From: Antedon mediterranea
Lineage: Eukaryota; Echinodermata; Crinoidea; Comatulida; Antedonidae
Reading direction: 5' to 3'
NCBI RefSeq assembly: GCF_964355755.1
Contig: NC_092670.1
Location: 14,631,201-14,695,200, forward strand
Length of the DNA stretch: 64,000 nt
Part shown: positions 1 to 64,000 of the stretch, piece after piece
Position numbering within the stretch: position 1 is the first letter of the stretch
Layout of the letters: each line of letters begins with the position of its first letter
Program-made: the position numbers and the translations under genes
Notes under the pieces: generated by a model
What the model was told of the DNA's origin: nothing
The model's input: the letters and a program-made list of their open reading frames with translations, nothing else
The model's database searches: none

Positions 1-79
1 TTGTTTGTAAGCAATAACCCAAGTGATTAAAGAGTATCATCCGTATTCATGAAATCCAAAGGAATCATTCATTTGGAAA

Positions 80-228
80 ATCTCAAGGTGTTGCGATATT
101 GTAACGGATTGTGTAGATGATATTTTTATAGTTATCAGACGCATGGGTGCATTTTGCTTGACCTTGGATATCTATTGCATGCAGGAGCATGCACCACATA
201 AACTGCCCGAATAAAGCTGGGCAAAAAC
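80..228. repeat. Dispersed repeat, copy 1
   Basis: This stretch matches 31681-31815 in the same orientation: both begin with TCTCAAGGTGTTGCGATATT and run on through similar sequence to an AAGCTG-GCAA end. It is a diverged dispersed repeat of unknown class with no coding signal. Confidence 0.6.
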
Positions 229-256
229 ACTATCGCATTATTATGCTATTTCCACA

Positions 257-281
257 CCCCCCCCCCCCCCCCACCCCCACC

Positions 282-302
<21 letters not shown>
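257..302. repeat. Poly-C tract followed by poly-A
   Basis: An almost pure C run of about 46 bases, broken by two A residues, is followed directly by about 11 A. It is a simple repeat, and its length may be unreliable in the assembly. Confidence 0.95.
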
Positions 303-312
<10 letters not shown>

Positions 313-1084
313 ACACGTATTTTTATAGTTGAAACAAATCCTTATTTGAGATTTATATGAAATCGAGATCAATTCTATTTGATTGGGTCATAATATTGCG
401 ACGAAAACTTCAGAGGCTTTCGATCAATATGATAGCAGCTTTGTTTTAGATACAAGCAATTGTTGCAATCCAGTTACTAATTGATGAATTTAGGTTACTA
501 GAAAGGTGTGAAAAAAATCATACATTTACTTTACAAACAATTTTTTTTATTACAATTTTATATTTAAAAAAATGACAATTCCATTTTCATCTAAGGAATG
601 TTTTTAAAGAAAATTCGTATTGGTTTATCCAGGTGACTAGTAGTAGTAACTACTACAATTGCAATGATATTGATTTTTTAAATGTCAAAGCAATTTCTGT
701 TTTCAGTAGTAGTACGGTATGTTAACAAAAAATAAGCACCATTTTGAGTCTGTCCTCAGCATTTGGACAATTTTCCCACACATTGATAATCTACGTGACA
801 CAAAAAATACATGTATCAACAATTCAAGATTCAAGAAATGTTATTGGTTTTGCTTGATATAATTAAGACAATAAAACAACTAAGCAAAAATACATCAAAT
901 CGCAAATGGCAATGTTAAAATACTATTAAAATGTTAGAATACTGTTTAAAAAAACTATTAAAAATAAGCACCATACAAAAATACATTATCTCTAATATAT
1001 TCTGATGATTTAAGAAATATGATCATTAATAATATCTTTCAATAATATAATTCGTGAATCAATCCATGTTTGGATTACAGAGGT
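303..1084. other. AT-rich non-coding stretch
   Basis: No gene, RNA or element boundary is recognisable here. It is AT-rich sequence with short A and T runs. Confidence 0.5.
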
Positions 1085-2105
1085 TTCTTTTTTATTTCCC
1101 CACAGTGTTTGATTGTTCATTTCACTTAACTTTAAGGGTTCCTTACAAGTGTGGTATATCATTAGCATAGTTCACTATACTTGTCATACCAAAGCTGATA
1201 TCTATTGAGAATAGATATTTTTGTTGAACTAATTTCCATTTTTCTGGATCAGGACTTAATAACCCCTTGACCAAATTTAATTTCAATGATTTAATCGTAT
1301 TGTTAAAATTGGTTAAATTGATGCCGCCATTATTTACAATTAAAAATGATTTGGTTAATTTCATTGATTAATGTTTTGGAATGCCAATAATGCTGGCATA
1401 GGCCTATATTAACCTTGGCATTGCTAATGTTTTTATTACGGTTACTTTAACAAATAAAGTTAGATTTCTTTCCCAAAATTAAATTTTGAGTAGAGTTTTT
1501 TCAAAAAATATTTACCTTTTCAACCAAATTTTTTAATAACATTTTCCCCTGTTATATCGAAAAAAATGCCTAAAAAACATGACTGGTTCTTTTACCCGTT
1601 GAATTTCGAATGGTTAACTTAAGTTTTCTTTACTTGAACCAATCCACATTCCTGCAACTTTGCAAAAAGAATATACCTCACCTAGACAAGCCTTTACACT
1701 TTTAACATCTCAAAAATAAATGTGTCATCAGCTAATTGTGCAATTTTGATTTCTTGGTACCTATTTACAGTCACTATTGGTACATTTATACCTTTACACA
1801 TTGTTTCTAATGTTAGACCATTCAACGGTTGATATAAAAAGAAGTGAAACTGGAGGGATCCTTGTCTAATACCACCATTCATATTAAAACTTTTTGATAA
1901 CCAGTCATTATTTATGGTAATAGACTCACTTTTACAATATAAAGTTTTCACCCATTTAATGAAATCCTTACCAAAACCAAATGTTGACAATGACTTAATT
2001 AAAAATGATCTATCAATTGAATCGAATGCCGTAGCAAATTCCAAAAGAACCTCTTACTTATAATTCTGCTTATCAGTATATTCTAGAATGTCTTCAACAA
2101 GCCAA
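1085..2105 (-). pseudogene. Degenerate L1/Tx1-like LINE reverse transcriptase
   Basis: Read on the minus strand, 2044-1694 encodes reverse-transcriptase blocks in the expected order: FATAFDSIDRSFL (catalytic block A), GGIRQGS (block B) and LADDT (catalytic Asp-Asp block C). Similarity continues upstream to about 2105 in another frame. Further down, 1364-1143 encodes the segment GGINLTNFNNTIKSLKLN, which in L1-type proteins lies C-terminal to the RT. Between and around these pieces the frame is broken and the 5' part is missing. It is a dead 5'-truncated non-LTR retrotransposon copy. The L1/Tx1 placement rests on motif style only. Confidence 0.8.
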
Positions 2106-2432
2106 TTCTTTCCAGCAAATATCCCTCTGGCTCATTATTGTAACATACGTGCATGTTGCATTTGTGCGGATAACCTAACTATAGTAAATGACGAGTTCAA
2201 ATCATCTAGTTTTATACAAGTTCAATTGGAATCCGATGAATATTTTCCACAAATTCATCAAAATTATTTGGTTTTTACTGTTTGATCCACCACAGCATAC
2301 CGGTACTTCATAGTTGGTACATTCACCAACAGCGATAACCATGATTACAACAATCACACGCGCAAAACCATTGATAAAAGCCAGCTGTAATAAAGAAAAA
2401 TTCTGAATTCACATGTGTAAATGTTTTCAAGG
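2106..2432. other. Intergenic or intronic stretch, nothing recognised
   Basis: No element ends, coding similarity or RNA gene are visible between the LINE remnant and the SINE remnant. Confidence 0.4.
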
Positions 2433-2625
2433 CAAAAGAGTGTGTGAACAGGGGTAACCATCTATGTACGGGCAAGCAATGTAGGCCTACACATTACCGG
2501 TAGTAGAATTTATATTCAGTGTGTTATAGCCATTATCAGAAATGACTTTTCTACTAGAATCACAGAGTGAGTCGGTTGCGACCTATTGTCAATGAACTTG
2601 CAATATAAGTGTTATGTATGTATGA
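2433..2625 (-). repeat. tRNA-derived SINE remnant next to a sushi exon
   Basis: Shared segments ATTATCAGAAA..GACT and ACAGAGTGAGTCGG..GCGA recur at 5752-5905, 58395-58560 and 62395-62520, and more weakly in the complete tRNA-derived SINE at 29112-29499. The same SINE-plus-exon arrangement recurs at 62395-62723, so part of the similarity probably reflects duplication of a SINE-exon unit. Confidence 0.55.
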
Positions 2626-2654
2626 TATATATAGCCACAAATGAAAAACCTCAC

Positions 2655-2807
2655 TCTTACATGTAGGATATGATGAGCTGTAGTGTGCCTGGTTACAAAA
2701 TATTACTGTTTCTTCTTCTGGAAATGTAACACCAAAACTATCACAACATGTAGTAATGTTTCCTTCATATTCACCATTTACAACACGGATTTTTGACGAA
2801 CATGTCG
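2655..2807 (-). CDS. Sushi exon (short variant), gene 1
   Basis: A phase 1-1 exon of 153 nt with donor GTGAGG and a TTTACAG acceptor. It encodes 51 residues beginning TCSSKIRVVNGEY and ending YSSSYPTCK. Compared with the other modules it lacks about six residues of the first loop (the THGGSI region) and has a Cys-Cys pair at the second cysteine. It is either a diverged functional module or an exon early in decay. Confidence 0.6.
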
Positions 2808-5800
2808 CTGTAAAGATATGAAAGATACAGTTTAATTTCTATCAAAAGCACGTAGACCTACAATGTGAACTGGGGAAAGGTCACGGATTTAAAAAGTTTA
2901 GGAACATAAGGACAAGTAATTTACATATGACCGGTGATATATTTCTATTCTTTGTTTTATAGTAATTATTATTACTAGATGGTTCTCGAATACATAGTAC
3001 TGTAATTTCAAATGTACGTACCGCAGGAAAATAATACATGTTGTTTACAGGAACGAATAAATAGACACGGTGATTTATGTACTCAACTAAAATTAGTACC
3101 CTCGGAATTACTTCCGAAAGAGAAACTTGTCACATAATTGTTTGAGTCAAATTTAAACAAATTTAATTTGTGTTTTGTATGTATAAATATATCTCATTTA
3201 GTAACGAAATATTAATTGTTTTTATGTTTTACAAATAATATACCACTAAACACAGTAAAACATTGCGACAATACTTTGTTGAAACTGTCACCCTCATAGT
3301 CGATTGAAATAGTACAGTACATGTAACGATGCGATACATCACTACGACGTTTATATATTTTTTTTGTAATTACAGTATCTATATATAAATTTACGTAAGG
3401 GCAAAATTCGGTAAATCGCGCCTTAATTCTAGAATTTTTACTCGATGGTATATAAAGTTGGTTCGTACTTTCGGTACTGATTTTAACAACCTGATGTAAC
3501 TCTGTTTACTAATTAAATTAAGTTAGATAATTAGTTATTGACGATTAAAACGAATTTAGGTTCAACGATTTGCCCCAAATAGGGGTGTTTTCCGATCGTG
3601 GTATACACTGTCTAATGGATGTCCATCTTGAAAAATACCCGCCAGAAAAATGCGAGGAGGCTTCGCATTTTCCTATCTCCTCCTACGATAATTGTTTTTA
3701 ATAGCTGAAAACCGGTTGAACAGCTAGAGTACAGCATCATAATGTTGAAGACAGGCCGATTTTCTTAAAAAATACTATTTTGATAGATTTAATATACGAT
3801 TATACAAATTATTGATTTGCGATGAATGGAACATCCCAATCTCTCACTCTGCCAGAGTTTGGTTTAACACAAGTAGGTAAATTTATGAGCCCTTGGTTTA
3901 ACCATGGAGAAATAAGTTAACTTATTTCTCCATGGTTAAACACATATGGTAGGTAAATATATGGGCCCTTTTAGAATAAACTTGCAATACATTGACAATA
4001 CTGTAAATTAAATACCTATTAACTATTTTTTGTCCTCATTTGAATCGAGCATTTCTTACTGTGAATGTTCGTACTGTTAGATGTAATATAAAAATATACA
4101 AATAAACTTGATTACTGAGATTGTGGATAGGCTCTACTGTTAGATATACAAATAAACTTTATACTGACAAATGTTATACTGTATTTAGAGGTATATTATT
4201 TATAGGCCTATAAAACATGAAAAAAATATTTCGTTACTGAGTGGATAAAGAATATATTTAAAAATTGTTCCTCTTTGTACCTATCCGCTTTCCCATCCCT
4301 CAACCCTAATGTTACATACAAAACACAAATTCAAAAATTTGGACTCATTTTGTGGTAAGTTTCTCCTTCGGAAGTAATTCCCAGGGTGCTAATTTTAGTT
4401 GACTACATAAATCACAGTGTCTATTTATTCGTTCCTGTAAACGACATGTATTATTGTCCTGCGGTACGTACATTTGAAATCGCCGGTTTTGTTACGCTGA
4501 AATTACCGTGTATTCGAGAACCATCTGTGGGCACGACCTAGATGGTACGCGAGCGTACCATCTAGTTATTACAATTAAACGTTAAGAAGCAACTGTCAGT
4601 AATAAAGTTTATTTGTATAGTTTATATAAATGTAAAACAATGTGAAAACCACCTCTATTCGGGGCAAATCATAATTCGCTTTAATTGTCAATAAATATTA
4701 AATGATTTAACTCAACTTAATTAGTTGGCCTAATGGTTTTCAATTGTTTCTTAGAGCCAATTGATATTTCATACTGGTTTCTATCCACCAAAGTTGTTCG
4801 TTTAGGGCATTTGATCCTTCGTACAGTAAGCCTATCCTCTACTGGCTTTACAACGCTACTCATGCCAGTGAGGGGAGGGTGGTGGTGTGGGTGGTTTAAC
4901 TGCAATAATACAGTTTTGTAGTAGACGGCGACTGAAAACGCTAGTTCATTAAAAACCTATATCCAACATCTGCAGCACAGATTGAAAAAAATGAATCGAA
5001 TTTCTGTTATGAGTGTACTTGCCTTTACGACGCCTGAGGGAATAGACAATTGTGGAACAGAAATTGGAATGTTCCATTCATCGCAAATCAATAGGCCTAC
5101 ATTTGTATAAACGTATATTAAATCTATCAAAATAGTATTTTTTTAAGAAAATCGGCATGTCTTCAACATTATGATTCTGTACACGAGCTGTTCAACCGGT
5201 TTTCAGCTATTAAAAAGCAATTATCGTAGAAGGAGATAGGAAAATGCGAAACATCCTCGTATTATTGTGTGCGGGTATTTTTCAAGATGGACATCCATTA
5301 GACAGTGTATACCACGATCGGAAATCACCCTTTTTTTGGGCAAATCGTTGAACCAAAATTCGTTTTAATTGTCTGTAACTAATTATCTAACTCAATTTAA
5401 TTAGTAAACAGGGTTACATCAGGTGGTTAAAATCAGTACCGAAAGTACGAACCAACTTTATATACCATCGAGTAAAAATTCCAGAAGTAAGGCGCGATTT
5501 ACCGAATTTTTGCCCTTACGTAAATTTATATATAGATTATTAGAGACTTTCTACTACCAAAACAATGTAGTGAATCGGCTGCAAACCCATGTCACTTAAC
5601 GCGCTTTAAGTTATTGTATTTTATATATGGCCACAAATGCGAAACCCACCTTTGCATTCAGGATTTGGTGAGCTGTATTGTCCAGGCATCAAAATATTAT
5701 GTAGAAAAAGACTAAAACCGCCCTAGGCTTTCAGCGTTGGAGAGAAAACGATTTAATAAATTTAAGAGTACAAGGACAAGCAATGTACACATGACCGGTG

Positions 5801-8800
5801 GTAGATTTTCTATTCTATGGTTTATTCATTATCAGAAAAGACTATCTACTACAAGATCCACAGAGTGAGTCGGCTGCGAACCTATGCCAATAAACTCGCT
5901 CTGTAAGTGTTTGTTTATGTATGGCAATTGTATATTTATATATAACATGCTACCCACGAACGAACCACACGTGCTAAGACTACCTCAGCTGGCCTAGTAG
6001 ACACATCGGTTCTCCCTGAAGAATAGACGGAACTGCTTGTATTGGTCTTGACTTTAAAAAATGTTTACAGGAGTCCTTTAAATCTGTGCTACAATGACAA
6101 TCTCAAATAAGAGAAGACTTAAGTAAAGCTATTGATTTTAACTCGGAAAGGATTGCAGTTTTTGGATCAAAACATAAGGCCTCATGAATCGAATGACAAG
6201 GCCCGTGAATCTGATATTCAAAATACGCAGGAACAATTAACGATCTGCCATCTTGAATTAAATAGAGCTGAACATTTTTCTAGACGCAACAACATCAGGT
6301 TTGTTGGCCTGGAACATTCGCCCGGTGAAAATAGTATCCTGATTGTTAAGAGTATTTTAACTAACACTTTACGCTATCATCTATGCCAATCACCGAGCGT
6401 GCACACCGAGCTGGACGAGGATGAAAGGTAAATCACCTCATATCCATGATGCCCTTATTCTAAATTATCGACGACCTCACGCCAAATGATCTGGCTGAAA
6501 AAAGGAGATGGAAAAATCAAGTTCGATATAGAAGAATGGGGAAAACTACGCTTCTCTGCTGGCAAATGGCGAACATCTAATGGATCTTCATCCTTCCAAG
6601 AACCTGTGCCGAACTAGCTTGTCTTCTGTGTTCTTCAACTCTTAATTATGCAATAATAATGCATGCATTATGGTATTAATTTTATTATAACCATTGATGC
6701 CGCCAGAAACAGTTACTATCCCCTTTTATTTCTAATCAGAAGTCTTTATAATAAAATAACACTACAATTTTTATTCCCATATGGCATATCTCATTTACTA
6801 ATGTTTAAATTGTACTTTGTATTGCATACCTCCAAAATAATTTCAATTTTTTGAACCAGGAGCTGCACGTTTATTTTTTGGATGGATAACTTGATTCTTC
6901 CTATGATGCTTCTTAATTATTTCTTTTTTTAAATAATTATTCCGATATTAGTCGGAATATTAGTTTACAGAAACCTTTTTTAATACTGAAAAAAACAAAT
7001 TTGTCTTTGTTTAACATCCCCGGCTATACCCTACTCCATTCTTCTAGAATATCCCAGGCTGGTGGAGGTGTCGCCAAATACCTTGATCATACACTTCAAT
7101 GCATTAATCGACCTGACTTGAGCTCACTTATATCAATGAACTCTGAATCATTTTTTAAAGAAATCAAAGCGGAACCCAAACATATTATCCTTGGTGTTGT
7201 GTATCGTCTACAGGAACATTCACTCAATGTATTTAATCTTCGATCCTCCTCCTCCTTTCTTTTTATTTGGATATATCGTATTTTGTATCATCTTTTTTCC
7301 AACTTTTTTATTATTTCTTTCTGGGAGCCTAGGCGTTCAGTTTTTAAACTTATACAGGTTTCCACACATACTATGTTTTTTATTAGTTATTATCAAAAGT
7401 GTTTAATATTGAATCTAAAGACTCCCGAATTACCTGTAGCCACCCATTTTTGTAATAATGAGCATTCCCTTTCGGATATTACAATTTCTGGTGTTAAAGT
7501 ATGTAATGGTTCTGAGACATCTCGTAGAATTATAGAAGAAAGAATAATTGTAAAGCTTGGCACTCTTGCCCCTACCGGCATAAATGTACAATTTAGATCC
7601 TTTAAACATTAATTTTGCCAGAGACATTCACATATTAACAATTATTTACACCTGAAGCTTTTGTCTTTGTTTTAAATTTCCTGCTTTATAAGCAACCATT
7701 CCTGCTTTGTACACCATATCTTTTGGAGGCGTGCTTTTATAACTATGCCTTTTGTTTGTTAACATCTTTGATTGGCTGATTTGTTTTATTATGTAATTTT
7801 GTGACTTACATATGTTATCCTTTGTTACAATTCTTTTCACCTGATGATGGGCTATGCCCGAAACATGTCGTTAAAATAAATCTATATTGAGGCAGTTTTA
7901 ACTTATTTGATCTTGATTTTTTTCTATATCCTGCCTATGCAGCTCTTTGATTTATATGTTTAATATTGTATGTACTTTTAATATGTACGTGGAGAACATT
8001 TATTGAATATTTATTTATTTATTGAATATTGAATAAACAAATCAATTGTAAAACTTACGTCTACACTCTGCATATGGAAAGCTGTAAAATCCATTATAAC
8101 ACGTTATTGTTGATTTTCCTACCAATGTATAACCAACATCACATGTGAATGTAATGGATCCTCCATGAGTATAGCTACCAGAGTACTGACCGTTTACAAT
8201 ACTGATGGACGATTCACAGTTAGCTGGAGATATCAAGTAATATATTAGGAAGCTTAAAGATGTATTTTCCCCCTGAAAAAATAATTCTTAGAAAAAGTTT
8301 TGTTGAATATTCCATTTTAATGTAACATAATAGTTATCCACTTTGACCAAAAAATTGGATCGAAAAAAAATGTATTACCTGAAAAAATGTAATTTAAAGA
8401 AAACACTGGTCAAATTGGCTGTCAGCAAATGGATTTTTGGTTGAATTTAACCATTTAGTTTGTCATTTTACAAGTGAAAACATTTTTGTTTTCTATGTAA
8501 GTGATTAACTTTATTAAAACTACAAAATAACATATTAAAAGTCTGATTTATTTAATCTTTATTTTTCATGTTTTTGGGGGACAATACATCTTTAATAGTG
8601 GGGCACCTTAGACCAAAAATACTATTTAGTTAGAAGAATAAAACTTGGTATGGCAACTTGTATAAAAAATGTGCAACTTTTAAGATTTGACATTTGACCT
8701 CAGATAATGTCCGATTCCTCAGAACTCGCAAACCGTACATCCTAGAACGCCGCTGTCCTAGAAACATGAAAATAATGGCAAGTCCCAACCATGGTGAGGC

Positions 8801-11800
8801 TGAGGTAGTAAAGTCCATCAATCCCAAAACACAGTAACTAAAGTACTAGTAATTCTAAAGTAACTGAAGTTATTTGTTCGTATCAGTCGTTTCATTTTCT
8901 GATAAACTGTGAACACGTACAATATAGTTTATAATAAGTCATCCTGTAATTGGCTATATGGCTGTTGGATGTATGTGAAATAAAATAAAATAAAAATAAT
9001 TATTTAGTCTCCTATCAATTAAATTCTTTGACATCTCACTCCCTGTCGAAAATTGCTTGATCTTCCCCACCCACATCTTTTGAAACAGATCTATGTCGAT
9101 GGTAATACTGAGTGTCATGGTCAGTTCAAGTGTTTTTTAAATAACCATGTAGTAGTTTGTGCAGATAATTTGCTTATCCATGGTCTAGAGTATGACCACC
9201 AGCTACCAAAAACATTTTTGAAATGTAATTAAAATTGTGATATCTTGAATGGTTTGAGCAATTAGCTGCATGGAAAACATTTTACTGTATGTTGATTATG
9301 GATTGTTAATAATAGCTTCTCAACTTTACTAAACTAAACAGTATTCGACGATTCAAGGACCGATTTGATTTATGTTTTTTATACATTTCTTTTTTTTTGT
9401 TTTAGATTTATTATGAATTTTCATAAATGTGCGTCTGACTACTAGAAGCGCAGCGTTACTTACGCGAGATTATAGTTATAAACGTCTGGTATATAAAGTT
9501 ACGTCAAACATGAAATTACGCGCGCGTTACTTCTGACGGCCGACGGGTAAGGTTGAAGTAACTTACAAAAAGCGTCTTCACGGTGATTACCCAGGTCTGA
9601 CAACAAACTACCACGAGGTATAATTACTCCTACTTACTCATAACTTACCAAAAGTAGATTTTATATCAAGGATATGAATATAAATTGCAGGCGCACGTTT
9701 ATAAAATTAAAATCAAAATAGAGCACGTTTAAGGTCATTTTGAGCATTTAAATATGTTCTATATGTGTTGCGCCGCGCGCAAGTTTCTTTGCGCTCAGCA
9801 CGTAAGTAAACGTAAAACGACCGATTTGATTTATGTTCTTTTATACAATTTTTTTTTCAATTTATTATGAATTTTCATAAACTTCAAATTCATTCGAAAT
9901 TATGATACACGTCAGGACCGTAGCCAGCATGAGGCAAACAAAATTTCCTCTGCATATATCGTCATCTTTTATATTAATAATTATATTTAAATCCTTGCAC
10001 GTCAACCTTAAAAATTCGTGCGCTCAAAAATTGGGTCTTAATGTTTTAATGCAAATTTATGTTAAAATATGCCTATTTTGAATATTTTATACCCAATCTG
10101 TATGAAAGGCACCTCATTGTTCCTTTTAAATTTGTTTATCAATTGTTGATTTTTTGTTCTTTTCTTCATAAATCATTACTTCAACAACAGAACGCATTTC
10201 GCTTACACGTAGCTCATTTTTCGTAAATTGTAATTGGTTATGAATATTTTCTTTCGCCATACCACCATTTTCATTTGATGACATTATCGTTTCTAAAAGT
10301 TTGATTAACGTGGCTCACCTATTTTCAAATTGTTTTTTTTTTAATCTGTTATATATAGCTCCTTACAATGAAATGTGACCCTCAAGTCAATCACCCATGA
10401 GTATAGCTAGCAGAGAACCGACCATTTGCAATACGGATAAATGACGCAAAGTTAGCTATTGGAGAGGACATACGAATGCATTTAGAAGTCGCCAATTTAG
10501 GTATGGTAAATCAACATTAGTTTTACCATTAATGTAAATATGTATGACTAGAAATAATAATACCCACCTTTGCACTGCGCATATGATGAGCTGTATTGTC
10601 CATTATCACACGTTATTGTTCTTTCTCCTACCAATGTATAACCAGCATAACATCTGAATGTAATGGATCCTCCATGAGTAAAGCTACCATAATACTGACC
10701 ATTTACAATACTTATAGATGACTCGCAGTTAGCTATGGAGAAAGTTTTATCATATATCATTTTAAATGGCACATAAATGTCAATGGAAAACGTTTAAGCA
10801 ATGAACAATGTGCAACTAATATTACAATTCGTTATACGTTTGTCAAGACATTGCATACATACCTCTACACACAGAATATGATGAGCTGTATTGTCCATTA
10901 TCACACGTTATTGTTGATTCTCCTACCAACGTATAACCAACATCACATGTGAATGTAATGGATCCTCCGTGAGTAAAGATACCAGAGTACTGGCCATTTA
11001 CAATACTTATAGATGACTCGCAGTTAGCTATGGAGAAAGTTTTATCATATATCATTTTAAATGGCACATAAATGTCAATGCATAAAACGTTCAAGCAATG
11101 AACAATGTGCAACTAATATTAACATTTGTTATACGTTTGTCAAGACATTGTATACATACCTCTACACACAGCATATGATGAGCTGTATTGTCCATTATCA
11201 CACGTTATTGTTGTTTCTCCTACCAATGTATAACCAACATCACATGTGAATGTAATGGATCCTCCATGAGTAAAGCTTCCAGAATACTGACCGTTTACAA
11301 TACTGATGGACGAATCACAGTTAGCTGGGGAGAGGACACATACACATGTATTTAGATTTAAATAAATGTGCATTTTTGAAAGATCTTTCCACATATAACA
11401 ACATATATATGAAATATTTCTCTTTTACCCGATTGTTGTGAAATTGATCTAAACTATATCTTTTTAGCAACAATTGCAGTTCTAACATAGTAGAAGGTGC
11501 TTGCTCCAGTTCAAATTGGGCCAGAGATAGAGTAACACATTTCAGGTTAGCTCTATTTTAATATTGATATCGTGATAGTACTTACAACTACAAACAGGGA
11601 ATGCATCTTGATATTGTCCATCTAAACACACAGTACTTGAAACACCAACTAATGTGTATCCATCGAAACATGTAAATGTAGTTATGCCTCCATGTGATTG
11701 GTTTGACTTCACTCGACCATTAATGACAGGCGACGGTGTCTGACAATTAACTATAAGTTAAAGGTAGTTATTAGTTATACATATATAGTCTAGCATTTTT

Positions 11801-14800
11801 TATAGATACAAGTTTGGGATCAATCAATTCTTCTCTGATGACATTAATTTGACATTTTTCTTAAAAAAGTAACATAAATCTAAATGTTTACTTTTTTTTA
11901 TTTCTGTCCTGTGGAATACTGAAAAGCGATTACATTTCTTGACTACAAGGCAATGAATCATTGTAAGAGCATGTCACACTGGAAGGAAGAAACTGTATGA
12001 ACCCAGTGTCATTTAAAAAGTATACATTGAAAGGACGATGTCTGCATGAAAGACATTTATAAAAATTGGTACGTCGTCATGATTTATCCATTTTCCTTTC
12101 AAGATATATATTTGGCGGAAATGGTATCTCGAGTCTATACAGGTAAAAGTGTCATACTCATAGACAACCAAAACCATTGTTGGTTTTGTAATCAAAACCT
12201 TTGAGGAACTTGGCCGAGTATAATCAAGGTAATTCTAATAAATTTTACTTTCTCTTGAATATTCTTTAAAATAAACAGATAAAATCTTGATATCACCATT
12301 TTAAATTAATATTACCTGTAGATTTAGAAATATTATTTATAAAAACAAAAAGCTTTCGGATTAAACCATTAGTAATTTTAACTTACGTCGACATTCAGCA
12401 ATAGCTGAGCTAAACTGTCCATTATTACAAGAAACTGTAGATTCTCCAACAAGTGTGTAACCAAAGTTACATACAATATTGAAAGAACCTCCATGGATGA
12501 AGCTGCCAAATATTAGTCCATACGCAACACTTGTTGTAGAGTCACAGTTTGCTGAAAGAATAATGAAAGTGTAATGCTTAAGTTAGAGTGATGTTGGTAC
12601 TTAAAAGAATTTTGATAGCTCGTAGGCCTAATTCCTGAATAGAAATCAATTGAAACACGGATGTCATCTATGGTTGAAATAAGCAGTTTGTACAAAACGA
12701 TTTGTAAAATAACTGTACCTTTACATTCCGCATATGATGAGCTGTATTGTCCATTATCACACGTTATTGTTCTTTCTCCTACCAATGTATAACCAACATC
12801 ACATGTGAATGTAATGGATCCCCCATGAGTAAAGCTACCAGAATACTGACCATTTACAATACTTATAGATGACTCGCAGTTAGCTATGGAGAAAGTTTTA
12901 TCATATATCATTTAAATGGCACATAAATGTCAATGGAAAACGTTTAAGCAATGAACAAATGTGCAACTAATATTGAAATTATAATACGTTTGTCAAGACA
13001 TTGCATACATACCTCTACACACAGCATATGATGAGCTGTATTGTCCATTATCACAAGTTATTGTTGTTTCTCCTACCAATGTATAACCAACATCACATGT
13101 GAATTTAATGGATCCTCTATGAGTATAGCTACCAGAGTACTGGCCATTTACAATATTGATGGACGATTCACAGTTAGCTGGAGATATTAAGTAATATATT
13201 AGGAAGCTTAATAGTGGGGCTCCTTAGACCCAAAGTACTTCAAATTTAGTTAGAAGCATAAAACTTGGTATGGCAACTTGTATAAAAAATGTGCAACTTT
13301 TAAGATTTGAGGCCACTTAAAATTTGACCTCAGATAATGTCCGATTCATCAGAATTCGCAAACCGTACATCCTAGAACGCTGCTGTCATAGAAACATGAA
13401 AATAATGGCAAATGACAGGGGCGGACGCAAGGGGGATTTCCCCAGTTGCCCGAGCAACACCCTTAATTTCATGCTAAATGTTTTTTCTGTCACTAAATTA
13501 AAATTTTATCATTAATAATGAGAAGTTAAAAGTTATGTCATCTTCTTGTAAAGGTCTTCAAGTTGAATTGTGGTAACCACCTGCGCATCTAAAGCGATTT
13601 ATTTACAGTTTTATTAAAGTTATTCACTTCAATAGAAAATAAAATGAAAAAAAGACAAAATAAACTTAAATTTAACAATGTGACTATTTTTTTGCTTTAA
13701 ATTACAGTTTTTTCAGGTTTTACACACAAGACTTAGAGACCAGCATTAAGGTTTAAACAAATTTAATATCATATTCATTCTACTCCTACAATTATAACAA
13801 GCAACTAGAATTTAATTCGTCACTTTGACGAATTATAGGTGATCATTTTTATCATTTTAATGAAATTAACATTTTTTAAACATGCATGTACGTTAAAATG
13901 CGACCGTAAAAAGTTGATGTACGCCAACCTATGACATGATGCATATACAGATAGTGCTGAGTTGTACCTATTATGTGTCATATACAATATGTACAGTATA
14001 TACTGTATATCTATATACAGTGTAGCATAGGTGAAATTACGGGACCCACATCATGTTCTAATTTTTTGGTATGATGGAATTATCATAATAAACTCGAAGA
14101 TGACAATTTAGAAAGATAATGAATTGAGCAAATAAATATAAGGATTGGAAGAGAATTTAACAAGTAGAAGCGCAATGCGCGCTCTTTGAAATTTGTATAA
14201 ATTTGACGAAAGAGAGAAAAAAACTACTTTTTAACTTCAACTGACCATTTCATAATGTCACAACATCCGATAGGCTTAATTTTTATATGAATTCATATCT
14301 ACATTTCATCAGCTTTTACAATAAATTATAATAGTCAAGGTCACCTTTAATTCTGAAGAGCTGTAAGATATTCAAATGTATGGTATAGCTGAAAATACAT
14401 GACCTAGGTTATTCAAGTTTTTACGCATGATGACGTCATCAAAATAAAAACTTTGACAACTCATGAGAAAGATAATTAATTGAGCAAGCACATACTAAAA
14501 TTTGTTCGAAACTTGGGTTCAAATAACGGAGATGCGCTCTATTGAATGTGATAACCCACACAAAAAGATAAAAATTACTAATTGTGGCCATTTGATGACG
14601 TCATATCATTTTGTACGTCTAATGTGTATATACATTTATATCTACAACTCATTTGCTTCCATATTAAGTTTAAAAAATTGGATGTCACCTTCCATTCTGA
14701 AGAGTTATATTCATTTTAAAAAGGCCTTATTTTTCACCATTTTCAGCACTTTGATGCAATTAATTTGCGCATTTTGTCATTTTTAACCTGCTCGTATAGC

Positions 14801-17800
14801 GTTATTTTAAGTCGGAACTGACTCAAATTTGGTGAATGTACTAAGGATCGTGAGTAGAATGCGATTTGTAAAAAAAATCGCATTTTTTACGCTTTTTAAG
14901 TATCGCGCGCGCAAAATGTTTTTTTTGCGCAGTAATTTTTTGAAACACGCAAATGGCCTAATTCATGCTCTAAATTGATCAAAACTTAATTTTGAGCTTT
15001 TTAAATTTTTAACGCACAAGTTTTTATTTGCTAATATTTTTACCCTTGACCTGAAGTTTACGTGTAGTGAATTTCATTAATATGTGATAATGAATTATGA
15101 AGATATGATTGATAATGTGATTTCACAAAATGGCGTATAAATGACGTCACGGTTGAGTGATCACGCTGAAAAGCTTATTAGGATTAAGTTACAGTATTTG
15201 AAAGATATTGTGAAATTTTTGTGATCATTAACATTTTATTTTTTGAGATAATTGACACACAAAATCTGTACAGAAAGAAATAAAGCGGAATAAGATTTCG
15301 TACAATAACGATAGGTGATCATTTTATTCTAAATGATCACTTAATTATTACTACATCTACGGATTTTCAATTTGACTTCTCGGGGGCTACTCGTCTTTCA
15401 GTAGGTTCGATGATCAACCTAGACAAATCGTTTTCCTACCGTATGCAATTGATTGTGGATTATTCTAATCAGTGGCGGCTGGTATCTAAATTCTCCCTTT
15501 AATTCCTCTTGGTTGAGTAAAAATTAAACAGTACTGTTATGAAACAAAGCCCAGAATGAATTGGAGAATGATACTTTAACTGGTATAGCTAGTAGCACAG
15601 TGACTAGAGTGAGTGTACAAAGTACTTGCATTGAAAGTTTGAGTTTTTTTGAGAGGATCGTCGTCTACGAATGTATGACTCAGCGATAAAATATCATTAT
15701 TCCTAAACATAGCCTACTATGGTCGAGAACTATCCGTGTCCATCAAAGGTAGATAATTCCCCCTTGACAGGTTGTGGCAAAAACATAACCTGTGCGTAAA
15801 CTTAAATGTATATAAATAATTTTTTTGCCGATACAATTTTTGGTCAATAACTATTATGGGACATTAAAATGGCATATTCAACAGAAATAATTGAAAAAAT
15901 ATTTTTTTTTTTTCAGGAGCAAAATATATCTTTAAAGGTCATGATAGCCATATTCTGTACATTCATTGCCAAGTATAATTGTACTCCATACCTGATCATG
16001 ATCATTGCAATACAATAATAAATACAATACTACAATAAAATAACCTTACCAAAGCAGCGAGGAGGTTCCTCTAAAAAATTACCATTTCGACAGCGTAAAT
16101 ATTCATTTCCAACTAGTTTATATCCATCTAAACAATTGCACTGAATCACACCACCGTGCTTGATCGAACCATTAAAACTACCATTTAAAAGTGTTAGTTG
16201 ACAATCGGCTATAAAAAAAACATGATAGAGAATTATTGAAATTGTGTTGCTTATTTCAAGGAAATCTAACGAAAGGACACTTAGCTCGCCTTGCCAAGAT
16301 AGGAATACACGTAACAGTTCTTCGATCTTATGTGTGAGACGGCGACAAATAATAACATTGTTTTTTTAATCTGTTATATATAGCTCATTACAATGAAATG
16401 TGACCCTTAAGTTTATTAATCATTTATCGAATTAAGTTATAAAATAATGCAATTATAACAAAAAAATACAATATTAATTACGTCTTACTTTTGTTTCTCC
16501 TGTAAGTCATTATACATCTTCCGATATTAGAATCATTTTCTTCAACTGCTAAAAATGCAATAAATAATAAAACTATTGTATCAACATAGATGACGCAAGA
16601 TGCAAGAGAAGGAATTTGGATAACGTCATAATTTGGTAAAGTTATCCAGCTAGTGAGATTTCTATTATACGTCGCATGGCATTTATGCAAATAAACCCAG
16701 GTGAGCATACGTTCAACAACGATTACGTTATCATTAGCTCATTTACGCATACTGCCGTTTCATTTTTCACAAAGTTATGTAATATATTTATATAATGGGT
16801 GTGGCTTAAGTAATGGCAACCTTGTATTGTTTAAATTATATTTTATATAGTTCCGTGGTTTTGTACATGTCATAAGTTTTAATTTAATACCAAACTTGCC
16901 AAATTAATTTGATTTCTTAAATTTTCCCACGAAGTTATGTAATATATATTAGGATGGGGCTTTGATTTAATTTGTTACCTAACTTGCCATATTTATTTAT
17001 TTATTTATTTAATTTTTTCACAAAGTTATGTAATATAATAGGTGTGATTTTTATGACGTTGTTATATTGTGAAATTATATTTTTCTAATTTTACTGGTAT
17101 TGTACATGTCATAAGCTATAATTTGATATTAGACTTGATATCTATATTTATGTAATTTATAGTTTTTTTTATTTTCACATAGCTACATAATAATATTTAA
17201 AAATGAGGTAATTAAATTGTTCGAATTGTCAGGCACCCCTTCTAGAATTGTTAGTTAGGTCCTAAAGAATGTTTCTGTTAAGTTTGATGCTTTTGTCACA
17301 AAGTGCACAAACTGGCCAAAAATATGACCTAAGCGACCAGAATAATATTATCTCTAGATGGGCTTTTCGAGATTATTTATAAACCAATAAAATATAGACG
17401 TGGAGGACTTGTCTTCGTGGTGGGCTTCTTTTTGATATTACACGAAACCAATTAAATGAGATGGGCGTTAATAGCTTCTTTTCAAGACTTTACAGTACTG
17501 TTGGTCTAAACAACGTCTCTTTTAAGTACTGTAGATTATTCTGATCTGATAAACGTAGAATCGTATAAGTTATCCATCCATCAAACTTTGTTCGTCAATC
17601 CGCCAACACTCATAAAGACAAAAAAAAGGGGTGTGTAGAAAGCGACGACCTCGAATTGGACGACCCCAACGACCCGGGCGACCTCGAATTGGACGACCCA
17701 TAACACGAAACCGACGACCCTAGCCTAGCCTAGGCCTAAGTGTGGTATAACATCCCGAAGCCGAACATAGCCAAAGATCTTTAAACCATACCTTATATAA

Positions 17801-18603
17801 TACTCGCAAGCAAGCAATTGATTGAAAAAATACAGAAATATCGCCATTTCATACTGAATGTGTCCACACGAACAAACGAACAGATATGGAACGCCAAGAG
17901 TGCATCATTAAAACTGCATTCGATCCGATTAGCACACGAAATACCAGGTCAAAACGGCCCCTTTTTCAGCGGCGGGTGAGAAGGTTTTACCGTATACAAT
18001 GCATGTGTGAAATGTAAAGCTTTTCTTATGGCCCTCCCCCATGCACATGTTCACAACACGCTGCTTGGTAGGCATATAGTGTTCGTTATAAGAAGACCAG
18101 ATGTAATTATACGTCCATGGTTCAACCATGTAATGTATAATATTTATTTCTTTTTAATTTATTTTTAATATGTCGAATGCAGTTTTAATGATGCACTCTT
18201 GGCGTTCCATATCTGTTCGTTTGTTCGTGTCGACACATTCAGTATGAAATGGCGATATTTCTGTATTTTTTCAATCAATTGCTTGCTTGCGAGTATTATA
18301 TAAGGTATGGTTTAAAGATCTTTGGCTATGTTCGGCTTCGGGATGTTATACCACACTTAGGCTAGGCTATAGGGGTCGTCGGTTTCGTGTTATGGGTCGT
18401 CCAATTCTAGGTCGTCCAATTCGAGGTCGCCCGGGTCGTTGGGGTCGTCCAATTCGAGGTCGTCGCTTTCTACACACCCCAAAAAAAAGATATAACTTAC
18501 CATTAGACTGGATCCTACTCGTGGGTTGTGGGAGTGTAGTCCCAGACACATAGGAGTTGATCATCAGGAAAAACCAAGGAAATAGAATCATTATTTTCTT
18601 CAT
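2655..18603 (-). CDS. Secreted multi-sushi (CCP) domain protein, gene 1, 5' part
   Basis: This gene model is assembled from exons on the minus strand: 18501-18603 (signal peptide), 16050-16208, 13013-13177, 12719-12883, 12387-12551, 11586-11750, 11160-11324, 10863-11027, 10568-10732, 8059-8223 and 2655-2807. All sushi exons are 153-165 nt, divisible by three, have AG/GT borders and are phase 1 at both ends, so they splice in frame in any combination; exon 1 also ends in phase 1. The product is an N-terminal signal peptide plus at least ten CCP modules, so it is secreted or membrane-anchored. CCP modules are the folds of complement regulators, lectins and adhesion proteins; the ligand here is unknown. 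No stop codon or 3' end is seen, so the gene probably runs off the left edge. Which exons share a transcript is inferred. Confidence 0.75.
3896..3941. repeat. Perfect 46-bp palindrome
   Basis: Two 23-nt arms (3896-3918 and 3919-3941) are exact reverse complements with no spacer; the left arm begins GTTTAACCATGGAGAAATAA. It is flanked by near-identical direct repeats (GTAGGTAAATTTATGAGCCC at about 3873 and GTAGGTAAATATATGGGCCC at about 3950). It lies inside the inner Helitron. Confidence 0.95.
4538..4565 (+). terminator. Helitron 3' terminal hairpin
   Basis: A 13-bp perfect stem CTAGATGGTACGC is separated by the dinucleotide GA from its complement. The right arm ends in the CTAG that closes the element. 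In Helitrons a hairpin near the 3' end acts as the rolling-circle stop signal. Confidence 0.6.
5650..5686 (-). pseudogene. 3' fragment of a sushi exon
   Basis: The minus strand encodes GQYSSPNPECK directly followed by a GTGGGT donor, matching the end of the intact sushi exons. The 5' three quarters of the exon, including three cysteines, are absent, so this is a truncated duplicate. Confidence 0.75.
5752..5905 (-). repeat. SINE remnant
   Basis: The best preserved copy of the short SINE-like repeat found beside several sushi exons. It carries ACATGACCGGTGGTAG and CACAGAGTGAGTCGGCTGCG; the latter aligns with the B-box side of the complete SINE at 29112-29499. Confidence 0.55.
6100..6640 (+). 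pseudogene. LINE ORF1 fragment
   Basis: An open stretch (6132-6431) encodes a polar, coiled-coil-like segment followed by NRAEHFSRRNNIRFVGL and later TELDEDER. This is the transition from coiled coil to RNA-binding region typical of ORF1 proteins of L1/CR1-type LINEs. The continuation to about 6640 is broken by stops. No intact partner ORF is in phase with it. Confidence 0.6.
6990..7240 (+). pseudogene. LINE apurinic-type endonuclease fragment
   Basis: From 7001 the plus strand encodes FNIPGYTLLHSSRISQAGGG, then KAEPKHIILGVVYR, the GG-V and VVYR blocks of the AP-like endonuclease domain of CR1/L2-type LINEs. Similarity stops near 7240, after which the open frame is low-complexity. It probably belongs with the ORF1 fragment just upstream in one rearranged copy. 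Confidence 0.65.
7390..7910 (+). pseudogene. Penelope-like element 3' fragment (GIY-YIG end)
   Basis: The plus-strand frame ending at 7612 encodes LPVATHFCNNEHSLSD.., RRIIEERIIVKLGTLAPTGIN, the conserved C-terminal end of the GIY-YIG endonuclease of Penelope-like elements. The downstream sequence CCTGATGATGGGCTATGCCC followed by GAAACATGTCG at about 7841-7871 is a hairpin-forming 3' UTR motif common in this class. The RT portion is missing. Confidence 0.65.
8059..8223 (-). CDS. Sushi exon, gene 1
   Basis: A 165-nt phase 1-1 exon with donor GTAAGT and acceptor CCAG. It encodes ANCESSISIVNGQYSGSY..CDVGYTLVGKSTITC..PYAECR with the four cysteines of a CCP module. The third-to-fourth cysteine loop reads YNGFYSFPYAE, different from its siblings, and the usual Trp is replaced by aromatic residues. 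Downstream intronic sequence matches that after the 13013-13177 exon apart from a MITE insertion. Confidence 0.85.
8258..8591. mobile_element. TTAA-flanked MITE with a paralogous empty site
   Basis: A 334-bp element with terminal inverted repeats AGATGTATTTTCCCCC / AGATGTATTGTCCCCC lies between TTAA copies at 8254-8257 and 8592-8595. The duplicated locus at 13205-13215 reads GAAGCTTAATAGTGG, with one TTAA and no insert, an exact empty site. TTAA duplication is typical of piggyBac-type transposons; the superfamily is inferred. Confidence 0.85.
8596..8790. repeat. Duplicated intron segment, copy 1
   Basis: Near-identical to 13213-13410: ATAAAACTTGGTATGGCAAC and TGTCCGATTC.TCAGAA.TCG are shared. 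Together with the adjacent exons 8059-8223 and 13013-13177 it shows a segmental duplication of an exon plus its intron. Confidence 0.85.
8791..10392. other. Intron with degenerate repeats
   Basis: No exon seen. There are direct repeats at 9358-9430 and 9819-9884 (both GACCGATTTGATTTATGTT.. to TTATGAATTTTCATAAA) enclosing a segment with CGCGCG clusters (9420-9560 and 9765-9810) that resembles the CpG-rich repeats at 14800-15300 and 20500-20900. A short repeat, TTTTTTAATCTGTTATATAT, at about 10331 recurs at 16363. Confidence 0.5.
10393..10455 (-). pseudogene. 5' fragment of a sushi exon with the first Cys lost
   Basis: After a normal acceptor the minus strand encodes ANFASFIRIANGRFSASYTHG and then a stop. 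The first structural cysteine is Phe, and the exon is cut by repeat sequence also seen at 16360-16415. It cannot form a CCP module. Confidence 0.8.
10568..10732 (-). CDS. Sushi exon, gene 1
   Basis: A 165-nt phase 1-1 exon with donor GTGGGT. It encodes ANCESSISIVNGQYYGSF.., then FRCYAGYTLVGERTITC.., and ends YAQCKG; four cysteines are present. It carries an extra Tyr-for-Ser change in the first loop and RCYAG in place of TCDVG. Confidence 0.85.
10863..11027 (-). CDS. Sushi exon, gene 1
   Basis: A 165-nt phase 1-1 exon with donor GTATGT. The module differs from its neighbours mainly at GQYSGIF, LVGESTITC and the end YSVCRG. Four cysteines are in register. Confidence 0.88.
11160..11324 (-). 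CDS. Sushi exon, gene 1
   Basis: A 165-nt phase 1-1 exon with donor GTATGT and acceptor CCAG. It begins ANCDSSISIVNG and ends YAVCRG, with LVGETTITC in the centre. Four cysteines are in register. Confidence 0.88.
11586..11750 (-). CDS. Sushi exon (divergent), gene 1
   Basis: A 165-nt phase 1-1 exon with donor GTAAGT. It encodes VNCQTPSPVINGRVKS.., TTFTCFDGYTLVGVSSTVC.. and DAFPVCS. It is clearly an older, diverged module, with the same length, phase and cysteine spacing as the recent duplicates. Confidence 0.85.
12387..12551 (-). CDS. Sushi exon (divergent), gene 1
   Basis: A 165-nt phase 1-1 exon with donor GTAAGT and acceptor TTTCAG. It encodes ANCDSTTSVAYGLIFGSF.., CNFGYTLVGESTVSC.. and AIAECR. 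It is another older module; the VNG motif of the first loop is replaced by AYG. Confidence 0.85.
12719..12883 (-). CDS. Sushi exon, gene 1
   Basis: A 165-nt phase 1-1 exon with donor GTACAG. It encodes ANCESSISIVNGQYSGSF.., CDVGYTLVGERTITC.. and YAECKG. Its downstream intron differs from those in the 295-bp array, marking the edge of a duplication block. Confidence 0.88.
13013..13177 (-). CDS. Sushi exon, gene 1
   Basis: A 165-nt phase 1-1 exon with donor GTATGT and acceptor CCAG. It encodes ANCESSINIVNGQYSGSY, then HRGSIKFTCDVGYTLVG.. and ends YAVCRG. The open frame has no internal Met, as expected for an internal exon. Confidence 0.85.
13213..13425. repeat. Duplicated intron segment, copy 2
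   Basis: This is the partner of 8596-8790 and carries the MITE-free TTAA site. Just after it, at about 13427, the sequence CAGGGGCGGACGCAAGGGG resembles a hAT-type element end, but no second end was located. Confidence 0.75.
13426..16049. other. Intron with CpG-rich dispersed repeat
   Basis: No exon found. The segment 14797-15330 (CTCGTATAGCGTTATTTTAA, then clusters of CGCGCG and TTTGCGCAG) is a diverged relative of 20490-20900. AGGTGATCATTTT occurs at both 13830 and 15315 in the same orientation. The remainder is AT-rich and unassigned. Confidence 0.5.
16050..16208 (-). CDS. First sushi exon (exon 2), gene 1
   Basis: A 159-nt phase 1-1 exon with donor GTAAGG and a TATAG acceptor. It encodes ADCQLTLLNGSFNGSIKHGG, then CLDGYKLVGNEYLRCRNG and ends EEPPRCFG. 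It contains an additional Cys (CNC) at the second cysteine. It is the paralogue of 63794-63955, so it marks the conserved N-terminal module of both gene copies. Confidence 0.85.
16209..16764. other. Intron 1, proximal part
   Basis: The segment 16262-16345 (GGACACTTAGCTCGCC..AACAGTTCTT.GATCTTATGT) recurs at 24294-24370, so it is a dispersed repeat. A minus-strand open stretch (16708-16478) has a hydrophobic segment but no splice context that ties it to the gene. Confidence 0.45.
16765..17215. repeat. Degenerate tandem repeat
   Basis: Four imperfect units start with TTTTCACAAAGTTATGTAATA or a variant at about 16768, 16923, 17020 and 17173. Two of them also share TTGTACATGTCATAAG. It is non-coding. 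Confidence 0.6.
17628..18482. repeat. Large inverted repeat in intron 1
   Basis: Left arm 17628-17926 and right arm about 18173-18482 are near-perfect reverse complements of about 300 bp, separated by about 245 bp. Each arm holds short direct repeats of the type GGTCGTCCAATTCGAGGTCG, the stretch ATCTTTGGCTATGTTCGGCT and its outer end GGGGTGTGTAGAAAGCGACG. The right arm ends about 18 bp inside intron 1 from the signal-peptide exon. The repeats give long arginine/glycine/proline-rich open frames on both strands that are by-products of the repeat. Confidence 0.92.
18501..18603 (-). CDS. Exon 1 with signal peptide, sushi gene 1
   Basis: The ATG at 18603-18601 opens MKKIMILFPWFFLMINSYVS, a short basic start, a hydrophobic core and a small-residue region consistent with signal-peptidase cleavage, followed by a Thr/Pro/Ser linker. 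The exon ends in phase 1 at a GTAAGT donor (codon G split), which fits the phase-1 sushi exons downstream. The Met is preceded by AAA on the coding strand. The next recognised exon in transcription order is 16050-16208. Confidence 0.7.
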
Positions 18604-20339
18604 TTTAGTTTATGTACAGCCAGCACATACATACGAAATGATGAAATGGTTGATTTCCTCCGACAACATCTTTATGTTAAAAAAAAACAGTATGCATAAT
18701 TAAAACCAAAGGATTGGAAATGTGATGTTTAATTCATTTTCAAAAACTATACCATTGTTTTATTAATGATTAGGCCATACTAGATGATTCTCGAATACAC
18801 AGTTATTTCAGCGTAAAGAAAACTGGCGACTTCAAATGTACGTACCGCAGGACAATACTAATTAGTAATTGTCGTTTACAGAAACGAATAATATATATTG
18901 TTTGTAATTATTATTTAATACAAACGTTGAGAAGCAACTGTCAGTAATAAAGTGTATTTGTATATTATGTATTTATAATCAAACAGTGGCTTACCCACAC
19001 ACACAGTAATAAAGTGTATTTGTATATTATATCTAACAGTACCAACACTCACAGTAAGAAATTCGCGTTTCAAATGGCGACCAAAAGTGGTTAATACGTA
19101 TTTACAGTATTGCAATACTATACCTTAGGCTTTAAGTTTATTCTCCACAAGGGTCCATACATTTTCCAATTTACCTACTTGTGTTAAACAAAATAATTTG
19201 GAATGTTTCATTCATCGCAAACGAATACATTTGTATAAACGTATAATAATGCTCATTCGTTCTAAATGCATAAATAGAATACCAATAATCCCACTGTAAT
19301 TACTGAATTTGTCAAAAATAGATGATACATGGCAAATTTTACCATTTGGAAATACAGTACAGAAAATCAAGTGAAAAGCATGTGAATACAAAATTTAGGA
19401 TCATAGTAGCCATATTCACCAAACCAATCATACAAAAAATCTAAAATAAAAATTCCCCCTTACTGGTATTCATTAGATAAAAATGTTTTAATTCAAAGGG
19501 TAAGTGTTTTCTTTAGCCATGGTTGGTAAATACGGCACTGAGTGACTGACACATAATTAGACTACCGGATGATACACCAATTAAACAAACAATGAAGGAA
19601 ACTAAAAAGAAAGTAAAACCACCACCAATCAAGGAAAACAAAAGATAACTGGATAAACCAAATAAAACAAACAAAAAAGGGGGAAATATAGACACATTAA
19701 CAGACCAACCTGCCCTAACCAGAAAAAGTTGAAAACGTGGAAAGCTTAATGTCTGAATTACAGAAAATGTTTAAGAATGATACAGCACTGACTTCTTAAA
19801 TAAACCAGAAACACAAAAGCAGAATTTATCTTAATCATTAATTCACAATAGCCAGACTTTCGCTAAAAACCAGCGTCAAATTCACTATTCACACTTAGGG
19901 AAATACAATTAACATTAAAAATTTAAGAGCCAATGTCTGTAAAAATCAAAGATTTTGTGGAAGATGTAAAAAAAATGGATTTCTCTTAAATTTTTACCAT
20001 GGATAGGCACTTCAATAAAAAGCATATCTACAGCATTCATTTTAATTGTTAGCCTTCGTTGCCATGTCAACGGCTAATTATCCAAATTTGGATGTTTTTG
20101 CCATTTTTCACAGATTCCGTATAGTGAAAAAGGATGAACTTGTATACTTATTTTAAACCAACAAAACTTACATAAAACAGTTTTTGTTTATTACAGCTAA
20201 ACAACAAAATATTGAGTTTCATTTAATGTATAAAATTACAAAAACATTCCTATAACTTCCAAAGTGGTATTTTTATATCAATGAGGTTTTTTTAATTTGA
20301 TAGTCAATAGTTTTTTCAACAATAAACATTAAAAACAAG

Positions 20340-21055
20340 GCCATATAGATGGCTGCAGTCGCGTGCTCATTAGTGTTTACCGACCGACCAACCTACCAAC
20401 TGACCGAAATTACTGTACATGTTTAAAAATGTTGAAATGTAAAAACATTTATATATTTTTTTAATTTACACGTGCGTAGCCTGTCACTTTTGACGTCCTC
20501 GTATAACGTAATTTCGAGTTGAAAAGTAAGTCAAGAAAACAGAAATCGGGCAAATAGAGTGCGCAATAACATTTAACGCGCAGTGCGCGCGCAAAAATCT
20601 GCGCACTCATGGCAATTTTGTAAACGCTTAAAATTGCCTGAAACGTACTCTTATTTCATCGAAAATAAATTTTGAAAATTTTAAGCGCGCGTACGCATGC
20701 GTTACATGCGCTACGTATGTAATTGTATTGCCATATGATGATTTATGCCCTGAAATTTATGAGTACCAAATTTTATTTAATTGTGATTCATGGTTTTGAA
20801 GATATGATTACAAACGTGATTTCGTTAAATCGTGCGTAGACCGCGTAATTTTTTATTGCGCACCGTGAAAACATAACCACATCGATTCCTGGCCATAAGG
20901 AATATACTGTGACAAATTGACTTAGCTAGATTAAACTGATATCAAGATAAGGTCAGAAAGCGATAAAACGCATAGTGATACCGGACCGACAGACAGACCG
21001 ACCGACCGACCAACCGACATAGTAAACTATAGAGTCGCGTCCACGCGACTAAAAA
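20340..21055 (+). repeat. Dispersed element with GACC/GACA microsatellites, full copy
   Basis: The ends AGGCCATATAGATGGCTGCA / GTCGCGTG and ATAGTGATACCGGACCGAC..ACTATAGAGTCGCGTCCACG are shared with a deleted copy at 32575-32690 and an inverted partial copy at 37385-37690. The interior is rich in CGCGCG and GCGCGC. It looks like a non-autonomous DNA element with internal CpG-rich sequence; no open frame is kept. Confidence 0.7.
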
Positions 21056-22900
21056 AACTGAGGTAAACTACATACATAGCTTTTGTGTTGCCAAGAAAAT
21101 ACGAAAAATACAAACAAAATAACAACAAACAAAACACAAGAAATTAAATTCAAATATGGTTAATCCAATAATAAAATGTATTTGGCTTGCCATAATGTTA
21201 CTAGAGTCATACGAATAGTTTAGATAAAATACGAGAATGTTTTGCCAGGTTTATTTCAATTCGTCACTCGTCACACGAACCGGGGAATCGTCATTTTGGC
21301 ACGAATTTTTTTTGTATATTTCGAAAGTATTTATTCTAAAGAACAATTGATGCAAATATCAACTGCGTATCTTATTTCATTAATTATTTTAATTATAATT
21401 TGGCGAATACTGTATGATATTATAATCATTCGTCACACGAAGCGAATATGGAATGTCGATTCGTCACTTTGTGGGAGGAAAACGCGCATCACGCACACTG
21501 TTTACACGGCTCAATAAACTGCGAATATGCGATTCGTCACTAATTGCAGGTGATCTGATTGGTTTATTACGTATCTGGAACATACCATTATTTGATGGAC
21601 AATGTTCAGTCTCGCGAAGACAGATTGAGCATATATAGGTTATAGAATATTGAACAGTATTTTACCCAGTAAAATCTGATTTATGTGGTTATTGATAAAT
21701 CACCTCTATTGATGATCCTACTAAGGATAATCTTTCATTTCTGTATACACGTTTTTATTAAACAATTCATACATGTTGATGTTAGACTATTTACATACTG
21801 TATTTTTTTCTTGCTTTTTAAATTATATTGTTACGGCATTAAATTAGTTCGTCATTAAATACCTTGGTGGGCATGGCTATAAAAAATTCTATACTGTATA
21901 TAGTCTGCAAAACTGTGATAGGCCCTACACTAATTACATAGTCATAGTAATTTTATAGTCATGCGTAAGATAAAAAAAAAAACGAAATTTGAAACCAATA
22001 TTAAATATAAAATGTGATATTTTACATGCTGACCTTAAATGAAATTGTTATCAAAAACTTTTCATCTCGTTTATTTCATCTTTTATAAATAATAAAAATC
22101 ACAAGGTACATAGCACTTTTGAATTTAAAAAGGGTAAAAATGCATTTCACACCAGGGCTTCAATAGTTGTAGCATTAACATACCTGAGTATATCAATGAC
22201 TTTTGATTGGTTAAATTTTGGGGAAGGGAAGTGGTGGAACCAGGATTTTGAAATAGTTATGGGGAGGGTTGGAGGTGAGGGTCTTAACAATTAAAGTAAA
22301 GATCTGAACTTAACTTTATGTCCTATCTTTTGCATTGCAATTTTTAAATTTGGCGGACTGGGTGGGTGCAGATTGAATCCGTCTATTGGTTGGGGCAATG
22401 GTAGCGACAGTGTGGTAGTTTTGTGACGAAATTAGGGTGGCGCTTGGCTGCATGAATTTAGTTTTGTAGTTGGTTATCTTTTTGTGGTTGTGATGGGGAA
22501 GGGAGAGGTTTGGGGTGTGAGATGAGTAATCTGTTGCAAAGATTAAAATTTACAACGATCTGGTATAATTTATTCAAATTTCCAGAGGATATAACTTGAA
22601 AATGACACTAAAACTGGGAATTACAGAATCTATAATTACAAATATTGTTTTTTTTTTCTCACAAAACAACTAGAATTATATAAAACAATAAGAATTGTTC
22701 TGACCAAAGGGTTTATAATCAGATAATCAAAGAAAACAAAATGTTTTTACTAATATACCATGTTTTTTTAAAATAAAAATGCCTATATTTCTGGTAACAT
22801 CGCTTACCCCAGCATTTTATTTTAGAAATCACTTATTAAACATTAGACCTACCTATTTGTAATAAATCAGCTTAAAAAAATACACCACTTTGGGCGTTAT
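21056..22900. other. Non-coding interior, ATTCGTCAC motif and G-rich block
   Basis: The motif TTCGTCAC recurs at about 21260, 21431, 21460 and 21533, and also at 13816. A G-rich stretch lies at 22220-22510. No protein or RNA gene is recognisable; short open frames here lack any family motif. Confidence 0.4.
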
Positions 22901-23446
22901 GGTGAAGTAATGTTTAGTTGTTTTTAACAATTTAAACAAACTAAAAAACACCCCTTTTTAAATAAATGGTATCTCCCAAACTATGAAATTAAAAATATTT
23001 TTAAAAAATGAAATGGGTACATAATGCATTGATATTATGCATACACTTATTATTTTTTATAATTGGATGAACAAAAAAAAATATCGTTCATTAAAATACT
23101 ACCAATATCAATTTTAAAAAACCTTAATAAAGAACAAAATCACAAATTTGCCCGTTGCCATGGAAATATATTTGTGAAATAAAAAATATTTCATATTTGA
23201 TTTTTCTCAACAGATATATAGCCATGTGCAAAATTTTAAATAAATCCATTTTTATAGTGGGCCACTATTTTTGATTTGATCTTTTATTGTTACAGACAAT
23301 GGCTCTTAAACATTCTAAGTCCTTCTACATCAGGTGGTTAAATCAGTACCGAAAGTACGAACCAACTTTATATACCATCGAGTAAAAGTTCTAGAAGTAA
23401 CGTGTGATTTACCAAATTTTGCCCATACATAAATTTATATATAGAT

Positions 23447-24167
23447 TACAAAATTAGGTCATCTTCTTATATCCACCTTCCAGAACACAGGACCACAAAG
23501 TATTTATTGAAAAATATTATTTAATATCAAAGAAATACATGTTTTCTTAAATAATTATATTTACCATTATCATTCAATAGAAAATGCATTAATATGATTT
23601 ATACTGTAATTGAAATGTATCGTTTAATGTTTTAAGTTTTGTTGTAAATTTTTGTTCACTTGTATATGTTTTGTTTAATGTCGTCCCTGTCACAAAGCAT
23701 GTTGCTTTTTAGGTGATGCTACCATTACTTTTGGAAATAAATGTTTCTATTCGGGAACGCTTGTTGTGTCCCAAAGGTGTCCACTTAATAGAGTTCTACT
23801 TTATTATAATGTATATGTATTGTATGTCAGTTTGTTAGAAATTATGGAATTCATATTTAATCAATAATATCTTATTAGCTGAAGGCTAGATGGAAAACTC
23901 CGATCGAATCCGTTTAAATGGCAAATCAATATATTGGATTATAGCACATGAGTTTAATTCCATCTATTCTATAAATTGCTTCATCACAATATATATTTAC
24001 AGCTTCTCTTTCCCCTTTGTTGTTCTTGCTCCAGCCTTTCTGTTGTATTTCTAGATATGTATATATTGATATAGATTTTTGTAGCATACAGCTAATAGTG
24101 TCTGGAGGACAGAATATTATGCTGTAAAACTTGTCATTAAAATACTGACTGTATACTCTTGTTGTAG
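23447..24167. other. Presumed intron upstream of the visible XRCC5 exons
   Basis: Only AT-rich non-coding sequence is visible, ending in the TTGTTGTAG acceptor. No Ku-like coding block could be recognised. Confidence 0.5.
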
Positions 24168-24240
24168 GTTGGAACTGTTGATCCTGTTAAAGATATCAAC
24201 ACCATTATTGCTCAGAATAAGGGCAAAGAATTTGAAAAAG
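24168..24240 (+). CDS. XRCC5: XRCC5 exon (fifth from last)
   Basis: A 73-nt exon entering in phase 0 after TTGTAG and leaving in phase 1 at GTAGAT. It encodes VGTVDPVKDINTIIAQNKGK and a short acidic end, the linker into the C-terminal domain. Confidence 0.85.
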
Positions 24241-25976
24241 GTAGATGTTTGTTGGTTCTCTAATTGTGGGGAATGTGCTGTGTGGCGCTCATTCAAATCA
24301 AATCTAACAACAGGACACTGAGCTCGCCAAGATAGAAACTCATAACAGTTCTTTGATCTTATGTCTGACTGTGCTACATTATTGTTCTTGTAATCTTCAA
24401 ATAAATTATTTTATTTTTATAGTTTGTGATGAGATGATCAAGCAAATAAATGAATTACTAAAGCAATCTTTTGGGAAAAATATCCATGGAAAAGTAATGG
24501 ATTGCACCAAAGCTCTCCGGCAGGAATGTTGCATATTTGACCATTCCTACATCTTCAATGAATTCCTGAAGGATTTAAAAATTACACTTCCCACATTGTT
24601 GAAAGGAGACTTCTGGCAAGAAATTCAGAAAGGTACTGGAAAAATATTTGTCAACACAAATGGAAAAATTAATTGTTTAACATACTGATATACTGTACAT
24701 TGGAACCCCTATTAAATGGACATAGGCCCAATCTCTTACTAGATTCTGAATAGAGATTGACCGTAGTGTTAAAATATACATTTTCCCTTGTTTGTTTTAT
24801 GAGAAAGTATTCCCAGGAGTTCCTTACTGTATATTACATATATACACATCAATTGGCCACAGCACTCACAGAGAGGAGCTCCCAGTGTTATCTACTTTTG
24901 GAATACTGAATCTACTGAGGTTTTTTCCTGTTCATGTGTTTATGGAACCGACAACTTAACATGGAGTGGAGTTGTGGCTTGGTGGTTATGATGCTTGATG
25001 CTGCCACTCCAAGGGTCCTGGGTTCAAGTCCCGTCACATGTCAGGATTTTTTCTAAGGACAAAAATTACAACTCCACTCCCAAAGACTTGTAATAAGACT
25101 TTGTTTATGTAGAGCATCTTGTGTATATGTTTGTCTTGTGAACCTCTGAGTGACCCTAATGATCAGCAATTTGCTTGATGGATCACCCTCATTAAATATG
25201 GTTAAAAAAACCATTCCCTTTGAAGGACAAGACAATGAATTTAAAGCATCTAGCCCGACATGAGTCAAATTCCATCAATCTCTCATATCAACCTTAAATG
25301 TTTTTTAAAATAATTAAATGTGCAATTGTCTTATAATATTGAAACAACAGAATTTCAATATTTTGATAACATGTTTGTTCCCTTCTTTCTAGCTGGCGTC
25401 ACACTAATAGCGAGCAGTGAATGCAGCACAAGTTCTGTAACAAAGGATGCTGCAATTCAGGTAATTTGCTAAATTAAAATATAGAATCATCTTGGCTTTG
25501 GACAATTACTTTCAAATCAGATTACTTTTAAACTTTTTCTGCGTTATTTTTTCAGTTTCTTCAAGAACAAAAGCAAGAAAATGATGATCAGACTGCTGTT
25601 GCTCCCGAGGAAGATGAAGATGACTTGGTGAATATTAAATTGTTTTTCTTATACTTGCAATATTTGTGCAGCTTCGTGTCAAATCTGGCAAACACAAGAG
25701 TTGAAATATAATGACCCTGCCTGTGTAACTATAATCTCTTCAGAGCAAAATATTAGTTCATACTACCCCCAAACACTAGAGGGTGCTATAAAAATGTTTG
25801 TAATATTTGTTTAACTACTGTGTGCACACACAGTAAACAAGAACAGGATACGCAGTAGCATTTGATCACTAAATATAAAGTACTGCTATATTCTTAACTG
25901 CAAAATGTTTAACTTTGCTTATGTTTGTTTCCATTTGTTCCTAAATGCTTTTTTTTTTCAGTTGGACATGATGTAA
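24168..25976 (+). CDS. XRCC5: XRCC5 (Ku80) C-terminal exons
   Basis: Five exons, 24168-24240, 24423-24632, 25393-25460, 25556-25627 and 25962-25976, join in phase (0/1, 1/1, 1/0, 0/0, 0/stop) with GT/AG borders. They encode the C-terminal helical domain of Ku80 (opening VGTVDPVKDINTII, core DEMIKQINELLKQSFG, DFWQEIQKAGVTLIASSE) and the acidic tail EEDEDDLLDMM before TAA. Ku80 pairs with Ku70 to bind DNA ends in non-homologous end joining; the extreme C-terminal acidic LLDM motif recruits DNA-PKcs. Only the last ~145 residues are here: the vWA, beta-barrel and bridge regions are not seen in the 5.5 kb upstream. It may be a long-intron gene or a partial copy; the preserved phases and tail argue that it is functional. 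Confidence 0.92.
24423..24632 (+). CDS. XRCC5: XRCC5 exon (fourth from last)
   Basis: A 210-nt phase 1-1 exon with acceptor TTTATAG and donor GTACTG. It encodes most of the helical C-terminal domain, including MDCTKALRQECCIF and FNEFLKDLKITLPTLLKGDF. Confidence 0.93.
24968..25210 (+). mobile_element. tRNA-derived SINE in an XRCC5 intron
   Basis: A pol III A-box-like TGGCTTGGTGGTTATGATGC and a B box GGGTTCAAGTCCC are spaced as in a tRNA, followed by an unrelated body and a tail ending TTAAATATGGTTAAAAAAA. It lies between the exons ending at 24632 and starting at 25393 in sense orientation. No target duplication was identified. Confidence 0.75.
25393..25460 (+). CDS. XRCC5: XRCC5 exon (third from last)
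   Basis: A 68-nt exon (phase 1 to 0) with acceptor TTTCTAG and donor GTAATT. It encodes GVTLIASSECSTSSVTKDAA, the last helix region of the Ku80 C-terminal domain. Confidence 0.92.
25556..25627 (+). CDS. XRCC5: XRCC5 exon (second from last)
   Basis: A 72-nt phase 0-0 exon with acceptor TTTTCAG and donor GTGAAT. It encodes the flexible acidic linker ending PEEDEDDL. Confidence 0.92.
25962..25976 (+). CDS. XRCC5: XRCC5 terminal coding exon
   Basis: After a long pyrimidine tract and CAG it reads Leu-Asp-Met-Met-stop, completing the DNA-PKcs interaction motif DDLLDM. AATAAA overlaps the stop region (25975) and stronger polyadenylation signals follow. Confidence 0.88.
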   Translation: MDMM

Positions 25977-26125
25977 TAAATTTCCAAAAGATGTATGGAA
26001 AAATGTATAAGATTAATTTTTGAATTTGTTAATTAACTAGAAATGTGTACAGTATTACTCTTTCAGTATTCTGTATTTAGTTTAGAGATTTGATATATTT
26101 TGTATATAAATTCCCTCTTATATTA

Positions 26126-26157
26126 AATAAACTGTGATGATTGTACAGTTGAATAAA
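26126..26157 (+). terminator. XRCC5 polyadenylation signals
   Basis: AATAAA occurs at 26126-26131 and again at 26152-26157, about 150-180 bp after the XRCC5 stop codon, consistent with a short 3' UTR ending near 26180. Confidence 0.65.
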
Positions 26158-26244
26158 CTGATCAAACTGCTATGCACTAAACTGTGCTATATCCGCTACA
26201 TTGTGACATACATTTTCATTTGTACAAAATACAGTTGCATACTG

Positions 26245-26584
26245 GTTTTTTTTTACCCAGGGCCTATCCAGATCAGGAGACAATACCCACTCGAATAGTG
26301 TACCAAGTTCTTTTAACGTGCGCACGACCTACAGCTTTATGTCCCATCCGAATGAGATGGCAAATGAGAGTAAAGTATCCTGCTTAAGGATACACTCATT
26401 ATGGCACAGGCAGGTTCGATTCGATCCTTTATCATTATGCCATATAACTCTATGGAAGGTCTACATAACACTTTTATGCCTAGACGGTCTCCCATCCAAA
26501 TAATTTTCCCAGCCCAACGTTGCTTACACTTCACTGATCTGATGAGAACCAGTGTTTTCAATGCCAATCTCCTCATATTTGAGT
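26245..26584 (-). mobile_element. 5S rRNA-derived SINE (SINE3 type)
   Basis: On the minus strand the head (26575-26460) follows 5S rRNA: TCTCATCAGATCAGTGAAG, TAAGCAACGTTGGGC, then TTTGGATGGGAGACCGTCTA, covering the internal pol III promoter region. It is followed by an unrelated body (GTGCGCACGTTAAAAGAACT..) and an A-rich tail at about 26247. The body and tail make it a SINE and not a 5S gene; the 5S part is too diverged to be functional rRNA. Confidence 0.8.
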
Positions 26585-27366
26585 AAAATGGGATGTCCAC
26601 AGTTTAAGATGTAGAAAATGTAGTAAATTTATTCAACCTACATACAATTATTTTGTAATTGATAACACTACAAAGAAGCAGATGTTGTATCTTTTTTTAT
26701 TGCATCATTTAAATATGTTAAAGTAATTACATATTTATTCCAATCGCATCAAATTTTAATTCTGACTAGGTATCAGGATTGTTTTCATACCGAATTTCAA
26801 CATACAGCGCACGACTGCTGGACTACGCAGCATCTAATCTAATAGACATTCTGTGAAAGCTCAGAAACATATTGAGCATGTGCAGACCATTTATCAGCTA
26901 TACCTAATATACTGTGCCGCATAATCAAACAAAAAGTTTGCGATCAATTTCAATACAAAAGTTTTGCTATTATATTTATTTTGTAAAGCATGTTTTGAGC
27001 TCATACATTGTGATTAAATGGTAAAATACATTTTTAAAAACTATAATTTTTAAAATACACGAACGGTTATTTCTTCAACTATACTAAACCAAAGTAACAG
27101 TGCACATACTCCCCGACCATATCATTACCAACGACCAGCATTTTATCAGTAAAAGCATTTATTTTAACTAAAGGCCGACAACACTGTTTTTAGTACGGTA
27201 TACTTTCCCACTTTAGATGTCATACCATCAGTTTATGAATACACGTATATAACCCTTTCCCCTAAATGTTTTACGCCTATCAACAAAATATCTGTCGTGA
27301 TTACGGCATTTGATCGAAGAAAAAGTTGTCTAGTTTTATAAATGTTTGTACGATGTTTGGTTCCCA
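26585..27366. other. AT-rich stretch, possible 3' UTR of a minus-strand gene
   Basis: No element or gene is recognised. On the minus strand AATAAA occurs at 27158-27163, which could serve the candidate exon at 27367-27423. Confidence 0.35.
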
Positions 27367-27423
27367 CTACGCCTGTACAATTAAACCATCTCGGAATGCG
27401 CCTTCAAAACTTTCCATTTTAAC
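27367..27423 (-). CDS. Candidate terminal exon of an unidentified gene
   Basis: On the minus strand a pyrimidine tract plus acceptor TCTCTTTTCAG is followed by an 18-codon open stretch encoding VKMESFEGAFRDGLIVQA and TAG. Splice signal, codon use and a downstream AATAAA suggest a real last exon, but I do not recognise the protein and find no upstream exon before the long-TIR element begins at 27576. It could be chance. Confidence 0.3.
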   Translation of the reverse strand, partial: VKMESFEGAFRDGLIVQA

Positions 27424-28496
27424 CTGAAAAGAGAAAAGAATAGATATATGAAGACAACCTAGTTATACATGTACAGTACATTGTTTTAACAGGATTAACA
27501 TTTTGAAGAATTCGCATCACTTCAGTCCATATTATTGTTTTAAAGTGATGGGCTTAATTACACAACCCATTATGGACAGTAGTAGAGCAGTTAATGCCAT
27601 GAGGTGTGCATTTTATTACCAAAGCATGAAACTTGGCACAAAGTTTCTTTGATGTATATAGATTAAAAATATCGGGGGTGCCAAATGTGCAACGTCCGGT
27701 ATGGCGGCCATCTTGATTTCAAAATGGCCACCATAAAAACCAAAAATGTTCATATCTTGGCAACTATACACATTAGAGACTTAATTCTGGTCTCAAATTG
27801 TTCACAAACTATATATTTCTATTTACTCTAATGAAAAGTTCTGTCCAAAAATGACCGGAAATGACGTTTCTTTCAGTTTAACCTTTGACACCGTATTTGT
27901 ATATCTCTATAAATACTCGTCATTTTTAATTGATTTTGGTGTCATTTTGTTTAGAATAAATATATTTATATTTGTAGGAATGAAACATTTTCACCTGAAA
28001 TGATCGGCAATACAATTTATGACCTTTGACATTTTTTATTGATTTTTAATTATGTGTATATACTGCATGTGGTTTATGTTGGTCTTAAATGCACCTAATT
28101 TGTAACTTTGACCTGCTAGGCGTAATTATATAAAATGATTAATGGGCTTAAATTGTATATAGTGCATAAAATTGGTAAACATAGTGTTTGGTGGTACCAT
28201 TAGTTCACTGATGGTGGCACCTTTTGATTGGCTAAAAGTTTTAATAGTTTAACAGAGGAAATAACATATATGTTATGGAATACCGTAAAACCTCGAAAGG
28301 GTGATAGTATAAGTTTCTTTTCGAGATAGACTGTATTTGAATGTCAAATGAATAGTATGATGATCGTGTTTTATTATTAATGACCTTACAATGAACCCTT
28401 TATATTTCAACAATCAAGCCTCAGTTATTCTAAAATTTATTATTTTCCAAGTGCTAGGCCTACTTTTATTGCATCTTCTTTTTGTATGCTTCCTCG

Positions 28497-29111
28497 GTTA
28501 ATATGGTCCTGCACCTCCTTCTTTGTCTGTAGATGGTCTTATACCCCCTTCTTTGTCTGTAGATGGCCTTACACCCGATTCTTTGTCTGTGGATAGTGCT
28601 ACACCTCTTTTTTTGTATGTGGACGGTCTTACACCCCCTTCTTTGTCTGTGGATGGTCTTAAACCTTTTTCTTCGTCTGTGGATGGTCTTACACCCCCTT
28701 CTTTGTCTGTGGATGGTCTTATACCTCCTTCTTTGTCTGTGGATGGTCTTACACCTCTGCTTTGTCTGTGGATGGTCTTACACCCCTTTCTTTGTCTGTG
28801 TATGGTCTTACACTCCCTTCTTTGTCTGTAGATGGTCTTACACCCCTTCTTTGTCTGGGCATGGTCTTACACCCCATTCTTTGCCTGTGATGGTCTTATA
28901 CCCCCTTCTTTGTCTGTGGATATGGTCTTATACCCCCTTCTTTGTCTGTGGATATGGTCTTATACCCCCTTCTTTGTCTGTGGATGGTCTTATACCCACT
29001 TCTTTGTCTGTGGGTAGTCCTACATCCCATTCTTTGTCTGTAGATGGTCTTATACCCCCTTCTTTGTCTGTAGATGGTCTTATACCCCCTTCTTTGTCTG
29101 TGGATGGTCTT
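28497..29111. repeat. 30-bp minisatellite, first block
   Basis: About 20 imperfect copies of a 30-bp unit of the form CTTTGTCTGTGGATGGTCTT plus ACACCCCCTT. Because 30 is divisible by three, several frames stay open (for example SVDGLTPPSL repeated), but no start, splice or flanking coding context supports a gene. Confidence 0.95.
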
Positions 29112-29499
29112 AGATAGAAATACGAATTTGTAAAGCGCCAATTCCAGCAACAAGAGATCAAAGGCGCTGTGAACTTTGTTTACATCTCTTCAACAACATT
29201 CTTCTCCCTTAAGGGTTACATCGTGTCATCGGCAGCCAACTACGGCGCCATTACGTCTGTCCACGACAGTGTGTGTGTATGAACTAGTACACCGGGGTAA
29301 CCCCCTACTCGTCTCGAAAGATGTACTAGGTTCTTTAAAGTGCACATGAGCCAGATGTACACTGGACCTACGGTTTATAGTCCTTATCCGAGAAGACTTG
29401 TTCTACCACAAGATCCATGGAGCGAGTGAGCCTCGAACCCTTGCCGATGTTATGGCTATGGATTAAAGTTCCACTCTCTTAACCGCTCGGCCACACTCA
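29112..29499 (-). mobile_element. tRNA-derived SINE inserted in the minisatellite
   Basis: On the minus strand the head GAGTGTGGCCGAGCGGTTAA (class II Leu/Ser-like A box) is followed by the B box GGGTTCGAGGCTC, a body, and a 3' end GGCGCTTTACAAATTCGTAT. The minisatellite continues with the same unit on both sides, so the insertion postdates the array. Confidence 0.85.
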
Positions 29500-29715
29500 A
29501 TACCCATTCTTTGTCTGTGGATGGTCTTACGCCCCTTTCTTTGTCTGTGGATGGTCTTATACCTCCTTCTTATGTCTATGGATGGTCTTACATCTCCTTT
29601 TTTGTCTTTGGATGGTCTTAGACCCCTTCTTTGTCTGTGGATGGTCTTACACCCCTTCTTTATCTGTGGATGGTCTTACATCCCTTCTTTGTCTGTGGAT
29701 GGGGTGGACCCACTA
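29500..29715. repeat. 30-bp minisatellite, second block
   Basis: About seven further copies of the same unit beyond the SINE, ending TGGATGGGGTGGACCC. Confidence 0.92.
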
Positions 29716-29994
29716 CTTTGATTGATTAAATCATTGTTTCTTGTATGATTAGGAGACCAAAACCTTCAAAGTGAAAATCCACAAGGTGGATGCCTAAAAA
29801 TGTCTTGTACAGAACAGTTGTTGGTCCATGTCACTAATTTGAGGATTACTCGAATAATTACTTATTGAGATGTCTTTTACGAATTGATTTGGTTTGGATT
29901 TTGCTCTAAAATCAATGACTAGAGAAAATCAAGGAAAAGGATTCAGATGAAAGGTTTTTACAGCAAAGGCACATTACCATAATAATTGAGTAAA

Positions 29995-30180
29995 TTTTTT
30001 TAGATGCAACGAAAATGAACAAGAATTATCTGAGTTTCTGACTAATAAAAGTAGGTCTACTGCACAAATGCAGGATAAGTTTGTGGTAAGTACTTTGAAA
30101 GACGGTGTTCCCGAACTTGTCTCATATGCAACCAAAGAATGTTACTTTACATCAAAAATATTTCCAAATGGCATCTAACG
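29995..30180 (+). pseudogene. Decayed coding fragment inside the long-TIR element
   Basis: One frame stays open for about 60 codons and encodes NENEQELSEFLTNKSRST, then QDKFVVSTLKDGVPELVSYA. It resembles a segment I associate with transposon-like hypothetical proteins of marine invertebrates (SEFL..KFVVSTLKD), but the match is from memory and short. It may be what is left of the element's own protein. Confidence 0.3.
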
Positions 30181-30840
30181 ATTGACACATCACAGTTTTG
30201 CAAACAAGTCGACATAGATGAGCTCAGTTATTGCTGTTTCTCAGTGATCTGTCATACTTTACGCCTATCCTATCACATCAAAAGTCAAAAATTCAGAATA
30301 ATAATTCCTGGTTACTTTTGCATTAAGTGTCATTTATTTCGGTAAAAAAAAAGGTTCATTTATACCAATGTAAACCACATACAGTATGTTCACATAATTA
30401 TATATGTCAAAGGTCATAAATTGTATTTCCAGTCATTTTATGTAAATTATTCTAAACAAAATGACACCAAAATCGATTGAAAATGATCAGTAGTTATTGA
30501 GATATACAAATAAGAAGTCAAAGGTCAAACTGGAAGAAATGTCATTTCCGGTCATTTTTGGACGAAACGTTTCATTAGAGCAAATAAAAATATGTAGTTT
30601 GTGAACAATTTAACGCCAGAATCAAGTTTCTACTGTTTATAGTTGCCAAGATATGAACACTTTTTGGTTTTATTGTGGCTATTTTAAAATCAAGATGGCC
30701 GCCATACCGGACGTTGAACACTTGGCACCCCCGATATTTTGAATCTATATACATCAAAGAAACTTTGTGCCAAGTTTTATGCTTTGGTAATAAAATGCAC
30801 AACTTGGCTATTTTTATGGCGTTAACTGCTCTACTACAGT

Positions 30841-31324
30841 GCGTATTGTGTGGTTACTTACCTGGTGATAACTACAAATACCCAGTGGTTCCCAAAAATA
30901 GGCATGACTAACTCGGAAAAATAGAATCATCGTTTTTGTCTATGAAAACTCACCATAATCGATTTCCTGATCAGTGCTTTCTTTGTTCCATTTTTGTTCT
31001 GCGCAACTGTTGTCATGGCTCTGGATGAGAAGTAAGTAGTAATCTCCCAGTCTTCGCAGTCGCCAAACAGCTGCTTTTGGATCTCTTTATTCTCCAAAGC
31101 CCTCAAGAACTGTTAGTCGGGTCAAAATATGAAAATATAGGGCCTAACCCCAAAAAAATTGCAAGAAAATGTTTTTTGATGAATTACAATAAAAAATGGT
31201 CTCAAAAAACATATATCAAAAGTTTACCAAAATTGGACTACCGCAAAGGTTCAAAATTTGGCGTTAAAAAAGATGGCCGCCAATTTTTGAAAATCGGTAA
31301 CCGCTTGTAGTAGACAGCTGTATT
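30841..31324. other. Non-coding stretch with related repeat fragments
   Basis: Contains an AAAGATGGCCGCCA segment like the GATGGCCGCCAT in the TIR arms, but otherwise nothing assignable. Confidence 0.4.
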
Positions 31325-31680
31325 TGGTGTCAAATTGTTCAAAATATATATGTTTATATTTACACTTTTTGAATATTTTGTTGAAACATGACCGGAAACT
31401 CCATTTTGTGACCTTTGACATATATGGCATGATGTTTATATATCTACGTAACTGCAAATCACAGAGTCTTGATATTGGTGTCAAAATGTTCAGAACATAC
31501 ATATTTATATTTACCCTTTTTAAACATTTTGTTGAAACATGACCGGAAATTCCATTTTGTGACCTTTGACCCATATATGGCATAAAAAAATGTTCATATC
31601 TACGTAACTAAAAATCATAGAACCTTGATATTGGTGTCAAAATGTTCAGAACATACATATTTATATTTACTGTTTTTGAA
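31325..31680. repeat. ~150-bp tandem repeat (GACCTTTGAC family)
   Basis: GGTGTCAAA.TGTTCA.AA.ATA recurs at about 31328, 31479 and 31634, each followed by TTTATATTTA, then ACATGACCGGAAA.TCCATTT and TGTGACCTTTGAC. The same modules occur in 27576-28085, 30355-30840 and 60075-60700. Confidence 0.85.
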
Positions 31681-31815
31681 CATCTCAAGGTGTTGCGATA
31701 TTGTAACGGATTGCGTAGATGATGAGTACATTTTGGTTGACCTTGGATCTATTGTAGGAGCACGCACGCGCAACATTATAAACCGCACAAATGAAGCTGA
31801 GCAAGAGTTGTGTAA
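31681..31815. repeat. Dispersed repeat, copy 2
   Basis: Same orientation match to 80-228 (TCTCAAGGTGTTGCGATATT, then GTAACGGATTG.GTAGATGAT and TTGACCTTGGAT). It directly abuts the end of the tandem repeat. Confidence 0.6.
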
Positions 31816-32040
31816 TTCACCCATTTATTTTATTTATTTATTTAACAACATATTTATACAAGATAATACACAATCAAGTAGAAATAAACTTGTTTTGCAT
31901 TGTGGCCCTGTCCATGTGCCTACAGTACATTTCGCACTCATAAAATGCCTGTTTTTGCTGCGAACGAAGTAGAAAAACTATTCTTGACAGAACATCAAAA
32001 GTTATAAGGAATTGAGATGAATTTGGAAAGTATCGGGCAA

Positions 32041-32458
32041 TACCGTAAAACCTCAAAAAAGGGCCAATGGCCTTTTTTTAAGGATTCTTGTGTGGGCTTT
32101 TTTTTCAAGATGGAATTCGAAATTACTTTTGAAAACTAAAAAGAGGGAGCTTTTTTTTTCGAAATTATTGCTGTACATTTTGTGAAAATGCTATACTATA
32201 ACAAAATGATTTTTCCCACTGCAAATTTCACAAATTTTGTCAACAAAGTATAAGATGCGATAAAAAACACCATTTGGAAAACAATAAACATAATATATGA
32301 TGATCATACATTTTAGTCTGCAGTTGGTATTAAGCGAAGCCCATCTATCTTGGAAAAGAACAGTAGACTTGATGTCCAGATGGGCTTCTTTTCGAGATTA
32401 CTTTTGCAATCTCTTTTCAAGAGTGTTTCTTGATCCTTCCTTTTTAGGTTTTACGGTA
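32041..32458. mobile_element. MITE with TACCGTAAAACCT ends
   Basis: A 418-bp element with terminal inverted repeats TACCGTAAAACCTCAAAAAA and, inverted, TACCGTAAAACCTAAAAAGG. A single related end occurs at 28282 (ATACCGTAAAACCTCGAAAG). The interior is non-coding. Confidence 0.75.
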
Positions 32459-32574
32459 CCGTATTCCGATTTGGATTTGATTTATAGAAATAAACACTGG
32501 GTTCCAAAAGGCCTCCCGATACTCGAGGTAATTGATAAATTGGGAATGCATGAGAAATAAAACAAGGCCAACAG

Positions 32575-32690
32575 CCATAAGTCGCGTGCTAAAACGCATA
32601 GTGATACCGAACCGACAGACAGACAGACCGACCGACCGACCGAAATAGTGAACTATAGAGTCGCGTCCACGCGAATAAAAATTAAAGACG
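32575..32690 (+). repeat. Short deleted copy of the GACC/GACA element
   Basis: Keeps both ends of the 20340-21055 element (AAGGCCAACAGCCATAAGTC..; ..ACTATAGAGTCGCGTCCACG) around a GACAGACAGACCGACC microsatellite, with the whole interior deleted. Confidence 0.8.
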
Positions 32691-32744
32691 AAACGGTAAC
32701 ATAAGTTTAGTTATATTGGAAATATTCTTTTTTCCAAACCAATA

Positions 32745-33139
32745 ATTAGTAAGTTAACCTTAACAGTTTCGCTGTCCTGATCGGACAGCTTCTTCAGAAA
32801 TAATGACGATCTATCATCAAACAGACTGACCTCTAGAGGGCCTATTCTGTTTAATGACAGGGTCATATACGTGACTGAGTTGGTGAGTGCCCTCGTCTCT
32901 TTTGATGATTTGGTTTCCTCGTCGGCGGATCCAGATGGCTTCTCTGATGCGTCGGTTGTTTGTATCTGGTTCCCTATCGATGATTTTAGGTTGTGTCCAG
33001 TCTATTATGTGATTTAACTTGACGGCATGATCTGCTATAGCTGATTTGCTCAGTTCATTTTTTGATTCTCGATGTGATTGACGAGTGAAGTTCTTTCTCT
33101 GTTGGGTTATCTTTTCTGTTTCTTTTCTATGTTCTTTTA
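32745..33139 (-). pseudogene. Penelope-like element GIY-YIG domain fragment
   Basis: On the minus strand a frame with no stops from 33139 to the tandem stops at 32819-32811 encodes SAIADHAVKLNHIIDWTQPK, then REPDTNNRRIREAIWIRR and DEGTHQLSHVYDPVI, the C-terminal part of the GIY-YIG endonuclease of Penelope-like retroelements. The 3' UTR carries a GCTGTCC / GGACAGC hairpin. The RT is absent. It is unrelated in detail to the fragment at 7390-7910. Confidence 0.75.
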
Positions 33140-33149
33140 ATCAACCTCA

Positions 33150-33560
33150 CTCACCATATTCATAAAATAGTGATCAAACTTCAACTTACAGGTAAGTCTC
33201 GTTTAATCTTTCTATTTTATTTCATATTTATTACGTTCGGTGCAAACTGAGATGTTTAAAGCCATCTCTGGTGAACATGATACATAAACAGTCAATCGTG
33301 ACATTAGTCAAATGCATCATGCTGTATTTTGTAATAATCTCTGAAGGTCTTTTCAGAATTCCAACCTGCGGCAGCCATAATTTCATTTATCGGGACTGAC
33401 ATACGCCCTGCTGCTGAAGAAGCTGCTGCTCTAGTAGAGTGTGCCTTAAACAAAGCGTCAACGCCGGATTCATGTAAAAACTCTTTTAACCATCGTAAAA
33501 CTGTATCTTTAGAAACGGGGTTGTATGGTTTTATGTAGCTTAACAAAAGTTGGTTATTAA
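33150..33560 (-). pseudogene. DIRS-like 3' fragment with tyrosine recombinase C-terminus
   Basis: The minus-strand frame 33555-33304 encodes the recombinase end with SKDTVLRWLKEF, AHSTR (His-x-x-Arg), AAGWNSEKTF (Trp) and RDYY (nucleophilic Tyr region). Downstream, 33155-33195 matches the internal complementary region of the full DIRS copy (CTTCAACTTACAGGTAAGTC). It is a truncated relative of the element at 43921-48889. Confidence 0.82.
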
Positions 33561-34235
33561 CACCTCTTTTGTTGTTGATTTAATGTTGTAGGAACACACA
33601 TATTTAAAGTGGTGACCCCGACGTGATTCGTATGGACTAGTGGAGTATTCATCTGTAGGCTGTACTTGTATGTAACATTTCTATTATTAATTATCGATAC
33701 TCGGCCTATCTAAGCCTATCCTGTATACGAGGCAGCAAACAGCATTGATCGTACTATATATATAGTACTACGTACAACTATTTTTTTAAACATTTCTGTT
33801 ACACAGTTTACTTTTAATTATAAGGTAGGCCTAAAACAATTATTAATTTTTTGAGGCGAAAATGGAAGATCCTCCTCCAGCCGAAGCAGCAGTTGCTGTG
33901 GATCAAGCGGGAGGTAATGCTGGGGTACCAGTCGCCACGCAACGCGCATTACCTTTAGCGGCATTTACCCTCAATTAAGCTACCACCATTTTGGGCTAAC
34001 GATCCCCGCGATATGGTTTGCCCATGTGGAAGCGCAGTTTGCAACTTGCAATATTACCACGGAAGCTACGAAATTTGCCTATATCGTGGCGTCGTTACAG
34101 CCTTCGATCGTCCAGGAGGTACGTGATCTGCTCTTAGCTCCTCCTGCTGAGGGTCCATACAGCAAGTTAAAGGAAGAGTTAATTAAGCGGACCTCCGATT
34201 CGGAGAAGAAACGGTTGCACCAACTGCTCACTACG

Positions 34236-35830
34236 CAGGGGTGGCGCCAGGATCTTCCCGACGCGGGGGCTACATTCCCCGACGAGGGGGCTATGCGAGC
34301 GAAGTGAGCATCACAAGGCTGGGGGACAGGGGGCCGCCAAGGGCCCCCGGTGGGGGTCCAGGGGGAGAAGCCCCGGGAGCAACGCGTTCTAGCGTCATTT
34401 GAGGTCATTTTAACCAGATTTAGTGTAGCCATTTTTTCCATTTTTTATAATGCATAAATAAAATACTGCGTGCAAAAAAACGATGCGCGATGACTGTTTC
34501 AATCCATATTTTTTCAATTTAAAAAATAAAAGTTCAAAGAAAATTTAGAAAAATAGAGTTGGAGGTCCTGGAAATTGGACTTATTATACTTCAAAACATG
34601 AAACAAAATATATAAGTCCCTATCATGGTTGTGACTGAGCTAAGAAATGTTTGAAAAATAGAGATGTTAGGTCCCGGAAAATGCACTTCTTGTACTTCGA
34701 AATATGACCAGCTTTATTGTTGGGGCTGAGCTAAGAAAATGTTTAAAACTAGAGCTGCAGGTCTTCAAAAAATTGCATTTTATACTTTGGAAACATCAGG
34801 CCCAGAGGCTTAAAAAAACGCAAGCGTAGACCTTTTTCAGTCGGGGAAATAAGTGTATTCCTCCCAAGTGTATGCCTGCGTACCATCTGGACTTCCGAGT
34901 GGTGAGAAATTCATGACATACAGCACATTGAAAATTTAATAACTTAGCTATAATAAGATGTTGGCTAAGCGAAAATGGCATGTTTTTTTGTTTAGTAATG
35001 GATGAAATATTTATTCTAGGTGCCCCACGGTACAGAAGGTTACTTGTAAATTAAAAAATTGGTGAACATACGAACAATTAACATAATTCGTTTTTGCTGT
35101 AGTAGTGTAGCGTACGTCGACACAGTACACGACGTAACCGTCGGTAAACTTCGCCTGGAAAATAACTACAGTACACATTTTGGTCCCTGGATGGAACATG
35201 ATATCACGACCCAACGTTGAACGATTCGTACAAAGGGATACCGCCAGACAAGTGCGTACCTAGCTAATGTTTAGTAGTAAGTTAGATCGCTGGCAATAAT
35301 GAATGCATATAAATTGCATAATAGCACTCTGACGTACTCTCACGGTCAATGAGACGTCGCGGTTTTCTAGGCGCTGAAGCTACCAAGTGAACGCGAACGT
35401 TTTTTACTGTATATTATATTCCCCGACAAAAAGTACCCGTGTTCCCTTCGGTAACCGTCGGTAAACTTCGCCTGGAAAATAACTACATTACACATTTTGG
35501 TCCCTGGATGGAACATGATATCACGCGTCTCGACCCAACGGTGAACGATTCGTACAAAGGGATACCGCCAAACAAGTGCGTACTAGCTATTGTTTAGTAG
35601 TTAGATCTCTGGCAATAATGAATGCATAAAAGTTCCCTCTCTGACGTACTCTCACGGTCAATGGAACGTCGTGGTTTTCTAGGCGCTGAAGCTATATGAA
35701 GTGAACGCGAACGTTTTTTACTGTATGTTTTATTCCCCGACAAAAAGTACCCGTGTTCCCCGACGGGGGGGCTAGGCTCCCCGACGAGGGGGCTAGAGCC
35801 CCCGTAGCCCCCCCGCTGGCGCCACCACTG
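34236..35830. mobile_element. hAT-like non-autonomous element with 8-bp TSD
   Basis: A 1595-bp insert begins CAGGGGTGGCGCCAG and ends with the inverted CAGTGGTGGCGCCAG, flanked by the 8-bp direct repeat TCACTACG (34228-34235 and 35831-35838). The 8-bp duplication and CAG-type ends fit the hAT superfamily. No transposase was found. It splits the Gypsy gag. Confidence 0.88.
35136..35760. repeat. ~310-bp tandem duplication inside the hAT element
   Basis: Two adjacent copies begin GTAACCGTCGGTAAACTTCG (about 35136 and 35448) and both end TTCCCCGACAAAAAGTACCC. They differ by scattered substitutions and small indels. Confidence 0.9.
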
Positions 35831-36490
35831 TCACTACGGAGGAATTGGGTGACAGAAAACCAACACAACTATTGCGCAAAATGTATCAGTTGTTAGACAG
35901 TCGCACATTAGAGGATTCGATCTTGAAACAGTTGTTCATTCAGCGATTGCCCAATAACGTGCAACTGATTTTAGCCGCAACAGGCGGAAACGTTACCGTC
36001 GCTCAGATAGCGGAATTAGCCGACAGAATTTGAGAGGTGTCTCCCAGCCAACCCAGAATAGCCGCAATCTCTAACCCGACAAGTGCTAACGCCGACCGAA
36101 ACGAAATTCAAACGCTACGAGCTGAAACTAACAAGTTGACCGCAATGGTATCATCCTTGGCAAACGATCAACATCGGGATATGAGCAGGAGCAGAAGCCG
36201 AAATCCGAACCGTTCTTCCAGTGCTAAACGAACACAAACCAATGAAAATGACTCCGAGCAGTGCTGGTATCACACCCGGTTTGGCAAGGCAGCACGTAGG
36301 TGCAGGTCGCCATGCAGTTTCCCAACTTCGAAAAGCTCCAAATAACTGCGACGAATTCGTCCGGCACCGTTTCTGATAGTCGCTTACTTCACATTTATGA
36401 TAGAGATACTGGACTAAAGTTTTTAGTAGATACGGGAGCCGAGATTGGCGTCTTTCCTGCAACAAAACAAGACCGTCAACAGCGAAAAAG

Positions 36491-37027
36491 TGATTTTGTT
36501 TTGCAAGCAGTTTTTTTTTTTTTATCTTATGTGGGTTCATCCCACTTTTATTTCCATACCACTGTTCTCTTTACATATATTTTTCACTATACACTATACA
36601 TATCATTATATTTACAATGTTTGTTTAATCATCTGTATACATATACTTATTTAAAGAGTTTTATTCATTTGTTTACATATTATCACATTGATTACATAGC
36701 TTCCTCTTTTTAAACATATTATCTGTAACACATTTTCATTAACAAGCTTATTTTTTTCTTACATAGTTGTTTTTGATTTTTTCATCTACCACATTTTCAT
36801 TTAACAATGCATATTCTCTGTTATACTCATTACTTACTAGATGTTTACTGTTAACATAATATTGTTCTCATTCTTTAACCTTAATATTAATATTTTTGTT
36901 CTTTAATGTTTACAAAACTTTTATTTCCAGCAGATCCTTTTTTGCATCTATAACTTCTTAAATTTTCATTTAACTTTTTTACTTTCTTCTCTTATGTGGA
37001 TTCATTCCACTTTTTTATTTCTTATTT

Positions 37028-37058
<31 letters not shown>

Positions 37059-37384
37059 CTATTTCCATATATTATTTTGTTTATACATACATTATCATTT
37101 AACCACATTGATTACATAGTTTCCTCTTTTTATACATATCTATAACACATTTTCATTAACAAAGCTTATTTTTTTCTTACATAGTTTTGTTTTTTTTTTC
37201 ATCTACATGCATATTTATTTCATACAATTATAATACGTTTATGTTTAATAAATCCATCCCATGGGTTTGTCCCATTTTATTTTTCTTTGGATTTATCTAT
37301 GCAAACATATTTTCATTTAAACAATGCTTATTCTCTGTTATACTAATTACTTACTAACTTTTTACTGTTAAACATTATATTTTC
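36491..37384. repeat. T-rich imperfect tandem duplication
   Basis: The blocks about 36515-36960 and 36985-37380 share, in order, TATGTGG.TTCAT.CCACTTT, TTGATTACATAG.TTCCTCT, ACACATTTTCATTAACAA and TTCTCTGTTATACT. A 26-base A run lies near 37032. It is non-coding. Confidence 0.7.
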
Positions 37385-37690
37385 CGATTTCTGTTTTCTT
37401 GACTTACTTTTCAACTCGAAATTACGTTATACGAGCACGTCGAAAGTGACAGGCTACGCACGTGTAAATTTAAAAAAAAAAAATGTTTTTAAACATTTCA
37501 ACATTTTTAAACATGTTCAGTAATTTCGGTCAGTATAGTTCACTATGTCGGTCGGTCGGTCTCTCTGTCGGTCGGTCGGTCTCTCTGTCTGTCTGTCTGT
37601 CGGTCTGTCTGTCGGTCCGGTATCACTATGCATTGTAGCACGCGACTTAATGGCTGTTGGCCTTGTTAAAATTCATTTTACTTTACACTA
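37385..37690 (-). repeat. Inverted partial copy of the GACC/GACA element
   Basis: Reverse complement of parts of 20340-21055 (CACGTGCGTAGCCTGTCACT and the CCGGACCGACAGACAG end), with expanded GTCG/GTCT microsatellites. Confidence 0.85.
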
Positions 37691-39284
37691 TTTATATAAT
37701 TGTATCAAACATAAATAAAAGCCCACACCACTATTCATTTCTAAATTTAAAACAATGTTGAACAATTTTTTTTTATAGATGTTATTTCATTTCATCAGAA
37801 AGTTTTATTTCAATTACGATCGCATAATTGAATTGCCTGTATTTCAGTTTAGTCAGTCTAAGATTAAATTCCGGCGTACGTTACTTTTTTTTAAACTATT
37901 TAATAATTGTGTATGTTGTTTTGTGTATTTTACCGGACCAGTAGGTTAATTGGAAGCGCCCATTCGGCTCACATAAGTAATCCATCTTTGTTGACAATAT
38001 CGGAGAATCGACAATCACCGCGTGGTGGCGAATCCCCAATTTTCAGATGGCCATAGATAACTTTTAAACAATTGTTCCATACATTAGAATATTTATATAT
38101 TATCATTCTTAAAAGTTTGGTTATGTTAAATACGAGTGGGATATTGTATCATTGATGCTCGCTGTTTAATATATAGTTGTTACTGTCCCTTTAATTGAAT
38201 TTGAATTAGAAACCAGGACATGGTACACAGTCCCGGTGTACAGTATCATAACTGAATAGGTATCTATTAAAGATGTTAATTAATTTAGGTTAGTATAGCA
38301 GTTATACAGTATCCTTTAGATTAGCATAATTACGTTACCTTTTTTGCTTGAACAGCTAAATACAATGTTTGTACGCCGTATTGCTATTTTTAATGTAGTC
38401 TAGATAATGTATTTTTTGGAATCTTTCACAGTTTTACCAATACTATATACTACGATATAACGCATAATAAACTTTAGTAACGTAACTTTATTATAAGTGT
38501 CTTTTATCTGGCTGCCTAGAATACGCGACCGTTATCAAGGGCAGCACACTCTGCCTGGGTGTAATTATTCGTAATGAATCTAGTATTTTTTGTTATTTAT
38601 AGATGACTATTTTTGTTTAAATGTATTTTCTTTTAGTTTTGTTTAGTTGAGGTGAGGACTCGCCATCTGGTCGCTCTTAATAAAAGGAAAAACACCTATA
38701 TTTCCAGTATAAAATATAAGTTTAGACTTATACATCATTATTACGGTAGGCCTATTCTAAAAATGCCTGGACAGTACAAATTAAACCCGTTATTGGTTAC
38801 ACTAATTGTAGCTCAAACACTCTTTATAAAATAGACCCTTGAGACAAACGATGTACATTCATTTAATGTTGCGATTACGTTTTTTCCGAACATGATCTGG
38901 ATTATGACTTAACTTTCCCATACTTTGTTAATTACTCATATTAATTTATCATATTTTTCAGAAACCTGCTCAAGTTCATGTAGGAGATGTAGGTGACAAC
39001 ATTAGACTGTACGTCTAGTTTTTAAAACATAAAGGGAACCGACAATGGAACTAGAAAACAATGATTTGTTAAGCCTTGTTTTAGACGAAATATTGATAGT
39101 ATATTCTTAGAAACATTAACAAAATAACGTAAGAGAGGCAAAGATCGTCCACAGATTGTGCAGAATTGTAATATTTTGATAATACGATGTAGTCATTAAA
39201 TTGGTGATTAAACAAGTCACACACTTATGCGTTTAAAGTCATGTGGCCATGGCCTACAGCGACAAGGTAAAGGAAACCTGTTTA
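37691..39284. other. Unassigned AT-rich stretch
   Basis: No coding family, element end or RNA gene recognised. Small open frames (for example 38652-38834) have no supporting features. Confidence 0.4.
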
Positions 39285-39327
39285 TGATGTTTTTAAAACG
39301 TTAAAATTAAAGATTATATAACACATG

Positions 39328-40158
39328 TGTACTGATTTCTAATCAGTAGGTTAATTTGTATAGCGCCATCGTGCGGGTCCTTTTGGACAGATATGAGAAC
39401 GTGATATTAATTGTTTGTTTAGAGGACATAATAATCAACAAAGTTGTTATGTTGAATTTGAGCTACGATACCGGAACCGGTAATGCTTTGTTATAGATGT
39501 TTTTAGCTTTAGTTATGATACATTTAATATTCGTGACTCCTTCTTGCTTAGGCAGATTGGCATTATTTAGATGGCGAGGTCGTTTAGACTCGCCGCCTAG
39601 AGCATGGAGGGTTGGAGTGGCATGGCCGGAGCAGGTTGTCATGGGTGTCGCTGTTCTGTGGAGCCCACCTTTATGCCCTCAGTTTGTTTGTTTACATTGT
39701 TTATTTAAATTGTTATTTACTGATTATTATCATTACGTTTACTGATAGCAGAATGATTGTAGAAGTTATGACGTGAACTTTAAGATTACTTTATAGTTAT
39801 TTAGTCTATTTAAGACATGCAAATTTGCATCATGTATCACACAGTTAGCTGCACGTCATGGTGTGTTGTGCACATCTGAGCGGTCGTTCCGCTTGACGAA
39901 GCATAGATTACGTCATGTATGGTTGAGATACGTCATTGTTCTCTTCCTAAGTTTTAATGTTGTATTTACCTCAGTTTGAGGTTGTATTTGCTGATTGCTA
40001 TTACTTGTTTGTTTTCAGTAATTTACGGCTAGAGGCTAGGAGGCTAGAGGCTAGAGATTAGAGGTTAGAGATAAATGAAGAAATAAAGGCTGTAATACAG
40101 CATAAATGAGCCAGTAAATTCGTCGGTAGCGTTTCATTCTTAAGTACGTGTACTTACA
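39328..40158 (+). repeat. BEL 5' LTR
   Basis: 831 bp, TGTACTG..TTACA. It contains the perfect palindrome ATGCAAATTTGCAT (39817-39830, two overlapping octamer motifs), CRE-like ACGTCA sites near 39912 and 39932, and AATAAA near 40083 as a likely polyadenylation signal. An 82-codon open frame occurs in both LTRs but resembles nothing known. Confidence 0.95.
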
Positions 40159-40202
40159 GTAAATTACGGAGGTATTTCAACCAATCCTGAAAGTGAAGCA
40201 AG

Positions 40203-42221
40203 ATGCCCGCTAGCACATCTGATCAAAAGGACAAGCTGAAACACTCCAGAAGAGTAAAAAGGGGAGCATTCACTAGAGCCTTAAATGTATTAAAAGCAGT
40301 GACAGCTGAAGAAAATGAGAAGGAAGTAGTAGAGAATGCTCTTGAAAGACTGCTAAATGCGTCTAATGGAGTAGAACAAGTTCATGATGCACTCGTTGCA
40401 ATACTTGACACTGAACCTGAATTAGAAGAAGCAGAAACGTATATTGAAACTGTGTTATTAGAGTTCACACAAGGTCTGCAAATAGGGAAAAAATATTTAG
40501 CAGATATCAAGGCAAGGGAGACATCAGTGGTGGATACTACTATCAGCAACAGGGAGGATGATGACCGAAACGTAAGCAGCAATGCAATTGCGAAATTCCT
40601 AATGAAGAAAGATTTGATCAGCAATGGTTTGATTAAATTTGATGACAGTCCATTAAATTACAGATCATGGATGGGTACGTTTAAGGCAATTGTCAAAGAG
40701 CTATCCTTGAGTGCACGAGAAGAGTGTGATTTGATGATTAAATGGCTAGGTCCTGAATCGAGGAAAATAGTAATGAGGTTAAGGGCGGTTCATCTAGACA
40801 ACCCTGAAAATGGCCTAAAGGACATGTGGAAACGCTTGAATGAAGAGTATGGTGCCCCAGAGTTGATTGAGAGTGTTCTATTAAAGAAATTAGAAACCTT
40901 CCCGAGGATCAAAGATGACCATCAGCTGAAGGAAATGTCAGACCTGTTAAGGGAAATTGAAGTAGCGAAATCAGATAAAAGACTACCAGGATTGGCCTGC
41001 TTTGATACCGCAAGGGGTGTCAATATGGTGACAGAAAAACTATCATACCAACTACAAGACCGGTGGCGTACAACCGGAGCAAGGTATAAAGCCGATAAAG
41101 ATGTGTCGTTCCCGCCATTCAATGTTTTTGTAGAGTTTGTTGCAAAAGAGGCCAAGGTACGTAACGACCCGTCATTTCAGATTACATCTGCATCAAAAAG
41201 CCGTGATAGCCATAAGGGAAATAAATCTGGTGATTCTGCAAGAGCTTATAGTACTCAGTCCAAGCAGAAAAGGTGTTTTTGTTGTGACGGAAATCACACA
41301 GTGGAAGGATGTGATAAATTTAAGGGTTTAGAATTGAAACAGCGAGAAGAGCTAATAAGAAGGAAAGGATTATGTAGAGGTTGCTTGAAAAAAGGGCACA
41401 TATGGAGAGAATGTAAGTGCCGAAGGATTTGTGATATATGTAAAGGCGAGCACCCTACTATCATGCATAGATTTTCAAACAGTACTGCTGAACCACCTGT
41501 AGTATCTTCAAACAGTGCAGCTGAACCACCTGTAGTATCTTCAAACAGCGCAGATAAACCACCTGTAGTATCTTCAAACAATTTGTGCAGCAATACATGT
41601 GACAATGAACAGTGTTGCTCTTCAATAGTGCCTGTGTGGATTGAATATGAGAAACAGGAAAGCATAACATACGCCCTTCTTGATGAGCAGTCAGACTCCT
41701 GTTTTATCTCAGCAAAACTTGCACAAGAATTAAAAACCAAGGGTGTCCGCATACAACTGGAAATATCAACAGTACTTACAAAGGGATGTGTTACTTCGGA
41801 GAAGATAAATGGTTTGAAGGTGAGAGGACTTAAAGAAGGGAAAACTATAAGTTTACCAGCAGCCTATACTCGGGATTCCATACCAGTATCAAGACACCAG
41901 ATTCCTACTCCAAACTCAGTGAATGGTTGGCAGCATCTACAGAAAATAAAAAATGACTTAAGTCCACTTCTTGATATTGAAGTTGGTCTAATAATAGGCC
42001 ACAATTGTTCTAGTGCACTGATGCCAAGGGAAGTGGTACAAGGTAATCATGACGAAGATCCGTACGCGATTAAGACCTTATTAGGATGGGGTGTGGTAGG
42101 TGTCATTAAGGCACGGAAGGGAGAACCCACCAACAATGTGAAGCAATTCTCCTTCAAAACAACTACTAAAGAAGTAATAAAGGTGCTGGAAAGAGATTTC
42201 TTGGATGATCGTATAAATTGA
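40203..42221 (+). CDS. BEL Gag-protease
   Basis: A 672-codon frame from the first Met after the LTR. It has an N-terminal capsid-like region (DUF1759 type, about residues 140-310), zinc-binding Cys/His clusters about residues 356-425 (CFCCDGNH, CRGCLKKGHIWREC, CDICKGEHPTIMH), three short SSNSAAEPPVV repeats, and a protease segment near residue 490 (LLDEQSDSCFIS, the A17 counterpart of D-S/T-G). It packages RNA and processes the polyprotein. It ends at a TGA (42219-42221), after which the same frame continues as RT. Confidence 0.92.
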   Translation: MPASTSDQKDKLKHSRRVKRGAFTRALNVLKAVTAEENEKEVVENALERLLNASNGVEQVHDALVAILDTEPELEEAETYIETVLLEFTQGLQIGKKYLADIKARETSVVDTTISNREDDDRNVSSNAIAKFLMKKDLISNGLIKFDDSPLNYRSWMGTFKAIVKELSLSAREECDLMIKWLGPESRKIVMRLRAVHLDNPENGLKDMWKRLNEEYGAPELIESVLLKKLETFPRIKDDHQLKEMSDLLREIEVAKSDKRLPGLACFDTARGVNMVTEKLSYQLQDRWRTTGARYKADKDVSFPPFNVFVEFVAKEAKVRNDPSFQITSASKSRDSHKGNKSGDSARAYSTQSKQKRCFCCDGNHTVEGCDKFKGLELKQREELIRRKGLCRGCLKKGHIWRECKCRRICDICKGEHPTIMHRFSNSTAEPPVVSSNSAAEPPVVSSNSADKPPVVSSNNLCSNTCDNEQCCSSIVPVWIEYEKQESITYALLDEQSDSCFISAKLAQELKTKGVRIQLEISTVLTKGCVTSEKINGLKVRGLKEGKTISLPAAYTRDSIPVSRHQIPTPNSVNGWQHLQKIKNDLSPLLDIEVGLIIGHNCSSALMPREVVQGNHDEDPYAIKTLLGWGVVGVIKARKGEPTNNVKQFSFKTTTKEVIKVLERDFLDDRIN

Positions 42222-42224
42222 AAA

Positions 42225-43920
42225 ATGATATCAGTCGAGGACACAAAATTCTTGAACGCTATGCAAAAAGGATGTAGAACAGAAAATGGACATATCCAAC
42301 TGCCATTACCATTTAAATTGGAAATTCCCAAGTTGCCTAACAACAAAGTAGCTGTTGGTAAGAGGTTAATTCAGCTGAGACACAAAATGATAAAACAGCC
42401 ATCATTCGCTGCAAAATATAAAGAGTTTATGACTAGTATCATAGACAAAGGTCAGGCAGAAAAGGTACCTACAGAAGAACTTGTGTGTGAGTGTGAAAAC
42501 GTATGGTATATTCCACATCATGGAATATTTCACCCTAAAAAAACAGAAAAATTGAGGGTAGTTATGGACTGTGCATCACGCTACCAAGGTATATCCCTAA
42601 ACGATATGTTACTCACTGGTCCAAATTTAACTAACAATCTAGTGGGTGTGATGCTAAGGTTCAGACAAGATCGCATAGCAGTCGTTGGCGATGTTGAAGG
42701 AATGTTCCATCAGGTTTTAGTGGCGCCGGAGCATCGAAACTTTTTGAGGTTCTTGTGGTGGCAACATGGTAATTTAAATGAAGAGCCCACTGATTACCGA
42801 ATGCTCGTTCACGTTTTTGGAGCGGCTTCATCTCCTGGCTGTGCCAACTATGGATTTAAAAAAGTAGCAGATTTGTATGAAAACGAGAATGGGACTGATG
42901 CTGCTGAATTCGTCCGCAGAGGATTCTACGTGGATGATGGCTTAAAGGCTGTTCCAACGATCGATGCTGCTATCAGTTTGATAAAGAGAACTGTGGATAT
43001 GCTTAGCAGAGGCGGCTTTAGGTTGCACAAATTTCTCTCTAATTCTCCAGAGGTATTGAAGTCCTTACCCGCCACGTCAATTGCTTCCAAAGTAAACCAG
43101 TTGGACTTGAGTGATCTTCCTACAGAGCGGACGTTGGGTATATTGTGGAATGCAGCGGAAGATACCTTTACATTTGAAGCCAATTTGAGAAATAAGCCAT
43201 CAACTAGAAGAGGTATTCTGTCTACGGTGAGTGCTATATTTGACCCTCTTGGGTTTGTTGGTCCTTACGTTCTGTTGGGTAAACGCATATTGCAGGAGAT
43301 TTGTGCTGGTGGTGCTGAATGGGATCATCCGGTTGGTGAAGAAACCCTTAGATCATGGGAAGAATGGAAAAAGCAATTGGTGTACTTGAAAGACGTCAGT
43401 ATTGAAAGATGTTATAAGCCAATAAGCAATAGAAATTCAGAAATTGTATCCACCGAGCTACACCATTTTAGTGATGCGAGCGAGAAAGGATACGGTCAGT
43501 GTTCATACTTACGACTTGTTGATAAAGAAGGTAAAGTGAAGACATCACTCTTAATTAGCAAATGCCGTGTAGCTCCTAAGAGAATGATAACTATACCAAG
43601 GTTGGAACTGGCAGCTGCAGTGGTATCGGTTAAGGTTGCATCCATGCTGAAAGAAGAGATAGAGTATCCGAACGTCACTGAGTATTTCTGGACTGACAGC
43701 CAAGTAGTCATTGGATATATTAATAATGAAGCGAAAAGGTTTAACACCTTTGTAGCTAATAGGGTGCAACAAATTCACGATGCGAGCACTAGTGGTCAGT
43801 GGCACTACGTAAGCAGTGAGGATAATCCCGCTGATATTGCATCACGTGGAATGGATGCTGAGAAATTGAGAGATTGCGAGAGGTGGTGGCATGGACCAGC
43901 TTTCTTAAACCGTGAAAAAT
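42225..43920 (+). CDS. BEL Pol: Pao reverse transcriptase and RNase H
   Basis: Same frame as Gag. It shows Pao RT blocks LRVVMDCASRYQG, AVVGDVEGMFHQV (first catalytic Asp), HVFGAASSPGCANY and FYVDDGLK (YVDD near 42927), then RNase H elements HHFSDASEKGYGQ, IPRLELAAA and FWTDSQVV. It copies RNA to DNA and removes the template. The frame is interrupted at 43920/43921 by the DIRS element and runs on a few codons into it. Confidence 0.93.
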
Positions 43921-44234
43921 TGAAAATTAAACGAGACTTACCTGTAAGTTGAAGTTTAATTGTAATTCTATGAGTCATCAGCCGGGAGTGGAGGAGTTGT
44001 ACGAGAGAGAGTACCGCGCATGCGTATGCCAGTCTTTAGAGCAGAATACAGGCTCAGTGAGGAGAGTGGAGGAGTCTGGGTCAGGGCCAACCTACGTAAG
44101 GGAGGGCGTACAACTCCTCCACTCCCGGCTGATGACTCATAGAATTACAATTAAACTTCAACTTACAGGTAAGTCTCGTTTAATTTTCAATTCTATTTCG
44201 TCATCAGCCTATGTCGCTACGGAGTAGTACGAGA
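43921..44234. repeat. DIRS left end and internal complementary region
   Basis: 43918-44003 is perfectly complementary to 44107-44192. 44189-44234 is complementary to the right end (48845-48889). The internal region therefore carries left-end and right-end complements joined head to tail, matching the circle-junction template proposed for DIRS replication. Confidence 0.93.
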
Positions 44235-44531
44235 CTTTAGAGCACAGTGAGCCAGTATTCGCAAAACGGTGGAAAAACAGATTAATAAACAAATTAACAG
44301 TCATTCAAGTCGTTTACATTCTTTCAATAGAAAACACTTTATTACCACAAAACTATGTAGTACGATACTTTAGTCTGTAAATAATTAACTGAAATCACTG
44401 TATTTCCTGTATTATACACTGCTTACAGGAAAAATAACATTCAGGTATAATAACACTGTAAAACATACCTTTGGATAGTAACTATAAGAAACATTAACTT
44501 TAAACAATGCAAACATGGTTTCAATAACACT

Positions 44532-45728
44532 TCATTTCTCGCTTGAGCATGACTCAAGAACTGCAGTACCATAATTAAAAGTAGGAGGTGCTATACGATT
44601 ATAATATTTCTGAAAAGTTTCCTCCTTAGCCCAACCAGCTGACTTCATGATGTTGTTTAGGTCAACATTTTTATTTAGAAGATGAGAAGCTGAGGCTGAT
44701 CTGGTACTATGGGGCTTATATTGGACTGTATCTATACCTGCATTACACATGAATTTCTTTACCCAGTGGGACACTGTATCCTTTGAAATGGGCTTATGTG
44801 GGGAAATGTAACTTAACAGTAGCTGTGCCTTATCCTGGCGAAAAACACTTGTACGTGAAAGATATTCTGTCAACAAAGACACAATGCATAATTTTTTGTC
44901 AGATGGAAACGCATTGAATTCCAATGGCTTTTGATGTGAGCCAACCCGTGTATGCTTTAATTTTTCAGTTACATAGAAAACAATTTTATGATCACTCTTT
45001 TCCATATTTGCAATCGAGAGATTTAATATCGTCTGGCACCTTTGACCACTTAAAAGACACAATAAGAACGCCAATCTTTGTGATATTTCTTTCAGCGATG
45101 ATTCTTTGATTGATGGTTGCCCTCTGATGTAATCTAGGGCAACATTGACATTCCATGTATAACTGTACCTTGGTAAAGATGGTCTTAATTCAAAAATACC
45201 CTTCATAAAGCGTTTCACAATAGGTAATTGACCAAAAGATGCATACTCTTGACCTACAGCAAAAAGAGAAGACAACATACTTCTAGCAGTATTAATAGAA
45301 CTGTACGATAAACCTGAATTAAACATATCTGATAAAAACTCAAGTGGTAATGTCACATGTGGTGAAATAATGTCACAATTTTTTCTCTCACAAAATTCAA
45401 ACCATCTGTTAGCCATAGTTTGATATTGAACCTTTGTTCCTGCTCGCCACGATGCTAGTATGATCTCTATTGTGCCTGAGGTAAATCCCTTTGATAATAA
45501 GCTTCTCCTGATACATGACATATGAGCAGTCGTAGTTTCTTGTGTAGAGGATGAATCAATCCCGGTTGTGCTGGCATCAACAGAAGGTCTGGTGCCGGTT
45601 GAATTTGTGTTGCTTCCTTGAGTATCCCCAGCAGCATGGGGTACCACGATTGGGATGGCCAATCTGGTACTACTAGAATTCCCTGCGCCTTGTCTTGTAT
45701 TATTTTCTGTATAACCCTGAGAACACAA
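44532..45728 (-). CDS. DIRS tyrosine recombinase
   Basis: A 398-residue intact frame. The N-terminal ~70 residues are Ser/Thr-rich, followed by a SAM-like core-binding region (about 85-180) and the catalytic domain: SGQRCQT (Arg230), EKLKHTR (Lys region ~257), HSTR (His340, Arg343), SAGW (Trp366) and QKYY (Tyr375/376). It integrates the circular DNA intermediate. Its first 262 nt overlap the end of the RT frame in another phase, a normal DIRS arrangement. Confidence 0.93.
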   Translation of the reverse strand: MCSQGYTENNTRQGAGNSSSTRLAIPIVVPHAAGDTQGSNTNSTGTRPSVDASTTGIDSSSTQETTTAHMSCIRRSLLSKGFTSGTIEIILASWRAGTKVQYQTMANRWFEFCERKNCDIISPHVTLPLEFLSDMFNSGLSYSSINTARSMLSSLFAVGQEYASFGQLPIVKRFMKGIFELRPSLPRYSYTWNVNVALDYIRGQPSIKESSLKEISQRLAFLLCLLSGQRCQTILNLSIANMEKSDHKIVFYVTEKLKHTRVGSHQKPLEFNAFPSDKKLCIVSLLTEYLSRTSVFRQDKAQLLLSYISPHKPISKDTVSHWVKKFMCNAGIDTVQYKPHSTRSASASHLLNKNVDLNNIMKSAGWAKEETFQKYYNRIAPPTFNYGTAVLESCSSEK

Positions 45729-47417
45729 TTAAAAGGGGGAAAGCAATAGAATAATATATTTTGCCATGATATTGTAAACGCATCAATATCTGTTGCATAT
45801 GGATCTTGCCTGTAAGAGATGTATTTATCAAATTGTTTATTTAGTCTTGATGCAAATAAATCAATTGTGGGTAGAACATTAAGTTTCGTTAGAACCTCAC
45901 ATAAGGTTTTAGAATTTAGCATCCATTCTGTATCTATATTCTGTCTTCGAGATTCAAAATCAGCAGTAACATTAAGCACTCCTGGTATGTGGGCTGCAGT
46001 AATCCAAATATTATTACTTTCACAAAATGCCCAAATTGTCCGTGTAATATCATTACAAGGGTCACTGTGACATGTTCCCATATTATTTATAATGGAAACA
46101 GCAGTAGTATTGTCAATCATGAGCTTTACCTGTTTACCTAGAACTTGTTTGGAAAAGGATTTCAGGCCAAAATATGCAGCTAATAGCTCTAAATAATTTA
46201 TATGGTATTTTCTGTCATTTACTGTCCAATGACCACCTGTAGCGGCTTCACCCATTGCTGCCCCCCAACCAGAAAGAGAGGCGTCTGTGTAAATAGTTAA
46301 ATCAATTGCTAAATGTCCAATTACATTAAAACATTGTGGTAGGTTTATCAGCCACCATTGTAGATCCTCAATAGCCGAGGACGACAAGCACATTTTAGAG
46401 TCGAAATTTCCTCTGGCTGTCTTTAAAGCATTAATCTTATCCCTCTCCACTGCCCGATAATGGCATTTACCATATTGTACAGAAGGGAAGCTTGACACCA
46501 TATACCCAATAATCTGTGCTATCTCTCGAATTGTTGGAGTAGATGTTGCCAATATCCTGGTAATACAGTTAGTAAGTCGATCAATTTTTGGACTTGTCAA
46601 AGTAATTTTCATATTACCTGAATTAATGTTAAAACCTAAGAATGTGATACTTTGTGTAGGTATAAAAACTGATTTTTCAGGATGTATGACAAAACCTAAA
46701 TTATCAAACATCTTTATTGTTTCCATAATAGTATCAACGCATCTCTTGTATGTGGATCCTACTAATAGTAAATCATCAATATAGGCACATAAAATATGTC
46801 CTCTCTTTCTCAGAAAACTAAGTGGTGGTTTTAAAAGTTTGGTGAATGTTCGTGGGCAAAAGGAAAGACCATTTGGATATGCTGTAAATTTATAAAGTTC
46901 TCCCTGATAGTGAAATTTTAGATACTTCTGAGAATTCTTGTGTATTCCCACACTATTAATATGCATCCTTTAAGTCAATAGAGGCCATCCAACAATTCTT
47001 CGTTATCATACTTAATGCGGTATTGATTGTGTCCATTTTAAAGTGTTTATATTCAATATATTTGTTTAGTGATTATAAATTTAAGATTATGCGTACCCTA
47101 TTATCTTTCTTAGGAACTGAAAAAATTGGAGATACATATTCCCCTGGTTCATATGCACATTTAACCAGTACACGTTTAGTTAACAGTGTCTGTATTTCAT
47201 GTTCTACTAAGTTGATGTGATTCTTTGCAATAAAATTTGATGGACGTGTAATGGTTTGTGGTGGAGGACTTAAAAATTGTATTATTTCACCCTTCACTGA
47301 ATTTAGGATTGTATGATCAGAAGTTAGTTCTTGCCATTTTTCTATAAATTTTTTCAATTGGCCACCAACAAAATGTTCTACTCGATAGTCTAAGTATCGT
47401 TTAAGATCATTTAACAC
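45467..47417 (-). pseudogene. DIRS reverse transcriptase/RNase H, two lesions
   Basis: The N-terminal part (47417-47073) ends in RT block 1 (FSVPKKDNRVRIILNL) at a TAA. The following bases keep RT similarity (ASIDLKDAY) up to about 46972, where a shift moves to the frame starting 46966. That frame (499 codons) has CAYIDDLL (catalytic Asp pair ~64-65), RNase H residues in TDASLSGWG (Asp228), NYLELLA (Glu260), MIDNTTA (Asp285) and TADFESR, then the DIRS-specific tail DLFASRLN..SYRQDP..DAF..FPPFN. The tail is the region described as Dam-methylase-like in some DIRS elements. One stop plus one frameshift make it inactive as it stands. Confidence 0.9.
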
Positions 47418-47440
47418 AGAGTGTGCCTTTACCTGTGAAT

Positions 47441-48644
47441 CTATCGCCGGTAATTCTTGAACATCCTGCCTCTTTTTCCCTGGTACTGTCCGGACTGTCC
47501 CCTTTGTCCGCTGGCGTGGGGATTTACCTGGTGTTGTTGATAGTTTTGTCGATATGTCTGAGGGTTGTACCCTCTCTGAGGTAAAAAAGGCCTTCTCTGT
47601 GTAGTGTATGGGGCATATCTGCCTACTTGTCCCTGGTTTTTCATAATCCTCCCTTCCAGTTTTGAATCAGTCATAACCTGTTTTAAGTCATTGCCAAATA
47701 GCATTCTTTCAGGTTTGTTTGTTCTTAAACATGCATTTTTGAGGTCTGTGCTTAATAGCGGTCTTAATGTGTCCCTCCTTTTATACGATAACTCTTTGTT
47801 GACAAAACCCAAGAGGGCTACAGAGTCAAACAGGCGGGTAGCTGTTAGCTTATAATCAGGAGCCTTTTTGGATTCTTTCGCCTTAAGCATATCTTCGATA
47901 CAAATAGCAATGGCACTTGTGGCCTTTACGACTGAGTCCTGTAGGGCTGCTACACGCAGATCCCTTTGTTTATTAAAAGACTTCAGTCCATTCCAAATTT
48001 GGTCATTTACTTTTGGTACATATACTTCTTTTAGATTTCCCGGTATCTTATATCTCTCAATGATAGCCTTGCGTTTATCTAGACTCAGTGCAGATTCAAA
48101 TTTAGCATTTATTATCTTTGCGATTTTTTCCGATATGTCAGGCCCAACAGTGTTGTCAACACATAGGGACGTATCTATTAGATTAAGGATGGAGTCTACA
48201 TTTTCCTCCTCCACCTCTTCAGCCTCTTCAAATTCATCCCCTCCGAATATGCTCAAGGCCTCGTCCTCCGATATGGGGTGATTATTTGAGTTATCATTAG
48301 AGGTATGTGCTGCATGTGCAGTATTTGATGCTTCCTGTGAAGCTGGAGTGTATGCTTCCTGTGAAGCTAGTGTGTATGCTTCCTGTGTGAAGCTGGTGTG
48401 TTAATTGCTTCATTTGAAGACAATTGAATAGGCTTGGCTCTACTAAGCTCGCCCAACAGTGTATTAGTCTCTGTCATACTACGCTGCATTGCAGCTAACA
48501 TAACACATTTACAAGCGATGAGCCCTTCGCTGTTGGCGATAGCGGGGGGTCCGTCTCTTCATCGCCTACTACGGCGGGAAGCGCGCCGGCGGGAAAACCC
48601 TCGCTTGACCTAGGCGTAGTAGAAATGTAATCACTGTTCTCCAT
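47441..48644 (-). pseudogene. DIRS ORF1 (Gag-like), frameshifted N-terminus
   Basis: The main frame 48256-47441 is acidic at its start and has a central segment LKEVYVPKVNDQIWNGL and a basic Gln/Gly/Arg-rich end (RGQSGQYQGKRGRMFKNYRR) suited to RNA binding. Similarity extends to a Met at 48644-48642 (MENSDYISTTPRSS), but the region between is broken, including a 2-bp expansion in short tandem repeats of GCTTCCTGTGAAGCTGG near 48330-48405. Confidence 0.75.
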
Positions 48645-48889
48645 AGAGAAAACAAGAAATAACCTGTTCTAAAAAACGGTCTGTAGTGTCTATATACTTA
48701 TCTGAATTGACCAGTCTAGATGGAAATTCTACAAAAACTTTGAAAAACTGTAGTTTGGAAATTTATTCTTCTATCTGATAAGTGAAAATGACTAGCAGCA
48801 TGTACATGAACGGTACAACTGGCATACGCATGCGCGGTACTCTCTCTCGTACTACTCCGTAGCGACATAGGCTGATGACGAAATAGAAT

Positions 48890-49231
48890 ATACAATCAAC
48901 CAGTTACATATTGAAATAAAAGATGACGATGTGGAAGTAAGGCAAGCTAAGGTGTTTGCAACACAAGTGAAAACTGAACTGATTCCAGACATGTTAAGAA
49001 GAACTTCCAGTTGGCACAAGGTACGACAAATACTTGCAAGGTGTTTAATCTTTATTTATAAATTAAGAGGATGGAAGCGATCCGGAGAAGTTACGGTAGA
49101 AGACCTAACTAGAAGTGAAAAATTGATAATTAAAGCTGTGCAATACAATGAATGGAAGGATTTGAATGCGCTGGTGAAGTTAGACCCAGTCGTAGACAAC
49201 GATGGACTGCTGCGTGTAGGAGGTCGTTTAA
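48890..49231 (+). CDS. BEL Pol: segment between RNase H and integrase
   Basis: Continues the BEL frame after the DIRS element: RRTSSWHKVRQILARCLIFI and EKLIIKAVQYNEWKD, then GLLRVGGRL, the conserved lead-in to the integrase zinc-binding region. It is cut at the TTAA (49228-49231) by the next insertion, with the frame resuming correctly at 50338. Confidence 0.88.
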
Positions 49232-50333
49232 AATGGACCTGAAATGGAATTTCGATTTTCAAGAAATTCACACATGTTATTTAAATGTATCAAATTAACA
49301 CAAGCCCATACAAATAAAAACTAAATGTATAGTATTTTGAGAAAAAACGAAATTTTAAGATACCTTGGTAAATTAGCGAAAGTTACTCACGCCATTGCAA
49401 TATTCTATTTCAACGGCCGTCGGGAGCATCTATATTCACGACGGCGATATCGATCGAGAGCGTGTATGCCGCCCGATAGTCCGTGAATGATCGACGGCCT
49501 GGAAAGATACGCGAAGCGTTGACACTAATACTAATTCAATATATAATGTTGTTGAAATATAGTGCCCTAAAATGTACTTTGTTTGTTCTAAAACCCGAAT
49601 TTAGAAGGCCTAGGCCTACCTCCCAAACCTTTACTAATACTAGGCCTAGGCTAGGCGGTGCCCAGCGCGCGGAGTCGATCCACCCACACGTTTCATGTGC
49701 ATCCAAAGCGATATCAACAACTTGCTGCTCATTGTCAAGCCAAAGTAAAATATGAATCAAATTCGTTTTCGAACTGCCTGATTCGTGAACAAATAAATTA
49801 CCATCTCATATTACTAATTTAATTCTGCTAAACTATAAACTAAAGAAACTTAACACATTTTAGCAGTATAAATTACAAACGAATACAAAATACACGAACG
49901 GAAAATATGGATACGCATCATTGCACACGGCGCTGTATCCCGGACAACGTTGCCAGGCTAACGTCGGTATTGCCAGAAAAAAACCGTTGATTTGGAGATT
50001 TTAAATCGTCATTTACTCGATGACTAACCGTTTATACGGTAATAATTTTATCTAAAAAAATTCTAAATACGTTTCTGCAAAAGCACAAGCATTTTTTAGA
50101 AAATACTCCATAGATTTCAAGAGTTATAGCCAAAAAACTGCAAATTGTCCATTGGAGGGATAGGAATATATTCGCAAAGTGACGTCACCCGCGAATTTTT
50201 TTGATTTTCAAATGGGGCTTTCCCCAAAAGGGCGAATTTATATTTTATAACAATATACATTCTAGCAACACCTAATAGCCCCCAAAACATCATTCTAAAA
50301 TGAAAAAAATCGAAAATCCATTTCAGGTCCATT
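49232..50333. mobile_element. 1.1-kb TTAA-flanked TIR element inside BEL pol
   Basis: Inverted ends AATGGACCTGAAATGGA are flanked by TTAA at 49228-49231 and 50334-50337. Similarity of the ends extends inward (TTTCGATTTT). The BEL coding frame is continuous across one TTAA when the insert is skipped, which fixes the borders. No transposase seen; probably piggyBac-type by target site only. Confidence 0.88.
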
Positions 50334-50337
50334 TTAA

Positions 50338-51525
50338 AGAAAACTAATCTACCAGAAGAAATTAAACATCCAGTAATCATCCCTGCAAAAAGTGATTTAA
50401 CCTGATTAATAGTCAGTCATTACCATAATCAAGTGTACCACCAAGGTAGAGGGATTACTCTTAATGCGGTGCGAGCTGCTGGGTTCTGGATGATAGGTGG
50501 CGTGGCATCTGTCTCGAGATATATTCACGACTGCACGGTATGTCGTCGACTTAGACGACCTACAGAACTCCAGCGTATGGCAGATCTACCAGTCGAAAGA
50601 GCCGAGGCAGGTCCTGCCTTTAGTTACTGTGGCGTAGACTTCTTTGGGCCGATCATTGTAAAAAATGGTAGAAAGGAACTTAAGCGCTATGGTGTGCTAT
50701 TTACATGTTTGGTGTCTCGAAGTGTGCACCTGGAGATAGCCAGCTCGTTATCGACAGATTCCTTTATGAATGCCTTTCGGCGATTTTTATGTAGGAGAGG
50801 ACCCGTCAGACAAATGAGGTCCGACCAAGGAACCAATTTTATTGGTGCCACAAGAGAGCTGAAGGAAGCAGTAAAAGAGATGGATCAAGAGGCAATTCGC
50901 ATAAATATGCTAAGGTTAAATTGTGATTGGAAATTTAACACACCCACTGCAAGCCATCACGGAGGAGCTTGGGAGCGTATGATCAGAACAACCAGAAACA
51001 TTTTTGATAGCTTAATGCTTCAGCATAAGGCGTTATTGAATGATGACATGCTGAGCACATTTATGACAGAAGCAGAAGCAATAATTAACAGCAGACCTTT
51101 ATGTGCTACTAACGATGCATCTTTAGAACCGTTGACACCATTTTACTTGTTAACGATGAAAAGCAGTGCGGTGTATGCTCCGCCAGGAAACTTCAAAAGG
51201 GACGGGAAGTTTAGCCGGAAGCTCTGGAGAAGAGTCCAGCACCTGGCGGATACGTTTTGGAGTAGATGGCAAAAAGAATATATTATCAATTTACAGCAAA
51301 GACAGAAGTGGACTAAGAAGAAAAGAAACATAAGCATTGGAGATATTGTACTTTTGTATGAAGAAGGTGTCCCGAGAAATTATTTGGGAGCTTGCTCGAG
51401 TTACCAATACCAAGCCGAGTGATGATGGTTTAGTGAGAAGCGTCACTGTCTTCGTTGGACGAAGAAGAACAACATTGGATAGGCCAGTAACCAAGATTGT
51501 GTTGTTGGTTCCTAAAGATCAGTAA
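50338..51525 (+). CDS. BEL Pol: integrase
   Basis: Resumes with NLPEEIKHPVIIPAKSDLT, a TGA at about 50404, then HYHNQVYHQGRG (zinc-binding His), CTVCRRLRRP (Cys pair), and the DDE core: CGVDFFGPI (Asp), RSDQGTNF (Asp), HHGGAWERM (Glu). A C-terminal FWSRWQKEYI..GDIVLL domain follows. Near 51375 the frame shifts by one, and the remainder (ELARVTNTKPSDDGLVRSV) ends at a TAA at 51523-51525. Confidence 0.9.
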
Positions 51526-51650
51526 TCTAACACTGCATTTGTAGAAATTATATAATTTAGTAATTGTTTGAATCTTACTTCGTTTATCATTGATAATTAT
51601 ACCATTGTTTAATTTGTTTGTTAGAAATTGTAGTCAATTTATGGGAGGCC

Positions 51651-52495
51651 TGTACTGATTTCTAATCAGTAGGTTAATTTTTATAGCGCCATCGTGCGGG
51701 TCCTTTTGGACAGATATGAGAACGTGATATTAATTGTTTGTTTAGAGGACATAATAATCAACAAAGTTGTTATGTTGAATTTGAGCTACGATACCGGAAC
51801 CGGTAATGCTTTGTTATAGATGTTTTTAGCTTTAGTTATGATACATTTAATATTCGTGACTCCTTCTTGCTTAGGCAGATTGGCATTATTTAGATGGCGA
51901 GGTCGTTTAGACTCGCCGCCTAGAGCATGGAGGGTTGGAGTGGCATGGCCGGAGCAGGTTGTCATGGGTGTCGCTGTTCTGTGGAGCCCACCTTTATGCC
52001 CTCAGTTTGTTTGTTTACATTGTTTATTTAAATTTTTATTTACTGATTATTATCATTACGTTTACTGATAGCAGAATGATTGTAGAAGTTATGACGTGAA
52101 CTTTAAGATTACTTTATAGTTATTTAGTCTATTTAAGACATGCAAATTTGCATCATGTATCACACAGTTAGCTGCACGTCATGGTGTGTTGTGCACGTCT
52201 GAGCGGTCGTTCCGCTTGACGAAGCATAGATTACGTCATGTATGGTTGAGATACGTCATTGTTCTCTTCCTAAGTTTTAATGTTGTATTTACCTCAGTTT
52301 GAGGTTGTATTTGCTGATTGCTATTACTTGTTTGTTTTCAGTAATTTACGGCTAGAGGCTAGGAGGCTAGAGGCTAGAGATTAGAGGTTAGAGATAAGAG
52401 GTTAGAGATAAATGAAGAAATAAAGGCTGTAATACAGCATAAATGAGCCAGTAAATTCGTCGGTAGCGTTTCATTCTTAAGTACGTGTACTTACA
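51651..52495 (+). repeat. BEL 3' LTR
   Basis: 845 bp, nearly identical to the 5' LTR; the extra length is one additional 14-bp copy of the AGAGGTTAGAGATA-type repeat near 52395. A purine-rich ATGGGAGG tract precedes it as the likely polypurine primer. The octamer palindrome is at 52140-52153. Confidence 0.95.
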
Positions 52496-52500
52496 ACATG

Positions 52501-52671
52501 GTTACAATAATGTTATTTTAACGTTTTTAAAACCCCATAAAAAGCGAAATATGTTTTAAGAACTGAAATTTTAGGTTTTTAAAACTCTACAAATTAACGT
52601 TTTTTAATACGAAAAATATCGTTTTTAAAACCAAAACAATACGCCAAAAAACGTTACTTTAACGTTATTTA
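52501..52671. repeat. AACGTT-rich repeat, middle piece
   Basis: Contains repeated AACGTTTTTAAAA and ACTCTACAAATTAACGTTTT. With 39285-39327 and 57438-57740 it forms one repeat block split by the BEL and Gypsy insertions. Confidence 0.75.
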
Positions 52672-52798
52672 TGTCACAGTATCGTGCCCCGACTGAGGGC
52701 GCTATGTCTTGATCTGAATAAATATGGCCACCGAGTAACACGAGTTATTTAGTCCGTATCTTTATTGTTATATTCTACCATTCACGAAACGTAAAACA
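52672..52798 (+). repeat. Gypsy 5' LTR
   Basis: A 127-bp LTR, unusually short, with AATAAATATGGCC near 52715 that may provide the polyadenylation signal or TATA-like element. Confidence 0.93.
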
Positions 52799-52816
52799 TG
52801 GTGGCAGCGGTGCTCA
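52799..52816 (+). promoter_or_regulatory. Gypsy primer-binding site
   Basis: TGGTGGCAGCGGTGCTCA immediately after the LTR begins with the TGG expected to pair with a tRNA 3' CCA end. The tRNA species was not determined. Confidence 0.7.
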
Positions 52817-52919
52817 TTGCAAGAAAAGATTAGTCTGAATTGCACACTGAAACACAGATAAGTAAAGTAAGATATTTACTGTTAAATCTAACGAGATATA
52901 TACGACTAGCCTAGCCAGC

Positions 52920-53390
52920 ATGATGGCAGACGGCGAGGAGGGCGTGCAAAATGACGCACATGGCCTGCAGGATGAAGCTAACGGCAACGGACTGCCGACG
53001 ATACAAATGCCTGTCCCGATGTTCAATGTTAAACCCCCAGAACCGGTAAAACTAGACACAAATGGTAAACAGGAAAATTGGAAATTATGGAAGCAGCTTT
53101 GGACACATTATACCATTGCTAGCAACCTAGATCATCCATCACGATCACCTCATTTTAAGAAATCATTACTGATCTCTACCATGGGTGTTGATGCACTCCA
53201 AATATATAATGGATGTGACCCACTAGAATCTGACACGTGTGAGGAAATCATACAAAAATTGGATACGTTTATTCTTGGTGAAACCAATGAAATTTTTGAA
53301 CGATATAAATTCAATTCCCGAAAACAAGAAAAGGCGAGTCAATTGACACATATATAAATGTTTTGAAAAAACCTGTAATTTCTGTGATTG
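52920..53390 (+). pseudogene. Gypsy Gag N-terminal part, two frameshifts
   Basis: The frame from 52920 (145 codons) has an acidic start and the gag-like segment NWKLWKQLWTHYTIASNLD, HFKKSLLISTMGVDALQIYN. From about 53328 the similarity moves to a second frame (ESIDTYINVLK) and from about 53366 to a third (TCNFCDC) that joins the Pol frame. So two small indels within about 50 bp separate Gag from the rest. Confidence 0.85.
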
Positions 53391-53391
53391 C

Positions 53392-56300
53392 ATGAAAGAT
53401 AGTCTAATTCGAGATCGTTTAGTACTGGGAGTACATGATGAAAGAGTAAGAAAACGACTATTCCAAGAAAGAAAAATAGATTTAAAGAAATGTATTGACA
53501 TCTGCCACGGCTATGAAAACACATACAACCAAATGAAAGTGATTTCTGGTAAATCATTGGAGGAAGAAAAAGTTCATAAAGTGATGAACAGAGGTGGACA
53601 TCAGCAGAAACATGAAACCCCTCAGTCATCAGGAAAACATAAAACTAGTGACAGAGCACCGTCTGGCAACATGCCTAAATGCAAATATTGTAGAAACAGC
53701 CACCCAAGAAAGAAAGAAATGTGCCCTGCCTGGGGTAAACGGTGCAACAAATGCAAATTAATGAACCATTTCGCTATTGTATGCAAACGGAAACCCAAGC
53801 TATATGGTGTTGAAGCACAAGATTCAGATGATAGTACATTGAGTGTAACTGAAGACAAAATTTACAATGTTTCAACAGGACCAATATATGCGGAAATGAC
53901 CATGAATGATGGAAGTAAAATACGATTCCAAGTGGACAGCGGAGCTACTGTAAACGTGATACCAGTAAAATATGTTGAACTAGGTAGTACCAAAATTGAA
54001 CAATCACACACAAAGTTAACAATGTATAACAAGAGCAAAGTCATCCCATTAGGAAAATGTGTGCTAACGCTTAAAAATGACGCCACAAACAAGTCATATA
54101 CAGTTGATTTTCAAATTGTCAAACAAGATTTACAACCACTATTAAGCAGAGAGACAGCAGAAAAAATGAAACTGATCACGGTAAACTACAGTAACTTCAA
54201 GCAATTACATAGTGTCACACAGACAACATCCAAGATCCTTGAAGACTACAAAACAGTTTTTAATGGTAAACTGGGACGTCTACCAGGAAAAGTTTGTATA
54301 AAGATTGCCGAGCACTCAAAAGGAACGCAATGTCCAGCTCGAAGAGTACCTATATCCGTGAAGCCCAAGTTAAAAGAGGAACTAGACAAACTACTAACAG
54401 AAGGTGTTATAACGCCAGTATCTGAACCAACAGACTGGTGTTCACAGATATCTATGCAAACCAAAAAAAATGGTAAACTAAGAATATGCGTAGATCCGAG
54501 ACCGCTGAATGAAGTTCTGCAGCGTGAGAGATATCCACTACCAACCATGGAGGATATTCTACCAGAACTAGCCAATGCAAAGGTATTTAGCAAGGTTGAT
54601 CTGTCACATGGATACTGGCACTGTGAATTGGACGAAAACAGCAGCCGTCTGACTACGTTCATCTGTCCGTTTGGAAGATTTCGCTGGAATAGATTACCCT
54701 TTGGTTTGAAAGTGAGCACAGAAATTTTCCAAAGGAAGTTAAATGAATCATTGACAGGGTTAGAAGGAGTAGCATGCGTAGCAGATGACATACTTGTCTA
54801 TGGTTATACAACTGAAAAACATGACAAAAGTTTGAGAAACCTTTTTGAAAAATGTCAGAAAGCTAGAATACAACTAAATAAAGAGAAGAGTGTATTTCAT
54901 ACTGACACAATTGATTTCATGGGACATACCATAACTGCTAATGGATTAAAACCTGACGTGAAAAAGCTAGAAGCAATCCTCAAAATGGATAATCCAACAG
55001 ATGTTGAAGGCGTTCGTAGAATGCTAGGATTAACAAATTACCTAGCAAAGTTCCTACCTCAGCTAGCAACTGTTGTTGAACCACTTCGTCGACTGACTCA
55101 TCAAGATTGTCAGTGGCACTGGTCAGATGACCAAGATAAAGCAATTCTTAATTTGAAACAACTAATCACTAAAGCTCCTATTCTAGTCTATTATGATCCA
55201 AAGAAGGAGTTAATAGTACAATGTGACGCCTCAAGCACAGGACTTGGAGCAGCTTTATTACAAGAAGGAAAGCCAATTGCATACGCTAGCAGATCTCTAT
55301 CAGCTACAGAAGTAAGATATGCTCAAATAGAGAAGGAGTGCCTCGCAATTGTTTTTGCAATGGAGAGATTTCATCAGTATACATTTGGACGTTTGATTAT
55401 TATCAACAGTGATCACAAACCTCTTGAAATGATTGTGAGAAAGCCTTTACACAAAGCTCCAAAGCGACTGCAAGGCATGCTGATGAGACTGTTACAGTAC
55501 GATACAAAGATCGTATACACAACAGGCAAAGAAATGTATATCGCTGACACTTTATCTAGGGCATATCTACCAAATACTGACAAGGTAGACAAATTTGATC
55601 AAGTAAATGCAGTTGGTAGTCTTCGTATTGGCCCAGAGCGAATTGATGAACTTAAAAGAGAAACAAACATGGATGAAACTACAAAAATACTGAAATCCAT
55701 AATTATGCAAGGATGGCCAGATGAAAAACAGTTTGTACCAACGCAGATTATGCCTTATTATTCATTCAGAGATGAACTGGCAGTGCATGATGGACTTATA
55801 TTCAAAGGTGAACGAGTAGTAGTACCTATCTCATCACGAAAATCAATAAAGGAACGTCTGCATGTTTCCCACCTTGGAGGAGATAGTATGCTGAGAAGAG
55901 CAAGGGAATGTATTTTTTGGCCCAGAATGTCATATGAAATAAAACAAATGACACAAATGTGCGATGTTTGTCAAACGTATCAACAGGCACAGACAAAGGA
56001 AACTATGATTCCTATTGAAGCCAAATATCCTTACCACAAAGTTGGAATTGACCTATTCACACTTGATAAGGTAGATTACATGACCACAGTGGACTACTAC
56101 AGTGGATTTTGGGAAGTTGACAAACTAACTGAAACAATAACTAATTTAAAATCAGTCATAAAGAAAGTAAAGCAACACTTTGCGAGAAACGGGATTCCTG
56201 AAATTGTCATTTCGGATAACGGCCCCCAATTTTCCAGTCACGAGTTCAGAAACTTCAGTGCAAATTGGGATTTCCAACATCAAACCTCATCTCCACATCA

Positions 56301-56991
56301 TCCTAATGCTAATGGTAAAGCAGAGGCAGCTGTAAAAGCAGCAAAGACTATGTTGATGAAGTGTAAGAAAAGCAAAACTGACCCATATATGGCATTACTT
56401 GAAGTTCGAAACACACCTACTCAAGGAACAGGAACTAGTCCTACACAGAGACTTTTCAACAGACGCACAAGATCAATGTTACCAATGACTGACACATTAC
56501 TAACACCCAGAGGAAAAGAGTATCTACAGTTGGACAAGCTACAGATAAAAGCCAACAAGGAGAAACAAGTATCTAAATACAATAAACATGCACATGACCT
56601 ACCAGAACTGGTTGAAGGTGATACGGTAAGACTAAAACCACACCGATTAGGTAAAAAAGAATGGCAAAAAGGAGTACCGGTAGTTGTAAAAAGACTAGAT
56701 GAAAGATCATATGAGATAGACACACCAACAGGTACCTATAGAAGAAACAGAGTTCATATTAGGAAAACACCTGAATCACCCCCTGATACAACTCAACTCT
56801 ACCCACCAATGGAAACAGCAGATGATAATGCAACAATACCAACTGAACAGCAGGAGGTCACAACGCAACCAATACCAACAACCAAACAAACTACACCACA
56901 CATACCAATGGCGGAACCAACTCAACCACGCAGATCAACCAGAATAAAAAAACAACCTATCTATCTAAAAGATTATGTAACTCATAAATAA
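53392..56991 (+). CDS. Gypsy Gag C-terminus and Pol polyprotein
   Basis: 1199 codons uninterrupted. It has a Gag C-terminal Cys/His region (CKYCRNSH..CNKCKLMNHFAIVC, ~98-133), aspartic protease FQVDSGATVNVIP (~180), RT with KVDLSHGYWHCEL and VADDILVYG (~463, the Asp pair), RNase H QCDASSTGLGAAL (~609) through NSDHKPLE and ADTLSRA, integrase zinc-binding HVSHLGG..CDVCQTY (~824), and the DDE core GIDLFT (~885), SDNGPQF (~942), NGKAEAAVK (~977). The tail is Thr/Pro-rich and ends RRSTRIKKQPIYLKDYV. All catalytic residues look present. Confidence 0.95.
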   Translation: MKDSLIRDRLVLGVHDERVRKRLFQERKIDLKKCIDICHGYENTYNQMKVISGKSLEEEKVHKVMNRGGHQQKHETPQSSGKHKTSDRAPSGNMPKCKYCRNSHPRKKEMCPAWGKRCNKCKLMNHFAIVCKRKPKLYGVEAQDSDDSTLSVTEDKIYNVSTGPIYAEMTMNDGSKIRFQVDSGATVNVIPVKYVELGSTKIEQSHTKLTMYNKSKVIPLGKCVLTLKNDATNKSYTVDFQIVKQDLQPLLSRETAEKMKLITVNYSNFKQLHSVTQTTSKILEDYKTVFNGKLGRLPGKVCIKIAEHSKGTQCPARRVPISVKPKLKEELDKLLTEGVITPVSEPTDWCSQISMQTKKNGKLRICVDPRPLNEVLQRERYPLPTMEDILPELANAKVFSKVDLSHGYWHCELDENSSRLTTFICPFGRFRWNRLPFGLKVSTEIFQRKLNESLTGLEGVACVADDILVYGYTTEKHDKSLRNLFEKCQKARIQLNKEKSVFHTDTIDFMGHTITANGLKPDVKKLEAILKMDNPTDVEGVRRMLGLTNYLAKFLPQLATVVEPLRRLTHQDCQWHWSDDQDKAILNLKQLITKAPILVYYDPKKELIVQCDASSTGLGAALLQEGKPIAYASRSLSATEVRYAQIEKECLAIVFAMERFHQYTFGRLIIINSDHKPLEMIVRKPLHKAPKRLQGMLMRLLQYDTKIVYTTGKEMYIADTLSRAYLPNTDKVDKFDQVNAVGSLRIGPERIDELKRETNMDETTKILKSIIMQGWPDEKQFVPTQIMPYYSFRDELAVHDGLIFKGERVVVPISSRKSIKERLHVSHLGGDSMLRRARECIFWPRMSYEIKQMTQMCDVCQTYQQAQTKETMIPIEAKYPYHKVGIDLFTLDKVDYMTTVDYYSGFWEVDKLTETITNLKSVIKKVKQHFARNGIPEIVISDNGPQFSSHEFRNFSANWDFQHQTSSPHHPNANGKAEAAVKAAKTMLMKCKKSKTDPYMALLEVRNTPTQGTGTSPTQRLFNRRTRSMLPMTDTLLTPRGKEYLQLDKLQIKANKEKQVSKYNKHAHDLPELVEGDTVRLKPHRLGKKEWQKGVPVVVKRLDERSYEIDTPTGTYRRNRVHIRKTPESPPDTTQLYPPMETADDNATIPTEQQEVTTQPIPTTKQTTPHIPMAEPTQPRRSTRIKKQPIYLKDYVTHK

Positions 56992-57297
56992 AAACAAATT
57001 CATATCGTAGCTGCTATAACTAATTAATCAATAAAAGCAGTTAATCAATAAATTGTTGCAGTTAAACGTTATGTTAAAGAAGTTAAAGTTAAACGTTATG
57101 TTAAAGAAGTTAAAGTTGTGTTAAAGTTACTCATGATAATACTGTATTTATAATAATTCACTCACAAGAGATATGAAGTCTAAACAGTAACACTGATACT
57201 AATTGATATACTATATTTTATTATATTCATCACACTAAATAACAAATAAGTATAAAAAAAAAAAAAATTCATAAAAGCGCACACCGTAACTTATTTT

Positions 57298-57310
57298 AAA
57301 AAAGGAAGGA
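57298..57310 (+). promoter_or_regulatory. Gypsy polypurine tract
   Basis: AAAAAAGGAAGGA directly before the 3' LTR, the usual plus-strand primer position. Confidence 0.75.
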
Positions 57311-57437
57311 TGTCACAGTATCGTGCCCCGACTGAGGGCGCTATGTCTTGATCTGAATAAATATGGCCACCGAGTAACACGAGTTATTTAGTCCGTATCT
57401 TTATTGTTATATTCTACCATTCACGAAACGTGAAACA
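57311..57437 (+). repeat. Gypsy 3' LTR
   Basis: 127 bp, identical to the 5' LTR except G for A seven bases before its end region (AACGTGAAACA versus AACGTAAAACA). Confidence 0.93.
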
Positions 57438-57740
57438 ATTGAAATATCATTATTTGTTATATATACGTTTAAAATGTGTGCTTTAAACGTTCAACGTTTG
57501 CAAAACTCCACAAATTCACGTATTAAAAACGAAATATTTCAACCAAATAAATACGTTAAAAATATAGTATTTTAACATTATTTTATCTAGAAATATTACG
57601 TTATAAATACGTTCAAAAAACGTTTTTAAAACGTTACAAAAACACGTTATTTCAACGTTTGCAAAACTCCACAAATTCACGTTTTGAAAACGTTTAATCA
57701 AAACGTTTCCAAAACAAAACCAGTACGTTTTTATAACGTT
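57438..57740. repeat. AACGTT-rich tandem repeat, right piece
   Basis: The 32-bp segment beginning TCAACGTTTGCAAAACTCCA occurs exactly at about 57490 and 57652, giving a ~162-bp period, surrounded by many ACGTTTTTAAAACG motifs. Confidence 0.85.
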
Positions 57741-58119
57741 TTTTTAACATACACCTGTAAATTGGGGTACGGGGCCACTTCCACATTTACCCTGCCCTGC
57801 CCTGTAATCATAACTATCCACCACCGGCAAAACCTGCAAAATAAAGAAAAATTATGAATGATTCACAGTATTTGTGCCGTGGAAAACATCTTGTAATTTT
57901 ATGCTTATTTCTATTTTTAAATAAAAGGTTAACTGGAATTGAAGCGAAATAAAAATGTCAACCTTTATTCAACGTTGTTAAATCATGTTAAGAAACAATA
58001 TCAACTGAAATAATAATGGATTAAAGTTGCTGATGTTGGAACTTAATATAGGTATACTTGAATATAGAAATAAAAAATAAGTTAATTTGTAATAATAATT
58101 TTTAAAACATATCTTTTAC
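57741..58119. other. Unassigned stretch
   Basis: Nothing recognisable apart from AT-rich sequence before the sushi exon at 58120. Confidence 0.4.
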
Positions 58120-58283
58120 CATGCATTTAGGATATGATGAGCTGTATTGTCCATTATCACAAGTTATTGTTGTTTCTCCTACCAATGTATAACCAGCATC
58201 ACATGTGAATGTCATGGATCCTCCATGAGTAGAGCTACCAGAATACTGACCGTTTCGAATACTGATGGACGACTCACAGTTAG
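58120..58283 (-). CDS. Sushi exon with altered donor, gene 2
   Basis: Encodes ANCESSISIRNGQYSG.., MTFTCDAGYTLVGETTITC.. and SSSYPKC, four cysteines intact. The donor GTAAAA follows ATG and would give a 164-nt exon, out of the 1-1 phase of all siblings; reading on gives MVKDMF and a stop. It is either a terminal coding exon or a broken copy. Confidence 0.65.
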
Positions 58284-61200
58284 CTGGTGGAGATATTAAG
58301 TAATACATTAGGAAGCTTAATGTTTCCTGCATTAAAACTTATTCCTATTGGTGAACTGTATCAAAATACGCTTTCAGAAACATGTTGTTTGGGTTTTAGT
58401 AGTATTAGTCATTTATAAAGCGCAGCAATGTACACGTGACCGAGAGTAGACTTGCTATTCTATGGTTTATTCATTATCAGAAAATACTTTATAATACCAG
58501 AACCACAGAATAGTGAGGCGATTGTGAGCTTATGCCACTAAATCGCTCTATAACTAAAAAGTAAAAGATATGTCATGTCATGGAGCCATCTTTATTTGGG
58601 GTATAATATGGTAATATTAATTAACACCCGCTTTGAAGAAAAGCCTCCCTCAAATAAACGACACCATTCCCTCCAATAGAACATCATGTGGAATACGCCC
58701 GCCACATGCATTTACACAATAATTGTATCACAACACATTACATTAACTACCATCATCTACAATTTACCAAGCATTTTTTTGTCACTTTTTTATATTAATT
58801 GTGCTGTATTTTACTTTACATCTAGGTGGTATTTATTTGATTATATTACATAGCCTATGTAAATACGCGAACGTGATTGGTTGAAACTGCATCACATGAC
58901 TACCGCTGCGAGGATCGTAAATCGTATATATCCTCGAGAACGATGATATTGACTGTGTAATTTTCGCGTAATAATCGTGTCCCCTGTCATTAATCATATA
59001 AATTCTCGAGTACGATGATATTGACTTTGTAATTTTCGTGTGCAACACTCGAGTTTGCCGATAAATAAACAAAAGTCATCTACTCGATCTTGAAATCGGG
59101 TGGAATTGTCACTCCATCGCAAGACAACGTTTCATCCGCTGGGCCATGGAATTTGCTTGAAGAAATTAATCTTCTAAACTATTTAAGCTATGCATACATA
59201 GCGCCCTCATTTGTTATAAGTCCACCCTAAATGTGATGAAACACCGTTTGTGATTGGTCAATACTCACGGTAGTAACCTATTAACTAGTACGCGCTGAAC
59301 ATCCGGTGATTCGGCTCCTCGAAGATCGAGAAAAAGACGAATTGTTTATTCGGCCTACCTGATTATAATATTATTATTAATAGGCTTATTGATGGAAATT
59401 CTTCTGTTAATTTAAACGACCTAGGCCTAAGTGAATATTTTATTGCCAAGGAGTCATTAATTAGTAATTATCTGTATATTATTCTTCGCAAGGTAAGGTG
59501 TCTAGGCAGGCTTGTTTTAAATACAATACAAATACTAGGAGGCCTATAGCCTAGCTTCACCCAACCCAGCAGACTTGTTCTTGGCTATATAATATAACAG
59601 ATATTGCCTTTTATATCGGTTAAATATAAGATTTGACATCCCCTCGGTAATGATATTAAGTTCTCGGGGAATATATATTTCCCTCAGCTGGCGCTTCGGG
59701 AAATATATATTCCCTCGAACTTAATAATATCATTCCCTCGGGGATGTCAAATCTTATATTTAACCTCTAAGCAGTCAATATCTGTATAATACATATTACC
59801 ATATTATACCCCAAATAAAGATGCCTCCCCTCCCCCTAAAAACCCTTTTGAACAATAAATGCCCGGGGCGTTTAATCGGATACACATGGCAAGTTACTTC
59901 TAGCATTCTGAAAAGAACTGTTGAGCTTGACGTTTATATCAAAATGTTCTCGTGGACAGCAATAACTAGTACTTGAAATTGAAACAATTTAAAATATCAG
60001 TTCATAACATTACTGTGTAGAGATATGTTTTTTGTTTGAAACATTACTAATAGTATTTTCTGTTCAATTCATCTTTTAACCACATTTTCTATTACAATGA
60101 ATGTAAATATGTATATTTTGAACAATTTGATACCAAATTTAAGTTTCTACGACCAGTACTTACAGAGATATGAAGATGCCCTGGTATGTGGGTCAAAGGT
60201 AAGAAATGGCATTTCTGATCATTTTTTACTAAAATGCCCCATTAGACGGAATATAAATCTATGCCTTCTGAACAGTTTGAGACCAAAATTGACTTGCTGC
60301 AACCAGTGGTTGCCAAGATTCTAGTACCTTTATTTATTTGTTTATATAACCCTGACCCTTTGACCTTTTGTAACATTTTTCAAAATGTGTAACAGATAAC
60401 AAAATATATATTTCGAACAATTTAAAACCAAATTCAAGTGTCTACGACCAGTAGTTACGGAGATAAATGCATGACCTGGGTTGTGGGTCAAAGGTCAGAA
60501 ATGGAATTTCCGGTCATTTTGAACTAAAATGTCCCATTAGACTGAATATAAATGTATATATTCTGATCAATTTGAGACCAAAATTACTTCGCTGTGACCA
60601 GTAGTTGTTGAGATTTAAGGACATATTGGTGTTTGGTCTTATGACCTTTCACCCTGACCTTTTGACCTTTCGCCACATTTTCAAAATGTGTAACCAAGCC
60701 AAAAATGATTGTTTGACCAAAGATTATGTAGCGCCGCTACGCGGCGCAACATAGGTAACTGTTGGCAAGCTCCTATCTTATAACACTACGCGCCCAGTAA
60801 ATCCATGGACGCCATTCGGGCGGACAGGTTATTATTGCGATTTAAATGTAAATGGTTTAAATGTTGCGGTCCGCCTCGAAGTATCTGTGGTTAACCATCT
60901 TTATGATTGATTCATGGAAAAGGGAAGAAATTATGTAAACAAAGTAAAATAAAAGTTTCTTTGGGATCTGGACACTTTCCAACTAATTCTGTGTGTTTAC
61001 ATTGATATGTTTGGTTAGACAACTTCGTTCTTTAACCAAAACATCGTGGATATTGTGACAACGACTTTATTCCGGTTCAAACTTGTCCGCCAGAATGGCG
61101 TCCATGGATTACAAAGGTCTCACCCAGTTACCTATCTTGCGCCGCGTAGGGGCGCTATACAATCTTTGGTTTGACCACCCTAAACCAATTTCTGAAGTCA

Positions 61201-63955
61201 AATTCTCTGGACCTCAAAGTGCATACGAAAGTTGATCTAGCTACTAGAGTAACTGTACGTCTTTATTTTCAATTCAAGACAGAGAGACAATTTGAACCGT
61301 GGTAACCACCAGCGCATTTAAGACGTTTAATTGCACCAGGACAAGTAGCCGGCCTGCGATTTTTTTTTTCGTACATAAGTTGGGGACCCCCTCATGAAAC
61401 GTCACAAAATAAACATGAATAATTCATCAATTAAATTTTCTTGTTCCGTGTGCACCCAAGCGTATAGCAACAAGAAGTGATTACACAATACACAAGTGCG
61501 GTACGATTCTAGGCCTATCTCCGCTTTTGTTGCGGCGTGCGATTTCATAGAAGAATAGCGGCGTTTTGTGTGGATTGTCGAAATAATCAGCCTTTAGTAA
61601 GTTTATGGTGTTTTCAATATAATTTTTTACTAAAGAATTACGTGTTAAAACTATAGTTTCTATTAATACTATTAGGCCTAATTATTAGTCTCTAAACCCA
61701 TGTCTATTCTAGTTATAGTAGCTGTGTGGATTTGTGTGACGTGTGTGTGTTAGGTATGACCAAAGATAGTTACACTATAGTGTAACTATCTTTGGTATGA
61801 CACAATCCGAGTAATAAGTCAGCAAAATTAAACAATAAACATTACACAAAAATACATTTTTATTCTCGTGGGTCAAATCTTCCCATCTCATGTGTTCATA
61901 TACGCGCATTTTTAAAGTTCCTTTGAGTACATGCATATTGTTTGATAATAAAATAGCAGAATTAAAAAAATACAGTACACAAATTATACACATTCTTTAT
62001 TCTTGTGGGTCTAAGCTTTCTTTGGGCTATGTCCAATGAATTACTACTTAGTTTAATGTCTTGCCGTACTTGCCTAGCAGTCGATTAGCCTCGACTCGAC
62101 ACATTTTGTGTGAAGAAGAGTGCGCGAAGGCAATCACGTGAATTTACTTAGAATCCTAGGCCTACTGTAGAAAGTATCGTATCGCAGTTGTGTAATCACT
62201 TCTTGTTGCTATACGCTTGGGTGCACACGGAACAACAAATTTAACTGATGAATTATTCATGTTTATTTTGTGACGTTTCATGAAGGGGTCCCCAACTTAT
62301 GTACGAAAAAAAAAAATCGCAGCCGGCCTATTAACCACCTGCGCATTTAAGACGTTTAATTTCACCAGGACAAGTAACCACCTGCGCATTTTAGAAGTTA
62401 CTGTGCACATGACCGGTGGTAGACTTTTTAGTTCAGAATCATGGTTTACTCATTATCAGAAAAGAATTTGGAGTGAGTCGGCTGTGAACCTGTCAGTCAC
62501 TGAAATCTCTCTATAAGTTTTATTTCTATTTAATATTGACCACAAATGTAAAACCCACCTTTGCATTCAGCATATGATGAGCTGTATTGTCCATTATCAC
62601 AAGATATTGTTGTTTCTCCTACCAATGTATAGCCAACATCACATGTGAATGTAATAGATCCTCCATGAGTATACCTACCAGTGTACTGACCATTTACAAT
62701 ACTGATGGATGACTCACAGTTAGCTAGAGAAAAGGACATACACATGTACTTAGAAGTCGCTAATTTAGCTAAAGTAAATATACATTATTATTTTTCACAT
62801 TATTAGTAATGTCTGAATGTATTTATTGTTACCACCTTTGCATTTCGCAAATGATGAGATCTATTTTCTCGAAGATCAGAGCACATAAAGGTACGTGTAA
62901 CACTTTTCACAAATTTTCTTCTCTAAAGAAATGGTGATGGTACGGCGGTGTCAATAAGAATCTTAAACATAAATTAAAAACTGCCCAAAACAAGATGGCA
63001 CGTTTCATTTTAAATGTTGGTCCAAGGTCTCACATACGTGCCAAAAAGCTTTCCGATCTTGGGTTTCTTAATGTCAGCCTCAGAAATAAGTTTTTAAGAT
63101 TAAATTATGTTCACAAAATTCGCTATATAACTTTAATACGCCTTCTTTCCTTAAGGATAACTTTTTGTTAATTTATGATCATCATAACCATTTCACCAGG
63201 GGTACAACATTTAATTTTGTCACTCCTAAGGCTACTGGCATGGCGTTAATGATTCGACTTTTTATTTCTTAGGTATCCGTGACTGGAACAGGCTCCCCAA
63301 TTCACTCAAATCAATACAAAATAATGCAACCTTCAAAATAAAACTTAAAGAATATTTTAATAATGAACAGCTTGGAATATCAGTTTAATTAAGTTATTTT
63401 TTAATAATTATTGTTTTTTGATGTTATCTTGTCTTATATGTATTTTCTTGTTTTTTCAATTTTACTGCGTCCAACTTAATGATATATTGTACTAGGCCCA
63501 ACCACTCACTTTTTCAGTTAATACGGATTGGACCCCATTGGAAATAAGTTTACTTTTATTTGTCGACTTAATGGGTTATCCTGGTATCCTTTTTGTACAT
63601 TGTATATTTTAACTTTTGTGTATGAATATCGAATAAAATCAATCAATCAATCAATCAATCAAAAGCATCGTTACATGTCATAATTATACTGTACATTAAA
63701 TGTATGATAAGTATAAGTTTACTCAATAGCTATTGTAAAATCATGAACATTCTAACACAATATTAATTATTTCCTACAATAAAATAACCTTACCAAAACA
63801 GCGAGGAGGTTTCTCTAAAAAAACACCATTCCGACAATGTAGGTATTCATTTCCAACTAGTTTATATCCATCTAAACAATTGAACTGAATCACACCACCG
63901 TGCTTGATCGATCCATTAAAACGGTGCCATTCAAGTGGTGTCAGTTGACAATGGG
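58120..63955 (-). CDS. Second multi-sushi gene (gene 2), partial
   Basis: The minus-strand exons 63794-63955, 62559-62723 and 58120-58283 parallel gene 1. The first is the paralogue of gene 1 exon 2 (16050-16208), including intronic flanks (TACAATAAAATAACC before it), so a signal-peptide exon is expected beyond the right edge. Between them lie TIR elements, a LINE 3' end and one decayed exon. The last exon's donor is out of phase, so the gene may end there, be decayed, or use the following in-frame stop. Grouping into one transcript is inferred. Confidence 0.55.
58395..58560 (-). repeat. SINE remnant
   Basis: Shares CTATTCTATGGTTTATTCATTATCAGAAAA with 5752-5905 (differences outside), preceded by ATAAAGCGCAGCAATG, which matches the SINE 3' region. 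Confidence 0.6.
58584..59824. mobile_element. TIR element of 1.24 kb
   Basis: Terminal inverted repeats of about 30 bp: ATCTTTATTTGGGGTATAAT at about 58585 and its inverse ending near 59824. Inside are a local duplication (CGATGATATTGACT.TGTAAT at 58940 and 59012) and the long hairpin 59618-59765. A 3-bp GCC flank on both sides may be the target duplication, unproven. Confidence 0.7.
59618..59765. repeat. Long near-perfect hairpin
   Basis: Arms 59618-59683 and 59698-59765 (start GGTTAAATATAAGATTTGAC) pair with only a few mismatches around a 14-nt loop. Pairing resumes outside with ACAGATATTG / CAATATCTGT. Confidence 0.92.
59825..60074. other. Short unassigned spacer
   Basis: No recognisable feature between the TIR element and the tandem repeat. 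Confidence 0.4.
60075..60700. repeat. GACCTTTGAC-family tandem repeat, diverged
   Basis: Units repeat TTTCTACGACCAGTA.TTAC / GTGTCTACGACCAGTAGTTA, GGGTCAAAGGTCAGAAATGG and CCTTTTGACCTTT at about 60150, 60440 and 60595. They share modules with 27576-28085 and 31325-31680. Confidence 0.75.
60717..61169. mobile_element. 453-bp MITE with CCAAAGATT ends
   Basis: Inverted ends CCAAAGATTATGTAGCGCCG and CCAAAGATTGTATAGCGCCC, continuing TACGCGGCGCAA.ATAGGTA; further inverted similarity includes AATCCATGGACGCCATTC. Flanked by the direct repeat TTTGA (60712-60716, 61170-61174). Confidence 0.85.
61355..62321. mobile_element. 967-bp element with ~140-bp inverted repeats
   Basis: Ends TGCGATTTTTTTTTTCGTAC (left) and its inverse, with inverted similarity reaching about 61487 and 62191 (GCACCCAAGCGTATAGCAAC). 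Both sides carry GCCGGCC (61348-61354, 62322-62328); since that is palindromic it could be target duplication or outermost TIR. Non-coding. Confidence 0.85.
61760..61795. mobile_element. 36-bp perfect palindrome with target duplication
   Basis: CCAAAGATAGTTACACTA and its exact complement joined without spacer, flanked by TATGA on both sides (61755-61759, 61796-61800). Its end CCAAAGAT and 5-bp duplication match the MITE at 60717-61169, so it looks like a minimal two-end element. Confidence 0.8.
62395..62520 (-). repeat. SINE remnant beside sushi exon
   Basis: Shares GTGCACATGACCGGTGGTAG and GGAGTGAGTCGGCTGTGAAC with the copies at 2433-2625 and 5752-5905, and sits the same distance from a sushi exon as in the 2433-2807 unit. 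Confidence 0.6.
62559..62723 (-). CDS. Sushi exon, gene 2
   Basis: A 165-nt phase 1-1 exon with donor GTGGGT. It encodes ANCESSISIVNGQYTGRY.., CDVGYTLVGETTISC.. and YAECKG, four cysteines in register, almost identical to the gene 1 array. Confidence 0.87.
62836..62885 (-). pseudogene. Decayed sushi exon 3' end
   Basis: The minus strand still shows TGATCTTCGAGAAAATAGAT then CTCATCATTTGCGAAATGCA and a GTGG donor, aligning with the last part of intact exons, but an in-frame TAG and substitutions have destroyed it. Confidence 0.65.
62930..63661 (+). pseudogene. 5'-truncated CR1/L2-like LINE 3' end
   Basis: Encodes the C-terminal tail of a LINE RT protein (NKNLKHKLKTAQNKMARFIL, then KLSDLGFLNVSLRNKF; after a shift TRGTTFNFVTPKATGM and IRDWNRLPNSLKSIQNNATF) to a TAA near 63388, then a ~270-bp 3' UTR ending in an (AATC)n microsatellite. 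Frameshifts near 63130 and 63260 make it dead. Confidence 0.82.
63637..63661. repeat. (AATC)n microsatellite, LINE tail
   Basis: Six tandem AATC units terminating the LINE 3' UTR, the usual 3' tail type of CR1/L2-like elements. Confidence 0.9.
63662..63793. other. Intron preceding exon 63794
   Basis: AT-rich intron; its end (CCTACAATAAAATAACC) matches the intron next to 16050-16208. Confidence 0.5.
63794..63955 (-). CDS. First sushi exon of gene 2
   Basis: A 162-nt phase 1-1 exon with donor GTAAGG and a TAATAG acceptor. It encodes AHCQLTPLEWHRFNGSIKHG, CLDGYKLVGNEYLHCRNG and EKPPRCFG. It is the paralogue of 16050-16208, with three extra bases and a rearranged first loop, and the extra cysteine of that exon is Phe here. 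Confidence 0.83.
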
Positions 63956-64000
63956 CTATTAATAAAACATATGAAATAATTATTGTTTAAAAATATTACA

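Follow-up and report, generated by a model that had tools for sequence, protein, structure and literature searches.

Integration of a DIRS1-like retrotransposon and its relatives in the genome of the crinoid Antedon mediterranea is conservative, triplet-matched and, at target sites that mismatch the element, reciprocal. The window (the whole stretch of 64,000 nucleotides of contig NC_092670.1 that was analysed) contains a mobile element, a DIRS1-like tyrosine-recombinase retrotransposon that has entered a Bel/Pao element. Very probably, its internal complementary region (ICR) is a fixed inverted copy of the joined element ends that templates or splints the termini on the way to a circle, and the circle enters the chromosome by conservative exchange at a matching triplet.

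Anatomy of the element

Counted with the triplets at both borders, the element measures 4,972 bp; it splits a Bel/Pao retrotransposon lying on the opposite strand. The features of the locus are as follows (window coordinates):

40203..43917, plus strand: host Bel/Pao ORFs upstream of the insertion, 40203-42221 and 42225-43917 (Peptidase_A17, PF05380)
43918..48889, minus strand (sense): DIRS1-like element, borders from ICR matches and seven empty-site paralogues
43918..43920, no strand assigned: border triplet AAT, low end on the plus strand (sense 3' end)
43918..44003, minus strand: "left" terminus in plus orientation (sense 3' end), an extension of ~48 bp and a divergent inverted repeat; exact complement of 44107-44192
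43993..44033, minus strand: conserved part of the inverted terminal repeat, pairing with 48818-48858 (98%)
44107..44234, plus strand: ICR, with 44107-44192 the reverse complement of the left end and 44190-44234 that of the right end
44532..45728, minus strand: tyrosine recombinase ORF, 398 aa as listed, with HSTR motif (Phage_integrase, PF00589)
45467..47470, minus strand: pol, with reverse transcriptase (RT; YIDD), RNase H and a weak Dam-like methyltransferase
47441..48256, minus strand: Gag-like ORF, no family above cut-off
48818..48889, minus strand: "right" terminus in plus orientation (sense 5' end), with 48845-48889 the exact complement of 44190-44234
48887..48889, no strand assigned: border triplet AAT, high end on the plus strand

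The recombinase is recognized by its PF00589 match (E=2e-19) and the RT by RVT_1 (E=4e-12) together with its YIDD motif, while RNase H (E=3e-5) falls slightly short of the Pfam cut-off. The methyltransferase signal that follows RNase H (PF05869, Dam, E=0.015) is below the cut-off and lies where it is expected. In the window copy, an in-frame stop near 47090 and a frameshift or stops near 46960 disrupt the upstream part of pol. Tyrosine recombinases act by strand exchange between overlapping sites.

The left part of the ICR (44107-44192) matches the reverse complement of the left end at 86 of 86 bases, and its right part (44190-44234) matches that of the right end at 45 of 45, mismatches setting in at base 46; both exact runs are far above chance. 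Against this ICR, ends from other families in the genome give exact runs of no more than 32 (left) and 9 (right). The two stretches share 44190-44192, which reads ATT on the plus and AAT on the minus strand, and the same AAT stands at both borders. The first-pass annotation had described the ICR as the complement of the left end joined base for base to that of the right end, and its coordinates prove exact; the triplet that it saw at the junction and at both insertion borders is indeed there (44190-44192, 43918-43920 and 48887-48889), and mismatches at the junction, which it had named as refuting, were looked for and are absent.

Several features place the element among DIRS1-like retrotransposons: inverted terminal repeats; two ICRs near the 3' end that overlap on a 3-bp circular junction identical to both border triplets; a terminal extension of ~48 bp at the sense 3' end that is complementary to the ICR alone and missing at the other terminus; and integration at a matching triplet without target-site duplication (seen at 11 insertions for which vacant sites exist, of which four are diagnostic). 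At the termini, only inverted repeats and no split direct repeats of the PAT/Ngaro type were found.

The core of the 3' extension carries, on the sense strand, CAG/GTAAGT (43933-43955 and 44155-44177), within the last 40 nt. This is a perfect 5' splice-site (U1) consensus, which is kept in families A and C (see below) and reads CAG/GTAAGC in family B; a putative role would be the suppression of splicing or polyadenylation.

The surrounding Bel/Pao sequence continues at 48890, as judged from the empty-site copies. Direct repeats at 39328-40158 and 51651-52495, 12.3 kb apart and identical over their first 300 nt, are probably its LTRs. A further insertion of ~1.1 kb in the same Bel/Pao element (49227-50338) has 33-nt inverted termini (ATGGACCTGAAATGGA...) and TTTAAA on its flanks, and other Bel/Pao copies carry the vacant site GGTCGTTTAAAGAAAAC; it is probably a non-autonomous DNA transposon of the TTAA type.

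Families in the genome

Searches of the genome (354 Mb, 18 contigs) revealed seven further close copies arranged as the window element (L002-L008; eight in all, family A), and two further families, B (L036-L039 and L042) and C (L043-L050), the latter with a subfamily C' (L040/L041). In all three families and the subfamily, the ICR fits its own ends best: exact runs against the own left end are 86 (A), 86 (B), 79 (C) and 80 (C'), and against the own right end 45, 45, 36 and 37, respectively, whereas right-end runs across families do not exceed 9 (15 for C versus C'). ICR and termini thus change together in each family, which is what templating of one by the other would predict. Within the extension, A and C share an identical 32-nt core (AAACTTCAACTTACAGGTAAGTCTCGTTTAAT), from which B differs at two positions; the remaining end sequence has diverged. 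This core may act as a signal for the recombinase or for replication.

In three family-A copies (L002 on C11, L008 on C8 and L004 on C1) the ends are separated by 8.5-14.5 kb rather than 5 kb, which suggests later insertions inside these copies. The window itself contains a truncated DIRS1-like fragment of family C (33144-33575) with an ICR carrying the same 32-nt core, apparently followed by the 3' end of a recombinase gene. Two family-C left ends, L083 (C9:5679009) and L084 (C9:5720683), share a common flank, have the border triplets ATA and TTA, respectively, and are missing their right ends.

Vacant and mismatched target sites

For 11 insertions, paralogues with the vacant site were available; the triplets match in 7 of them, and in the other 4 the target is one base off. 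The site of the window element is vacant in seven other Bel/Pao copies, which are identical over 153 nt and have a single AAT. Six more insertions with matched borders likewise have a single matching triplet in the vacant paralogue, AAT for L005, L008, L036, L037 and L038 and ATA for L043; the L036 site belongs to a repeat family with many matches. The search for vacant sites, from which L039 was left out as it lies in a tandem repeat, returned none for L002, L003, L004, L044 and L046, and the borders of L050 and L042, whose right ends were not found, are uninformative. The known target triplets of families A and B are AAT in 6 of 7 cases, against a window background of 3.4% (P about 1e-8), and none of the 11 targets differs from the element triplet by more than one base (for each, a background of about 25%). 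A single triplet at the matched vacant sites fits both triplet-matched recombination and a 3-bp duplication with strong target preference.

More telling are four independent insertions (DISCRIMINATING cases) in which the left and right borders differ by one base:

L006 (duplicated as L007): left AAT, right AAC; AAC in six vacant paralogues
L047 (duplicated as L048): left TTA, right ATA; TTA in two vacant paralogues
C11:9507702: left ATA, right ATG; ATG in one vacant paralogue
C1:24102849: left ATA, right ATG; in five vacant paralogues, TG follows an A-run with one A fewer, so that the third base alone is diagnostic

At all four sites, which make up the entire mismatched sample, one border has the target base and the other the base of the element junction. 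The left border comes from the element when position 3 is mismatched, and from the target when position 1 is. Mutation after insertion was rejected as the source of the mixed borders, as it would not recreate the target base every time. The pattern fits conservative reciprocal exchange with a switch between triplet positions 1 and 3, and would arise from replication of an unrepaired heteroduplex over a 3-bp overlap, or from a fixed crossover point. The site-matched recombination proposed in the first-pass annotation is upheld by the vacant sites with one AAT and by these mixed borders. Its expectation that other insertions of the element share the AAT holds at both borders of family-A copies with the exception of the AAC at the right border of L006/L007, an exception that supports the model because the empty paralogues also read AAC.

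Replication and integration mechanism

In the DIRS model, parts of the ends are missing from the transcript and are restored and aligned by the ICR, the cDNA circularises, and a recombinase swaps the triplet of the circle with a chromosomal one (Cappello 1985; Poulter and Goodwin 2005, both as summarised in PMC5633606). Every DIRS1-like element carries the ICR as a constant component (PMC3266345), and its presumed role is to template or splint the element ends. Following this published model, the ICR of the element studied here would restore or splint the two termini during cDNA synthesis, and the cDNA would close into a circle with the junction right end-AAT-left end. The insertion sites show that integration itself is conservative: the junction triplet is swapped with the same triplet in the target (at most one mismatch), and nothing is duplicated or lost. 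The exchange is presumably made by the element's own recombinase, with the crossover inside the triplet.

It is improbable that, instead, a linear cDNA with fixed ends inserts bluntly inside a preferred AAT-like triplet with no circle involved. This route predicts the same mixed borders, including the switch between triplet positions 1 and 3 at four of four sites, and, given a strong preference for the triplet, the borders alone are compatible with blunt entry between positions 1 and 2. However, it offers no explanation for the ICR, and the element encodes a tyrosine recombinase, an enzyme of strand exchange. Furthermore, circles have been reported experimentally for Dictyostelium DIRS-1 (Boesler 2014, as cited in PMC5633606), with no other case in the literature searched.

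Very unlikely is an ordinary 3-bp target-site duplication by staggered cutting, as in LTR elements or DNA transposons, as the origin of the shared AAT. It would account for one AAT in the vacant and two in the filled site, but the triplets do not vary freely from insertion to insertion, and the triplet is already inside the ICR. The mixed borders at four of four mismatched sites exclude it, since a duplication would put the target triplet at both borders, whereas one border has the element base. That the ICR arose in the window copy alone, when its ends were duplicated in inverted form by chance or secondarily, hardly merits consideration and was rejected: local inversion can yield perfect 86-nt inverted repeats, but the same layout recurs in the eight close family-A copies and, with different end sequences, in families B and C.

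The ICR had been put forward in the first-pass annotation as direct evidence for a circular intermediate. This is overstated: the ICR is a standing template that predicts a circle and records none, because every complete copy carries it whether or not a circle of its own has been seen. Among the best-scoring right-end and left-end matches in the genome searches, there was no tandem right-end/left-end junction.

Relation to known elements

The element is new and otherwise an ordinary DIRS1-like one, its anatomy being already known as textbook DIRS1: two ICRs overlapping on a 3-bp circular junction, plus a right extension (PMC3266345). It looks like the mollusc DIRS1 elements AcaDIRS1/2 (Aplysia californica) and LgDIRS1/LgDIRS3 (Lottia gigantea), which have ATT/ATT termini and an AAT junction as found here, the commonest type (Piednoel et al. 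2011, PMC3266345); the likeness rests on published anatomy rather than on sequence comparison, and the pol of the window copy is broken. According to the same source, the mollusc ICRs measure 45-88, 44-88, 39-86 and 42-86 (45-86 here), the right extension 48-49 bp (about 48 here) and the whole element 4.7-5.8 kb (4,972 bp here), and mollusc and window elements alike have rE only and no lE. Dictyostelium discoideum DIRS-1 shares the inverted termini, the ICR near the 3' end, the 3-bp circular junction, a tyrosine recombinase and the RT/RH/MT pol, of which the MT is a weak signal in the window element; unlike the window element, it has a TAA junction, a 304-bp conserved ITR and a 24-bp extension. 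The tyrosine-recombinase retrotransposons PAT, Ngaro and VIPER also have internal repeats coupling with terminal ones, but differ in that these are split direct repeats, without inverted termini and complementary internal region.

Implications

The model of DIRS replication and integration is often restated, yet is described in PMC5633606 as not fully proven experimentally. The most useful by-product of this analysis is the record of mismatched sites. Opinion is evenly balanced on whether the one-base-off insertions are natural records of DIRS strand exchange, in which the recombinase would tolerate one mismatch in the 3-bp overlap, the heteroduplex would be segregated rather than repaired to one parent, and the cleavage positions could be read from ordinary assemblies. 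The literature search, outside which much DIRS literature lies, returned no paper that sets mismatched DIRS borders against vacant sites, and no priority is claimed. Vacant sites and insertions at mismatched triplets provide a simple sequence test of the DIRS integration step, the template step is supported by the way in which the ICR of each family co-varies with the ends of that family, and both tests are applicable to any well-assembled genome that contains DIRS elements. In the crinoid, vacant and slightly mismatched sites reveal with unusual clarity that these elements insert by a strand swap at a matching three-base sequence.
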